The notes below the pieces were generated by a model. That model did no database searches, was not told where the DNA came from, and was given only the letters and a program-made list of their open reading frames with translations. Positions 1 to 41,348 of a stretch of DNA of 41,348 bases are shown one piece after another; the first letter of the stretch is position 1, and the number at the start of each line of letters is the position of its first letter. The position numbers and the translations under genes are program-made. Origin of the DNA: Clostridiales bacterium (lineage in GTDB: Bacteria; Bacillota; Clostridia; Ch29); NCBI GenBank assembly GCA_012523075.1, contig JAAYJF010000161.1:1-41348 (forward strand), given 5' to 3'.

Positions 1-389
1 CGCTACGGGGGGAGTACCAGCTCCTGCCCAGCCTGCCCCTTCCGCCCGACTGCTCCTCCGCCACCACGACGGTGCCCTCCTGCTGCTTTTGGGCAATCTC
101 CTTTGCCAGTGTACTGGTGGAGGTCAGCCTTTCCCTGTGGATAATATTTCGTCCCAGTACCGAGGTTTTAAGCAGAGGATACACCTCCTCCGGGGTTAAT
201 ACGTCCGGAGAGGCCAAAAGCCTGTACCCCCTGTTTGAAACCGCCCCTATTTGATAACCCTGCTTTTTTAGGGCGTTTATATACTTCCATACCGCCGTCC
301 GGCTTATTCCCAGCTTTTCGCTTAAGTCTTGGCCGGAAATGTATCCTTCTTTATTTTCAATTAGTTTCTTAAGTATGCTTTCCTTCAAG
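1..389 (-). CDS. birA: Biotin operon repressor / biotin-protein ligase, N-terminal part (3' end outside window)
   Basis: This gene is cut by the left window edge; only about 129 residues are visible. It starts at a TTG at 389, set 8 nt after an AGGAGG ribosome site. The first ~60 residues form a winged-helix DNA-binding domain (SGQDLSEKLGISRTAVWKYI). The ligase domain then begins, with the conserved TSTSTLAKE region and the nucleotide-binding GRGRLGRSW stretch near residues 118-126. The family attaches biotin, through biotinyl-AMP, to carrier lysines, and the version with a winged helix also represses biotin genes. The biotin carrier MmdC is encoded upstream in the same direction, so this ligase probably modifies it. 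In many Clostridia birA lies close to ftsH, separated here by the metabolic genes. The identification is firm; repressor activity is inferred. Confidence 0.92.
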
Positions 390-452
390 GGGTAAACCTC
401 CTGGTAGTTCGTTGTTGGTAGTCCGCGGATTGCTACTACTCTTGTATTATCA

Positions 453-486
453 ATTATACCAGATTATTTATGCTTTCAAATAATCT
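453..486 (-). promoter_or_regulatory. birA promoter with overlapping inverted repeat (possible operator)
   Basis: On the minus strand a TATAAT box (453-458) is preceded by TG one base upstream (extended -10) and by TTGAAA (474-479) at a short 15-bp spacing. The arms AGATTATTT (461-469) and AAATAATCT (478-486) form a perfect 9-bp inverted repeat with an 8-bp centre lying across the -35 region and spacer. A repressor bound there would block the promoter; autoregulation by BirA is possible, but the arms do not match the usual BirA operator (TTGTAAC-like). The stretch 404-522 contains no gene. Confidence 0.45.
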
Positions 487-522
487 AATATGTAATACTA
501 TTAGTACGTTGTATCTAGAATC

Positions 523-554
523 AAACAGGTGGCGTTGTGATACGCCACCTGTTT
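523..554. terminator. Strong hairpin between mmdB and birA
   Basis: AAACAGGTGGCGT (523-535) and ACGCCACCTGTTT (542-554) form a perfect 13-bp stem with a 6-nt loop, starting ten bases after the mmdB stop codon. T-runs lie on both sides (a longer one on the plus strand). It most likely ends the methylmalonyl operon transcript and separates it from the birA promoter. Confidence 0.8.
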
Positions 555-563
555 TTGTTTCTT

Positions 564-1760
564 TTAACCAAATATCGAAAGCAGTACCCCCGCTGCAACG
601 GCAGAGCCTATTACGCCGGCAACGTTGGGCCCCATGGCGTGCATCAGCAGGAAGTTGGACGGGTTTTCTTTTTGTCCTACCACCTGTGATACCCTGGCAG
701 CCATAGGTACCGCCGATACGCCGGCGGAACCTATTAGCGGGTTAACTTTGCCGCCAGATAACTTATACATTATCTTGCCGAAAATTACTCCGCCCGCGGT
801 GCCCATACCAAAGGCCAGCACTCCCAGCACTATTATCTGGATAGTCTGAAGCCTTAAAAAAGTTTCGGCTGTTGCGGACGCACCAACGCTTACGCCAAGG
901 AATATAGTTACTATATTAATGAGTTCGTTGGCCGCGGTCTTGGTCAACCTTTCAACCACTCCGGATTCCTTGAATAGGTTACCCAGCATAAGCATTCCCA
1001 CAAGCGCCGCCGCTGAGGGCAACACCAGGGATACGGCTATGGTCACTATTATTGGGAAAAGTATCTTTTCGGTCTGTGATACCGGTCGTAGCTGATCCAT
1101 TTTGACCATGCGCTCCTTCTTGGTGGTCAGCGCCTTCATTATAGGAGGCTGAATAATAGGTACAAGGGCCATGTAGGAGTATGCCGCCACCGCAATGGGG
1201 CCAAGCAAATGGGGCGCCAATTTTGAGGTCAAATATATGGCCGTCGGACCGTCGGCACCGCCTATTATTCCTATGGAGCCAGCTTCCGGACCGGTAAACC
1301 CAAGGAGTATCGCGCCTATAAAGGTTGTGAATATTCCAAGCTGCGCCGCCGCGCCAAGAAGAAGGCTCTTGGGGTTTGCGATCAATGGACCGAAGTCGGT
1401 CATTGCCCCTATGCCCATAAATATTATCGGCGGGAATATGCCAAGGCGGTTGCCTTGGTAAAAATACTTCAAAAGTCCGCCGGGCTGTATATCCGACTGT
1501 TCGGTTATTACCATAATCTGTTTCCCGGCTTCCTGTATCAGCTCTATAGGCTGATGGGTTACCTGATCACCCATGAGGTTTGCCAGGGGCAGGTTTGACA
1601 GCAACATACCAAAGGCTATTGGCACAAGTAAAAGGGGTTCATATTTCTTTACTATGGCCAGATACAGCAATATGCAGGAAATGCCCAGCATTATAAGGTG
1701 TGGTATGTCTAGGCCGACAAAACCCGTATCCTGTATGAATTTTACCAATATTTCCAACAT
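564..1760 (-). CDS. mmdB: Methylmalonyl-CoA decarboxylase beta subunit (sodium-pumping membrane carboxybiotin decarboxylase)
   Basis: A 398-residue integral membrane protein of the OadB/MmdB/GcdB family, with about nine or more hydrophobic helices. The subunit decarboxylates carboxybiotin on the carrier subunit and couples this to Na+ export across the cytoplasmic membrane. The family signature [13 protein letters not shown] is present near residues 165-177; its Asp is the conserved residue of the Na+ path. The C-terminal region ([22 protein letters not shown]) is also typical. Length matches the MmdB of Veillonella and Propionigenium (~390). The ATG at 1760 follows an AGGAGT site. It lies 27 nt after mmdC and is the last gene of the operon, followed by a hairpin. 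Oxaloacetate or glutaconyl-CoA decarboxylases have near-identical beta subunits, so substrate assignment rests on the neighbouring mmdA, mutase and epimerase. Confidence 0.93.
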
Positions 1761-1787
1761 AGGAGTGACTCCTTTCTTAGGATTGTT

Positions 1788-2183
1788 CTACTTAAGGGAT
1801 ACAAGCACGTCTCCTGCATTAACCGATGCGCCTTTGCTCACATTAACCGAAGCCACCGTGCCATCGGCGGGTGCAAATATTTCGTTTTCCATCTTCATTG
1901 CTTCCAGCACCACCAGTACGTCACCGTTCTTTACGCTGTCCCCTTCCTTAACCTTTACATCAAGGATGGTGCCCGGCATGGGCGCGGTTACGGTATTACC
2001 TCCCGCAGGGGCATGAGCCGGAGCAGCTGGTTTAGCTGCAGGGGCAGGAGCCGGAGCTGCAGGAGCTGGAGCCGGAGCAGCTGGTTTAACTGCAGGGACC
2101 GGAGCAGCAGCGTTACCATCCTTTACTTCTTCCACTTCTACCTGGTAGGTGTTGCCGTTTACGGTTATATTAAACTTTTTCAT
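1788..2183 (-). CDS. mmdC: Biotin carboxyl carrier subunit of methylmalonyl-CoA decarboxylase
   Basis: A 131-residue carrier protein. Residues 1-25 form a short N-terminal strand region. Residues ~26-62 are an Ala/Pro-rich flexible linker built from AP repeats. Residues 63-131 are a biotinyl domain with the motif EAMKMEN, in which Lys97 is the biotin attachment site. It ferries the carboxyl group from the MmdA carboxyltransferase to the membrane decarboxylase MmdB. The linker is visible in the DNA as imperfect GC-rich direct repeats at about 2020-2100, a stretch prone to length change. The start ATG at 2183 follows AAGGAGG. The gene lies 27 nt upstream of mmdB and about 156 nt after mmdD; that larger gap is filled by a hairpin repeat. 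Confidence 0.94.
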
Positions 2184-2240
2184 TCAAGGGTTCCTCCTTA
2201 ATAATGTTGTATTGAGTGTTGGGACAAAGCTCTATTTCGA

Positions 2241-2326
2241 TGTGAGAGGTGAGAGGCGGGATTTTAGTATTGCTTTTAAAAAACGCCCGGATTCCAAATT
2301 CACACTTCCCGTTTCCCACATCCCAA
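2241..2326. repeat. Imperfect inverted repeat element, copy A (mmdD-mmdC gap)
   Basis: An ~86-bp intergenic element with GTGAGAGGTGAGAGGCGGGA at one end and a partly complementary TTCCCGTTTCCCACATCCCA at the other. It matches the element at 4741-4836 in its ends and in the inner words TTTAGTA-TGCT and TTCACACTTCCC. It would fold in the operon mRNA between two coding regions. Confidence 0.6.
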
Positions 2327-2339
2327 ACGATTGATCCCA

Positions 2340-2735
2340 TTAATGTTTCATGCTTCTGCTTGCCATTAATTCAGACCGGCCGCTTAGACACCATATTGGA
2401 GCGGTCTCGGGCATACGAACTATATTTCGTATCACAAGGTCGGAGGGTTCAACTCCCATATTGGCAGCTACCGCCGCAGCTATCACCGCCACAAGTTCAA
2501 GGTCCGAACCATCATCGGTCGCTGATGCAGCCGCTGGCCTGGAAACCTCCGCCGGTGTGGAATTTAGCGGTGCCGTATCCTTTACCGGAGCGGCGGTATT
2601 TGACGGAGTTTTGTATACCACCTTCTCCATCACTTTTATTATTACCATCAATAATACCAGTATTATGAATACGACAAACATGCCCAGCATCGTCACCTGA
2701 AGACTTTCAAATAAACTTACGGTTTCACCAAACAA
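2340..2735 (-). CDS. mmdD: Methylmalonyl-CoA decarboxylase delta subunit (OadG/MmdD family)
   Basis: A 131-residue small membrane-anchored subunit. Residues ~14-36 form a single hydrophobic helix (MLGMFVVFIILVLLMVIIKV). A Pro/Ala/Ser/Thr-rich linker follows at about residues 42-74. A C-terminal segment (ELVAVIAAAVAANMG...IRNIVR...W) is typical of the OadG gamma/MmdD delta family. The subunit stabilises the decarboxylase complex by tethering the carboxyltransferase to the membrane beta subunit. The start is a TTG at 2735 following AGAGGTGA; no ATG is available close by. It begins 13 nt after the mmdA stop, consistent with translational coupling. The order A-D-C-B matches the Veillonella mmdADECB cluster without the tiny mmdE gene, which I could not find here. 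Confidence 0.88.
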   Translation of the reverse strand: MFGETVSLFESLQVTMLGMFVVFIILVLLMVIIKVMEKVVYKTPSNTAAPVKDTAPLNSTPAEVSRPAAASATDDGSDLELVAVIAAAVAANMGVEPSDLVIRNIVRMPETAPIWCLSGRSELMASRSMKH

Positions 2736-2748
2736 TTATTTCACCTCT

Positions 2749-4296
2749 TTACACTGGTAAATTGCCGTGCTTTTTGGCAGGCCTTAATTCCCTTTTGCCC
2801 TGCAGCATGTCAAGGGCTGATATTATCCTCTGCCGTGTAGTGGAGGGTATTATTACATCATCGACATAGCCGCGACTTGATGCCACGTAGGGGTTGGCAA
2901 ACCTGTCCTTGTACTCGTCTATTTTGGCCTGTCGTGTACCCGCCGGGTCATCCGAAGCTTCTATGTCTTTTCTGAATATTATGTTTGCAGCGCCCTCCGG
3001 ACCCATTACCGCTATTTCTGCGCTGGGCCATGCCAACACCACATCGGCGCCTAGGTCCTTACTGCACATTGCCAGGTATGCGCCGCCGTAAGCTTTCCTG
3101 GTTATAAGGGTTACCTTGGGCACAGTAGCTTCCGAATAGGCGTATAGCATCTTGGCACCGTGGCGTATTATTCCGCCGTATTCCTGGTTTGTACCGGGCA
3201 AAAATCCGGGTACGTCCACCAGGTTCAGAACGGGGATATTGAACGCGTCACAGGTTCTTATAAACCTGCCCGCCTTATCGGAGGCGTTTATATCGAGGCA
3301 ACCGGCCAGTATCTTGGGCTGGTTGGCAATTATACCTACGCTCCTGCCGCCCATCCTAGCAAAACCGGTTATCATGTTAAGGGCATAGTAGGCCTGGACC
3401 TCGAAGAATTCGCCGTTATCCGCTATTAATCTTATTACTTCCTTCATGTCATAGGGCTTGTTTGGGTTGTCCGGCACAATATCATTTAAGGCTTCCTCCA
3501 TACGGTTTATATCGTCCGCCGTGTCAAACACCGGCGCCGATTCCATGTTGTTGGAGGGTAAAAAGCTTAGAAGAGTTTTAATATCCTCTATACACTGCTT
3601 TTCATCCCGGCTCATAAAGTGGGCCACACCGCTTATGGTGTTGTGGGTCTTGGCGCCGCCCAGTTCCTCGGAGGATACATCCTCGCCGGTCACAGTTTTA
3701 ATCACCTGGGGCCCCGTTATGAACATCTGGCTGGTCTTATCCACCATAAACACAAAATCTGTCAGTGCCGGCGAGTATACCGCACCGCCAGCGCAGGGAC
3801 CCATTATCACCGATATCTGGGGTATTACACCGGAGGCTATAGTGTTGCGATAGAATATCTGCCCGTATCCGGACAACGCGTCCACGCCTTCCTGTATCCT
3901 TGCTCCACCAGAATCATTTATACCCACCACCGGTGCTCCCGCCTTCATTGCCATATCAAGCACCTTGCATATCTTCTTGGCGTGCATTTCCCCGAGGGAG
4001 CCGCCTAAAACCGTAAAGTCCTGTGCATAAGCATATACCAGCCTGCCATTAACCGTGCCGTAGCCGGTTACCACACCCTCTGCCGGGGCTTTTGTGTTTT
4101 CCATGCCCAGCTGGTTGCACCGGTGTTCTACAAAGGCGTCCATCTCAACAAAACTGCCTTCGTCCATCAGAAGGCCCATCCTTTCCCTGGCGGTTAGCTT
4201 GCCCTTTTCATGCTGCTTCTCTATCCTCTTTTGGCCACCGCCCTCCATAATTTTCTCTTTTCTGTCCTGAAGGTCCTGTAACTTATCACCTATCAT
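2749..4296 (-). CDS. mmdA: Methylmalonyl-CoA decarboxylase alpha subunit (carboxyltransferase)
   Basis: About 515 residues of the biotin-dependent acyl-CoA carboxyltransferase family (crotonase fold, two tandem domains). Typical blocks are KLTARERMGLLMDEGSF near residue 33, the oxyanion-type glycine motifs GGARIQEG and GPCAGGAVYSPALTDF in the N-terminal domain, and VPGFLPGTNQEYGGIIRHGAK plus KAYGGAYLAMC in the C-terminal domain. It moves the carboxyl group from methylmalonyl-CoA to biotin on MmdC, giving propionyl-CoA. An in-frame ATG exists at 4353, but it overlaps the epimerase gene; two adjacent ATGs at 4299 and 4296 follow GGAGGT, and the 4296 start has the better 7-nt spacing and gives the family length. 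A propionyl-CoA carboxylase beta subunit would look similar; the adjacent membrane subunits favour the decarboxylase. Confidence 0.94.
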   Translation of the reverse strand: MIGDKLQDLQDRKEKIMEGGGQKRIEKQHEKGKLTARERMGLLMDEGSFVEMDAFVEHRCNQLGMENTKAPAEGVVTGYGTVNGRLVYAYAQDFTVLGGSLGEMHAKKICKVLDMAMKAGAPVVGINDSGGARIQEGVDALSGYGQIFYRNTIASGVIPQISVIMGPCAGGAVYSPALTDFVFMVDKTSQMFITGPQVIKTVTGEDVSSEELGGAKTHNTISGVAHFMSRDEKQCIEDIKTLLSFLPSNNMESAPVFDTADDINRMEEALNDIVPDNPNKPYDMKEVIRLIADNGEFFEVQAYYALNMITGFARMGGRSVGIIANQPKILAGCLDINASDKAGRFIRTCDAFNIPVLNLVDVPGFLPGTNQEYGGIIRHGAKMLYAYSEATVPKVTLITRKAYGGAYLAMCSKDLGADVVLAWPSAEIAVMGPEGAANIIFRKDIEASDDPAGTRQAKIDEYKDRFANPYVASSRGYVDDVIIPSTTRQRIISALDMLQGKRELRPAKKHGNLPV

Positions 4297-4321
4297 CATT
4301 ATACCTCCATGAATATTAGAT

Positions 4322-4723
4322 TTACTTCCTTTCGCACAGTTCGACAAGTACACCGTGGGTACTCTTTGGGTGTAAGAACGCGATTTGTGCTCCGCCAGCG
4401 CCGTACCTCGGCTCTTCGTCTATTAGCCTTATTCCCTTCTGACGCATCTCATCCAGGGCATCTTTTATGCTTTCAACCCTGAAAGCGATATGCTGTATAC
4501 CTTCCCCCTTCTTTGCTATAAACTTAGCTATAGGCCCGTCCGGCTGGGTGGACTCAAGCAACTCAATCTCTGTATCCCCTACGGGTAGAAAAGCAACTTT
4601 CACCTTTTGGTCCTCCACCACTTCAATGCCTTCAAGCTTCAAGCCTAAAACCTCATTATAAAATTTTAAAGTTTCATCCAAATTACTAACGGCTATACCT
4701 ATATGGTCTACCCTTGTTACCAT
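4322..4723 (-). CDS. mce: Methylmalonyl-CoA epimerase
   Basis: A 133-residue protein of the vicinal oxygen chelate superfamily, with two beta-alpha-beta-beta-beta modules. It converts (S)- and (R)-methylmalonyl-CoA into each other, linking the decarboxylase to the mutase. Likely metal ligands are visible at His7 (VDHIGIAV), His78 (GIQHIAF) and Glu128 (LVELCE). The length fits the family (~130-150). It starts with ATG at 4723 and ends 25 nt before mmdA. Its place between meaB and mmdA within a full methylmalonyl pathway makes the assignment strong compared with other glyoxalase-fold proteins. Confidence 0.93.
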
Positions 4724-4740
4724 TTTTGCACCCCCTTATT

Positions 4741-4836
4741 GTGAGGTGAGAAATGAGAGGTTGGAGGTAAGATTTAGTACTGCTCCGGAGCATTACTGAA
4801 ACTCACACTTCCCTTATCGCATTTCCCACTTCTCAG
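4741..4836. repeat. Imperfect inverted repeat element, copy B (meaB-mce gap)
   Basis: This ~96-bp element fills the 166-nt gap between meaB and mce. Its centre is the near-palindrome AGTACTGCTCCGGAGCATTACT split around CTCCGGAG; outer parts run GTGAGAAATGAGAGG on one side and ATTTCCCACTTCTCA on the other. It is related to the element at 2241-2326 in the same operon. Confidence 0.6.
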
Positions 4837-4889
4837 ATATTTGGTCCCGGTTAGCCCGTGTTTTTTGTAAAACAACTGTGGTTAGTCGT

Positions 4890-5825
4890 TTATTCCTTAA
4901 TCCTGCTCAAAATCTCATCGGCGGCGGTGTAAATATCCATATCCTTTGATACTATACGTTCCACCAAATCGTCCACCGTGAAGCCTTTGTCAGATTTCTT
5001 CAGAATGAATTCCATCACCCTGTCACTTACAAGGCTTACCAGTTCCTGTTTAGTATTTCTTAACCTTCTGCTGGCAAGCTCGCCGGAACTCTGCAGGTAA
5101 TCCCTGTGGCTTTGAATCTTTTCCAAAAGGTCATCTATACCGAAATTGTCCACCGCTACAACCTTGCTGATAGGGGGCCGCCATTCCTTGTTTTCGTTTA
5201 AATCCAGCATCATTTCAATCTCGATCTTGGTCCGGTCGGCGCCGTCCAGGTCTGCCTTATTGATGGCAAACACGTCCCCTATTTCCATTATCCCTGCCTT
5301 AATGGCCTGTATATCATCCCCAAGACCCGGCATCATAACCATCACCACCGTGTCGGCGGTTTTTACAATATCCACTTCGGACTGTCCAACTCCAACCGTT
5401 TCGATGAATATATAGTCTTTACCGAAAATGTCCAGAAGTCTCACGGCGGTCTGGGTAGCCCTGGACAGCCCTCCAAGATGGCCCCTGGTTCCCATGCTTC
5501 TTATGAAAACTCCGGGGTCTGTAAACAGGTCCTGCATCCTTATCCTGTCTCCAAGGATAGCCCCTCCTGTAAAGGGGCTTGTGGGGTCCACCGCTATAAT
5601 ACCTATGGTTTTACCACAGTCCCTAAGCGCTTTGGTCAGTTTGCCGGTAAGGGTGCTTTTGCCTGCCCCCGGCGGCCCTGTAATGCCTATAACGTACGCG
5701 CCGCCCGTTTTGTCGTAAAGTCCCTTTATCACCCTTGTGGCTTCCGGGTCGTTGTTCTCCGCATAGGTCATAAGCCTTGCCAGAGCTCTGACGTCCCCGG
5801 ACACCAGTCTCTCCTGTAAGCTCAT
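4890..5825 (-). CDS. meaB: Methylmalonyl-CoA mutase-associated GTPase MeaB
   Basis: A 311-residue G3E-type GTPase of the MeaB/ArgK family. It gates loading of adenosylcobalamin into methylmalonyl-CoA mutase and guards the mutase against inactivation. The Walker A motif GPPGAGKST is at residues 50-58. Further motifs are VDPTSPFTGGAILGDRIRM, characteristic of MeaB, the ETVGVGQSE switch region and NKAD for guanine recognition. The C-terminal ~80 residues form the helical dimerisation arm. The length agrees with family members (~310-330). The gene is 27 nt after the B12-binding subunit gene, and older annotations as lysine/arginine/ornithine transport ATPase (ArgK) should not be used. Confidence 0.95.
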   Translation of the reverse strand: MSLQERLVSGDVRALARLMTYAENNDPEATRVIKGLYDKTGGAYVIGITGPPGAGKSTLTGKLTKALRDCGKTIGIIAVDPTSPFTGGAILGDRIRMQDLFTDPGVFIRSMGTRGHLGGLSRATQTAVRLLDIFGKDYIFIETVGVGQSEVDIVKTADTVVMVMMPGLGDDIQAIKAGIMEIGDVFAINKADLDGADRTKIEIEMMLDLNENKEWRPPISKVVAVDNFGIDDLLEKIQSHRDYLQSSGELASRRLRNTKQELVSLVSDRVMEFILKKSDKGFTVDDLVERIVSKDMDIYTAADEILSRIKE

Positions 5826-5852
5826 TGTAGCACCACCTAATGGTTTTTGCCG

Positions 5853-6248
5853 TTACCTTTTTATGTTCTGTTTAATGAATTGGATTGCCTGGGATGTAGG
5901 AGTCCCGGGTGTAAATATTTCAGCTACCCCAGCCTCTTTCAAAGCAGGTATATCGTCGTCGGGAATTACCCCGCCTCCCACCACCAGCATATCATCGGCT
6001 CCCTTTTCCTTTAGCATACTCACCACTTTGGGAAACAGATGGTTGTGGGCCCCGGACAGAATGCTCATAGCAACAACTTCGACGTCCTCTTGTATGGCGG
6101 TCGCCACTATCTGCTCCGGGGTTTGTCTCAAACCCGTGTATATAACTTCCATCCCGGCATCCCTGAAGGCCCTAGCTATAACCTTTGCACCCCTGTCGTG
6201 ACCGTCAAGCCCCGGCTTGGCTACCAATACCCTTATGGGTTTATCCAT
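5853..6248 (-). CDS. Methylmalonyl-CoA mutase, B12-binding small subunit
   Basis: 131 residues forming a stand-alone cobalamin-binding domain. The motif DGHDRG gives the DxHxxG signature (Asp15, His17, Gly20 from the chosen start), in which His is the lower axial ligand of cobalt. The later SILSGAH and VVGGGVIP segments are the other nucleotide-tail contacts. It pairs with the separate large subunit encoded 47 nt upstream; many Firmicutes and archaea split the mutase this way. An in-frame TTG at 6257 lies on top of the ribosome site, so the ATG at 6248, 9 nt after GGAGG, is preferred. This subunit alone does not separate methylmalonyl- from isobutyryl-CoA mutase; the large subunit does. Confidence 0.94.
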
Positions 6249-6295
6249 CAAAATCAACCTCCTTAATTATACTGGACACAAACCTTGGTATTAAT

Positions 6296-7975
6296 CTACA
6301 GTACGACGGATTGTTTATATTCTCCGAATACTTCCCTTAGTACTCCGCATACCTCGCCTAAGGTTGCGTATTCCCTGACCGCATCCAATATGAAGGGCAT
6401 CAGGTTTTCGTCGCCTCCGGCGGCTTTCTTAAGACCTTCAAGGGCTTCGCTTACTTTTACGTTGTTCCTTGACTTCCTTAATTCCCCAAGCTTGGCTTTT
6501 TGCATTTCGCCAACACGGGGGTCCACCTTAAGCAGCCCTTTGGGAGTCTCCTCTTTAATCTGGAATTTATTAACCCCGACAACCACTCTTTCACCAGATT
6601 CAACCTCCATCTGGTACCTATAGGCGCTGTCCTGGATTTCCTTCTGTATAAAACCCTTATCAATGGCTCTGGGTGCTCCTCCCAGTTCATCAATCTTGGC
6701 TATATATTCGGAAGCTTCCTTCTCAATTCTATCGGTCATGGCTTCCACATAATAGGATCCAGCGAGGGGGTCCACAGTCTCGGCAACTCCACTCTCGTAG
6801 GCTACTATCTGCTGTGTCCTTAGGGCAATCCTGACGGATTCCTCGCTGGGCAGCGCAAGAGCCTCGTCCCTGGAATTGGTATGCAGCGACTGGGTTCCTC
6901 CTAGAACGGCAGCCAGAGTCTGAACGGCCACCCGTACGACGTTATTGTCCGGCTGCTGGGCAGTCAGGGTTGAGCCCCCTGTCTGCGTATGGAATCTCAG
7001 CATCATGGACTTGGGGTTCTTCGCGTTGAATCTATCTTTCATTATCCTAGCCCACAGCCTTCGGGCAGCCCTGAACTTTGCCACTTCCTCCAGAAGGTCG
7101 TTATGGGAATTAAAGAAAAAGGAAAGCCTCGGTGCAAACTCATCCACTTCAAGGCCGGCATTTATCGCCGCCTGGACGTAGGCAATACCATCAGCCAACG
7201 TAAAGGCCACCTCCTGGGATGCGGTTGATCCGGCTTCCCTGATGTGGTAACCGCTGATGCTTATGGTGTTCCATTTGGGTACTTGCTTTGCGCAGTACTC
7301 GAATATATCCGTTATCAGTCTCATGGATGGCTGGGTGGGGAAAATGTATGTACCCCTGGCGATGTACTCCTTAAGTATGTCGTTCTGTATGGTGCCGTTT
7401 AATTTATCCGGAGTAACGCCCTGCTTTTCGGCTACCGCAATATACATTGCCAATAGCACCGCAGCGGGGGCGTTTATGGTCATTGAGGTGCTAACCTTGT
7501 CAAGGGGTATCCCGCCAAACAGTATCTCCATGTCTTTAAGCGAGTCTATGGCCACCCCAACTTTGCCTACCTCTCCTTCGGATAATGGGTGGTCGGAATC
7601 GTATCCTATCTGGGTGGGCAGATCAAAGGCTACGCTAAGCCCCGTCTGTCCCTGTTCAAGTAGGTACTTATACCTTTTATTGGATTCCTCCGCGGTTGCG
7701 AATCCTGCGTACTGTCTCATGGTCCACAGTCTACCCCTGTACATGGTGGGCTGAACACCCCTTGTATAGGGATATTCCCCGGGAAATCCCAAATCTTCAA
7801 GATAGTCTAGACCTTCCACATCGTTAGGGGTATAAAGCCTTTGCACTTCCGCATTGGAGCCCGTCACAAAGTTATCTTTACGTTCAGGCCTTTTGGAAAG
7901 AAGTTTCTCTAACCTTTGTTCTTCCCAGTCCCGTTTTGCCTTACTTATAACGTCTTGGTTGTCCTTATCCGCCAT
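6296..7975 (-). CDS. Methylmalonyl-CoA mutase large (catalytic) subunit
   Basis: A 559-residue TIM-barrel mutase subunit without the C-terminal B12 domain. It carries out the adenosylcobalamin-dependent interconversion of (R)-methylmalonyl-CoA and succinyl-CoA. From the ATG at 7975 (after AAAGGAGG), Tyr89 lies in WTMRQYAG and Arg207 in [12 protein letters not shown]. These are the residues that hold the substrate carboxylate in methylmalonyl-CoA mutase; isobutyryl-CoA mutases have Phe and Gln there. The [14 protein letters not shown] block is also conserved. An upstream in-frame TTG at 7999 precedes the ribosome site and is rejected. It is the first gene of the operon, with a promoter region and paired GTATAC motifs upstream. 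No cobalamin riboswitch is seen in the leader. Confidence 0.95.
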
Positions 7976-8053
7976 AATACTTCCTCCTTTTTTGAACAAA
8001 TATTGAATTGAACGGTAATTCTCCGTGTTGAGGACCTTTTTTTAGTATTTTTA

Positions 8054-8172
8054 AAGTAGATGCAATAACTACTTCATTTTACTTTAATTTTACCTCATTT
8101 CGCTACTATTTTGCAAGTTAAACTTCATAAATTAGCAATGTATACAGGAAAACTTGTGCGACAGTATACATT
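8054..8172 (-). promoter_or_regulatory. Putative promoter and paired GTATAC sites upstream of the methylmalonyl operon
   Basis: A weak sigma-A-like promoter is readable on the minus strand: TTGCAA (8111-8116), 18 bp, TAAAAT (8087-8092). Upstream of it, AATGTATAC (8137-8145) and GTATACATT (8164-8172) form a perfect 9-bp inverted repeat, and each contains the palindrome GTATAC; the centres are 27 bp apart, suggesting a regulator pair site. In the leader, AAGTAG (8054-8059) and CTACTT (8069-8074) could form a small hairpin. The function is inferred only from position and symmetry. Confidence 0.4.
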
Positions 8173-8403
8173 TTCCTCTGTATTTATAAAAAACTCCTTT
8201 GGATACTGGACATCATATATTTTTGCTAATATCTTAATGGTTTTATCTCAAAATTCTGTTTTACAATAAACCTTGTTCTTTATTTGAAAACTATTACTAT
8301 CTGTGCGGTTTCCCATTACAATCCTCATGATGTCCCTTATGGTTTAGGGAGCTATAATTTTCGGTTTTATAGTTTTTGTCTAACTCTAACTATGGGGTTC
8401 TCA

Positions 8404-8601
8404 TTAATTTGCCCTGCCAATTACCCCACCATTATATAATAACACCAAACCCATCGCAGGTCCATTTTTGGAAAATCCTCTGTGCATCTTTCCTAACTTC
8501 AACCGGTATAGGGCTTCCACGTGGTTAGAATAAAGCTTCGCCCAATATGGAAAAAAATGTGCTTCAAAAGGACGGTAGCGGTAATCTGCTAGTTCTTCCC
8601 T
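8404..8601 (-). pseudogene. Unidentified 65-codon open fragment, possible gene remnant
   Basis: This minus-strand frame is open for 65 codons between stops but has no suitable start or ribosome site. Its peptide (containing YRPFEAHFFPYWAKLYS and later GKMHRGFSKNG) has protein-like composition with many aromatic residues. It lies downstream of the ThDP enzyme gene in the same direction. I do not recognise the family. It could be the remains of a fourth gene of that operon or chance coding. The rest of the 8173-8666 gap shows no gene and no clear terminator. Confidence 0.25.
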
Positions 8602-8666
8602 TTATCCGCCCTTTTGGCACATAAGTTAATACTAATCCAAGCCTCCACCGGCCTGAAACAATCCTA

Positions 8667-10343
8667 TTATACTTCAGACCAATTGCCTGCGGACTGAGAA
8701 GTATTTGTATCCTCAGGGTCTACTAATACGTCAAGAACTGCCGGCAGATTTTTCAGGCATCTTTCCAGAGCCGGTTTAAATTCTTCCGGCCGGGTAACTC
8801 TTTCAGCATAACATCCTAATGCTTCTGCTACACCGGCAAAGTCCTGTGGCTTAATAAAATCAACTCCTAAATAACGCTCATTATACTTATACATTTGCCG
8901 GATTTTAATATTTGAAAGGTTAAAATTATTAACTACTACCGATAAAACTTTTATATTCTCTCTTGCTATAGTTTCCAGTTCTTGCATCGTCATGGCAAAC
9001 CCACCATCTCCCGATATACTAACTACCTGTTTATCGGGATGGGCTAGTTTGACGCCAATCGCTCCCGGCAATCCGAAACCCATAGAACCACTGGTAGGAA
9101 ATATGAATGTACCGGGTACATATGTTTTAAAATACCATGATGTCCATGATGCAAAGTTCCCTGAATCTAAAACAACATACGCATCCCTTTCCAATGTTTC
9201 CCGCAGGTCCTTTAGCAATCTGCCATGGCTAATAGGGCATTTGTCAAAGTCCCTATTATACAAGTCGTCATCCCATTCTCTTACCAGTTTTGAAATAAAC
9301 TCTATGTTTTCAGTATTATACTGTTTGTCTGTTGCCCCTTCTTTTAAAACATCCAATAAGCATCTTACTCCAGCTTTACAATCTGATACTATTCCAACTG
9401 ATACAGGATAAATTTTACCGATAACCCTTGGATCGATATCGATATGTATCAGCTTCTTTCCTGCGAAATCCATATTATAGGTATCAGTCGCAAACTCCGA
9501 AAATCTGCAACCTATTGCCAAAACTACATCGGCCCATTTAAACGCTTTGCTTGACGCTTTCACCCCGGTAACACCTGTTGGCCCAACATACAAATAATGG
9601 TCTTCAGGAATAGGTTTTTTTCTGTACGTTGTAGCCATTGGCATAGAGAATAACTCTGCTAATTCCACCACTTCTTTTGATGCTCCCGCTTGCAAAACTC
9701 CCCCACCTGCGATTATCATAGGCCTTTTTGCTTTTAGTATTATTTCAGCCGCCTCTCTAATGCTGGCCGGATTAGGAAAAATATCATATCTACAGAAGTA
9801 CTGTTGTACGTTTTCAAGTTCACTTATATCAATATCAATTTTCTCTTTAAAGAAGTTGGCAGGAATAGACAGATGAACAGGACCAGGTCTCCCTGACTGC
9901 GCAATCCTGAAGGCTTCTCTTAAATATTCCGGAATTCTATTTGCAGTCGGTACTGAAGCCGACCATTTGGTTATTGGTTTAAAAACCGATACAAGGTCAA
10001 CTTCTTCAAAACAGTCTCTCCCTTTGAATGCTGTGCTTACATCGCCTGAAATTGCAATTACAGGTGTCGATTCTATAAACGCTGCTGTTATTCCGTTTAC
10101 CAGATTTGTTGCCCCGGGACTTTTTGTCGCCATACAAACCGACGGTTTTCCTGTGGCCCTTGCATATCCATGGGATATGAATGCCGCCGCCTGTTCATGC
10201 CTCACCAGTATTACTCTCATACCCGGATCGTCATAACAGGTATCAAGTATCTCCATCAGGCCTCCACCCGGAATTGTACTTATGAAATTAACTTGGTTTT
10301 GTTTGAAAAATGATACTACAAACTCAGGGACGCTTATATTCAT
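8667..10343 (-). CDS. ThDP-dependent enzyme, acetolactate synthase-like (substrate unknown)
   Basis: A 558-residue protein with the three-domain layout of the acetolactate synthase/POX family: an N-terminal pyrimidine-binding domain with catalytic Glu50 in VRHEQAAAF, a central domain (~190-340), and a C-terminal ThDP-binding domain with the GDG...NN motif (Gly445-Asp-Gly, Asn472-Asn473). Family members join or cleave 2-oxo acids or related C-C bonds. No regulatory ilvN-like subunit and no ilvC follow, and the gene is in an operon with a TRAP-TAXI transporter under a sigma-54 promoter. This argues for catabolism rather than branched-chain amino acid synthesis. A sulfoacetaldehyde acetyltransferase, sulfo- or phosphonopyruvate decarboxylase-like or 2-hydroxyacyl-CoA lyase-like role is possible, but none can be chosen from sequence alone. 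ATG 10343 (7 nt after GGAGG) is preferred to the ATG at 10349. Confidence 0.85.
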   Translation of the reverse strand: MNISVPEFVVSFFKQNQVNFISTIPGGGLMEILDTCYDDPGMRVILVRHEQAAAFISHGYARATGKPSVCMATKSPGATNLVNGITAAFIESTPVIAISGDVSTAFKGRDCFEEVDLVSVFKPITKWSASVPTANRIPEYLREAFRIAQSGRPGPVHLSIPANFFKEKIDIDISELENVQQYFCRYDIFPNPASIREAAEIILKAKRPMIIAGGGVLQAGASKEVVELAELFSMPMATTYRKKPIPEDHYLYVGPTGVTGVKASSKAFKWADVVLAIGCRFSEFATDTYNMDFAGKKLIHIDIDPRVIGKIYPVSVGIVSDCKAGVRCLLDVLKEGATDKQYNTENIEFISKLVREWDDDLYNRDFDKCPISHGRLLKDLRETLERDAYVVLDSGNFASWTSWYFKTYVPGTFIFPTSGSMGFGLPGAIGVKLAHPDKQVVSISGDGGFAMTMQELETIARENIKVLSVVVNNFNLSNIKIRQMYKYNERYLGVDFIKPQDFAGVAEALGCYAERVTRPEEFKPALERCLKNLPAVLDVLVDPEDTNTSQSAGNWSEV

Positions 10344-10354
10344 TATCATGCCTC

Positions 10355-12241
10355 CTAAGCATCAGTCGTTTTTATTGCATTGGAGCTGTTCACTGCTCTT
10401 CTCTTGTAAATGAAAATTACCAATCCTAAAGCAAGACCAATAATATCAGTAAATGGCTCAGGGGTAACCAATAACAATCCACCTATAAGTAAAAGCAATC
10501 GCTCTGCTTTACGCAGCTCCACTAATAGCCATCCCCTGAACCCACAGGTAATTAAAACCAAACCTACGAGAGCTGTTAATATTGGAACAATATTATGAAT
10601 AAAAGGCCCGTATAATAATAACCCTTCTTCATAGGCGAAAACAAATGGAATAATAAAACCGGTAATACCCAATTGTAATCCCATTAAGGCTGTTCTGGTT
10701 TGGCTTCCTCCGGAGATTCCGGCGGCAGTATATGAAACGGTAGCTACAGGGGGAGTTAACCCGGCAGTCATACTGAAGAAATAACAGAACAAATGGGAAA
10801 CCAGTATTGGTAATCCTATTTTCGTCAGCACCGGTGTTAGCAATATTGCAATTATTATATAAGAAGCGACCGCATTTACTCCCATTCCAAGTATCATAGA
10901 AGCCATTGCAGTTAATACAAGGGCAATGAATAAGTTCCCGCTGGCAATCCAACTTACAAGAGAAGCAAATTTAAGACCTAATCCTGTAACGGATACCACA
11001 GCCACTATAATTCCTGCAGCGGCACAGGCAACTGAAACGACCAGGCAAGTCCTGCCACCAGCTTCAAACCCCTCAATAATCTCCTTGATGCCCATTCGGG
11101 TGCTTGGCTTGAACCATGATAACACTATCAAAGATATTATCGCATAGAAGGCCGCTTTCATGGGTGAGAAACCCATTATTAAGCTGCCAAGCAAAACTAT
11201 CAGAGAAATTACATAGTAATATCCTTCTTTTAATACTTCTCTAGCTCTTTTCTTGGATTGACTTTCCATCGGTCTAAGGTCCCTTTTTATAGCTTCGATA
11301 TGAACATTTAAGTACACGACTAAATAATACAGAACGGCTGGAACTAAAGCCCTATAGCATATTTCTATATATGGCGTATTTGTAATTTCAGCCATCAGAA
11401 ATACCGATGCACCCATTACGGGTGGTAGCACCTGTCCGCCCACAGAGGCAGCAGCTTCAACACCACCTGCAAAGTCTGCATCATAACCCATCTTTTTCAT
11501 TAAAGGAATAGTGAAAGCCCCTGTGCCTGCAACATTGGCCACAGGACTTCCGTTTATCATCCCCATGAAGGCACTTGCGATTACAGCTGTTTTAGCAGGA
11601 CCCCCAATTTTTTTGCCTGTTAAACTTGTTGCAAGGTCCGAAAAAAATTCTCCACCACCCGATTTATTAAGAAACGCAGCAAAAATTACAAACATTATTA
11701 TATAAGTGGATGCAACTCCAATGGGTGAACCAAGTATTCCTCTCAACGAACTATACATATTGCTTATAATTATGCTGGTACTGAACTTTGGATGTCCTAG
11801 TGCTCCCGGAATCAGGTTTCCGAAATACAGATACAATAGCATAAATATAACGACACATGTTAAAGGTATCCCTAACATTCTTCTAACCGCCTCTAGTATA
11901 AGAACTACAATCACTGCATATGCGAGAATATCGTATATGAGAGGAGACCCTTGTCGCAACTGAATTTCCATAGCATTCGGAATAATATAAAATACCATAC
12001 ATAGTATAGCGACTATAGCTAATACATTAAATATTACCGATATCTTATTAAACCCTTTTTCCTGTTTTGTCCAGCCCGTTGTCAAATAAACCAACAACAG
12101 GACCCCTAACAAATGAATTGCCCTATGCTTCCAAAGCCCTGGCATGCCAAAATATCCTGTGAAAAAATGATAAAGCGCGAAAGCTGTTGCAATAACGGCA
12201 ACTATTGTTTTTTTATATTTAAGAACCAGCTCATTATCCAT
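10355..12241 (-). CDS. TRAP transporter permease, fused 4TM/12TM (DctQM) subunit
   Basis: A 628-residue polytopic membrane protein combining the small (DctQ-like) and large (DctM-like) TRAP subunits, as usual for TAXI-type TRAP systems. About 16 hydrophobic helices are visible. Blocks such as NGSPVANVAGTGAFTIPLMK, FAGGVEAAASVGGQVLPPVMG and FFSMTAGLTPPVATVSYTAA are characteristic of the M domain. It would import a small, probably anionic, substrate using an ion gradient, with the binding protein encoded just upstream. The ATG at 12241 follows GGAGGTGA. It lies 59 nt after the binding-protein gene and 11 nt before the ThDP enzyme, so the three form one operon. The substrate cannot be read from the sequence. 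Confidence 0.92.
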   Translation of the reverse strand: MDNELVLKYKKTIVAVIATAFALYHFFTGYFGMPGLWKHRAIHLLGVLLLVYLTTGWTKQEKGFNKISVIFNVLAIVAILCMVFYIIPNAMEIQLRQGSPLIYDILAYAVIVVLILEAVRRMLGIPLTCVVIFMLLYLYFGNLIPGALGHPKFSTSIIISNMYSSLRGILGSPIGVASTYIIMFVIFAAFLNKSGGGEFFSDLATSLTGKKIGGPAKTAVIASAFMGMINGSPVANVAGTGAFTIPLMKKMGYDADFAGGVEAAASVGGQVLPPVMGASVFLMAEITNTPYIEICYRALVPAVLYYLVVYLNVHIEAIKRDLRPMESQSKKRAREVLKEGYYYVISLIVLLGSLIMGFSPMKAAFYAIISLIVLSWFKPSTRMGIKEIIEGFEAGGRTCLVVSVACAAAGIIVAVVSVTGLGLKFASLVSWIASGNLFIALVLTAMASMILGMGVNAVASYIIIAILLTPVLTKIGLPILVSHLFCYFFSMTAGLTPPVATVSYTAAGISGGSQTRTALMGLQLGITGFIIPFVFAYEEGLLLYGPFIHNIVPILTALVGLVLITCGFRGWLLVELRKAERLLLLIGGLLLVTPEPFTDIIGLALGLVIFIYKRRAVNSSNAIKTTDA

Positions 12242-12300
12242 TTAGTGTCACCTCCAGGTTTTACATAGGGGGGGTTGATACCATCAACCCCCGTTATAAA

Positions 12301-13350
12301 TTATTCTATTGCTCCAACTTCTTTCCAGAACTTTGCAGCACCGGGATGAAGGGAATCAGCAGGAAAACCTTTTGCAAATTCCTCGGGGCCACCTGAAAAG
12401 AATTCTTCCAGTTGAGGTGCCAGCTCTATCCATTTATCTATATTGTTATAGATTGACTTTGCTATTTCATATACCAGGTCTTCGGGAACGTCTATGTTTG
12501 TTCCTACCATAGTATAATACTCAATAACAGGCACTGGCTGGTCCTGCCCTTTATACACTCCCGCTTTTAGCGTCCCCGGTTGAAATGATGGTATCTCTTC
12601 ACATAGCGTTTCAACCCAAGGTCCTTCTATAGGTATTACCCTCAAGGGAATACTGGTTTCTATCTGCAGGGCGGACTTATGGGGACTATTATACGGTGCG
12701 CCAAGGAAAAATGCATCAAGATGCCCGTCACCCATCATTTCTGCAAACCGGCCATATTGTTCATAAATAATTTCTCCGCCGTTGTTAAGAATGTCTTCGT
12801 AAGAGTAGCCCGCACCGTTAAAGATGGCTCTAAAGGATGATTCAAGGCCACTTCCCACTTCCCCTGGGGAAAACTTCAGCCCTTTAGCCTTTGCCAAATC
12901 GTCTATCGTATAAATATCACTATCGGCCCTGACAAGTATGTACTGCATCCCTGTTGACAGCCTGCAAACAGCTCTAAGCTTTTCTAATTTTTCATTTTCA
13001 AAAGTACCTTGGCCTCTTATAGCATCAATAAACTCGTTTGACCAGAAAGTCCCAAGATGAGTTTCTCCCCTATTAACCGTCCTGAGATTTTCTTGGGCGG
13101 CACCTTCTATACCAGTTACAGTCAAACCTTCTATATCCCTGGGAAGATGCTCGCACATAGCCGCCATAACTGAATAAAACGTACCTCCCTGAGGACCCGA
13201 TGTAATAATTATCGAATCCAATTCCGGTTTCTGTTCACCTGTCCCTTGCTCAGATGTTGATGAGGATTGCGAGCATCCTGCTAAAACAAGCACCAACGTC
13301 AATAGAACAAAAACTAGTTTGAAGAACACACTCCTTCTTTTTAAATTCAT
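12301..13350 (-). CDS. TRAP transporter solute-binding lipoprotein, TAXI family
   Basis: A 349-residue lipoprotein. A basic start (MNLKRRS) and hydrophobic stretch lead to the lipobox LAGC, giving Cys26 as the lipidated residue, followed by a Ser/Thr/Glu-rich tether. The mature part has the TAXI family features (IIITSGPQGGTFYSVMAAMCEHL near residue 50; the QENLRTVNRGETHLG block). It captures a substrate outside the membrane and passes it to the fused TRAP permease. The start is ATG 13350, 7 nt after GGAGG; the ATG at 13356 is too close to the ribosome site. It is the first gene of the sigma-54-controlled operon. TAXI proteins have been linked with glutamate, 2-oxoglutarate and other carboxylates, but most ligands are unknown. 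Confidence 0.93.
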   Translation of the reverse strand: MNLKRRSVFFKLVFVLLTLVLVLAGCSQSSSTSEQGTGEQKPELDSIIITSGPQGGTFYSVMAAMCEHLPRDIEGLTVTGIEGAAQENLRTVNRGETHLGTFWSNEFIDAIRGQGTFENEKLEKLRAVCRLSTGMQYILVRADSDIYTIDDLAKAKGLKFSPGEVGSGLESSFRAIFNGAGYSYEDILNNGGEIIYEQYGRFAEMMGDGHLDAFFLGAPYNSPHKSALQIETSIPLRVIPIEGPWVETLCEEIPSFQPGTLKAGVYKGQDQPVPVIEYYTMVGTNIDVPEDLVYEIAKSIYNNIDKWIELAPQLEEFFSGGPEEFAKGFPADSLHPGAAKFWKEVGAIE

Positions 13351-13504
13351 AACCATACCTCCTTAGTTTTTATTCCGTAGGCTTTTATATAGCATAAGGC
13401 TAAAGCCTTAAACGGGCAGAGTAAAGTTAAATTATAGTATCAAAAACTCTAAGTAAATATACTATTTCACAAATAGCATTATTGTTCTGTTATATTATTA
13501 ACAG

Positions 13505-13521
13505 TTGCAAATACTATGCCA
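13505..13521 (-). promoter_or_regulatory. Sigma-54 (-24/-12) promoter of the TAXI-TRAP-ThDP operon
   Basis: The minus strand reads TGGCATAGTATTTGCAA, with GG (-24) and GC (-12) separated by exactly 10 bp, close to the consensus TGGCAC-N5-TTGCA. The expected transcript start is near 13495, leaving a leader of about 145 nt before the binding-protein ATG. A near-identical element precedes the aldehyde dehydrogenase gene. Confidence 0.8.
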
Positions 13522-13539
13522 GATTATTTCAATAATCTG
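13520..13539. promoter_or_regulatory. 20-bp palindrome overlapping the -24 element
   Basis: CAGATTATTTCAATAATCTG is a palindrome with perfect 9-bp arms around TC. It touches the -24 GG of the sigma-54 promoter. The half-site AATAATCTG also occurs at 15918-15926 upstream of the aldehyde dehydrogenase promoter, and CAGATTATT at 460-468 near birA. It may be a repressor or activator site. The remaining 13540-13954 stretch holds no convincing gene. Confidence 0.4.
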
Positions 13540-13954
13540 AATTATCAGCTAACTGGCATTGCCACATAAGCATGAGCGACGCAAATAATTTTTTAGCACT
13601 GGCATGACAAATGATAATTACTTTATCCCGTAGTGTTGATAGCTTTAACAATGCACCGTTTCATAATGTGACGCCTTTTTTAAATGGCAACATTTCTTAA
13701 TTTCTATTTTTTATCTGCGGTTATCTTATTCCTTTTCTTTCAACCGTTTATTAGCAATTGCCATATATTAAATAATGCTTTAACATTTACGGGATTTCTA
13801 ATGAGATTTCATCTTTATAATAGGCGAATCACCGGGGAGAAAGAACGCCAAACAATCGGACCACAAAAAAGTATTTCAACAGTCCTTGCATCTGATCATT
13901 GAGATCGAAGCCGGTTCCCCGAATGATTTAGAATAAGCCACAATAATTCTCTAA

Positions 13955-14152
13955 TATATATAACGCACTAATAATATTACATTCCTTTATCTGTCATTTA
14001 AGAGGGCGGAGCCCGAAGAATCCGACACGCCTTTTTGTCGTTCTGAACGTAGTGAAGAATCTTTTGGAGGCAGACATAAGATCCTTCGCTCAGGATGACA
14101 AAGGGGTCGCTCAGGATGACAGTTGTGTAAAGTTTTTATTACGTTATATATA
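13955..14152. repeat. MITE-like element family 1, copy 1
   Basis: A 198-bp element with TATATATAACGCA at the left end and the inverted CGTTATATATA at the right end. The interior has TCATTTAAGAGGGCGGAGCC, CCGAAGAATCC and GATCCTTCGCTCAGGATGACA-type words. The same arrangement occurs at 27904-28070 and 29458-29771. It encodes no protein and lies between the aldehyde dehydrogenase terminator and the TAXI promoter region. Confidence 0.7.
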
Positions 14153-14171
14153 GCTAAAAATGTGTGTGAAA

Positions 14172-14226
14172 ATATTGCCAAATCTGCTCTGCTCTAATGC
14201 ATGGAACAGGGCAAATCTGGCAATAT
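14172..14226 (-). terminator. Hairpin downstream of the aldehyde dehydrogenase
   Basis: ATATTGCCA (14172-14180) and TGGCAATAT (14218-14226) pair as 9-bp arms, with additional inner pairing (GCTCTG/CAGGGC). On the minus strand the hairpin is followed by ATTTTC. It is 60 nt after the gene's stop codon. The loop is long, so efficiency is uncertain. Confidence 0.45.
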
Positions 14227-14285
14227 AGTTAATTAATGTGCCTAGGCAGAATAAAGTTATCTTGCCAGCTGTTAGGTGCTTTATA

Positions 14286-15683
14286 TTAGTCGTTCATCAC
14301 ATCGCCAAACAATTCTTCATCGGTTGGTATAACGGGATCGAAGTACCTCGAAACCATAGTAGTGTTAATTAAGTGTTTCCAGGTAATGTTCTCGGAAGAA
14401 ATGTTCCCTCCCCAGGTTCCACAACCAAGGCTAGTTGTGAAGGGCATTCCGTTGAACCAGTTTCCGGTATTGGCCAGCGCTTGGCCCTGGTTAACATTCA
14501 TGCGGCTTACCTTGGTATTAAGGGCTAGCTTCATTACGTGTTCTTCGTTAAAAGTATGAATCCCGCAAGAGTGTCCCGAACCCTGATACTTGGTAATTGC
14601 GTTTACTTTTTCTACAGCCTCGTCAAATTCGGCAAATTTATAGACAGTCATGACAACAGATAGTTTTTCGCCTGAGAATGGATATTCAGGTCCTACACCA
14701 TCTTCTTCCACCATTATGAATTTTGTGTCTTCATTAACGGTGATACCTGCTATATTTGCGATTACCTGAGCAGACTGTGCAACTATATCTCGGTTCAGAT
14801 GACCGTCTACCCACAAAGCCTTCTGAACCAGTTCCTTTTCTTTTGCATCACAAAGGTAGCCGCCTTCAGCCTTAAGGGCATCCAACAAATTGTTGTAAAT
14901 ATCCTTATGAACAATAATCGAGTTTTCTGCAGAACAACTGGTTGCTAGGTCAAAAGTTTTGCTCGCCCTTATTTTCATCGCAGCGTCTTTTATGTCAGCA
15001 TCGGCGTCTACAACAACCACAGCATTGCCTGCGCCTACCCCATAGGCAGGAGTGCCAGAGGAATAGGCTGCCTTAACAAGTCCTGATCCACCGGTAGCCA
15101 GAATTAAATCGCACTGCTTCATTAGTTCATTACTGGCTTCCATGGTAGGTTCTTCTATGGCTATAACCAAATCCTCAGGGGCACCATATTTTTTTAGAGT
15201 TTCCCTTGCATATTTGGCTACCAGCGCACAAGTTTTCTTTGAACGTGGATGGGGTGACAGTACGATAGCATTGCGTCCCTTTAGTGCATGGGCAATGTTA
15301 ACGGTCGGTGTCGCTGCAGGGTTTGTGCAGGGGGTGATGGCGCCGACTACCCCAACGGGTTTTGCTATCTTCATGGTTTGCTTTTCTTCATTGATTTCAA
15401 TTACACCAACGGTTTTTTGACCTTTCATATCTCTTACGGCACCCTTTGCCTTCGCCATAAGTTTTGCATACTTTGATTGATAATCGCCCATACGTGTTTC
15501 TTCAAATGCAAGTTTGCAAATTTCCTGGGCGGTATCTTCTTTTACAATATTCCATACAACAGCTTCCACCAACTTATCTACCTGTTCTTGTGTATAGTTG
15601 TCAATGGCTTCCTGAGCTTTTCTAGCCCTTTCGATAAGTTCCATAACATATTTCTGTGCAGATTGGTTCATATTATCTGTCAT
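14286..15683 (-). CDS. CoA-acylating aldehyde dehydrogenase
   Basis: A 465-residue protein of the acylating aldehyde dehydrogenase group (EutE / AdhE N-terminal-like). It oxidises an aldehyde with NAD(P)+ and CoA to an acyl-CoA, or the reverse. The family signature PVGVVGAITPCTNPAATP is at residues ~109-126, GVGAGNAVVVVDADADI at ~215-231, and the catalytic Cys250 sits in ATSCSAENS. The C-terminal GCGTWGGNISSENITWKHLIN segment is as expected. No alcohol dehydrogenase domain is fused. Acetaldehyde is the default substrate; the ATSCSxENS form also recalls acylating sulfoacetaldehyde dehydrogenases, but this is only a resemblance from memory. It is a single-gene unit with an ATG at 15683 after AAAGGGGA and a ~200-nt leader from a sigma-54 promoter. 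Confidence 0.88.
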   Translation of the reverse strand: MTDNMNQSAQKYVMELIERARKAQEAIDNYTQEQVDKLVEAVVWNIVKEDTAQEICKLAFEETRMGDYQSKYAKLMAKAKGAVRDMKGQKTVGVIEINEEKQTMKIAKPVGVVGAITPCTNPAATPTVNIAHALKGRNAIVLSPHPRSKKTCALVAKYARETLKKYGAPEDLVIAIEEPTMEASNELMKQCDLILATGGSGLVKAAYSSGTPAYGVGAGNAVVVVDADADIKDAAMKIRASKTFDLATSCSAENSIIVHKDIYNNLLDALKAEGGYLCDAKEKELVQKALWVDGHLNRDIVAQSAQVIANIAGITVNEDTKFIMVEEDGVGPEYPFSGEKLSVVMTVYKFAEFDEAVEKVNAITKYQGSGHSCGIHTFNEEHVMKLALNTKVSRMNVNQGQALANTGNWFNGMPFTTSLGCGTWGGNISSENITWKHLINTTMVSRYFDPVIPTDEELFGDVMND

Positions 15684-15734
15684 TTACAAACGTCCCCTTT
15701 CATTAAAGTAAAAGTATAAAGTACAGAGATGTAA

Positions 15735-15773
15735 TTAGCTGAAATAATTGGGCCTGTCAAAATCGTTAATCAT
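15735..15773 (-). other. Possible leader micro-ORF (12 codons)
   Basis: In the aldehyde dehydrogenase leader a strong AAAAGGAGGG site (about 15889 to 15898 minus 100, that is 15789-15798) precedes a short ATG frame encoding MINDFDRPNYFS. The site-to-ATG distance is long (15 nt), while a TTG-GGA-TGA frame at better spacing overlaps the ATG. It may be a leader peptide, or a relic ribosome site. Confidence 0.2.
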
Positions 15774-15884
15774 CCCAAGGTTTTCTGTCCCTCCTTTTAA
15801 AATCAATTGACATTGTTGCTGGCTCGATTTATTTCAAATATGCATCCCTGTCCCATAATTGTGTAGAAGCTCTATTCATAATGT

Positions 15885-15901
15885 TTGCAAACATTATGCC
15901 A
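15885..15901 (-). promoter_or_regulatory. Sigma-54 (-24/-12) promoter of the aldehyde dehydrogenase
   Basis: The minus strand reads TGGCATAATGTTTGCAA, with GG and GC separated by 10 bp. It shares TGGCATA-N4-TTTGCAA with the TAXI operon promoter, which points to common control by RpoN and an enhancer-binding protein. The half-site AATAATCTG lies just upstream at 15918-15926. Confidence 0.8.
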
Positions 15902-15977
15902 GTCATGAATGTTGAATAATAATCTGTTAAGCAAAGAAGGTTTGTCATATAGTATTATTGTCAGATTTACAGGAACA

Positions 15978-15994
15978 TGGCATAGGTTTTGCAA
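15978..15994 (+). promoter_or_regulatory. Divergent sigma-54 promoter (plus strand)
   Basis: The plus strand reads TGGCATAGGTTTTGCAA, again with exactly 10 bp between GG and GC. It faces away from the aldehyde dehydrogenase promoter, with only 76 bp (15902-15977) between the two. No intact gene follows; a decayed reading frame with ribosome site starts at 16047. Confidence 0.7.
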
Positions 15995-16046
15995 AATTAC
16001 ATAAAAATGCGCTCTGCAAACAGCAAGGCTATGGGGAGCTATAACT

Positions 16047-16432
16047 GTGAAAGTATACTCGCAGTGTTAATATTAATAAAACCGTTCGGGAACGGTCGTG
16101 GGAAATGTATCGCGAGAAATTATACATGGTATAATTCAAGAGCAGGATATGGAAGTAGTTGGCATAGGCATCAATTGAAAAGTTATAGATAATTATATAC
16201 TGTTAAAGAACTAAAATGTGCTATTGTACACAAGAAGCGTCGCAATATGTTACGCAATACTGTTTTAATCGTAAACACAACAAATATCTCGGAGACTGCC
16301 TGATATTATAGGTAACCGCGGGCGGCGGCATAATATCACCATAGAATTTGCTCTATCAACTTTCTTGAGCGGCATAACAGGGAGACACGCAGAAGGACGT
16401 AGGCTAACACCAATCAGGCTGAAACTTAAAAT
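16047..16432 (+). pseudogene. Decayed oxidoreductase-like gene (possibly dihydrodipicolinate reductase / diaminopentanoate dehydrogenase-like)
   Basis: A GGGGAG ribosome site (16033-16038) precedes a GTG at 16047 encoding MKVYSQ, then stops at 16068, 16074 and 16077. The same frame continues with the protein-like segment GTVVGNVSREIIHGIIQEQD followed by MEVVGIGIN, up to a TGA at 16176. This resembles the N-terminal Rossmann motif of DapB-like oxidoreductases (glycine motif, a helix, then DMELVG). Later, in other phases, VLLYTRSVAICYAIL and EGRRLTPIRLKLK also resemble that family, which would imply frameshifts and deletions. The location just behind the divergent sigma-54 promoter supports a former gene. 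The family assignment is tentative. Confidence 0.35.
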
Positions 16433-16466
16433 GGCCTTTTAGCTTAAATAGCCTCAAGACCATTTT
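16428..16466 (-). terminator. Hairpin downstream of ftsH
   Basis: AAAATGGCCTT (16428-16438) and AAGACCATTTT (16456-16466) pair over 11 bp in RNA (one G-U) with a 17-nt loop that can pair further. It lies about 85 nt after the ftsH stop. The following T-run is weak. The 16467-16551 stretch shows a second small hairpin (CCACC/GGTGG near 16492) but no gene. Confidence 0.4.
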
Positions 16467-16551
16467 ATCTGCAAACTGAGCCCACCCTTTTACAGGTGGA
16501 CTTTGTGTTCTGTCTGAGAAGCCCCCAAGGAACCTTCCCTGCTTTCTATAT

Positions 16552-18351
16552 CTATGCCAAGGAGAATATCTCCTCGAACTCCTCGCCGGTCAGCTTTTCC
16601 CTTTCCAGAAGGGCCTTTGCCACCGCGTGGAGCTTTTCTATATTGTTTTCCAGCATCTCCTGGGCCTTTTCGTAGGCCTTGTCTATCATTCCCTTTACTT
16701 CCTTGTCAATCTTCGCAGCCACTTCCTCGCTGTAGTTCTTGCTCCTTGCCATATCCCTTCCTATAAACACCTCGTCCTGCCCGGAACCGAAGGTCATGGG
16801 CCCTAAGACTTCACTCATGCCGTATTCGGTAACCATCTTGCGCGCCATCCTGGAGGCCTTCTCCAGGTCGTTCTGGGCACCGGTACTAATATCGTTTATT
16901 ACCAGCTTTTCAGCTACCCTTCCCCCCAGAAGATGAATGAGGTGCTCCTCCATCTCGGACTTGGACATATAGTACTTATCCTCCTGCGGAAGTATCATGG
17001 TATATCCTCCGGCCCTTCCCCGGGGTATAATCGAAATCTGATGCACAGGGTCAGAATTGGGCAGAAGCCTTGCCACCACCGCATGGCCCGCCTCGTGATA
17101 GGCGGTGAGCCTTTTATCCTTTTCACTCATTACCCTGCTCTTTTTCTCCGGACCGGCAATAACCCTGGTTACGCCTTCCTCCAGTTCGTCCCTACCTATT
17201 TGTTTCTTCCCCTTACGGGCAGCCAGCAGAGCCGCTTCGTTCATCAGGTTTTCCAAATCTGCAGGTGTAAATCCCGGCGTGCCCTTTGCCACGTCTTCAA
17301 GGTTCACGCTTTCGTCAAGGGGTTTACCCCTTGCATGTATTCTTAAAATGGCTTCCCTTTCCTTTATGTCCGGTATCCCAACCAGCACCTGTCTGTCAAA
17401 CCGGCCGGGCCTTAATAGGGCAGGGTCCAGGATATCCGGCCTGTTTGTAGCCGCTATAATAATTATCCCTTCATTCACGCTGAAACCGTCCATCTCAACC
17501 AGCAGCTGATTAAGGGTCTGTTCTCTCTCGTCGTGCCCGCCGCCAAGCCCTGCGCCCCTGTGCCGGCCTACGGCGTCTATTTCATCAATAAAAACTATAC
17601 AAGGGGAATTCTTTTTGGCCTGATCGAACAGGTCCCTTACCCTGGAAGCCCCTACCCCCACGAACATTTCGACAAAATCCGAACCGGATATGCTGAAAAA
17701 GGGAACCTCCGCCTCGCCGGCAACCGCCCTGGCCAGGTAGGTTTTACCCGTTCCCGGCGGACCCACCAGCAGTATGCCCTTGGGTATGCGGGCCCCAAGC
17801 TCTATAAACTTTCTGGGGTTTTTGAGAAACTCAACTATTTCGGAAAGCTCTTCCTTTTCTTCCTTGGCACCCGCCACATCGTTGAAGGTAATCTTTTTCT
17901 TGTCCTCGGTGTGCAGCCTGGCTTTGCTTTTGCCAAAGGACATTACCCTGCTGCCCCCGCCCTGGGACTGCTGCATGAAGAAAAACCACAGCACCACAAA
18001 CAAAAGTATCAGGAAAAATGTGGGGAGTAGCTGAGCCCACCAGGGGTTGCCCTGGGGGGGGTTATTTTTAACCTGGAGTATTCCTGCTTGAATCTGAGGC
18101 ATTATAAATTGGTTAAAGGTCTGCACGTCGGGTACTGTGGATTGAAATTCAGTACCGTCATCCAACACGCCCATTACCAGGTTTTCCTCTAAGACCAGAG
18201 ACTTAACCCTTTGCTGTTCAAGCATTATTATGAGCTGCGAATACTCCAGTTCATTTATCTCTTTGGTGTTGGCGCCATACATCTGAACTATAGCCACTAT
18301 TATGATGAAAATCAGTATATAAAAACTGGCTCCACGGAAAAGTCTTGTCAA
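16552..18351 (-). CDS. ftsH: ATP-dependent zinc metalloprotease FtsH
   Basis: A 599-residue membrane-bound AAA+ protease that degrades misfolded and regulatory membrane and cytosolic proteins. Two N-terminal helices (about residues 8-25 and 109-127) flank a short extracellular domain. The AAA module has Walker A GPPGTGKT (197-204), Walker B FIDEIDA and the second region of homology [20 protein letters not shown]. The protease motif HEAGH is at 419-423. The start is a TTG at 18351, 7 nt after AGGAGG; an ATG two bases upstream is out of frame. It is the last gene of the tilS-hpt-ftsH order and appears to have its own promoter in the 215-nt gap after hpt. Confidence 0.97.
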
Positions 18352-18518
18352 ACATAGTCCTCCTTTCTGCTTCGCAAACAGAATTCTTAGTTTCAGGGGG
18401 AGTTTTTACTCCCACTTAAGGTTATAAATCGTTATCCAGGGACTTAGCGTCACTTATCTTCCGCTTAATGAAGCGGGCATTTAGTAACGGTTAGTCATCG
18501 GATAAAACCATAATAGCT

Positions 18519-18547
18519 ATTTTAACATAATGGCCTGAAAAACTCAA
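18519..18547 (-). promoter_or_regulatory. Putative sigma-A promoter of ftsH
   Basis: The minus strand reads TTGAGT (18542-18547), 17 bp, TAAAAT (18519-18524). The ~170-nt leader to ftsH contains two small stem-loops (CCGCTT/AAGCGG near 18462-18477 and GGGAGT/ACTCCC near 18400). Their role is unknown; no gene is present between 18352 and 18566. Confidence 0.5.
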
Positions 18548-18566
18548 ACAGTGTACACAGGCAGGT

Positions 18567-19109
18567 TTAACGGCCGTTGTATTCCTCGGGTTTTAGCACA
18601 CAAATCTCAGGCAAATTCCTGAACCTTTCCGCAAAGTCGAGACCATAACCCACGACAAACTCGTCTTCTATTTCAAACCCTTTGTAATCAACCTTTACGT
18701 CTGCCTTTCTCCTGTAGGGCTTGTCCAGCAGGGTGCAAATCCTTATGCTGCTCGCCCCCCGGGACCTTAAGTTCTCCTGTAAATAATTAAGCGTAAGTCC
18801 GCTGTCTATAATATCCTCAACTATTAGTACGTCCATACCCTCAATGCTGTTGTCCAGGTCCTTCAATATCCTTACCACCCCGGAGGTCTCGGTGGTGTTA
18901 CCGTAGCTGGAGACAGCTATGAAATCCAGTGTAAGCGGAATGTCTATTTTTTTTACTAAATCACCCAGAAAAACAACCGCACCCTTTAACACGCCCACAA
19001 TCACCAGATTCTTCCCCCGGTAATCCCTTGAAATGTCCGCCGCCAGTTCCTCTATCTTGTGCTCAATCTGCTGCTGGGTTATTAATACCCTCTCGATACT
19101 ATCCCTCAT
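18567..19109 (-). CDS. hpt: Hypoxanthine(-guanine) phosphoribosyltransferase
   Basis: A 180-residue type I phosphoribosyltransferase that makes IMP or GMP from the free base and PRPP in purine salvage. The PRPP-binding motif VLIVEDIIDSGLT is clear. The hood region LVIVGVLKGAVVFLGDL and the C-terminal FVVGYGLDFAERFRNLP segment are typical. The frame is open further upstream, but an ATG at 19109 follows GGAGAGGAG, begins 4 nt after the tilS stop and gives the family length, so the longer version is rejected. The tilS-hpt-ftsH order is conserved across Firmicutes. Confidence 0.96.
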   Translation of the reverse strand: MRDSIERVLITQQQIEHKIEELAADISRDYRGKNLVIVGVLKGAVVFLGDLVKKIDIPLTLDFIAVSSYGNTTETSGVVRILKDLDNSIEGMDVLIVEDIIDSGLTLNYLQENLRSRGASSIRICTLLDKPYRRKADVKVDYKGFEIEDEFVVGYGLDFAERFRNLPEICVLKPEEYNGR

Positions 19110-19113
19110 GCTT

Positions 19114-20529
19114 CTACTCCTCTCCGATGGATAAGTGTAGTAATTCAATCCTAAGCACCTGCCCGGTATCCTTTGAAACCTTAAACCTTTCATCTATTCT
19201 ATACCCCGCTACCCAGACAATACCCATTTTATTTCTAACAATGGGTATTAAACCCCTGCTGCCCTTAGGAACCTTGGCATCAATAAAAAAGTCTTTCAGC
19301 TTTTTTGTACCGCCCATCCCAAGGGGAAGGAATCTATCCCCTTCCTTTCGCCCCGTGACAGCAAGATTCCTGCCAACCTTTTCAAAATCCAAGAAAGCCA
19401 GGCTATCGTCCGCCTCATTCCTTTCCTCTAAATAGGTATCAACGTCTACGACAAAGGCATCTATCGCTACTCCGATTTCGGGGATATGGGTTCTGCCGGG
19501 GACTGTAAGGGTATAGGTCCCCTTTATGCTACCTTTTTCAGGTTCTCCCCTGGCTATAAAAAACCGTCCGTATTCAACCCCCGCTACAAGGCCCCGCGGA
19601 AGATTGAGCCTTTTCCCCGTTTTTCCCGCCTCCAGCAGGCCACAGACCTGCCGTATGTGCGTAAGTTCCAGGTTGTCCACGTCCCCCAGAAGGTGCTCTA
19701 CCCCCTTGCGCAGCACCCTTCTTCTTAGGGCTGTATGTAGCCCTGAAAGGTCCTTTATACAAAATTCAAGCCTGTCGGTACCGATACCCGATGCAAGCTC
19801 GAGAAATTTTTCACCGGCCACACGACCCAGGCAGTCGTCTTCCTCTCTTAGTATATTTGCCATATCCAGTATGGCCCGATCTATATTGTTGTTATATTTA
19901 TCCCTCAAATAGGGCAAAAGCTCCAGTCTAATCCTGTTTCTGAAGTACACAGGCATAAAATTGGTTTTATCGGTCACCGGGCCAAGTTCATTTTTGGCGC
20001 AGTATTCCTCAATAAGCGACCGGGACACCTCCAAAAGGGGCCTTATGATGCTGCCCCTTACGGGTTTTATCCCGCCAAGACCCGCAACTCCCGAACCCCT
20101 TATAAGCCTCATTAGCACTGTCTCCACCTGGTCGTCCAGGTTATGGGCTACCGCAATCTTGTTGAAACCTTTTTCCCGCATTACCCTGTTAAAAAGGTGG
20201 TACCTGGCCCTTCTGCCCGCCTGTTCCGGGGAAAGCCCTTCCCGGGCGGCCATCCTTGGCACATCAACGGTTTCCGCAACGCAGGGTATACCCCTTTCAC
20301 GGCAGAAGTCCTCCACAAACCTGGCGTCTTTTTCCGCATCGCCGGGACGGAATCTATGGTTTAGATGGGCGCATACAAGCCGCAAATTATAGCGCTCCCC
20401 AAACCTGTAAAGAAGATGAAGCAGCGCGATGGAGTCGGGCCCCCCCGAAACTCCTACCACAATTCCATCTCCGTTCTGTATCATATCGTATTCTTCTATA
20501 GTTTTTTGAAAAATATCCTCTATATTCAA
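19114..20529 (-). CDS. tilS: tRNA(Ile)-lysidine synthetase
   Basis: About 471 residues. The enzyme attaches lysine to C34 of tRNA-Ile(CAU), so that it reads AUA. The N-terminal PP-loop ATPase domain has SGGPDS at residues 28-33. It is followed by the RRARYHLF and AHNLDDQVETVLMRLIRGSG blocks, a linker domain, and the C-terminal TilS domain (GDRFLPLGMGGTKKLKDFFIDAKVP). The chosen start is a TTG at 20529 after an AGGGATAGGG stretch. An ATG at 20565 would add 12 residues and overlap the kinase gene by 17 nt; either is possible. None of the four tRNAs in this window is its target. Confidence 0.95.
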   Translation of the reverse strand: MNIEDIFQKTIEEYDMIQNGDGIVVGVSGGPDSIALLHLLYRFGERYNLRLVCAHLNHRFRPGDAEKDARFVEDFCRERGIPCVAETVDVPRMAAREGLSPEQAGRRARYHLFNRVMREKGFNKIAVAHNLDDQVETVLMRLIRGSGVAGLGGIKPVRGSIIRPLLEVSRSLIEEYCAKNELGPVTDKTNFMPVYFRNRIRLELLPYLRDKYNNNIDRAILDMANILREEDDCLGRVAGEKFLELASGIGTDRLEFCIKDLSGLHTALRRRVLRKGVEHLLGDVDNLELTHIRQVCGLLEAGKTGKRLNLPRGLVAGVEYGRFFIARGEPEKGSIKGTYTLTVPGRTHIPEIGVAIDAFVVDVDTYLEERNEADDSLAFLDFEKVGRNLAVTGRKEGDRFLPLGMGGTKKLKDFFIDAKVPKGSRGLIPIVRNKMGIVWVAGYRIDERFKVSKDTGQVLRIELLHLSIGEE

Positions 20530-20548
20530 CCCTATCCCTTCCCCGGGT

Positions 20549-21442
20549 TTAAAGTATAAATACAAGCACCATTATAAAAAAGGCTACCGATGCTGCAAGG
20601 CCTGCGTTTATCAAGACATCTGTGCTGCACTGGTTTAACCCTTCGCCGACGCCGTCGGCCATGCGCAGGACCCTTCTTAAGTCGCTAACCAGCCCTTTAA
20701 GACTATGGTTTTCCACGTCCAGCCCTTTTATTATAACCTTTTTTAAACCTTTACTCAATCGTGTTTTGTTAACCCTTTGCTTCAGTGCTTCCAAATCCCT
20801 GCCCACCTCCGGTATTCCATCCAACAGAAGGTCGACAAGCATCATAAGGATCGCAAAAATCTGGTAGCTCTCATCGGCCACCCTTTGGCCACTGCCCCAG
20901 CCTGCCCTGTCATATGCAGGGGTAAACTGAGTCACCGGCTGTCCTGCGCCCACTACACCTCCAAAGTCCACAAGGTACAGGTTTCCGGTTGTTTTGTCAA
21001 AAACAAGGTTCTCCGGTTTGATATCACAGTAATACAAACCCCGGTGGTTGAGAAACAGGCATATCACGGCGGTGATGGCAGCTGCCTCCACCGTAGTCCC
21101 TTGTGGTATCCGGCGCGTGCTGCATAGCTTTTTCAGGTTTTCTCCCTCAAGGTAATCCATAATAAAAAAGAACCGTTTCCGGCCTTCTATTGTGCAGTCG
21201 TCCCTGACGTATACCCTAGGTACATAGTCTATCGATGAAAGGCTGGACAGGACTTTATACTCCCTTTCCACGCCCGCCATGTCACTGCCCAGTTTAAGGG
21301 CGTACTTCCTCCCGTCGGAAAGGTCCCTCACCAGGTATACCCTTGCCGTACCGCCGCTACCGATTAGCTTTATAACCCGGTACTCCCCGCCGTACCACCT
21401 GCCCCTTATGGTTATGCCCGGTTTTAGCAAAATCCTTTCCAC
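20549..21442 (-). CDS. yabT: YabT-like serine/threonine protein kinase with C-terminal membrane anchor
   Basis: About 297 residues from a GTG at 21442, ten bases after GGAGGG. It is a Hanks-type kinase: the glycine loop LIGSGGTARVYLV, the ATP-site Lys in YALKLG, the catalytic loop YYCDIKPENL and VDFGG (DFG). The His-Arg of the usual HRD is replaced by Tyr-Cys, so it is a non-RD kinase. A hydrophobic helix occupies the last ~25 residues (AGLAASVAFFIMVLVFIL), making it a tail-anchored protein, as in B. subtilis YabT, which acts during spore development. Its place between yabS and tilS matches B. subtilis. The upstream gap to yabS holds a truncated repeat element and a hairpin, so its transcription may be partly uncoupled. 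Confidence 0.9.
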   Translation of the reverse strand: MERILLKPGITIRGRWYGGEYRVIKLIGSGGTARVYLVRDLSDGRKYALKLGSDMAGVEREYKVLSSLSSIDYVPRVYVRDDCTIEGRKRFFFIMDYLEGENLKKLCSTRRIPQGTTVEAAAITAVICLFLNHRGLYYCDIKPENLVFDKTTGNLYLVDFGGVVGAGQPVTQFTPAYDRAGWGSGQRVADESYQIFAILMMLVDLLLDGIPEVGRDLEALKQRVNKTRLSKGLKKVIIKGLDVENHSLKGLVSDLRRVLRMADGVGEGLNQCSTDVLINAGLAASVAFFIMVLVFIL

Positions 21443-21504
21443 AACAAATATACCCTCCAACAAAAAAATTAAGCTATTCTCTAAAGCTCTATGTGCAGAT
21501 ATAT

Positions 21505-21700
21505 TAGGCTTCATAAATACAAATGAATAACAGCCCTCCGTCATCTGCACTCTATTTTATTTGTGCGGGTAAGCTTCCGCTTCAGATGGCTTGATGCCCG
21601 GTTACTATACACTTGGGTGCTATGACGCTTCATGAAGCCCAAGCGCATGCTTATAAATGGTTTAGTAAGGAAACTTGCCGAAGCTTCGCAGAAAATCCGT
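21505..21700 (+). repeat. Element family 2, truncated copy
   Basis: This segment begins TAGGCTTCATAAATAC, like the 18-bp end of the element at 30750-31075. It shares CGTCATCTGC, TTGTGCGGGTAAGCTTCCGC, CTTCAGATG-CTTGATGCC, CGCTTCATGAAGCCC and GCGCATGCTTA in the same order as the complement of that element. The internal GAATTTTCAA hairpin part and the right-hand terminal repeat are missing. Confidence 0.65.
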
Positions 21701-21701
21701 A

Positions 21702-21722
21702 GGCCTGGCAGAATGCCAGGCC
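21702..21722 (-). terminator. Hairpin after yabS
   Basis: GGCCTGGCA (21702-21710) and TGCCAGGCC (21714-21722) form a perfect 9-bp stem with a 3-nt loop, directly after the yabS stop codon. The minus-strand continuation has only a short ATTTTC, so it may be an attenuator or an RNA-stabilising end rather than a full terminator. Confidence 0.5.
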
Positions 21723-21732
21723 AGGCTTAGCC

Positions 21733-22491
21733 TTACAGTATAAAGGACCTTTCGTCCCCCTCCTCCGGGTACACCGAGGCAAGAAAACTGTCCCCGTGTC
21801 TTGTCTCCCCATCAAAGAGGCAGGATGCCTGTACGATGCCCCCATATGTTGGTGTGGGCCCTCCAGTCTTTATTCTGTTCAGCCTTAAAGCCAGTTGGTC
21901 AAAATCATCGGTAAATCCGCTTATCACCTTGCTGTCCCTTCCCGCTCCGCCGGGGAAAGCAACTATCCCCAGGTAGGACCTACCTTTTCTTGTTTTTAGT
22001 GATATCAACAGGTCCTGTACGCTGCCTAGGGCCGTCTTAATCCGGCTCCTCATGCTGCCGCTGCAATCCAGCGCCACAACGCATTTAAGGCTTACCTCGT
22101 TTCCCACTTTCTGTATGTATTCCAGTATCCTTGACCTGGAATCCGGCTCCATATCCTCCAGGGAGTAGCCCGTTATCTGCCGCAGTTGACGGCTCACCGC
22201 CCTTTCTATGGTCATCTGTACCGACTGCATTGTAACCATCTGCACCGAATAGCCCAGCATGGACAGCGGTATTATATCGCATATGCCGCCCCCGGCCTTT
22301 GCTATGTTCTCCAGCTCTATGTAAGGCTCCTCCGTTTCGCCTCTGTCCATTATGCCTATGGCGTTAACAATTATTCCCTTTTTGTGGGCGAGTAGGGCCG
22401 CTCCGGCGGGGTCTCCTCCCACATTGGATTTACCGTCGGTTATTACAATAATCTCCTTCAGTTCCATAGGTGCCGTTAATTGTCCACCCAC
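21733..22491 (-). CDS. yabS: YabS-like von Willebrand factor A domain protein
   Basis: A 252-residue cytosolic protein starting with GTG at 22491, 8 nt after GGAGGG. Residues ~12-65 look like the second half of a vWA fold (EIIVITDGKSN...GIIVNAIGI). Residues ~137-240 hold a complete metal-ion-dependent adhesion start, VVALDCSGSM (DxSxS), followed by GIVAFPGG and TGGPTPTYGG. It sits between spoIIE and the YabT kinase, as in B. subtilis, where yabS is a sporulation-period gene of unknown role. The last ~35 codons include a sequence that resembles a dispersed REP-like repeat (21784-21808), so the C-terminus may have been rebuilt by a repeat. Confidence 0.85.
   Translation of the reverse strand: MGGQLTAPMELKEIIVITDGKSNVGGDPAGAALLAHKKGIIVNAIGIMDRGETEEPYIELENIAKAGGGICDIIPLSMLGYSVQMVTMQSVQMTIERAVSRQLRQITGYSLEDMEPDSRSRILEYIQKVGNEVSLKCVVALDCSGSMRSRIKTALGSVQDLLISLKTRKGRSYLGIVAFPGGAGRDSKVISGFTDDFDQLALRLNRIKTGGPTPTYGGIVQASCLFDGETRHGDSFLASVYPEEGDERSFIL
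21784..21808. repeat. REP-like sequence inside yabS coding region
   Basis: The minus strand contains GAGACAAGACACGGGGACAG, very close to the GACACGGGGAC core of the hairpin at 29535-29561. Here it is read in frame as part of the yabS C-terminus (around residues GETRHGDS). Confidence 0.4.
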
Positions 22492-22507
22492 CGCGTATAC
22501 CCTCCCT

Positions 22508-24859
22508 CTATATGCTTTTCCATACCTTTGATACCAGTACAGTCATATCGTCCCCGGCCTGCCCATCATAGTATTCCATAGCCCTTTCAAAAATAATACG
22601 GGCAATTTCCTGGGGGTTCTGATTGTTGGTGACCTTTAAAATATCCGCCACCCATTCCTCACCCTCTTCTTCCCCGCACGCTTCCGCAATGCCGTCGGTG
22701 ACCATTACTATAAAATCGCCCTCGGTTACGCTAAGCTTTTTTATGTGGAAATCTATATTGCCTACTATTCCCATAGGCAGTGAAGATGAAGACAACACCT
22801 TCACCTCGCCCCCCCGTTTTATATAGGTAGGGGGTGTCCCTATTTTCACCAGCTTTGCTTCCCCGTTGTACATGTCCACAAGCGCTATATCCAACGTGGA
22901 AAAACTGTCCCCCGGAGACTTCAACATCATAATGGAATTTATTGTCCTTACCGCCAGGTCGTGGCCGTACCCTGCCTCCAACAGCTGTTCCAGCATGTTT
23001 ATGGCGGCTGAGCTTTCCAGGGAAGCCCGGGCACCGGTACCCATACCGTCCGAGAGGGCTATGAGAAATTGGTTGTCCTTAAGCTCCATAAAGGTATAGT
23101 TGTCCCCATTGATCTGGCCCTCATTCTTAGGAGCGGTACAAACCCCCGTTGAAACGTTGAGCTTCCTTGCCTCAACCAGCTTGAAAGAACAAACCCCATT
23201 CTTTATACTGCACAAGCACCCCGGTTTGTTGAACTTCCTACCGGTGACCGCCGAAACCTCCGGGATTACCTTTTTGGCGCACTCCCTGCACCCGAAACAG
23301 GATTTTTTGTCCAGGTACACCTCCATCGCTCTGCCAGGCCTCTCTACCACCGCCACCCTGAATACTTCAATACCCTTACCTGCCAGCGAGCTTGATATGT
23401 CCTTTTCCAGATTTTTGTTAAACTTAAGATGCATATCCATCTCCCCGGCCAGGTTTTCCATGACTCCAGACATGCCCTCCAGCTGCTGTGCCACAAGGTT
23501 CCTGCAGTCCTCCATCTTAAGCTGCCATTTATAGTTTATCCTGAATAGGTCGAACAGATAGTTCACCGCCTCAATCAGGCGATCCGGTTTTATGCATCTC
23601 TTCCTAAGAGGCGGCGGGATATGTTTTTCCTCCACCATCCCCTTTTCTTCGGCGACATACAGCAGCTCAAACACCGACTGGTATGTGGTGTAGAACTCTT
23701 TTTCCCAACATGCCCTACGGAAGCTGCAGTTCTGGCAAACCCTATCGCATATACTGTCAATCACCCTGTTAAGGCTCTGGCTGCCCAGAAAATCCTCCTT
23801 AAAGGATACATCGTTAAAGGTGGCGGACAGCTGCGCGAACACGCCGGCAAATTCCTTAAGCCTTATAGATGCAAATTCCCTTGCCTTGATATGGTAGGGT
23901 ACCCTGTCATGGGTTTCTTCCTCCCCATCGGCCATACAGGCCAGCCTTTCCAAAAACCGTCCGGGAACGAGTATAAACAGCAGTGAAGCGGCTAACAGTT
24001 CCTCCATATTGATCACCGGGACCGCACCACCGCCTATGTAAAAATTGAGTATTGAACTGCCTATTATAAAGCCCAGTATACTGCCCGCTCTGCCCAATTC
24101 CTTAAAAACCCCCGACAACAGCCCCGCAAAGGAGAACACCCCTACAACCACCGCTGCCCGGGTGGTCATAAGCCCCGAGGTTATACCCAAAAGCGCCCCT
24201 ATCGCGCTGCCCGCCGCAGCCCCGCCGGTATAGGCGCCCATCAATATTACCACAGCCATAACCATGGTTTTTATGGCAATATGCCATATCCGCAGGGCAC
24301 CAATGCCGCTCACCGTCACCGCTATGGCCACCGCGGTACATATAGCCTCTTCGCTAGTAACGTGCCTGCCCCTTCCCAAATCCATAATAACCGAAAAGGC
24401 ATAATCGAATATATATACAAGTATGCCCCCCGCCAGGGCCTCAAACCCGATAATAATCATATCCAGCGGTGTCCAGCTTCCTGCCGGGTTCAGCCAAAGC
24501 GCCGAAGTACCAAGCATTGCAAAAAAAGTAACCAGAGACGCGCTGTGCCTTCCGATGGGGTTTTTCCTGAAAAAAACACGCATTATTATGTACGAAAGCC
24601 CCATCATGGCCATATATTTATAGGATGCCTCCAATCCGGCGATGCTTATTATGCCTAGCGCCGCCGACAGAAAAGTTGGTATGGGCATACACCGGTTTAG
24701 AAGGGCTGCACTAAAAAATGCCGTTCCAAAGGGCATTGTATTTTCCAGTATAAACGCCCTGGACATAAGAAATCCCATAAAATTAACAGCTACCATTCCC
24801 CTGATATATGCCGCATCCCTTGATGGAGTATATATAGGAAAAGCCTGGCTCTTGTTCAT
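22508..24859 (-). CDS. spoIIE: Stage II sporulation protein E (membrane PP2C phosphatase)
   Basis: A 783-residue protein. The N-terminal ~300 residues contain about ten membrane helices. A central region (~320-560) has several Cys motifs (CDRVCQNCSFRRACW, CFGCRECAKK, CLCSIKNGVC). The C-terminal ~200 residues are a PP2C-type phosphatase with ALSDGMGTGA, DIALVDMYNG and MVTDGIAEACG. In sporulation it locates to the polar septum and dephosphorylates SpoIIAA, leading to sigma-F activation in the forespore. It starts with ATG at 24859, follows a promoter with 21-bp spacing and Spo0A-box-like words, and leads the spoIIE-yabS-yabT order. Confidence 0.97.
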   Translation of the reverse strand: MNKSQAFPIYTPSRDAAYIRGMVAVNFMGFLMSRAFILENTMPFGTAFFSAALLNRCMPIPTFLSAALGIISIAGLEASYKYMAMMGLSYIIMRVFFRKNPIGRHSASLVTFFAMLGTSALWLNPAGSWTPLDMIIIGFEALAGGILVYIFDYAFSVIMDLGRGRHVTSEEAICTAVAIAVTVSGIGALRIWHIAIKTMVMAVVILMGAYTGGAAAGSAIGALLGITSGLMTTRAAVVVGVFSFAGLLSGVFKELGRAGSILGFIIGSSILNFYIGGGAVPVINMEELLAASLLFILVPGRFLERLACMADGEEETHDRVPYHIKAREFASIRLKEFAGVFAQLSATFNDVSFKEDFLGSQSLNRVIDSICDRVCQNCSFRRACWEKEFYTTYQSVFELLYVAEEKGMVEEKHIPPPLRKRCIKPDRLIEAVNYLFDLFRINYKWQLKMEDCRNLVAQQLEGMSGVMENLAGEMDMHLKFNKNLEKDISSSLAGKGIEVFRVAVVERPGRAMEVYLDKKSCFGCRECAKKVIPEVSAVTGRKFNKPGCLCSIKNGVCSFKLVEARKLNVSTGVCTAPKNEGQINGDNYTFMELKDNQFLIALSDGMGTGARASLESSAAINMLEQLLEAGYGHDLAVRTINSIMMLKSPGDSFSTLDIALVDMYNGEAKLVKIGTPPTYIKRGGEVKVLSSSSLPMGIVGNIDFHIKKLSVTEGDFIVMVTDGIAEACGEEEGEEWVADILKVTNNQNPQEIARIIFERAMEYYDGQAGDDMTVLVSKVWKSI

Positions 24860-24923
24860 TGGAATACCCCCAACTGCTTGTTTTTACGGCCCCCAAACAC
24901 TGCGGTCGTAGACCGGTTATTAA

Positions 24924-25012
24924 ATTATAGCAGAGCTTGTCCCGGTATTTTGTCAATTTTAGGTAGCATTGATGCAAAAGTATATGACATATTGAACTGA
25001 CGTTCCGACAAA
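24924..25012 (-). promoter_or_regulatory. spoIIE promoter with 21-bp spacer and candidate Spo0A boxes
   Basis: The minus strand has consensus TTGACA (24951-24956) and TATAAT (24924-24929) separated by 21 bp. Such over-long spacing is the hallmark of the Spo0A-activated sigma-A promoters spoIIG and spoIIE in B. subtilis. TTTGTCAAT (24949-24957, plus strand) overlaps the -35 box and matches the 0A box TTTGTCRAA in 8 of 9 positions; TTTGTCGGA (25004-25012, minus strand) is also an 8/9 match. Confidence 0.75.
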
Positions 25013-25068
25013 TGCCTTCATAAGCCTTAGGGAAGTTACAGCAGGGATGAGATTTTGCTCCAAAAAAG

Positions 25069-25096
25069 TAAAAAAAGGAGATATAAATCTATCTCC
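25069..25096 (-). terminator. Terminator of the tRNA operon
   Basis: On the minus strand GGAGATA-GATTTA-TATCTCC (25077-25096) is followed by a run of seven T (25070-25076). It begins a few bases after the tRNA-Val CCA end and insulates the tRNAs from the spoIIE promoter. Confidence 0.9.
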
Positions 25097-25101
25097 TTTT
25101 T

Positions 25102-25177
25102 TGGTGGGCACAACTGGGCTCGAACCAGTGACCCCCTGCTTGTAAGGCAGGTGCTCTCCCAACTGAGCTATGCGCCC
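25102..25177 (-). tRNA. tRNA-Val (anticodon TAC)
   Basis: A 76-nt gene including an encoded CCA. The acceptor stem GGGCGCA/TGTGCCC, the D arm TAGCTCAGTTGGGAGAGCA, the anticodon arm CCTGC-CTTACAA-GCAGG and the T arm with GGTTCGAGCC are all present. It is the last of four tRNA genes in the unit. Confidence 0.96.
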
Positions 25178-25180
25178 GCA

Positions 25181-25255
25181 TGGTGACCCCTAGGGGAATC
25201 GAACCCCTGTTACCGCCGTGAAAGGGCGGTGTCTTAACCGCTTGACCAAGGGGCC
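25181..25255 (-). tRNA. tRNA-Glu (anticodon TTC)
   Basis: A 75-nt gene with encoded CCA. The acceptor stem is GGCCCCT/AGGGGTC, the anticodon arm CCGCC-CTTTCAC-GGCGG and the T arm AGGGGTTCGATTCCCCT. Third gene of the tRNA unit. Confidence 0.96.
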
Positions 25256-25260
25256 ATTAC

Positions 25261-25337
25261 TGGTAGCGGCGAACGGATTTGAACCGCTGACACTGCGGGT
25301 ATGAACCGCATGCTCTAGCCACCTGAGCTACGCCGCC
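25261..25337 (-). tRNA. Elongator tRNA-Met (anticodon CAT)
   Basis: A 77-nt gene with encoded CCA. The acceptor stem is GGCGGCG/CGCCGCT, with a G-U closing pair, and the anticodon arm is TGCGG-TTCATAC-CCGCA. It lacks the three G-C pairs and the C1-A72 mismatch of the initiator. A tRNA-Ile(CAT) is less likely but cannot be excluded without identity-element scoring. Confidence 0.88.
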
Positions 25338-25340
25338 ATA

Positions 25341-25417
<77 letters not shown>

Positions 25418-25446
25418 GCATTCTATTTCTTCCGACGACAAGTTTT

Positions 25447-25475
25447 ATTATATAATAAATAAATTTTACCGTCAA
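25447..25475 (-). promoter_or_regulatory. Promoter of the tRNA operon
   Basis: The minus strand has TTGACG (25470-25475), 17 bp, TATAAT (25447-25452), an almost perfect sigma-A promoter. The -35 box overlaps the stop codon of the Ppx/GppA gene, and the first tRNA starts about 30 nt after the -10 box. Confidence 0.85.
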
Positions 25476-26425
25476 CCCTTTTTTGTAGATATTTGCGATG
25501 TATTATTATCAACCCCTATTAAATTTTGGTATAAGACTCCCTCCAGGTTATCCCATTCGCTGATGGTAAGCCTGCCAAAGTTCCAATGCTCCATAAGGCT
25601 TTTTAATATTATAGTCCCGGCTACTATTATATCCACCCTTCCGGGATGCAATCCGGGTATTTCTCTCCTTTGCCGCACATCCAGGGCCGACAGCCTGCTT
25701 AATATTTCGTTAACATCGCTTCGTTTAAGAACAGACCTGTGTATGCGGTCCGGGTCGTACTCTTCCATGCCCAGCGCTACCGCTGCAAGGCTCGTTATCG
25801 TCCCGCCTATGCCCACCATCTCCGCATCCCCGACAGTCATATCCTTTGCTTTTTGAGCAATCATTTGCGCAATATAACGCTCAATCGCCACCGTCTCATC
25901 AGTTTTTACCGGGTCGCTTTTGATAAATCTTTCGGTCATCCTAACCGCGCCTATGTCAAGGCTTTTTCGATTTTTAATGCTAAATCCCACACCGGATACC
26001 AATTCGGTACTCCCGCCGCCAATGTCCACCACAAAAATTTCTTTTCCATGGCACCCGCAGCCCAATACCGCTCCTATATAGCCCGTCTCCGCCTCCCTAT
26101 CGCCGTCAAGTACCCGGGCATTCAGGCCCAGCCGGCGTACCCTTTCAACAAAAACGCCTCCGTTGGCGGCATCTCTAACGGCGCTGGTGGCACATACCTC
26201 AATCCTACCTGCTCCCATGGAAAAGGCCTTTTCCCTAAACTCCCCAACCGCTCTGAGGGTTGTCTGCACGTTCTGCGGGGACAGGACTCCATCGGCGTCC
26301 ACCCCCGCGCCCAGCCGGGTGGTGCGCAAACCCTTATACAGGGGCTTTATACAAAACCCGTCCACCTGTGCCACCAACATCCTTACTGAATTGGTGCCTA
26401 TGTCTATCGCTGCCACCCTTCCCAC
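25472..26425 (-). CDS. Ppx/GppA family phosphatase
   Basis: About 317 residues of the actin-like exopolyphosphatase / guanosine pentaphosphate phosphohydrolase family. It probably hydrolyses polyphosphate and/or pppGpp. The phosphate-binding motifs VAAIDIGTNSVRM near the N-terminus and VVDIGGGSTEL near residue 137, plus GIGGTITSLAAV, define the ATPase-like fold. Only the two N-terminal domains are present, as in other ~310-residue members. The ATG at 26440 overlaps the ribosome site, whereas a GTG at 26425 is placed 8 nt after GGAGG and is preferred. It follows the yabR-like gene by about 50 nt. Whether Ppx or GppA activity dominates is not visible. Confidence 0.9.
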   Translation of the reverse strand: MGRVAAIDIGTNSVRMLVAQVDGFCIKPLYKGLRTTRLGAGVDADGVLSPQNVQTTLRAVGEFREKAFSMGAGRIEVCATSAVRDAANGGVFVERVRRLGLNARVLDGDREAETGYIGAVLGCGCHGKEIFVVDIGGGSTELVSGVGFSIKNRKSLDIGAVRMTERFIKSDPVKTDETVAIERYIAQMIAQKAKDMTVGDAEMVGIGGTITSLAAVALGMEEYDPDRIHRSVLKRSDVNEILSRLSALDVRQRREIPGLHPGRVDIIVAGTIILKSLMEHWNFGRLTISEWDNLEGVLYQNLIGVDNNTSQISTKKG

Positions 26426-26473
26426 TATATATGCCTCCATTTAATAAACCGTGCCCGAAGGCACGGTTGTTTG

Positions 26474-26893
26474 CTAATAATCTCCTCTTCTGAAGCCTCC
26501 GCCTCTCTTGGATTCCTGGCTTTTTTTAAGCTGCTGCTGCTTTTCATCGCTGTCCCTTAAGAATTTCATCATCCTGTCTTCAAAGGACAGATTTTTGGTC
26601 TTTTCCCTCTTCTCCGCCTCCCAATCAATCTCGATGGGCCTTGAGGCCTTTTTCAAACGAGTGCCTGCCTGTTTTAGCGATAGGCTAATTTTCCCCTTGC
26701 TGTCAATGGATATTATCTTTACCTTAACTTTATCCTTTTCCTTAAGATACTGCTTAATATCCTCGACATAGTGATCTGCTACTTCCGATATATGAACAAG
26801 TCCGGTCTTTCCCTCCGGCAGTTGAACGAAGGCGCCAAAGCTGGCTATGCTGGTAACCATTCCTTCAACTATGCTCCCTACCTGAAACGGCAT
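26474..26893 (-). CDS. yabR: S1 RNA-binding domain protein (YabR)
   Basis: A 139-residue protein with one S1 domain at residues ~4-75 (GSIVEGMVTSIASFGAFVQL, GLVHISEVAD, KVKVKIISID). It is followed by a charged Lys/Arg/Glu-rich tail ending in GGGFRRGDY. It matches B. subtilis YabR in size, domain and position just after divIC. The S1 domain is nearest to the polynucleotide phosphorylase type, suggesting RNA or ribosome contact. No enzymatic domain is present. Confidence 0.92.
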   Translation of the reverse strand: MPFQVGSIVEGMVTSIASFGAFVQLPEGKTGLVHISEVADHYVEDIKQYLKEKDKVKVKIISIDSKGKISLSLKQAGTRLKKASRPIEIDWEAEKREKTKNLSFEDRMMKFLRDSDEKQQQLKKSQESKRGGGFRRGDY

Positions 26894-26969
26894 AGGTCAA
26901 AAATTCCTCCTCTTAGTTATTAAAACACTATACAGTCTGTGATAATTATATATTATGCCTGTGGTTATG

Positions 26970-27296
26970 TCAATTGCCCGTATCCTGGTCCCCATGGTTT
27001 ACATCAACAAACATAACCTCACCGAATTTGATAAGCCCCAGTCTCTCCCGGGCAATTCTTTCTATGTACTCGTCGCTTCGCATCCTTTCAATCTCATCCT
27101 TTAGCTTTTCGTTCTCCTTTTTAATTTCTTCTATCTGCGCCTGTATCCGGGCCTCCTGCGCCCGGGCATTCCTTATGGTTATATACTGGGCGGTCAGCGA
27201 GTAAGCAAGGTAAACCGCCAGCAGAATCATCACTATACTCTTCGACCTGATAGGCTTTTTGGTTTTTTTGGGCTTCATTTCGTATACTTGTCCCAT
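26970..27296 (-). CDS. divIC: Septum formation initiator (DivIC/FtsB family)
   Basis: A 108-residue bitopic protein: a basic cytoplasmic start (KPKKTKKPIRSKS), one membrane helix at residues ~21-37, a coiled coil at ~45-75 (QAQIEEIKKENEKLKDEIERM), and the family end motif YIERIARERLGLIKFGE. It bridges FtsL and DivIB in the division complex. It lies between yabQ and yabR, as in B. subtilis. The ATG at 27296 follows GGGGGT. Confidence 0.92.
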   Translation of the reverse strand: MGQVYEMKPKKTKKPIRSKSIVMILLAVYLAYSLTAQYITIRNARAQEARIQAQIEEIKKENEKLKDEIERMRSDEYIERIARERLGLIKFGEVMFVDVNHGDQDTGN

Positions 27297-27362
27297 AAAA
27301 AGACCCCCGTCCGTGTACCTTATTTGTTTAGTATTCTATAAAAATAGCATAATTCCTTCATA

Positions 27363-27842
27363 TCATTTCTTATCCTTAAGCATTGGTATATATTTCCGCA
27401 GGTCCTTACCCAGCCCGATAAACAGTTTGGCCGTCTTAACCTTAACCCTGCTGCATGGTGTCCACAGCATATTTGACAGGAACCTAACAGGACCCCTTAT
27501 TATTTTTAGCAAGGAGTATACAAAGCCCCTTATGCAGTAAATCAGTGCGTACAGCAGACCCCGGGCCACTCTGCTTAAGAATTTAAAATACACCACCATC
27601 CCAGCCGCAAACCCCAGTAGCTGATAGACTCTTATCAGGCCGCTACTGCTACTGTACACCACCGAAAGGATGAGAATAAGGCCAAGGGCCCAGAATACAG
27701 TATCCCCGGCTATCGTTACCGCCTTTCCAAACCGGAGTATGTCCCTTACAAATCTGTACAGGTCAAAAACAAGCCCTAGCAAAAACCCGCCGTAAATTGC
27801 TGCCAACAGAATTATTATCTGGTCAGTCACCGACAGGAGCAT
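27363..27842 (-). CDS. yabQ: Spore cortex biosynthesis protein YabQ
   Basis: About 159 residues with an ATG at 27842, 6 nt after AGGGGG; a TTG 18 nt upstream is rejected. Three or so membrane helices occupy residues ~5-100, with the YabQ family segments YGGFLLGLVFDLYR and VFWALG. The C-terminal part is basic. In B. subtilis YabQ sits in the forespore outer membrane and is needed for the cortex. It is separated from yabP by about 257 nt because a MITE-like repeat lies between them; in most relatives the two genes are adjacent. Confidence 0.9.
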   Translation of the reverse strand: MLLSVTDQIIILLAAIYGGFLLGLVFDLYRFVRDILRFGKAVTIAGDTVFWALGLILILSVVYSSSSGLIRVYQLLGFAAGMVVYFKFLSRVARGLLYALIYCIRGFVYSLLKIIRGPVRFLSNMLWTPCSRVKVKTAKLFIGLGKDLRKYIPMLKDKK

Positions 27843-27903
27843 CCAAGACCCCCTAACCAATTCTAAAGTCTATCTATATAAGTTGCAATAAGTATTTTAC
27901 AGC

Positions 27904-28070
27904 TTACATACAACGCATTAATAATATCACATTACTTTACTTGTCATTTAAGAGGGCGAAGCCCGAAGAATCCTGCTTGAATAGATCCTTCGCTATCGCT
28001 CAGCATGACAAAACAGGGTGCTCTGGATGACACGCTAGAAGATGTAAATTTTTAAATGCGTTACATATAA
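27904..28070. repeat. MITE-like element family 1, copy 2 (between yabP and yabQ)
   Basis: The ends are TTACATACAACGCATTAATA at the left and the inverted AAATGCGTTACATATAA at the right. The interior shares TCATTTAAGAGGGCGAAGCC, CGAAGAATCCTG and GATCCTTCGCTATCGCTCAG words with copy 1 (13955-14152). It splits the yabP-yabQ pair without breaking either gene. Confidence 0.7.
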
Positions 28071-28099
28071 TTTTATAAACCACCGTGCGGGACGATGGT

Positions 28100-28372
28100 T
28101 TATTTGAACATTCTAGCCAGAATTCCTTTTCCCCTGTCTTTAATTTCCCTGCTTTCAGAATAAATACAGCTTGTGATATTCCCCTTTACTTGCAGGTTAC
28201 CATCATCGATGCTCAGCTTATTTATTTGCAGGCCCTCACCCGTAACCGTAAGGGTGCCAAGAGAAGTCTCCAACGCAACCTCATTCTCGTCGAAATTGTA
28301 TATATCCTTTACCCCGGATATGGATAAAGAACTTCTGTCTTCCAGCATAATGCTGTGTCTTTTCTCTTCCAT
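28100..28372 (-). CDS. yabP: Sporulation protein YabP
   Basis: A 90-residue protein of the YabP/YqfC family. The HSIMLEDRSSLSISGVKDIYNFDENEV beginning, with an SGV turn, and the following LETSLGTLTVTGEGLQI are characteristic. It is a small all-beta protein needed for spore formation in relatives (YqfC paralog in the cortex pathway). The ATG at 28372 follows AAAGGGGGG. It stands between spoIID and yabQ. Family members show a conserved pairing with yabQ. Confidence 0.92.
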   Translation of the reverse strand: MEEKRHSIMLEDRSSLSISGVKDIYNFDENEVALETSLGTLTVTGEGLQINKLSIDDGNLQVKGNITSCIYSESREIKDRGKGILARMFK

Positions 28373-28428
28373 AGCCTGCCCCCCTTTCCTTACTTAAAAT
28401 ATCTATGTCTTATCCCATTGATTTATTC

Positions 28429-29409
28429 CTATTCCCAGGCCTTTACTATCTTAATCCCTTCAAAATAGTATTGGACTATCTCCTCGGCTTTTTTGCCCTC
28501 CTTTGCAAGGGCATAGGCCCCCCACTGGGACATGCCAACACCATGACCGTATCCTCGGCCCTTTATCGTGAGCTTTCCTTCCGCGACCTCCATACTGTCA
28601 ATCTGCGTTGACTTCATCCTGGTGCTACCAATAGCGATACGAAACTCGGGAGCGGAAACTTCCGTACCATTAAAGCTTAAGGTGGTTGCCCTGCCGGAAG
28701 GACCTTTTTGTACAACCTCTGCGGAGTTTATTTCCTTTGCTTCTTTACCCATTTCACTTAGGGCCTGCACCACTTCCTGGGTGGAAAAGGATACGCTCCA
28801 GTTGCTGTCCTCCTCCGGTGCCTCCGGTGAATCCGGAGACTTTACAACCTTTATATAGGGCGGCTCGTCCTCCTCAAAGGCAAGCCCTTCCTTGGCGGTG
28901 GCGGTCCTACCTCCCGCATGGGCATGGAACCATGCCTTTATATAGTTGTTGTTATGAATGGCCACCTCACCCCTAGTCCTTTCCACCGCCTTTTTAACCC
29001 TGTCGTTTACCGCCTGCTGGTTCCACGCCTGGGCCTCCTCTATATCGGTGGAAACGTGGGCACCTTCGTACTTGGAGCCCCCCTTTTCCGATACAAACTC
29101 CATAACAAAGGTACGGGCCAAAATAGCCTGGGCCGCCAGAGCTTCTTCCGGCCAATCGTTCTTCATCTCCCCGGCCACTACGCCCTGCAGGTATTCTTCG
29201 AAAGGCAGTTCCTTAACCTCCCCGCTTTCCTTAACATAAACCTTCAAAACCGGTTCCTTTCCCTGTCCCCTGCTTATCGATTCGGGAATTTTTAGCCGTA
29301 CCATTTCTGGGGATGGCCTTTGCTCCGGGTCCCTGTCCCTGGCGCAGCATGTAACCAATATCAATAAAACCATTAGAATTACAAGTCTAATCTGCCGTCT
29401 CCGTTTCAT
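28429..29409 (-). CDS. spoIID: SpoIID/LytB-type lytic transglycosylase
   Basis: A 326-residue exported protein. Residues ~8-24 are a hydrophobic signal or anchor ending in VTCCARD, which may also act as a lipobox. The SpoIID domain shows FEEYLQGVVAGEMKNDWPEEALAAQAILARTF near residues 74-105, with the Glu expected in catalysis, and GRGYGHGVGMSQWGAYALAKEG near the end. SpoIID cleaves denuded glycan during engulfment. This copy sits in the yab cluster instead of next to spoIIQ/spoIIIG, so it could be SpoIID itself or a LytB-type paralog. Its start lies only about 48 nt from a MITE-like element, which therefore borders or contains its promoter. Confidence 0.88.
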   Translation of the reverse strand: MKRRRQIRLVILMVLLILVTCCARDRDPEQRPSPEMVRLKIPESISRGQGKEPVLKVYVKESGEVKELPFEEYLQGVVAGEMKNDWPEEALAAQAILARTFVMEFVSEKGGSKYEGAHVSTDIEEAQAWNQQAVNDRVKKAVERTRGEVAIHNNNYIKAWFHAHAGGRTATAKEGLAFEEDEPPYIKVVKSPDSPEAPEEDSNWSVSFSTQEVVQALSEMGKEAKEINSAEVVQKGPSGRATTLSFNGTEVSAPEFRIAIGSTRMKSTQIDSMEVAEGKLTIKGRGYGHGVGMSQWGAYALAKEGKKAEEIVQYYFEGIKIVKAWE

Positions 29410-29457
29410 TTAGCCTTTTCCTCCTTTTAATACTATCACCACTTTTGTATTTGGCAC

Positions 29458-29771
29458 AACGCACTAATAGTATTCATTCCCCTGCCTTTCATTCTGAAGA
29501 AGAGAAGCCTGAAGAATCCGACCTTGCCGCTTAACAGACACGGGGACGGTTCTCCTGTCTGCGGGCAAAAGGCAAAGGGACGGTCAATACTGCTGAAACG
29601 CTGCGTTTATTGTTTGTCATTCTGAAACGAAGTTGAAGAATCTAATGTTTTGGTAGCCTAAAGGTTCTTCGCTTCGCAAGATCCTTCGCTTCGCTCAGGA
29701 TGACAAACGTTACGCTCAGCATGACAAACGTTACGCTTGGGATGACACCAGTTTTAAATGCGTTATATATA
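29458..29771. repeat. MITE-like element family 1, copy 3 (upstream of spoIID)
   Basis: The left end CACAACGCACTAATAGTATTC and the right end AAATGCGTTATATATAG (inverted) match the other copies. The interior is longer, with several GATCCTTCGCTTCGCTCAGG and GATGACAAACGTTACGCT words in tandem and an inserted REP-like hairpin (29535-29561). The longer length (~314 bp) comes from these internal duplications. No gene is present from 29410 to 29907. Confidence 0.65.
29535..29561. repeat. REP-like palindrome nested in copy 3
   Basis: CAGACA (29535-29540) and TGTCTG (29556-29561) close a hairpin whose inner GGGGA/TCTCC can also pair. The core ACGGGGACGGTTCTCCTGT is a repeat type often found near REP-associated transposase genes in Firmicutes. 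A relative lies inside yabS at 21784-21808. Confidence 0.5.
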
Positions 29772-29855
29772 GTATCCGGAATATTTGTTATTCTAATATG
29801 TAAGTTTTTACCTCGACTTTTTCTGCCTTTTTTAAACCAAAAGTGCCAAACCCTG

Positions 29856-29864
29856 TGCTATAAT
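29856..29864 (+). promoter_or_regulatory. Extended -10 promoter of the plus-strand peptidoglycan-binding gene
   Basis: TG-C-TATAAT (29856-29864) is an extended -10 element about 44 nt before the ATG; no good -35 is present at 17 bp. The ribosome site AAAGGGAGTG follows at 29894-29903. Confidence 0.5.
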
Positions 29865-29907
29865 TAAGGCAGAGTTTTCCCGGGAATTACTTAAAGGGAG
29901 TGAAAAA

Positions 29908-30720
29908 ATGAAAAGGCCCATAAGCATTGTATTGGCTACTCTTCTCTGCCTACTGGTTTTATCTGTTTCGGATTGTGTTTTAGCCTCCTCCGGTGTACTA
30001 AGGTTCGGTAGCAGGGGGGAAGAGGTACGCCTTCTTCAGCAGCAGCTTAATGAAAGAGGCTACCTAGATCACCAGCCCACCGGGTATTTCGGACCGCTGA
30101 CCACACAGGCAGTTATTGGATTTCAGCTGGATTACTGCCTTAAGGTGGACGGCATGGTAGGGCCACAGACCCTTGAAGCCCTTAGAAATAACGGGGAAGA
30201 GCTGCCGCCGGCCGATGACCCGGAAACGGACAACAAGCCTGTGGAAGTACCTGAAACGGGAGAGTACCTGGACTGGTTCAGCGAAGCACAGTACATATTC
30301 AAGGAAGGGGACGTGGCGCTTATTACCGACGTGGATACCCGTCTTTCCTTCAAGATTATGAGAACCTTCGGCCACGAGCACGCCGATGTAGAGACCCTTA
30401 CCGCGGAAGACAGCGAGGTAGTAAAGGACATATGGGGCGGCTGGAGCTGGGAAAGAAGGGCAGTAATAATAACGGTGAACGACAGGCATGTAGCCGCATC
30501 GATGACGGCAATGCCCCATGCCGGCAGGGATGGTGAGCCTGCGCTAAAGACCATAGCCTCCAGGAGCGGCGGCTACGGGCGGGGTGCCAACCTGGACAGA
30601 ATAAAAGGTAACGATATGGACGGGGTTATGTGCCTGCACTTCAAAAACAGTAACCTGCACAAGAATGACAAACCGGAACCCCGGCACCAAGCGATGATAA
30701 AAAAAGCGGCGGGACTTTAA
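29908..30720 (+). CDS. Secreted peptidoglycan-binding domain protein with uncharacterised C-terminal domain
   Basis: A 270-residue exported protein and the only plus-strand gene of the window. Residues 1-26 are a Sec signal peptide (basic start, hydrophobic core, cleavage near VLAS-SG). Residues ~30-93 are a PG_binding_1 domain (FGSRGEEVRLLQQQLNERGYL... GYFGPLTTQAVIGFQ... VDGMVGPQTLEAL). A short acidic/proline linker follows. The C-terminal domain (~115-270), starting YLDWFSEAQYIFKEGDVALI, contains conserved-looking WGGWSWERRAV, SMTAMPHAG and DGVMCLHFKNS with two His, but no family I can name for certain; it recalls domains seen in clostridial wall proteins. A cell-wall or spore-cortex role is likely. 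Confidence 0.85.
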   Translation: MKRPISIVLATLLCLLVLSVSDCVLASSGVLRFGSRGEEVRLLQQQLNERGYLDHQPTGYFGPLTTQAVIGFQLDYCLKVDGMVGPQTLEALRNNGEELPPADDPETDNKPVEVPETGEYLDWFSEAQYIFKEGDVALITDVDTRLSFKIMRTFGHEHADVETLTAEDSEVVKDIWGGWSWERRAVIITVNDRHVAASMTAMPHAGRDGEPALKTIASRSGGYGRGANLDRIKGNDMDGVMCLHFKNSNLHKNDKPEPRHQAMIKKAAGL

Positions 30721-30729
30721 CCCCGCCGC
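30699..30729. terminator. Bidirectional terminator
   Basis: GCGGCGGG (30706-30713) and CCCGCCGC (30722-30729) form an 8-bp GC stem that spans the stop codon of the plus-strand gene. On the minus strand it is followed by seven T, an excellent terminator for the hbs/rqcP side; on the plus strand only AGATTGTTT follows. Confidence 0.85.
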
Positions 30730-30749
30730 AGATTGTTTACAAGCACAGT

Positions 30750-31075
30750 TAGGGCTTCATGAATACCCGCTTATGCGAAAAAGCTTTAGAGGAAACTAAA
30801 GCCTTGCTAAACCTTTTTAAGCATGCGCTAGCGCTTCATGAAGCCCTATGCTACAAAAACGTGCTATCGCCAGGCATCAAGTCATCTGAAGCGGAGCTTT
30901 ATCCCGCACAATTAAAAGGAGCGCAGATGGCGGAGGAAAAGAATTTTCAAGTGTTTGAGCCGTAAGGCGAGTTGTTGAAAATTCCCGGAGCCATCGAGCT
31001 CATTCGGACATTACTGCGGGTTTGCGCAGCGTAGATGACGGATGCCTGGTATATACTGGTATTCATGAAGCCCTA
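30750..31075. mobile_element. 326-bp element with 18-bp terminal inverted repeats (MITE-like, family 2)
   Basis: TAGGGCTTCATGAATACC (30750-30767) is repeated as its exact complement at 31058-31075. Inside are a perfect 10-bp inverted repeat GAATTTTCAA / TTGAAAATTC and an extra internal CTTCATGAAGCCCTA. The ends start and finish with TA, which would fit a TA-target (Tc1/mariner, IS630-like) element; no transposase is encoded. The right end abuts the rqcP stop codon. A truncated copy lies at 21505-21700. Confidence 0.75.
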
Positions 31076-31318
31076 TTACTCTATAACGTGGTACATTTCC
31101 CTTGCCTTGTCCTTGCCAACGTGTTCCATTATGTTTTCAACCCGGACCTTAAGCCTTTTTTCGCCGAAGGAAAGCTCTAACACATCCCCCGGCTTAACCT
31201 CCGAACCCGCTTTTGCCACCCGCCCGTTTTGCAGTATCCTGCCCCGCTCACAGGCTTCCTTGGCAACGGTCCTTCTTTTTATAAGCCTGGATTCCTTAAG
31301 GAACTTGTCCAATCTCAA
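31076..31318 (-). CDS. rqcP: S4-domain RNA-binding protein RqcP (YabO)
   Basis: An 80-residue protein made almost only of an S4 domain (MRLDKFLKESRLIKRRTVAKEAC ... GDVLELSFG). RqcP works with RqcH in ribosome-associated quality control, moving alanine-tailed peptides on stalled 50S subunits. An upstream in-frame ATG at 31363 gives an atypical N-terminal extension; the TTG at 31318, nine bases after GGGAGG, starts exactly at the family MRLDKFLK and is chosen. It follows hbs with a terminator-like hairpin in between, as part of the yabN-hbs-yabO order. Confidence 0.93.
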   Translation of the reverse strand: MRLDKFLKESRLIKRRTVAKEACERGRILQNGRVAKAGSEVKPGDVLELSFGEKRLKVRVENIMEHVGKDKAREMYHVIE

Positions 31319-31347
31319 ATGACCAATCCTCCCGTTTACCGTTAAGA

Positions 31348-31373
31348 GAAAAATCAGGTCCAAGACCTGATTT
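31348..31373 (-). terminator. Terminator between hbs and rqcP
   Basis: AAATCAGGTC (31351-31360) and GACCTGATTT (31364-31373) pair perfectly over 10 bp with a 3-nt loop, and five T follow on the minus strand. It lies 10 nt after the hbs stop, so rqcP is probably expressed by read-through at a lower level than the abundant HU protein. Confidence 0.8.
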
Positions 31374-31382
31374 TATTCCCTA

Positions 31383-31658
31383 CTATTGGTTTACAATATC
31401 CTTCAGCGCTTTTCCGGCTTTGAACACCGGAGCCTTGGAAGCGGGGATTATCATTTCTTCCTGTGTCTTGGGGTTGCGTCCCTTTCTTTCCTTCCTGGTT
31501 TTAACCTCAAAGGTTCCAAAGCCTACCAACTGTACCTTTTCTCCCTTTAATAACGCTTCGTTTACCGATTCCATGAATGAGTTTACTGCCTTTTCCGTGT
31601 CTTTTTTTGTCAAACCGCTTTTTTCAGCCATGCTGGCAATGAGTTCTGCTTTGTTCAA
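31383..31658 (-). CDS. hbs: DNA-binding protein HU
   Basis: A 91-residue HU/IHF-family protein with the usual MNKAELIASMAEKSGLTKKDTEKAV start and the DNA-bending arm region GFGTFEVKTRKERKGRNPKTQEEM. It compacts and bends DNA as a homodimer. The start is TTG at 31658, 7 nt after GGGAGGT. It lies between mazG and rqcP, as in many Clostridia. The complete length fits the family. Confidence 0.97.
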   Translation of the reverse strand: MNKAELIASMAEKSGLTKKDTEKAVNSFMESVNEALLKGEKVQLVGFGTFEVKTRKERKGRNPKTQEEMIIPASKAPVFKAGKALKDIVNQ

Positions 31659-31732
31659 TCAAATTACCTCCCTTATATTGGATTTCCACTTATGCTATTC
31701 TACGAAATCTTTGAGATTCCTTCTCTCCGGTA

Positions 31733-33205
31733 CTATTTTTTATCAATTTTATTAAAATTATGTGTCTTTGCCTTCTGCCACAGCTCTTCCATATGGTCCA
31801 ATGTCATTTCATCGAGATTTTTCCCGATTTTTCTAGACTGGTCCTCAACAAAAGTAAATCTTTGTATAAATTTTTCAATTGTTTCCCTTAAGGCAAGCTC
31901 CGGCTGAACCCCTTCAAACCGAGCCAGGTTAACTACGGCAAACAGCAAATCCCCAAGCTCTTCCTTTATTCTGTTCATTTTTCCGGTTTTATATACCTCT
32001 TCCAGCTCGGTAAGCTCCTCCCTCACCTTGTCCATAACGTCCTCTATCCTGTCCCAGTCAAACCCGGCCAGGGCAGCCTTTTGCTGTACCTTGTAGCTAC
32101 GCATTAGTGAGGGCAGCGTTTGGGGAATGTCACGGAGGGCCTCGGTATAGCCCTTTACCCCCTTTTCCTTCCTCTTTGAGGCCTCCCATTTGTCCAGGGC
32201 ACCGTCGCTGCTCCGGGCCTTTTTGCCTCCGAACACATGGGGATGTCGACGGATGAGTTTTTCGCATATACCCCCGACCACCGCATCGAAATCAAACTCC
32301 CCCTCCTCGTCGGCTATCTGGGCATGGAACACCACCTGTAGAAGGAGGTCCCCCAGTTCCTCCTTCAAAAGACATAAGTCCTCCTTTTCTATGGCATCCA
32401 GAACCTCGTAGGCCTCTTCCAGCAGATAGGGTTTGAGGCTCTGGCGGTCCTGTTCCCTATCCCAGGGGCAGCCGTCCTTCCCCCTTAGAACTCTCATTAT
32501 TTCGATCAAGTCCTCTATCACGTATTTCTTTTCCGCTGATGCCGGTACGTATACACTGGTCAGATAATCTATGCAGGACAGCCTGTCCAACCGGTAAAGG
32601 GGTATCTGTTGCACAATTTCCTCATCCTCCACTCCCGCCGCCCTTATAACCCACAGCCGGTGTTCCGCATTGTAATTCTCCATAAGGGCTAGCTTTACCT
32701 CCGAGGCGATGAGCCGGTCGTAAACCTGGGTTATTATTAAACCCTTACCGGTATCTATTGGCTTTACCTTAAGTCCCAGTCCGTCCAGCACTTGCAGGCC
32801 CTTCACCGGGTCTATACCCAGCCTTTGGTAGACTATTTCCAAAAAGCTCATGCCGGGCACCGTCTGTACTTCTATTCCCCTTTCCTTTGCAAGGCCTGCC
32901 AGCATATAGCAGCTGGTCTCCGCAACAGCGGGGTTGCCGGGTACTGCGTACACCAGATCGCTAATCTGAGCTTCCTCAATCAGCACCCGCGCAATCCGGG
33001 AGTATACCTCCTCAAAGGTTTCTTCCTCATCGTAAAATCTGTCAAAGGAACTGTATTTAATACCCCGGGCTTTCAAATGCTCCACCACCGGGTGCTGCTC
33101 GGTTCTCAAAAAAATCTTCCGTGCCTTCTCAAGGGTTTCAAGCCCCTCCAGCGTGAGATGACTCCATGACCCGGGACCCAGGCCCACCATCGTTATCCTT
33201 CCCAT
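31733..33205 (-). CDS. mazG: Fused SAM-dependent methylase-like / MazG nucleotide pyrophosphohydrolase (YabN)
   Basis: A 490-residue two-domain protein. Residues 1-~225 are a tetrapyrrole-methylase-like domain (MVGLGPGSWSHLTLEGLETL, VYAVPGNPAVAE, VPGMSFLEI). Residues ~235-490 are two MazG units, with LRGKDGCPWDREQDRQSLKPYLLEEAYEV and the metal-binding Glu/Asp sets EELGDLLLQVVFHAQIA and KEELGDLLFAVVNLARF. MazG hydrolyses NTPs to NMP and pyrophosphate as house-cleaning. The N-terminal domain's role is not known. It lies 15 nt after spoVB, as in B. subtilis yabM-yabN, and uses the ATG at 33205. Confidence 0.94.
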   Translation of the reverse strand: MGRITMVGLGPGSWSHLTLEGLETLEKARKIFLRTEQHPVVEHLKARGIKYSSFDRFYDEEETFEEVYSRIARVLIEEAQISDLVYAVPGNPAVAETSCYMLAGLAKERGIEVQTVPGMSFLEIVYQRLGIDPVKGLQVLDGLGLKVKPIDTGKGLIITQVYDRLIASEVKLALMENYNAEHRLWVIRAAGVEDEEIVQQIPLYRLDRLSCIDYLTSVYVPASAEKKYVIEDLIEIMRVLRGKDGCPWDREQDRQSLKPYLLEEAYEVLDAIEKEDLCLLKEELGDLLLQVVFHAQIADEEGEFDFDAVVGGICEKLIRRHPHVFGGKKARSSDGALDKWEASKRKEKGVKGYTEALRDIPQTLPSLMRSYKVQQKAALAGFDWDRIEDVMDKVREELTELEEVYKTGKMNRIKEELGDLLFAVVNLARFEGVQPELALRETIEKFIQRFTFVEDQSRKIGKNLDEMTLDHMEELWQKAKTHNFNKIDKK

Positions 33206-33220
33206 AGACGTAAATTCCCC

Positions 33221-34819
33221 CTATTTTTTGAATAATCCAATCTTCCTTAGAAAGGCCGATATCCTTTTACCCCCCGGAATTAATTCCAGCTCGCTGGCAG
33301 TTATTCCGCCAATCAGCACCAGTACAGCGCCGTATAATGCAGCCCCGGCCGTTACCGCCGCCAGCGTGGCCAATGTGTTGCTGCCCGTCATTCCAAACAT
33401 GCCCCGGTAAACTGCCACCGCCGAGACTGCCATAACAAGGGTCGCCACCACTGGCTTTACAATAGAATCCACAAAACCAATGGCGATGCCTATCTCCCTT
33501 TTTACCGCGATATAATTAAGCAGCGATGCCACCAGATAACCAATCACCGTACCAAGGGCGGCACCTTTTATGTTGATTGCGGCAATCCCGGTTAAAAAGT
33601 AGCTTGTTGCCAGCTTAAAAACAGAGCCCACCAGCAGGTTTTTTACCGGTATTATGGGCTTGCCTACACCCTGAAGGATTCCAGTGGCGGTCTGGATAAC
33701 CGCCAGGAATACAAATCCCAGTGCCAGCACCTGCAGCACCATCCACGTTTCCGGTTCCCTGGGATATAGCATAAGTATTATGGGCTTTGCCAGCACGAAC
33801 AACCCCGCCGAGGCGGGCAGCCCGACAAGTATACCGGTTTTCATGCCCAAGACAACTTTTTTTCTCATCCCGTCACTGTCCCTTCGGGCCACCGATTCTG
33901 ATATGGCAGGAACAAGGCTGGCAGCCAGCGCTACCGTTATTACCTGCGGGAAGTTAATAAGGGTGGCAGCCATCTGCGAAAGCTGTCCGTACATACTATT
34001 GGACTGGTCTATCGAAAAACCGGCAAATTGGAGCCTCCTTACAACTATGCTTAGGTCTATAAGCGTCATCAACGGCATAACCGACGTTCCCAGCGTAATT
34101 GGTATGGCTATGGCGAAAAGCCGGTACAATATGCTTTTCACCGGTTCCCTGACATTGGCGGGAGCCTCTTGTATATCAGGCAGCATTCTCTTACGGTAAA
34201 TTATATATATTATGTAAATGGCAATCAGCCCTGCCACCGCCCCCGATGAAGCCCCGAAGGAAGCGCCTGCGGCGGCGTACTCAAGCCCCCTGGGCACAAG
34301 CACTATGGCAAGCGCAAAACCTACCGCCACTCTCCCAAGCTGCTCGAAAACTTGCGAAAGGGCGGTGGGCGCCATATTCTGCAGTCCCTGGAAATAGCCC
34401 CGGAAGGCGGACATAAGCGGCACGAAAAAAAGCGCCGGTGCAACCGCTATCATCGAATAATAGGCCTTTGGATTCTGTAAAAGCCCCACCAGGTACTTTG
34501 AACCGGCAAACAATGCCGTTGAAGAAACAAGGCCTACTACAAACAACGTGACAAAGGAAATCCTGAATACCCTGTGCGCTTCGCCGGGCAACCCAAGGGC
34601 GGTTTTTTCCGAAACCAGTTTTGATATGGCGGTGGGCAGCCCCGTTGTGGAAATCGCAATCAGAAAACCGTATATGGGATATGCCGAACCATAATAACCC
34701 ATGCCCTCGGAGGTTATTATATTGGCAAGAGGTATCCGGTAGATGGCTCCAATCACCTTTACTATGACCCCGGCTATGCCAAGGATTAGTGTCCCCTTTA
34801 AAAGCGAATGCTTCTGCAT
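33221..34819 (-). CDS. Stage V sporulation protein B-like flippase (YabM; MOP/MATE superfamily)
   Basis: A 532-residue polysaccharide-transport-type membrane protein with about 14 helices. The N-terminal KGTLILGIAGVIVKVIGAIYRIPLANIIT and the FFVPLMSAFRGYFQGLQNM block are hallmark sequences of the SpoVB/YabM/MurJ-like group. It probably flips lipid-linked precursors, for instance for spore cortex peptidoglycan. By position it corresponds to yabM of B. subtilis rather than spoVB itself. The ATG at 34819 follows GGGGGC, and the gene lies downstream of the spoVT terminator, so it may have its own promoter in the 163-nt gap. Confidence 0.9.
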   Translation of the reverse strand: MQKHSLLKGTLILGIAGVIVKVIGAIYRIPLANIITSEGMGYYGSAYPIYGFLIAISTTGLPTAISKLVSEKTALGLPGEAHRVFRISFVTLFVVGLVSSTALFAGSKYLVGLLQNPKAYYSMIAVAPALFFVPLMSAFRGYFQGLQNMAPTALSQVFEQLGRVAVGFALAIVLVPRGLEYAAAGASFGASSGAVAGLIAIYIIYIIYRKRMLPDIQEAPANVREPVKSILYRLFAIAIPITLGTSVMPLMTLIDLSIVVRRLQFAGFSIDQSNSMYGQLSQMAATLINFPQVITVALAASLVPAISESVARRDSDGMRKKVVLGMKTGILVGLPASAGLFVLAKPIILMLYPREPETWMVLQVLALGFVFLAVIQTATGILQGVGKPIIPVKNLLVGSVFKLATSYFLTGIAAINIKGAALGTVIGYLVASLLNYIAVKREIGIAIGFVDSIVKPVVATLVMAVSAVAVYRGMFGMTGSNTLATLAAVTAGAALYGAVLVLIGGITASELELIPGGKRISAFLRKIGLFKK

Positions 34820-34925
34820 GGCTTTTTGCCCCCTAATTTTTTAACATCTATAAAACATAAATATTATATCAGAAATAACCGTCTATAAACAGAGTTGTTC
34901 GTCAATGGCACCGTAGCACCATGAC

Positions 34926-34957
34926 AAAAAACAGCAGTCTTGACACTGCTGTTTTTT
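34926..34957. terminator. Terminator after spoVT
   Basis: AAAAAACAGCAGT (34926-34938) and ACTGCTGTTTTTT (34945-34957) form a 13-bp stem with loop CTTGAC, giving T-runs on both strands. It sits 25 nt after the spoVT stop codon. Confidence 0.9.
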
Positions 34958-34982
34958 ACGCTTAGCCTTATCCGCATTGGCG

Positions 34983-35540
34983 TTATTGCTCCATTTGTTT
35001 GCCCAGGAAGGAAGCCGCAGCGTTTGATAGCTTTGTCTCCAGGTCTCCCATCCTAACATCGTTTTCTTTAGAAAGTAGTATGACTGCTCCTATCGGATCG
35101 CCCAAGGAAACTATCGGAGCAATTACCTGAGCAGTATACTTGGTTTCCCCGTCTTCGTCGGAAACAATGCTCAAAAGCTTGTGACCTTCGTTTTTGTTGA
35201 GAATAATGGTCTTCTTTTCTTCCATTGTCTTCTCAAGGGCTGCGCTAACTCTCTTTTCAATATATTCCTTTTTGGATGTGCCTGCTACGGTTATTATGGT
35301 ATCTCTATCAGCAATCACTGCTATATGGCCTGATGCTTCGTTTAGGGATTCTGCATACTCCTGTGCAAACTCGCTTAGTTCTCCGATAGGTGAATACTTT
35401 TTAAGTATTACTTCCCCCTCTCTGTCGGTGAAAATTTCAAGGGGATCGCCTTCTCTTATCCTTAGGGTGCGTCTTATCTCCTTGGGTATAACAACCCTCC
35501 CAAGGTCATCTATCCGCCTCACTATTCCTGTTGCCTTCAA
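34983..35540 (-). CDS. spoVT: Stage V sporulation protein T, AbrB-family regulator
   Basis: A 185-residue transcription factor. Residues 1-~50 are an AbrB-type swapped-hairpin DNA-binding domain (TGIVRRIDDLGRVVIPKEIRRTLRI). Residues ~58-180 form a GAF-like domain. SpoVT tunes sigma-G-dependent genes in the forespore. The start is TTG at 35540, 8 nt after AAAGGAGGG. Upstream is a sigma-G-like promoter, in agreement with B. subtilis regulation. Its place between mfd/prsA and spoVB matches the conserved order. Confidence 0.96.
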   Translation of the reverse strand: MKATGIVRRIDDLGRVVIPKEIRRTLRIREGDPLEIFTDREGEVILKKYSPIGELSEFAQEYAESLNEASGHIAVIADRDTIITVAGTSKKEYIEKRVSAALEKTMEEKKTIILNKNEGHKLLSIVSDEDGETKYTAQVIAPIVSLGDPIGAVILLSKENDVRMGDLETKLSNAAASFLGKQMEQ

Positions 35541-35590
35541 CGGTGTATCCCTCCTTTTTCTGTATTTTGTTACAAATTATCCAGCAAGAT

Positions 35591-35620
35591 TATTATTAGA
35601 TACTTGACTTGCTTTTATTC
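35591..35620 (-). promoter_or_regulatory. Candidate sigma-G promoter of spoVT
   Basis: The minus strand has GAATA (35616-35620), 18 bp, AATAATA (35591-35597). This matches the sigma-G pattern GHATR-N18-CATNHTA at all but one position. It lies about 50 nt upstream of the spoVT start. Confidence 0.5.
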
Positions 35621-35663
35621 ATAATCCGCTGCCTAAATACAGAAAAAGGGTGCTAATCTTTTG

Positions 35664-36638
35664 CTACATATTTTTGGGATAAATTTTTATATCCGCCTGC
35701 TCTCTAAGCTTGGTCACTTCCTCTATATACTTTTCCTCCTGCTGGTAATAGGTAAGCATGGCCTCGATATCGTCCCGGGCCTCCTCAAAGGGAATGGGCT
35801 CCACTACGGTCTTTTCATAAACCTTTATTATATGAAATCCGAACTGGGTCTCCACTATATCGCTTATCTCTCCCTCCTCCAGGGCGAAGGCAGCCTTCTC
35901 AAAGGGCTCCACCATGTATCCGTACCCGAACTCGCCTAAGTCTCCCTTTGTGGTCTCCGCACCCTGTTCCACTGAATACTTCGCCGCCAGCGCACCGAAG
36001 TCCTCACCGGCCTTTGCCTTAGCCAGCACCTCCTCCGCCTCATCCCGTGCATCAAGGAGAATGTGGCTGGCTTTTACCGTATCGTTTTTAAACTCCTTCG
36101 GATTTTCATCGTAGTACTTCTTTATATCCTCCTCCGAAACGGTAACCGGCTCCACAACTCTTTGCCTGTATTTACCTATTACCAGGTCCTGCCTTACCTG
36201 GGCGGTAAATTCTTCCTCGCTTAGGTTTTGTGAGGCCAGAAAGTCCAGATACTTCTTCTCATCGTCAAAGTAGTCCTTGATGGCTTTAACTTCCTGGTCC
36301 ACCTCCGCATCGGTAACCTCTATGCCCTCTTCCTCAGCATCTTCCAGTACCAGCCTGTCGGTTATAAGCTTTTCGGCCACCTGTTCCTTAACCACATCGA
36401 TAAACTTTTTGCCGTCAATATCCTTGTTCCATATATCGGTGCCGTACTGGCTCTCGTAGGTGGTCCTATATAATTCGAAACTCCTGTTAAACTCTTCCTT
36501 TGTTATTACATACCCGTTTACCTCGGCCACTGCCGCATTTTTCTCCGCTTCGGGGTTTTTCCTCACAATACCGCAACCCGCAAGGGCAAAGCTGAGTATC
36601 ACGGCTACGGCTATCAATAGGCTTTTGTTTATCCGCAA
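35664..36638 (-). CDS. prsA: PrsA-like peptidyl-prolyl cis-trans isomerase lipoprotein
   Basis: A 324-residue exported foldase. The lipobox LAGC gives Cys22 as the anchor. Residues ~38-180 are the SurA-like N-terminal chaperone region, rich in Glu/Lys helices. Residues ~188-280 form a parvulin domain (VKASHILLDARDEAEEVLAKAK... GDLGEFGYGYMVEPFEKAAF... TQFGFHIIKV). A short C-terminal helix ends the protein. It helps folding of secreted proteins at the membrane-wall interface. It follows mfd by about 50 nt; this mfd-prsA pairing is common in Clostridia, while B. subtilis has spoVT there. Confidence 0.94.
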   Translation of the reverse strand: MRINKSLLIAVAVILSFALAGCGIVRKNPEAEKNAAVAEVNGYVITKEEFNRSFELYRTTYESQYGTDIWNKDIDGKKFIDVVKEQVAEKLITDRLVLEDAEEEGIEVTDAEVDQEVKAIKDYFDDEKKYLDFLASQNLSEEEFTAQVRQDLVIGKYRQRVVEPVTVSEEDIKKYYDENPKEFKNDTVKASHILLDARDEAEEVLAKAKAGEDFGALAAKYSVEQGAETTKGDLGEFGYGYMVEPFEKAAFALEEGEISDIVETQFGFHIIKVYEKTVVEPIPFEEARDDIEAMLTYYQQEEKYIEEVTKLREQADIKIYPKNM

Positions 36639-36688
36639 GTTTAATTCACTCCCCTACCTGAAATGACTTATTCTAATTATATAGTAAT

Positions 36689-39600
36689 TTACCCATTGTT
36701 AAAACATATAATTTTTTCTATAATTCCTTTTATTGATAACAGCAGCTTATAGGGATCCCCTGTTTCGACCCTGAAGGTAAAGCTCGGCCGGCCGGAGGCC
36801 TTGAATTTTACCCTTCCGGCGTATTCATTGAGAAACGCCACTAAAGCCCTGGGCTCCACCGGAGCCTTTTGAGTAAACTCAAATTTGATGGCGTTATCCC
36901 TTTGCGAAACGGCTTGGATACCCAGCCTCTGACACATGGACTTAATATGCGAAAGTAAAAGCAGGTTTGTCACCGGCCCTGCAGGCTCGCCAAACCGGTC
37001 GCATAACTCCTCGTATACATCTAAATAATCGTCAAAGGTATCAATGGATGCTATCCTTCTGTATATTTCCACCTTCTGCTTTTCATCCGGGATATAGGAA
37101 TCGGAGATATAGGCGTCCACCTCCAAATCCAGCTGGGGCTCCACCCTTTGTTCCACCGGTAGCCCTTTGAGCTCTTTGACTGTCTGGTCCAGCAGTTTGC
37201 AGTACAAGTCGTAGCCTACCGCCATCATATGCCCGTGCTGCTCGGGCCCCAGAATATTTCCGGCACCCCGTATCTCCAGGTCCCTTAGGGCTATTCTGAA
37301 ACCCGAGCCGAATTCGGTAAACTCTTTGATGGCCTTGAGCCTTTTTTCGGCGGCCTCGGTGAGCACCTTATCCTTCCTATAGGTAAAATAGGCGTAGGCT
37401 ATCCGGTTTGACCTACCCACCCTGCCCTTTAGCTGATACATCTGGGACAGCCCCAGCCTGTCTGAGTCGGTAACAATAATGGTATTTACGTTGGGCATAT
37501 CCAGTCCGTTCTCAATAATGGTGGTGCACAGCAAAATGTCATACCTTCGCTCCAGAAAGTCCAACATAACCCTTTCAAGGGCCCGCTCGTCCATCTGACC
37601 GTGGGCTATGCCTATGGTCGCTCCGGGCACAAGGGCGTGCAGCTCCCTTGCCATCTTTTCTATGGAATGAACACGGTTGTGTACAAAGTAAACCTGACCG
37701 TTCCTGCCCAGTTCCCTTTGTATGGCGTCCCGGATAAGCCGGTCGCTTTGTTCAACGATAAAGGTCTCAACGGGAAACCTGTCCCTGGGAGGGTCCAGAA
37801 TAACGCTCATATCCCTTATCCCTGCCATGGACATATGCAGCGTCCTGGGTATGGGTGTTGCGGTAAGGGTCAAAACGTCAATATTCTCCTTAAGCCTTTT
37901 TATTGCCTCTTTATGACGCACCCCAAACCGCTGCTCCTCATCCACCACAAGGAGCCCCAGGTCTTTGAACACTACGTCCTGCTGCAAAAGCCTGTGGGTA
38001 CCTATCAGTATATCAATATTGCCCTCCTTAAGGAGCCTTAAGATTTCCTGCTGCTGACCGGCGGTCCTGAACCGGCTCATCATTTCGATGTTTATCGGAA
38101 ACTGCTCCATCCTCTGCCGGAAGGTATTGTAGTGTTGTTGCGCCAGTATGGTGGTAGGTACCAGCATAGCCACCTGTTTTCCGTCCATTACCGCTTTGAA
38201 AGCGGCACGCATTGCCACTTCAGTCTTTCCGTAGCCCACATCACCGCACAGCAGCCGGTCCATAGGCCTTCGCCGCTCCATGTCCCTTTTGGTTTCCTCT
38301 ATGCACCTAATCTGGTCGGGGGTCTCCTCGAAGGGAAACAGGTCATCAAACTGCTTTTGCCAGACGGTATCCCCGCCGAAGGCATGCCCCGCTGCCGCCT
38401 CCCTGGCGGCGTACAGTTGCAGCAGTTCCCTGGCCATGCCCTCTATAGCCCTTTTGACGCTGGCTTTGGTCTTTGCCCATTCCCTGCCCCCCATCTTGCT
38501 TACACGAACCTTTTTGCCCTCCGCACCTACGTACTTCTGTATAAGATGGGATTGGTATGTGGGCAGGTAGAGCATATCGCCGTTCCTGTATTCTATCTTA
38601 AGATAATCCCTCTTTATATTCTCTACCTTTAGCTCCTGTATCCCCTTGTAAATGCCTATTCCCTGGTTCTCGTGCACCACATAATCACCGGGGCTTAGCT
38701 CGGTAAAGACCTCAATGCCCTGTTTTTTTGCCTTGGGGACGGCCCTAAACCTCTTTTTGGCGGTCCCGAATATATCGCCATCGGAAAATACCGCCAGTTT
38801 TGCTCCGGGAAAAAGAAATCCCTCCTTCACCGTACCTCTGCCCAGTACTACCGTCCCCGCCGGAAACTCCCTGTCGGTGCTACCCTCTGCTAGGGCCGGA
38901 TGGATATCGTTTTTAACCAATTCTTCCCGGAGCGTACCCAGCCTTGAATCGGAACCGACCAGTACTCCCACCAGGTACCCGTCCTTCCTAAGCCGGGCTA
39001 TTTCTTTGACTGCCAGAGGTAGTTTCCCGTGGAAAGATTCCATACCCCTTGTGGAAAAACCGAAGGTAATACCCTGCCCTTTTAGTATATCGGTAATACC
39101 CACCACGCGGATTTTGTCCAGCATAATTTCCACCTGCACCGGTGCCAGTATCCTGTGCTGCTGCCGGAGAAGGACCTTTCCCTTTTCCCGCCTGTCATTG
39201 TAGTGATCAATAAAATCCCCGTGGAACCTTTCCGCCTCTTCCTTTATTCTGACCGGATTATCCAGTACAACCAAACAGTTCTTATCCAGGTAATCAAAAA
39301 GGCTTACCGTTTCGCACCCGTACATCCAGTAATTGCCCAATAGACGGGTGCCGGACTCCGTAGCTATGGCCGCCTTAACCGCGGCGGTATCCTCCTTAAG
39401 TTCCTCCGCCCTGTCCCCCAGGCCGAAGGCATTGAGCCTCTCAACCGTTTTACTTAGGTCGACGTCCATATTCCGGAGGATCCTCTCCCGTTCCTCTGGC
39501 TCTGTCAGCAGTTCCCTGCAGGGGGGTACCCTTATACCGTCTATCTTATCCACTGACCTTTGCGAATCGGCGTCCAAAATTCTTATGGAATCCACCATGT

Positions 39601-40192
39601 CGCCGAAGAACTCTATCCTGCAGGGGGAAGGGCTGCCCACCGGGAATATGTCCAATATACCGCCTCTTACGCTGAACTGGCCCGGTCCTTCGGTCATGTA
39701 TCCCCTTTCATAGCCAGCAGTAACAAGCCTTTCCAACACCCTGTCCATGCCCGGCTCTTCGCCGGTTCTAATAATAAGGGTGGTTTTTTTGTATCTATCG
39801 GACGGCATCACAGGAAAAAACAGCGCCTCAGCCGGTGCCACCATCATGTCCGCTCCCCCCGAGGCCAATGCGTCCAGCGTGCTTATCCTCTCCCATTCCG
39901 CCTCCATACTGTGTACCATATCGTTATACAAGATCGGCTGAAGAGGGGGGTAATAATATACTCTTCCGGCAATGCTTCTCAGGTCCTCCAACACCTCCCG
40001 GGCCCTTGCCCCGCTATTGCATACCATCACTACGGGGAAACCCTTACCGGCAAGGGCCGCCGCCCAGAAGGCGCTGCGGGACCCCGAAAGCCCCGACATA
40101 TTTACCCTTCGGCTACCCCCTTCCAGTTCCTTGACCGCTTCTATAAACTGCGGGCTTTGTTGTATGCTGCGAACAATATATCCGAAATTCAT
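36689..40192 (-). CDS. mfd: Transcription-repair coupling factor Mfd
   Basis: A protein of about 1167 residues. Domain order: UvrB-like region (~1-340), RNA polymerase-interaction domain (ELSPGDYVVHENQGIGIYKGIQEL near 495), the RecG-like translocase with Walker A LLCGDVGYGKTEVAM and DEEQRFG (DEExQ) motif, helicase C-terminal QMYQLKGRVGRSN, and the C-terminal TRCF domain. Mfd removes stalled RNA polymerase and recruits UvrA. The ATG at 40192, 9 nt after AAGGGG, is preferred to the TTG at 40201 next to the ribosome site. It stands after pth and the small PrsW-like gene. Confidence 0.97.
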   Translation of the reverse strand: MNFGYIVRSIQQSPQFIEAVKELEGGSRRVNMSGLSGSRSAFWAAALAGKGFPVVMVCNSGARAREVLEDLRSIAGRVYYYPPLQPILYNDMVHSMEAEWERISTLDALASGGADMMVAPAEALFFPVMPSDRYKKTTLIIRTGEEPGMDRVLERLVTAGYERGYMTEGPGQFSVRGGILDIFPVGSPSPCRIEFFGDMVDSIRILDADSQRSVDKIDGIRVPPCRELLTEPEERERILRNMDVDLSKTVERLNAFGLGDRAEELKEDTAAVKAAIATESGTRLLGNYWMYGCETVSLFDYLDKNCLVVLDNPVRIKEEAERFHGDFIDHYNDRREKGKVLLRQQHRILAPVQVEIMLDKIRVVGITDILKGQGITFGFSTRGMESFHGKLPLAVKEIARLRKDGYLVGVLVGSDSRLGTLREELVKNDIHPALAEGSTDREFPAGTVVLGRGTVKEGFLFPGAKLAVFSDGDIFGTAKKRFRAVPKAKKQGIEVFTELSPGDYVVHENQGIGIYKGIQELKVENIKRDYLKIEYRNGDMLYLPTYQSHLIQKYVGAEGKKVRVSKMGGREWAKTKASVKRAIEGMARELLQLYAAREAAAGHAFGGDTVWQKQFDDLFPFEETPDQIRCIEETKRDMERRRPMDRLLCGDVGYGKTEVAMRAAFKAVMDGKQVAMLVPTTILAQQHYNTFRQRMEQFPINIEMMSRFRTAGQQQEILRLLKEGNIDILIGTHRLLQQDVVFKDLGLLVVDEEQRFGVRHKEAIKRLKENIDVLTLTATPIPRTLHMSMAGIRDMSVILDPPRDRFPVETFIVEQSDRLIRDAIQRELGRNGQVYFVHNRVHSIEKMARELHALVPGATIGIAHGQMDERALERVMLDFLERRYDILLCTTIIENGLDMPNVNTIIVTDSDRLGLSQMYQLKGRVGRSNRIAYAYFTYRKDKVLTEAAEKRLKAIKEFTEFGSGFRIALRDLEIRGAGNILGPEQHGHMMAVGYDLYCKLLDQTVKELKGLPVEQRVEPQLDLEVDAYISDSYIPDEKQKVEIYRRIASIDTFDDYLDVYEELCDRFGEPAGPVTNLLLLSHIKSMCQRLGIQAVSQRDNAIKFEFTQKAPVEPRALVAFLNEYAGRVKFKASGRPSFTFRVETGDPYKLLLSIKGIIEKIICFNNG

Positions 40193-40235
40193 TATGCTCA
40201 ACCCCTTAAGCCAATAGCAATATTACCGGACTCTT

Positions 40236-40634
40236 TCAACCGGTATAGGCTGTCATTATTCTGTTCCACAGGCTGTGCAGCACCGACGCCGCCAGCACCG
40301 CCAATACCACCGAACCGGAGTACCTTAGTATAAACCAGGTGGCGGTCCCAAACAGCATATGGCTTGCAATGCTTAACGCCGCGGCGATAGTCGAATATGC
40401 CGCCGGTGAGCTGTACAGGTCGTACAGCGCCTCAACCATGCCAAACACCAGATGGGTAGGCACGATACCCGCACCAAACACAACCGCCGCTAGCGTCTTT
40501 AGCGTTTCTTCCATGACGGGCACAAAAAGGACCAGGGCCCTATCCCCCTTGTACTTAAGCAGTACGCTGCCCGATAAAAAACCCATAAGGGAAGCGGTAA
40601 GCCCGGCGACCAGGGTTAGAAGCACAGGGTTCAT
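40236..40634 (-). CDS. Small integral membrane protein, PrsW/CPBP-like
   Basis: A 132-residue protein with four to five hydrophobic helices. It contains EETLK (residues 42-46), FGMVE (64-68), His92 and His120 (HSLWN) in successive helices. This spacing recalls the EExxK, FxxxE and His motifs of PrsW/CPBP glutamic intramembrane proteases, though it is smaller than PrsW (~220) and the third motif is incomplete. It overlaps the pth stop codon by 4 nt (ATGA type), so the two are co-translated, and it precedes mfd by about 43 nt, the place of yabK in B. subtilis. The protease assignment is tentative. Confidence 0.6.
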   Translation of the reverse strand: MNPVLLTLVAGLTASLMGFLSGSVLLKYKGDRALVLFVPVMEETLKTLAAVVFGAGIVPTHLVFGMVEALYDLYSSPAAYSTIAAALSIASHMLFGTATWFILRYSGSVVLAVLAASVLHSLWNRIMTAYTG

Positions 40635-41191
40635 CCGTTAAACTTGCCCATGGCCGCGTCCGGCCCTTGGTCCAAAAAGGTTTCAACGGCCAGCACCGCC
40701 CTCTTTATTGTCTCGTCCATTATGGCCCGCTGCTCCCTGGAAAACCGCTCCAGCACATAACATGCCAGGTCCCGGCCCTCCGGCGGCGGCCCAATACCTA
40801 ACCGCAGCCGTGGAAAGTCCTCGGTCTGCAGCTGATATATTATGGACTTCATACCGTTATGGGTGCCGGCGCTACCGCTTTTTCGCAGTCTTATCCTACC
40901 AATGTCCAAATCAGCATCGTCGTATATCACCAAGAGGTTTTGGTGATGGATTCGGTAGTATTCCACCGCATCAAGCACGCTCATACCGCTTAAGTTCATA
41001 TAGGTGGAGGGCTTTAAAAGTAGCACATCTCGTCCCGAGATTTTGCCGGTCCCGACGCTTCCCTTAAACCTGGCTCTGCCCATCCTTATACCGTGTTTTG
41101 CCGCCAAAAGGTCAATAACGTCAAAACCGACGTTATGCTTTGTATTTGCATACTTCCTCCCCGGATTACCAAGACCCGCTATTATATACAT
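40631..41191 (-). CDS. pth: Peptidyl-tRNA hydrolase
   Basis: A 186-residue enzyme releasing tRNA from peptidyl-tRNA that dropped off ribosomes. The family start MYIIAGLGNPGRKYANTKHN is clear, with catalytic His19, and is followed by LLLKPSTYMNLSG, VIYDDADLDIGRIRLRKSGSAGTHNGMKSI and PRLRLGIGPP. A GTG at 41200 is possible, but the ATG at 41191, 8 nt after GGGG, gives the canonical N-terminus. It corresponds to spoVC at the start of the B. subtilis mfd region. A hairpin lies upstream at 41245-41273. Confidence 0.97.
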   Translation of the reverse strand: MYIIAGLGNPGRKYANTKHNVGFDVIDLLAAKHGIRMGRARFKGSVGTGKISGRDVLLLKPSTYMNLSGMSVLDAVEYYRIHHQNLLVIYDDADLDIGRIRLRKSGSAGTHNGMKSIIYQLQTEDFPRLRLGIGPPPEGRDLACYVLERFSREQRAIMDETIKRAVLAVETFLDQGPDAAMGKFNG

Positions 41192-41244
41192 ATTAATCAC
41201 CCCAAAGGATATCTACCATTAATTCTACCACATTTAGCAAAATC

Positions 41245-41273
41245 AAAACCACCGTTTATTCTTCGGTGGTTTT
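41245..41273 (-). terminator. Hairpin overlapping the stop of the rightmost partial gene
   Basis: AAAACCACCG (41245-41254) and CGGTGGTTTT (41264-41273) form a 10-bp stem with a 9-nt loop containing the stop codon of the partial gene. TTTTGATTTT follows on the minus strand, so it ends the transcript ahead of pth. Confidence 0.75.
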
Positions 41274-41348
41274 GTTTTGTTTCATTATTCGATTGTTTTC
41301 CTCCAGCAGCACCACCGTGGGCTTTACGTCCCCAGCCCTTTCCCTTTC
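41256..41348 (-). CDS. Unidentified partial gene, C-terminal 30 residues
   Basis: The last 30 codons of a minus-strand gene enter from the right edge, in frame from base 41348, and end with TAA at 41256-41258. The peptide is charged (ending VVLLEENNRIMKQNKTTEE) and does not identify a family. The terminator hairpin over its stop codon supports a real gene end. Confidence 0.5.
   Translation of the reverse strand, partial: ERERAGDVKPTVVLLEENNRIMKQNKTTEE

Follow-up and report, generated by a model that had tools for sequence, protein, structure and literature searches.

Putative sigma-54 promoters of near-identical sequence in an acquired gene island of a Clostridiales bacterium

The whole stretch of DNA analysed here (41,348 nt, hereafter the window) contains a low-GC block carrying genes for a transporter, a ThDP enzyme and an acylating dehydrogenase. 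The block and its genes are as follows.

8200-16516: island, low-GC block of 8.3 kb, replacing the ftsH-mutase interval of a congener
8667-10349, minus strand: ThDP enzyme of the acetolactate synthase superfamily, 560 aa, three domains
10355-12241, minus strand: TRAP transporter fused permease, 628 aa (TIGR02123, 590.8 bits, cut-off 320.65)
12301-13356, minus strand: TAXI-family TRAP solute-binding protein, 351 aa (TIGR02122, 188.5 bits, cut-off 84.35)
14286-15683, minus strand: CoA-acylating aldehyde dehydrogenase (ALDH), SauS-like, 465 aa (NF047625)

All four reading frames were intact at full length. The best NCBIfam match of the ALDH was SauS (NF047625), which it matched over its full length, yet its score (570.7 bits) did not reach the curated cut-off of 600, nor did those of two close ALDH relatives (543 and 554.6 bits). 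No sulfonate genes were recognised in the island. The ThDP enzyme scored 445 bits against the biosynthetic acetolactate synthase (TIGR00118, cut-off 538.35) and 345.4 bits against Xsc (TIGR03457, cut-off 676.4), hence below both cut-offs, and its best solved relative was BbmA (302.9 bits). Contig C174 of the same genome (L184:3830-7150) showed a second acylating ALDH, about 44% identical, directly adjoining a ThDP enzyme (about 34%), an arrangement in favour of a joint role for the two proteins; no sigma-54 site was recognised at this pair. The island genes may therefore serve to import a 2-oxo acid, which would be decarboxylated to an aldehyde and then converted to an acyl-CoA.

Homology to congener G003, whose FtsH is 96% identical, ended at 16517 and picked up again at 8199, and the GC content was mostly 0.36-0.43 inside this block compared with mostly 0.44-0.54 outside. 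Between ftsH and methylmalonyl-CoA mutase, G003 has a 132-aa frame, which we take from reading its sequence to be thioesterase-like; a remnant of this frame was sought in the window and left no trace. The ALDH was absent from the five other genomes of the family. An accessory island, as the original prediction had named this block, agrees with the absence of the ALDH in the family, the defined junctions and the lower GC. The content of the ftsH-mutase interval varied in every family genome examined (window 8200-16516; L169:3730-4601; L170:6862-16458; L171:11516-16633): G003 has the thioesterase-like gene alone, G001 a different insertion with the gene of an enhancer-binding protein (EBP) and several others, and G004 a CoA-transferase-like and a permease-like gene. 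The interval thus looks like an exchange hot spot. A repeat-like stretch was also seen at 14040-14130 (ATCCTTCGCTCAGGATGACA); in translation it is similar to spurious frames at other places in the genome, e.g., L028:3677-3985.

The pattern TGGCAT-N4-TTTGCAA (TGGCATNNNNTTTGCAA) has three exact matches in the window, all intergenic and within 2.5 kb.

13505-13521, minus strand: putative sigma-54 core TGGCATAGTATTTGCAA, before the TAXI-TRAP/ThDP enzyme operon, predicted start ~13495
15885-15901, minus strand: putative sigma-54 core TGGCATAATGTTTGCAA, before the acylating ALDH gene, predicted start ~15875
15978-15994, plus strand: putative sigma-54 core TGGCATAGGTTTTGCAA, divergent, 76 bp from the ALDH promoter, predicted start ~16004
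15877-15898: perfect 22-bp palindrome CATAATGTTTGCAAACATTATG, overlapping the ALDH promoter core

The distance from GG to GC was 10 bp in all three elements, and the cores are close to TGGCAY-N5-TTGCW. The predicted starts were derived from the −12 positions. They were identical at 13 of 17 positions, each ended in TTTGCAA, and they were more alike than the remaining promoters of the genome. A pattern search of the genome (2,035,137 bases) gave only these three exact matches, while base composition led to an estimated ~0.001 matches per window and <0.1 per genome for a pattern that was, as a caveat to this estimate, drawn up after the sites were seen. The three elements and their 10-bp spacing, which the original prediction had described, were thus confirmed by the exact matches and the genome scan. 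A wider pattern with up to three mismatches gave 23 matches in the window (16.0 ± 4.1 expected), so the signal lies in the three exact sites alone. A gene in the right orientation stands behind the 13505 site (solute-binding protein, start 13356) and behind the 15885 site (ALDH, start 15683). Copies of a mobile repeat were ruled out by inspection, because the flanks of the three elements were dissimilar beyond the core.

Two promoter matrices, both trained without the window sites, were then applied to the window. With the matrix from ALDH promoters of relatives, the three sites ranked 1, 2 and 3 (22.7, 18.6 and 18.3 bits), and the next-best match reached 13.5 bits. The matrix based on EBP-adjacent promoters within the genus ranked them 1, 3 and 4; the interloper, at 19360, lies within a coding frame. 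Both matrices therefore bear out the claim that no other gene unit of the window has such an element. Some random windows also yielded single sites of equally high score, so one site alone is not decisive and the weight rests on the clustering, near-identity and intergenic placement of the three.

The genome encodes one RpoN (470-aa frame, 216.3 bits), and the sigma-54 reading, which had been staked in advance on the presence of an rpoN gene, was therefore left standing. Six EBPs were found in the genome, each above 225 bits (229.7-240.2). None of the six genes lies within the window, in accordance with the expectation that the activator would be encoded elsewhere. Four of the six adjoin promoters of the same form:

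TGGCATGATATTTGCG: EBP-adjacent promoter, preceding butyrate kinase genes
TGGCATGAAAATTGCG: EBP-adjacent promoter, preceding a methionine/cystathionine lyase-like gene
TGGCACAAATATTGCT: EBP-adjacent promoter, preceding an aminomutase gene and a TAXI-TRAP operon
TGGCACACAACTTGCG: EBP-adjacent promoter on contig C132

The butyrate kinase and lyase names were given from reading the N-termini, not from a family search. In two congeners, EBP genes likewise stood beside sigma-54 promoters of this form.

The promoter comparison between genomes concerned the ALDH side and covered 73 loci encoding ALDH relatives, 11 of them at ≥70% identity and 62 below. A sigma-54 site was present within 500 bp upstream of the ALDH in 6/11 relatives at ≥70% identity and in 0/62 below 70%; in the downstream control (500 bp), none of the 73 loci showed one. 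An EBP gene was present in the locus for 7/11 of the closer relatives and for 0/62 of the others. The order EBP, sigma-54 site, ALDH was observed in Anoxynatronum, a Clostridiaceae MAG, a Clostridia MAG and a Calditrichales genome, and in most of those Clostridia a class III aminotransferase then follows the ALDH. The Marinisporobacter locus L043, another of the 11, has its EBP gene and a sigma-54 site at the start of the gene run to which the ALDH belongs. Sigma-54 control is thus conserved for this ALDH in its close clade, and this comparison gives the strongest evidence. Together with the rpoN gene and the EBP-adjacent promoters in the genome and its congeners, it lends good support to the predicted identity of the three elements as sigma-54 promoters rather than mere lookalikes, from which their activity may be inferred.

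The neighbours of the ALDH relatives were aminotransferases, a BCCT transporter or a DctM-type permease, not the transporter and ThDP enzyme of this island. Neither the ThDP enzyme nor the permease had a close relative in 391 sampled genomes of the class, nor was the linked cluster found there, and plasmid matches stayed below 40% identity. Upstream of the ALDH sigma-54 site in L045, L047, L048, L051 and L055, TGAATCA/TGATTCA dyads were seen by eye, without statistics, and could possibly be the binding site of the relatives' EBP; dyads of this type were not found near the window promoters.

Behind the plus-strand promoter, the ~550 bp at 16000-16551 showed no recognisable gene and no frame above 67 aa. 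They gave no similarity to related-locus proteins in a translated comparison and no Rfam family, and the RNA fold was unremarkable (z = −1.16), so a structured RNA is not supported. With nothing recognisable behind it, this promoter cannot be counted as a gene of the regulon. The simplest and most likely account is that the divergent promoter is the leftover of a lost gene. There is also a slim chance that the EBP of the island was lost and a resident EBP with other targets took over its promoters, the divergent one now yielding a sigma-54-dependent non-coding transcript toward the 3′ end of ftsH.

The −24/−12 core tells which sigma factor is used, not which EBP acts; therefore, a single regulon is likely but unproven. 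Sharing of one EBP is the most economical reading, since the similarity among the three cores exceeds that of the genome's other promoters and all three sit in a single foreign block. A search for an enhancer site shared by the window promoters found none; activator sites would be expected ~100-250 bp upstream of the cores. TGT-N11-ACA dyads occurred once upstream of the TAXI promoter (13634-13650) and not at the ALDH promoter, with 19 in the whole window. Each of the six EBPs already stands beside another target operon, gene cluster or neighbours. Of the predicted single regulon, the sigma-54 class, the island and the outside activator were upheld; a shared activator is probable rather than demonstrated, given the missing common site and the other targets of the six EBPs.

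Individual EBPs were considered as the island regulator. The one on contig C145, lacking in two congeners, initially looked promising for that reason but was rejected. Its C-terminus is identical to an EBP tail on contig C27, where a sigma-54 site with threonine aldolase and a symporter lies downstream, and it has a 70% ortholog in another family with the same neighbours. The EBP on contig C132 is likewise missing from both congeners, yet a promoter of its own adjoins it. The EBP of the ALDH relatives is not among the six (best 35-43% identity). Contigs C145 (L031:1-130) and C27 (L036:3700-4068) were seen to share one EBP gene end and then diverge; C145 then reads into what resembles the beginning of a transposase, which may mean that strains carrying and lacking an insertion are mixed in the assembly.

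We consider it fairly probable that this is an imported catabolic island with two gene units, each started by sigma-54, and with an EBP acting in trans, most simply one for all. The TAXI-TRAP transporter and ThDP enzyme would form one unit and the CoA-acylating ALDH the other, each transcribed from its own sigma-54 promoter. RpoN-containing RNA polymerase would be held at the −24/−12 core as a closed complex, which an ATP-driven EBP sensing the substrate or an intermediate would open. The EBP gene, often beside the ALDH promoter in relatives, would here have been left behind or displaced. As no EBP gene adjoins the island promoters, some EBP encoded elsewhere would have to act in trans, and one EBP for all promoters is the simplest assumption. 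Such control has precedent: most clostridial EBPs adjoin their targets, and 38 of 263 are not clustered with them (PMC6615313), so control in trans is possible.

The promoters may be genuine sigma-54 promoters with the TAXI operon and the ALDH under different EBPs, as two separate units. This is the less probable arrangement, though a plausible one, since other EBPs in this genome have cores just as good, the window promoters share no detected upstream site, and the ALDH relatives have other neighbours. The near-identity of the cores (13/17, all TTTGCAA-ending), their uniqueness in the genome and their place in one foreign block speak against it. The EBP may instead have been lost on transfer or later, leaving an orphaned regulon with promoters that now fire little or not at all. 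In favour of this, the EBP that is often adjacent in relatives is absent here, the EBPs found all have other targets or neighbours, and the island includes long stretches without coding sequence and one promoter that has no gene behind it. We still regard such an orphaned state as unlikely: the four full-length frames suggest selection for expression, the EBPs known to lie away from their targets (PMC6615313) provide a way out, and an EBP could be missing from an assembly of 185 contigs.

It is very unlikely that the elements serve as operators for some other DNA-binding protein, for example a repressor that recognises the TTTGCAA palindrome. The palindrome over the ALDH element would fit such a protein, being the only perfect one of its length in the window, with none in 148 kb of the genome's other loci (~190 kb in total). 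However, the other two elements lack an extended palindrome, the orientation and GG-N10-GC spacing of all three fit sigma-54, and the relatives keep the sigma-54 core beside EBP genes, those of their promoters that were inspected having no such palindrome. As for chance matches, single sites of this score do occur in some random windows, but three exact intergenic sites in 2.5 kb and nowhere else in 2.03 Mb, together with the conservation at the ALDH, reduce this explanation to next to nothing.

The preferred reading, an island controlled in trans, was compared with the sigma-54 regulons described for Clostridiales by comparative genomics. In these, most EBPs control one operon and others two to six, and the sensor domains are PAS, GAF, ACT or PrpR_N (PMC6615313). 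The published promoter consensus, TTGGCATNNNNNTTGCT, the metabolic and transport targets and EBPs with such sensor domains are common to both (PMC6615313). Table 1 of that study holds neither a CoA-acylating ALDH operon nor a TRAP transporter operon, whereas the island has both types, and most of its EBPs adjoin their targets, unlike in the island (PMC6615313). The understanding of sigma-54 promoters is unchanged by these results. They add a clade of CoA-acylating ALDHs to the sigma-54 metabolic targets of anaerobic Firmicutes, with a clean comparative signal, i.e., promoter and EBP in the close ALDH clade and absent outside it. The island is also a concrete case of what becomes of an acquired activator-dependent cluster when its activator is not adjacent. 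TAXI-TRAP operons beside an EBP gene and a sigma-54 site were observed in the same genome (contig C91) and in congener G002 (contig C4); the window TAXI-TRAP genes, in contrast, have no adjacent EBP and are not orthologous to these, the permease being ~40% identical to that of G002.
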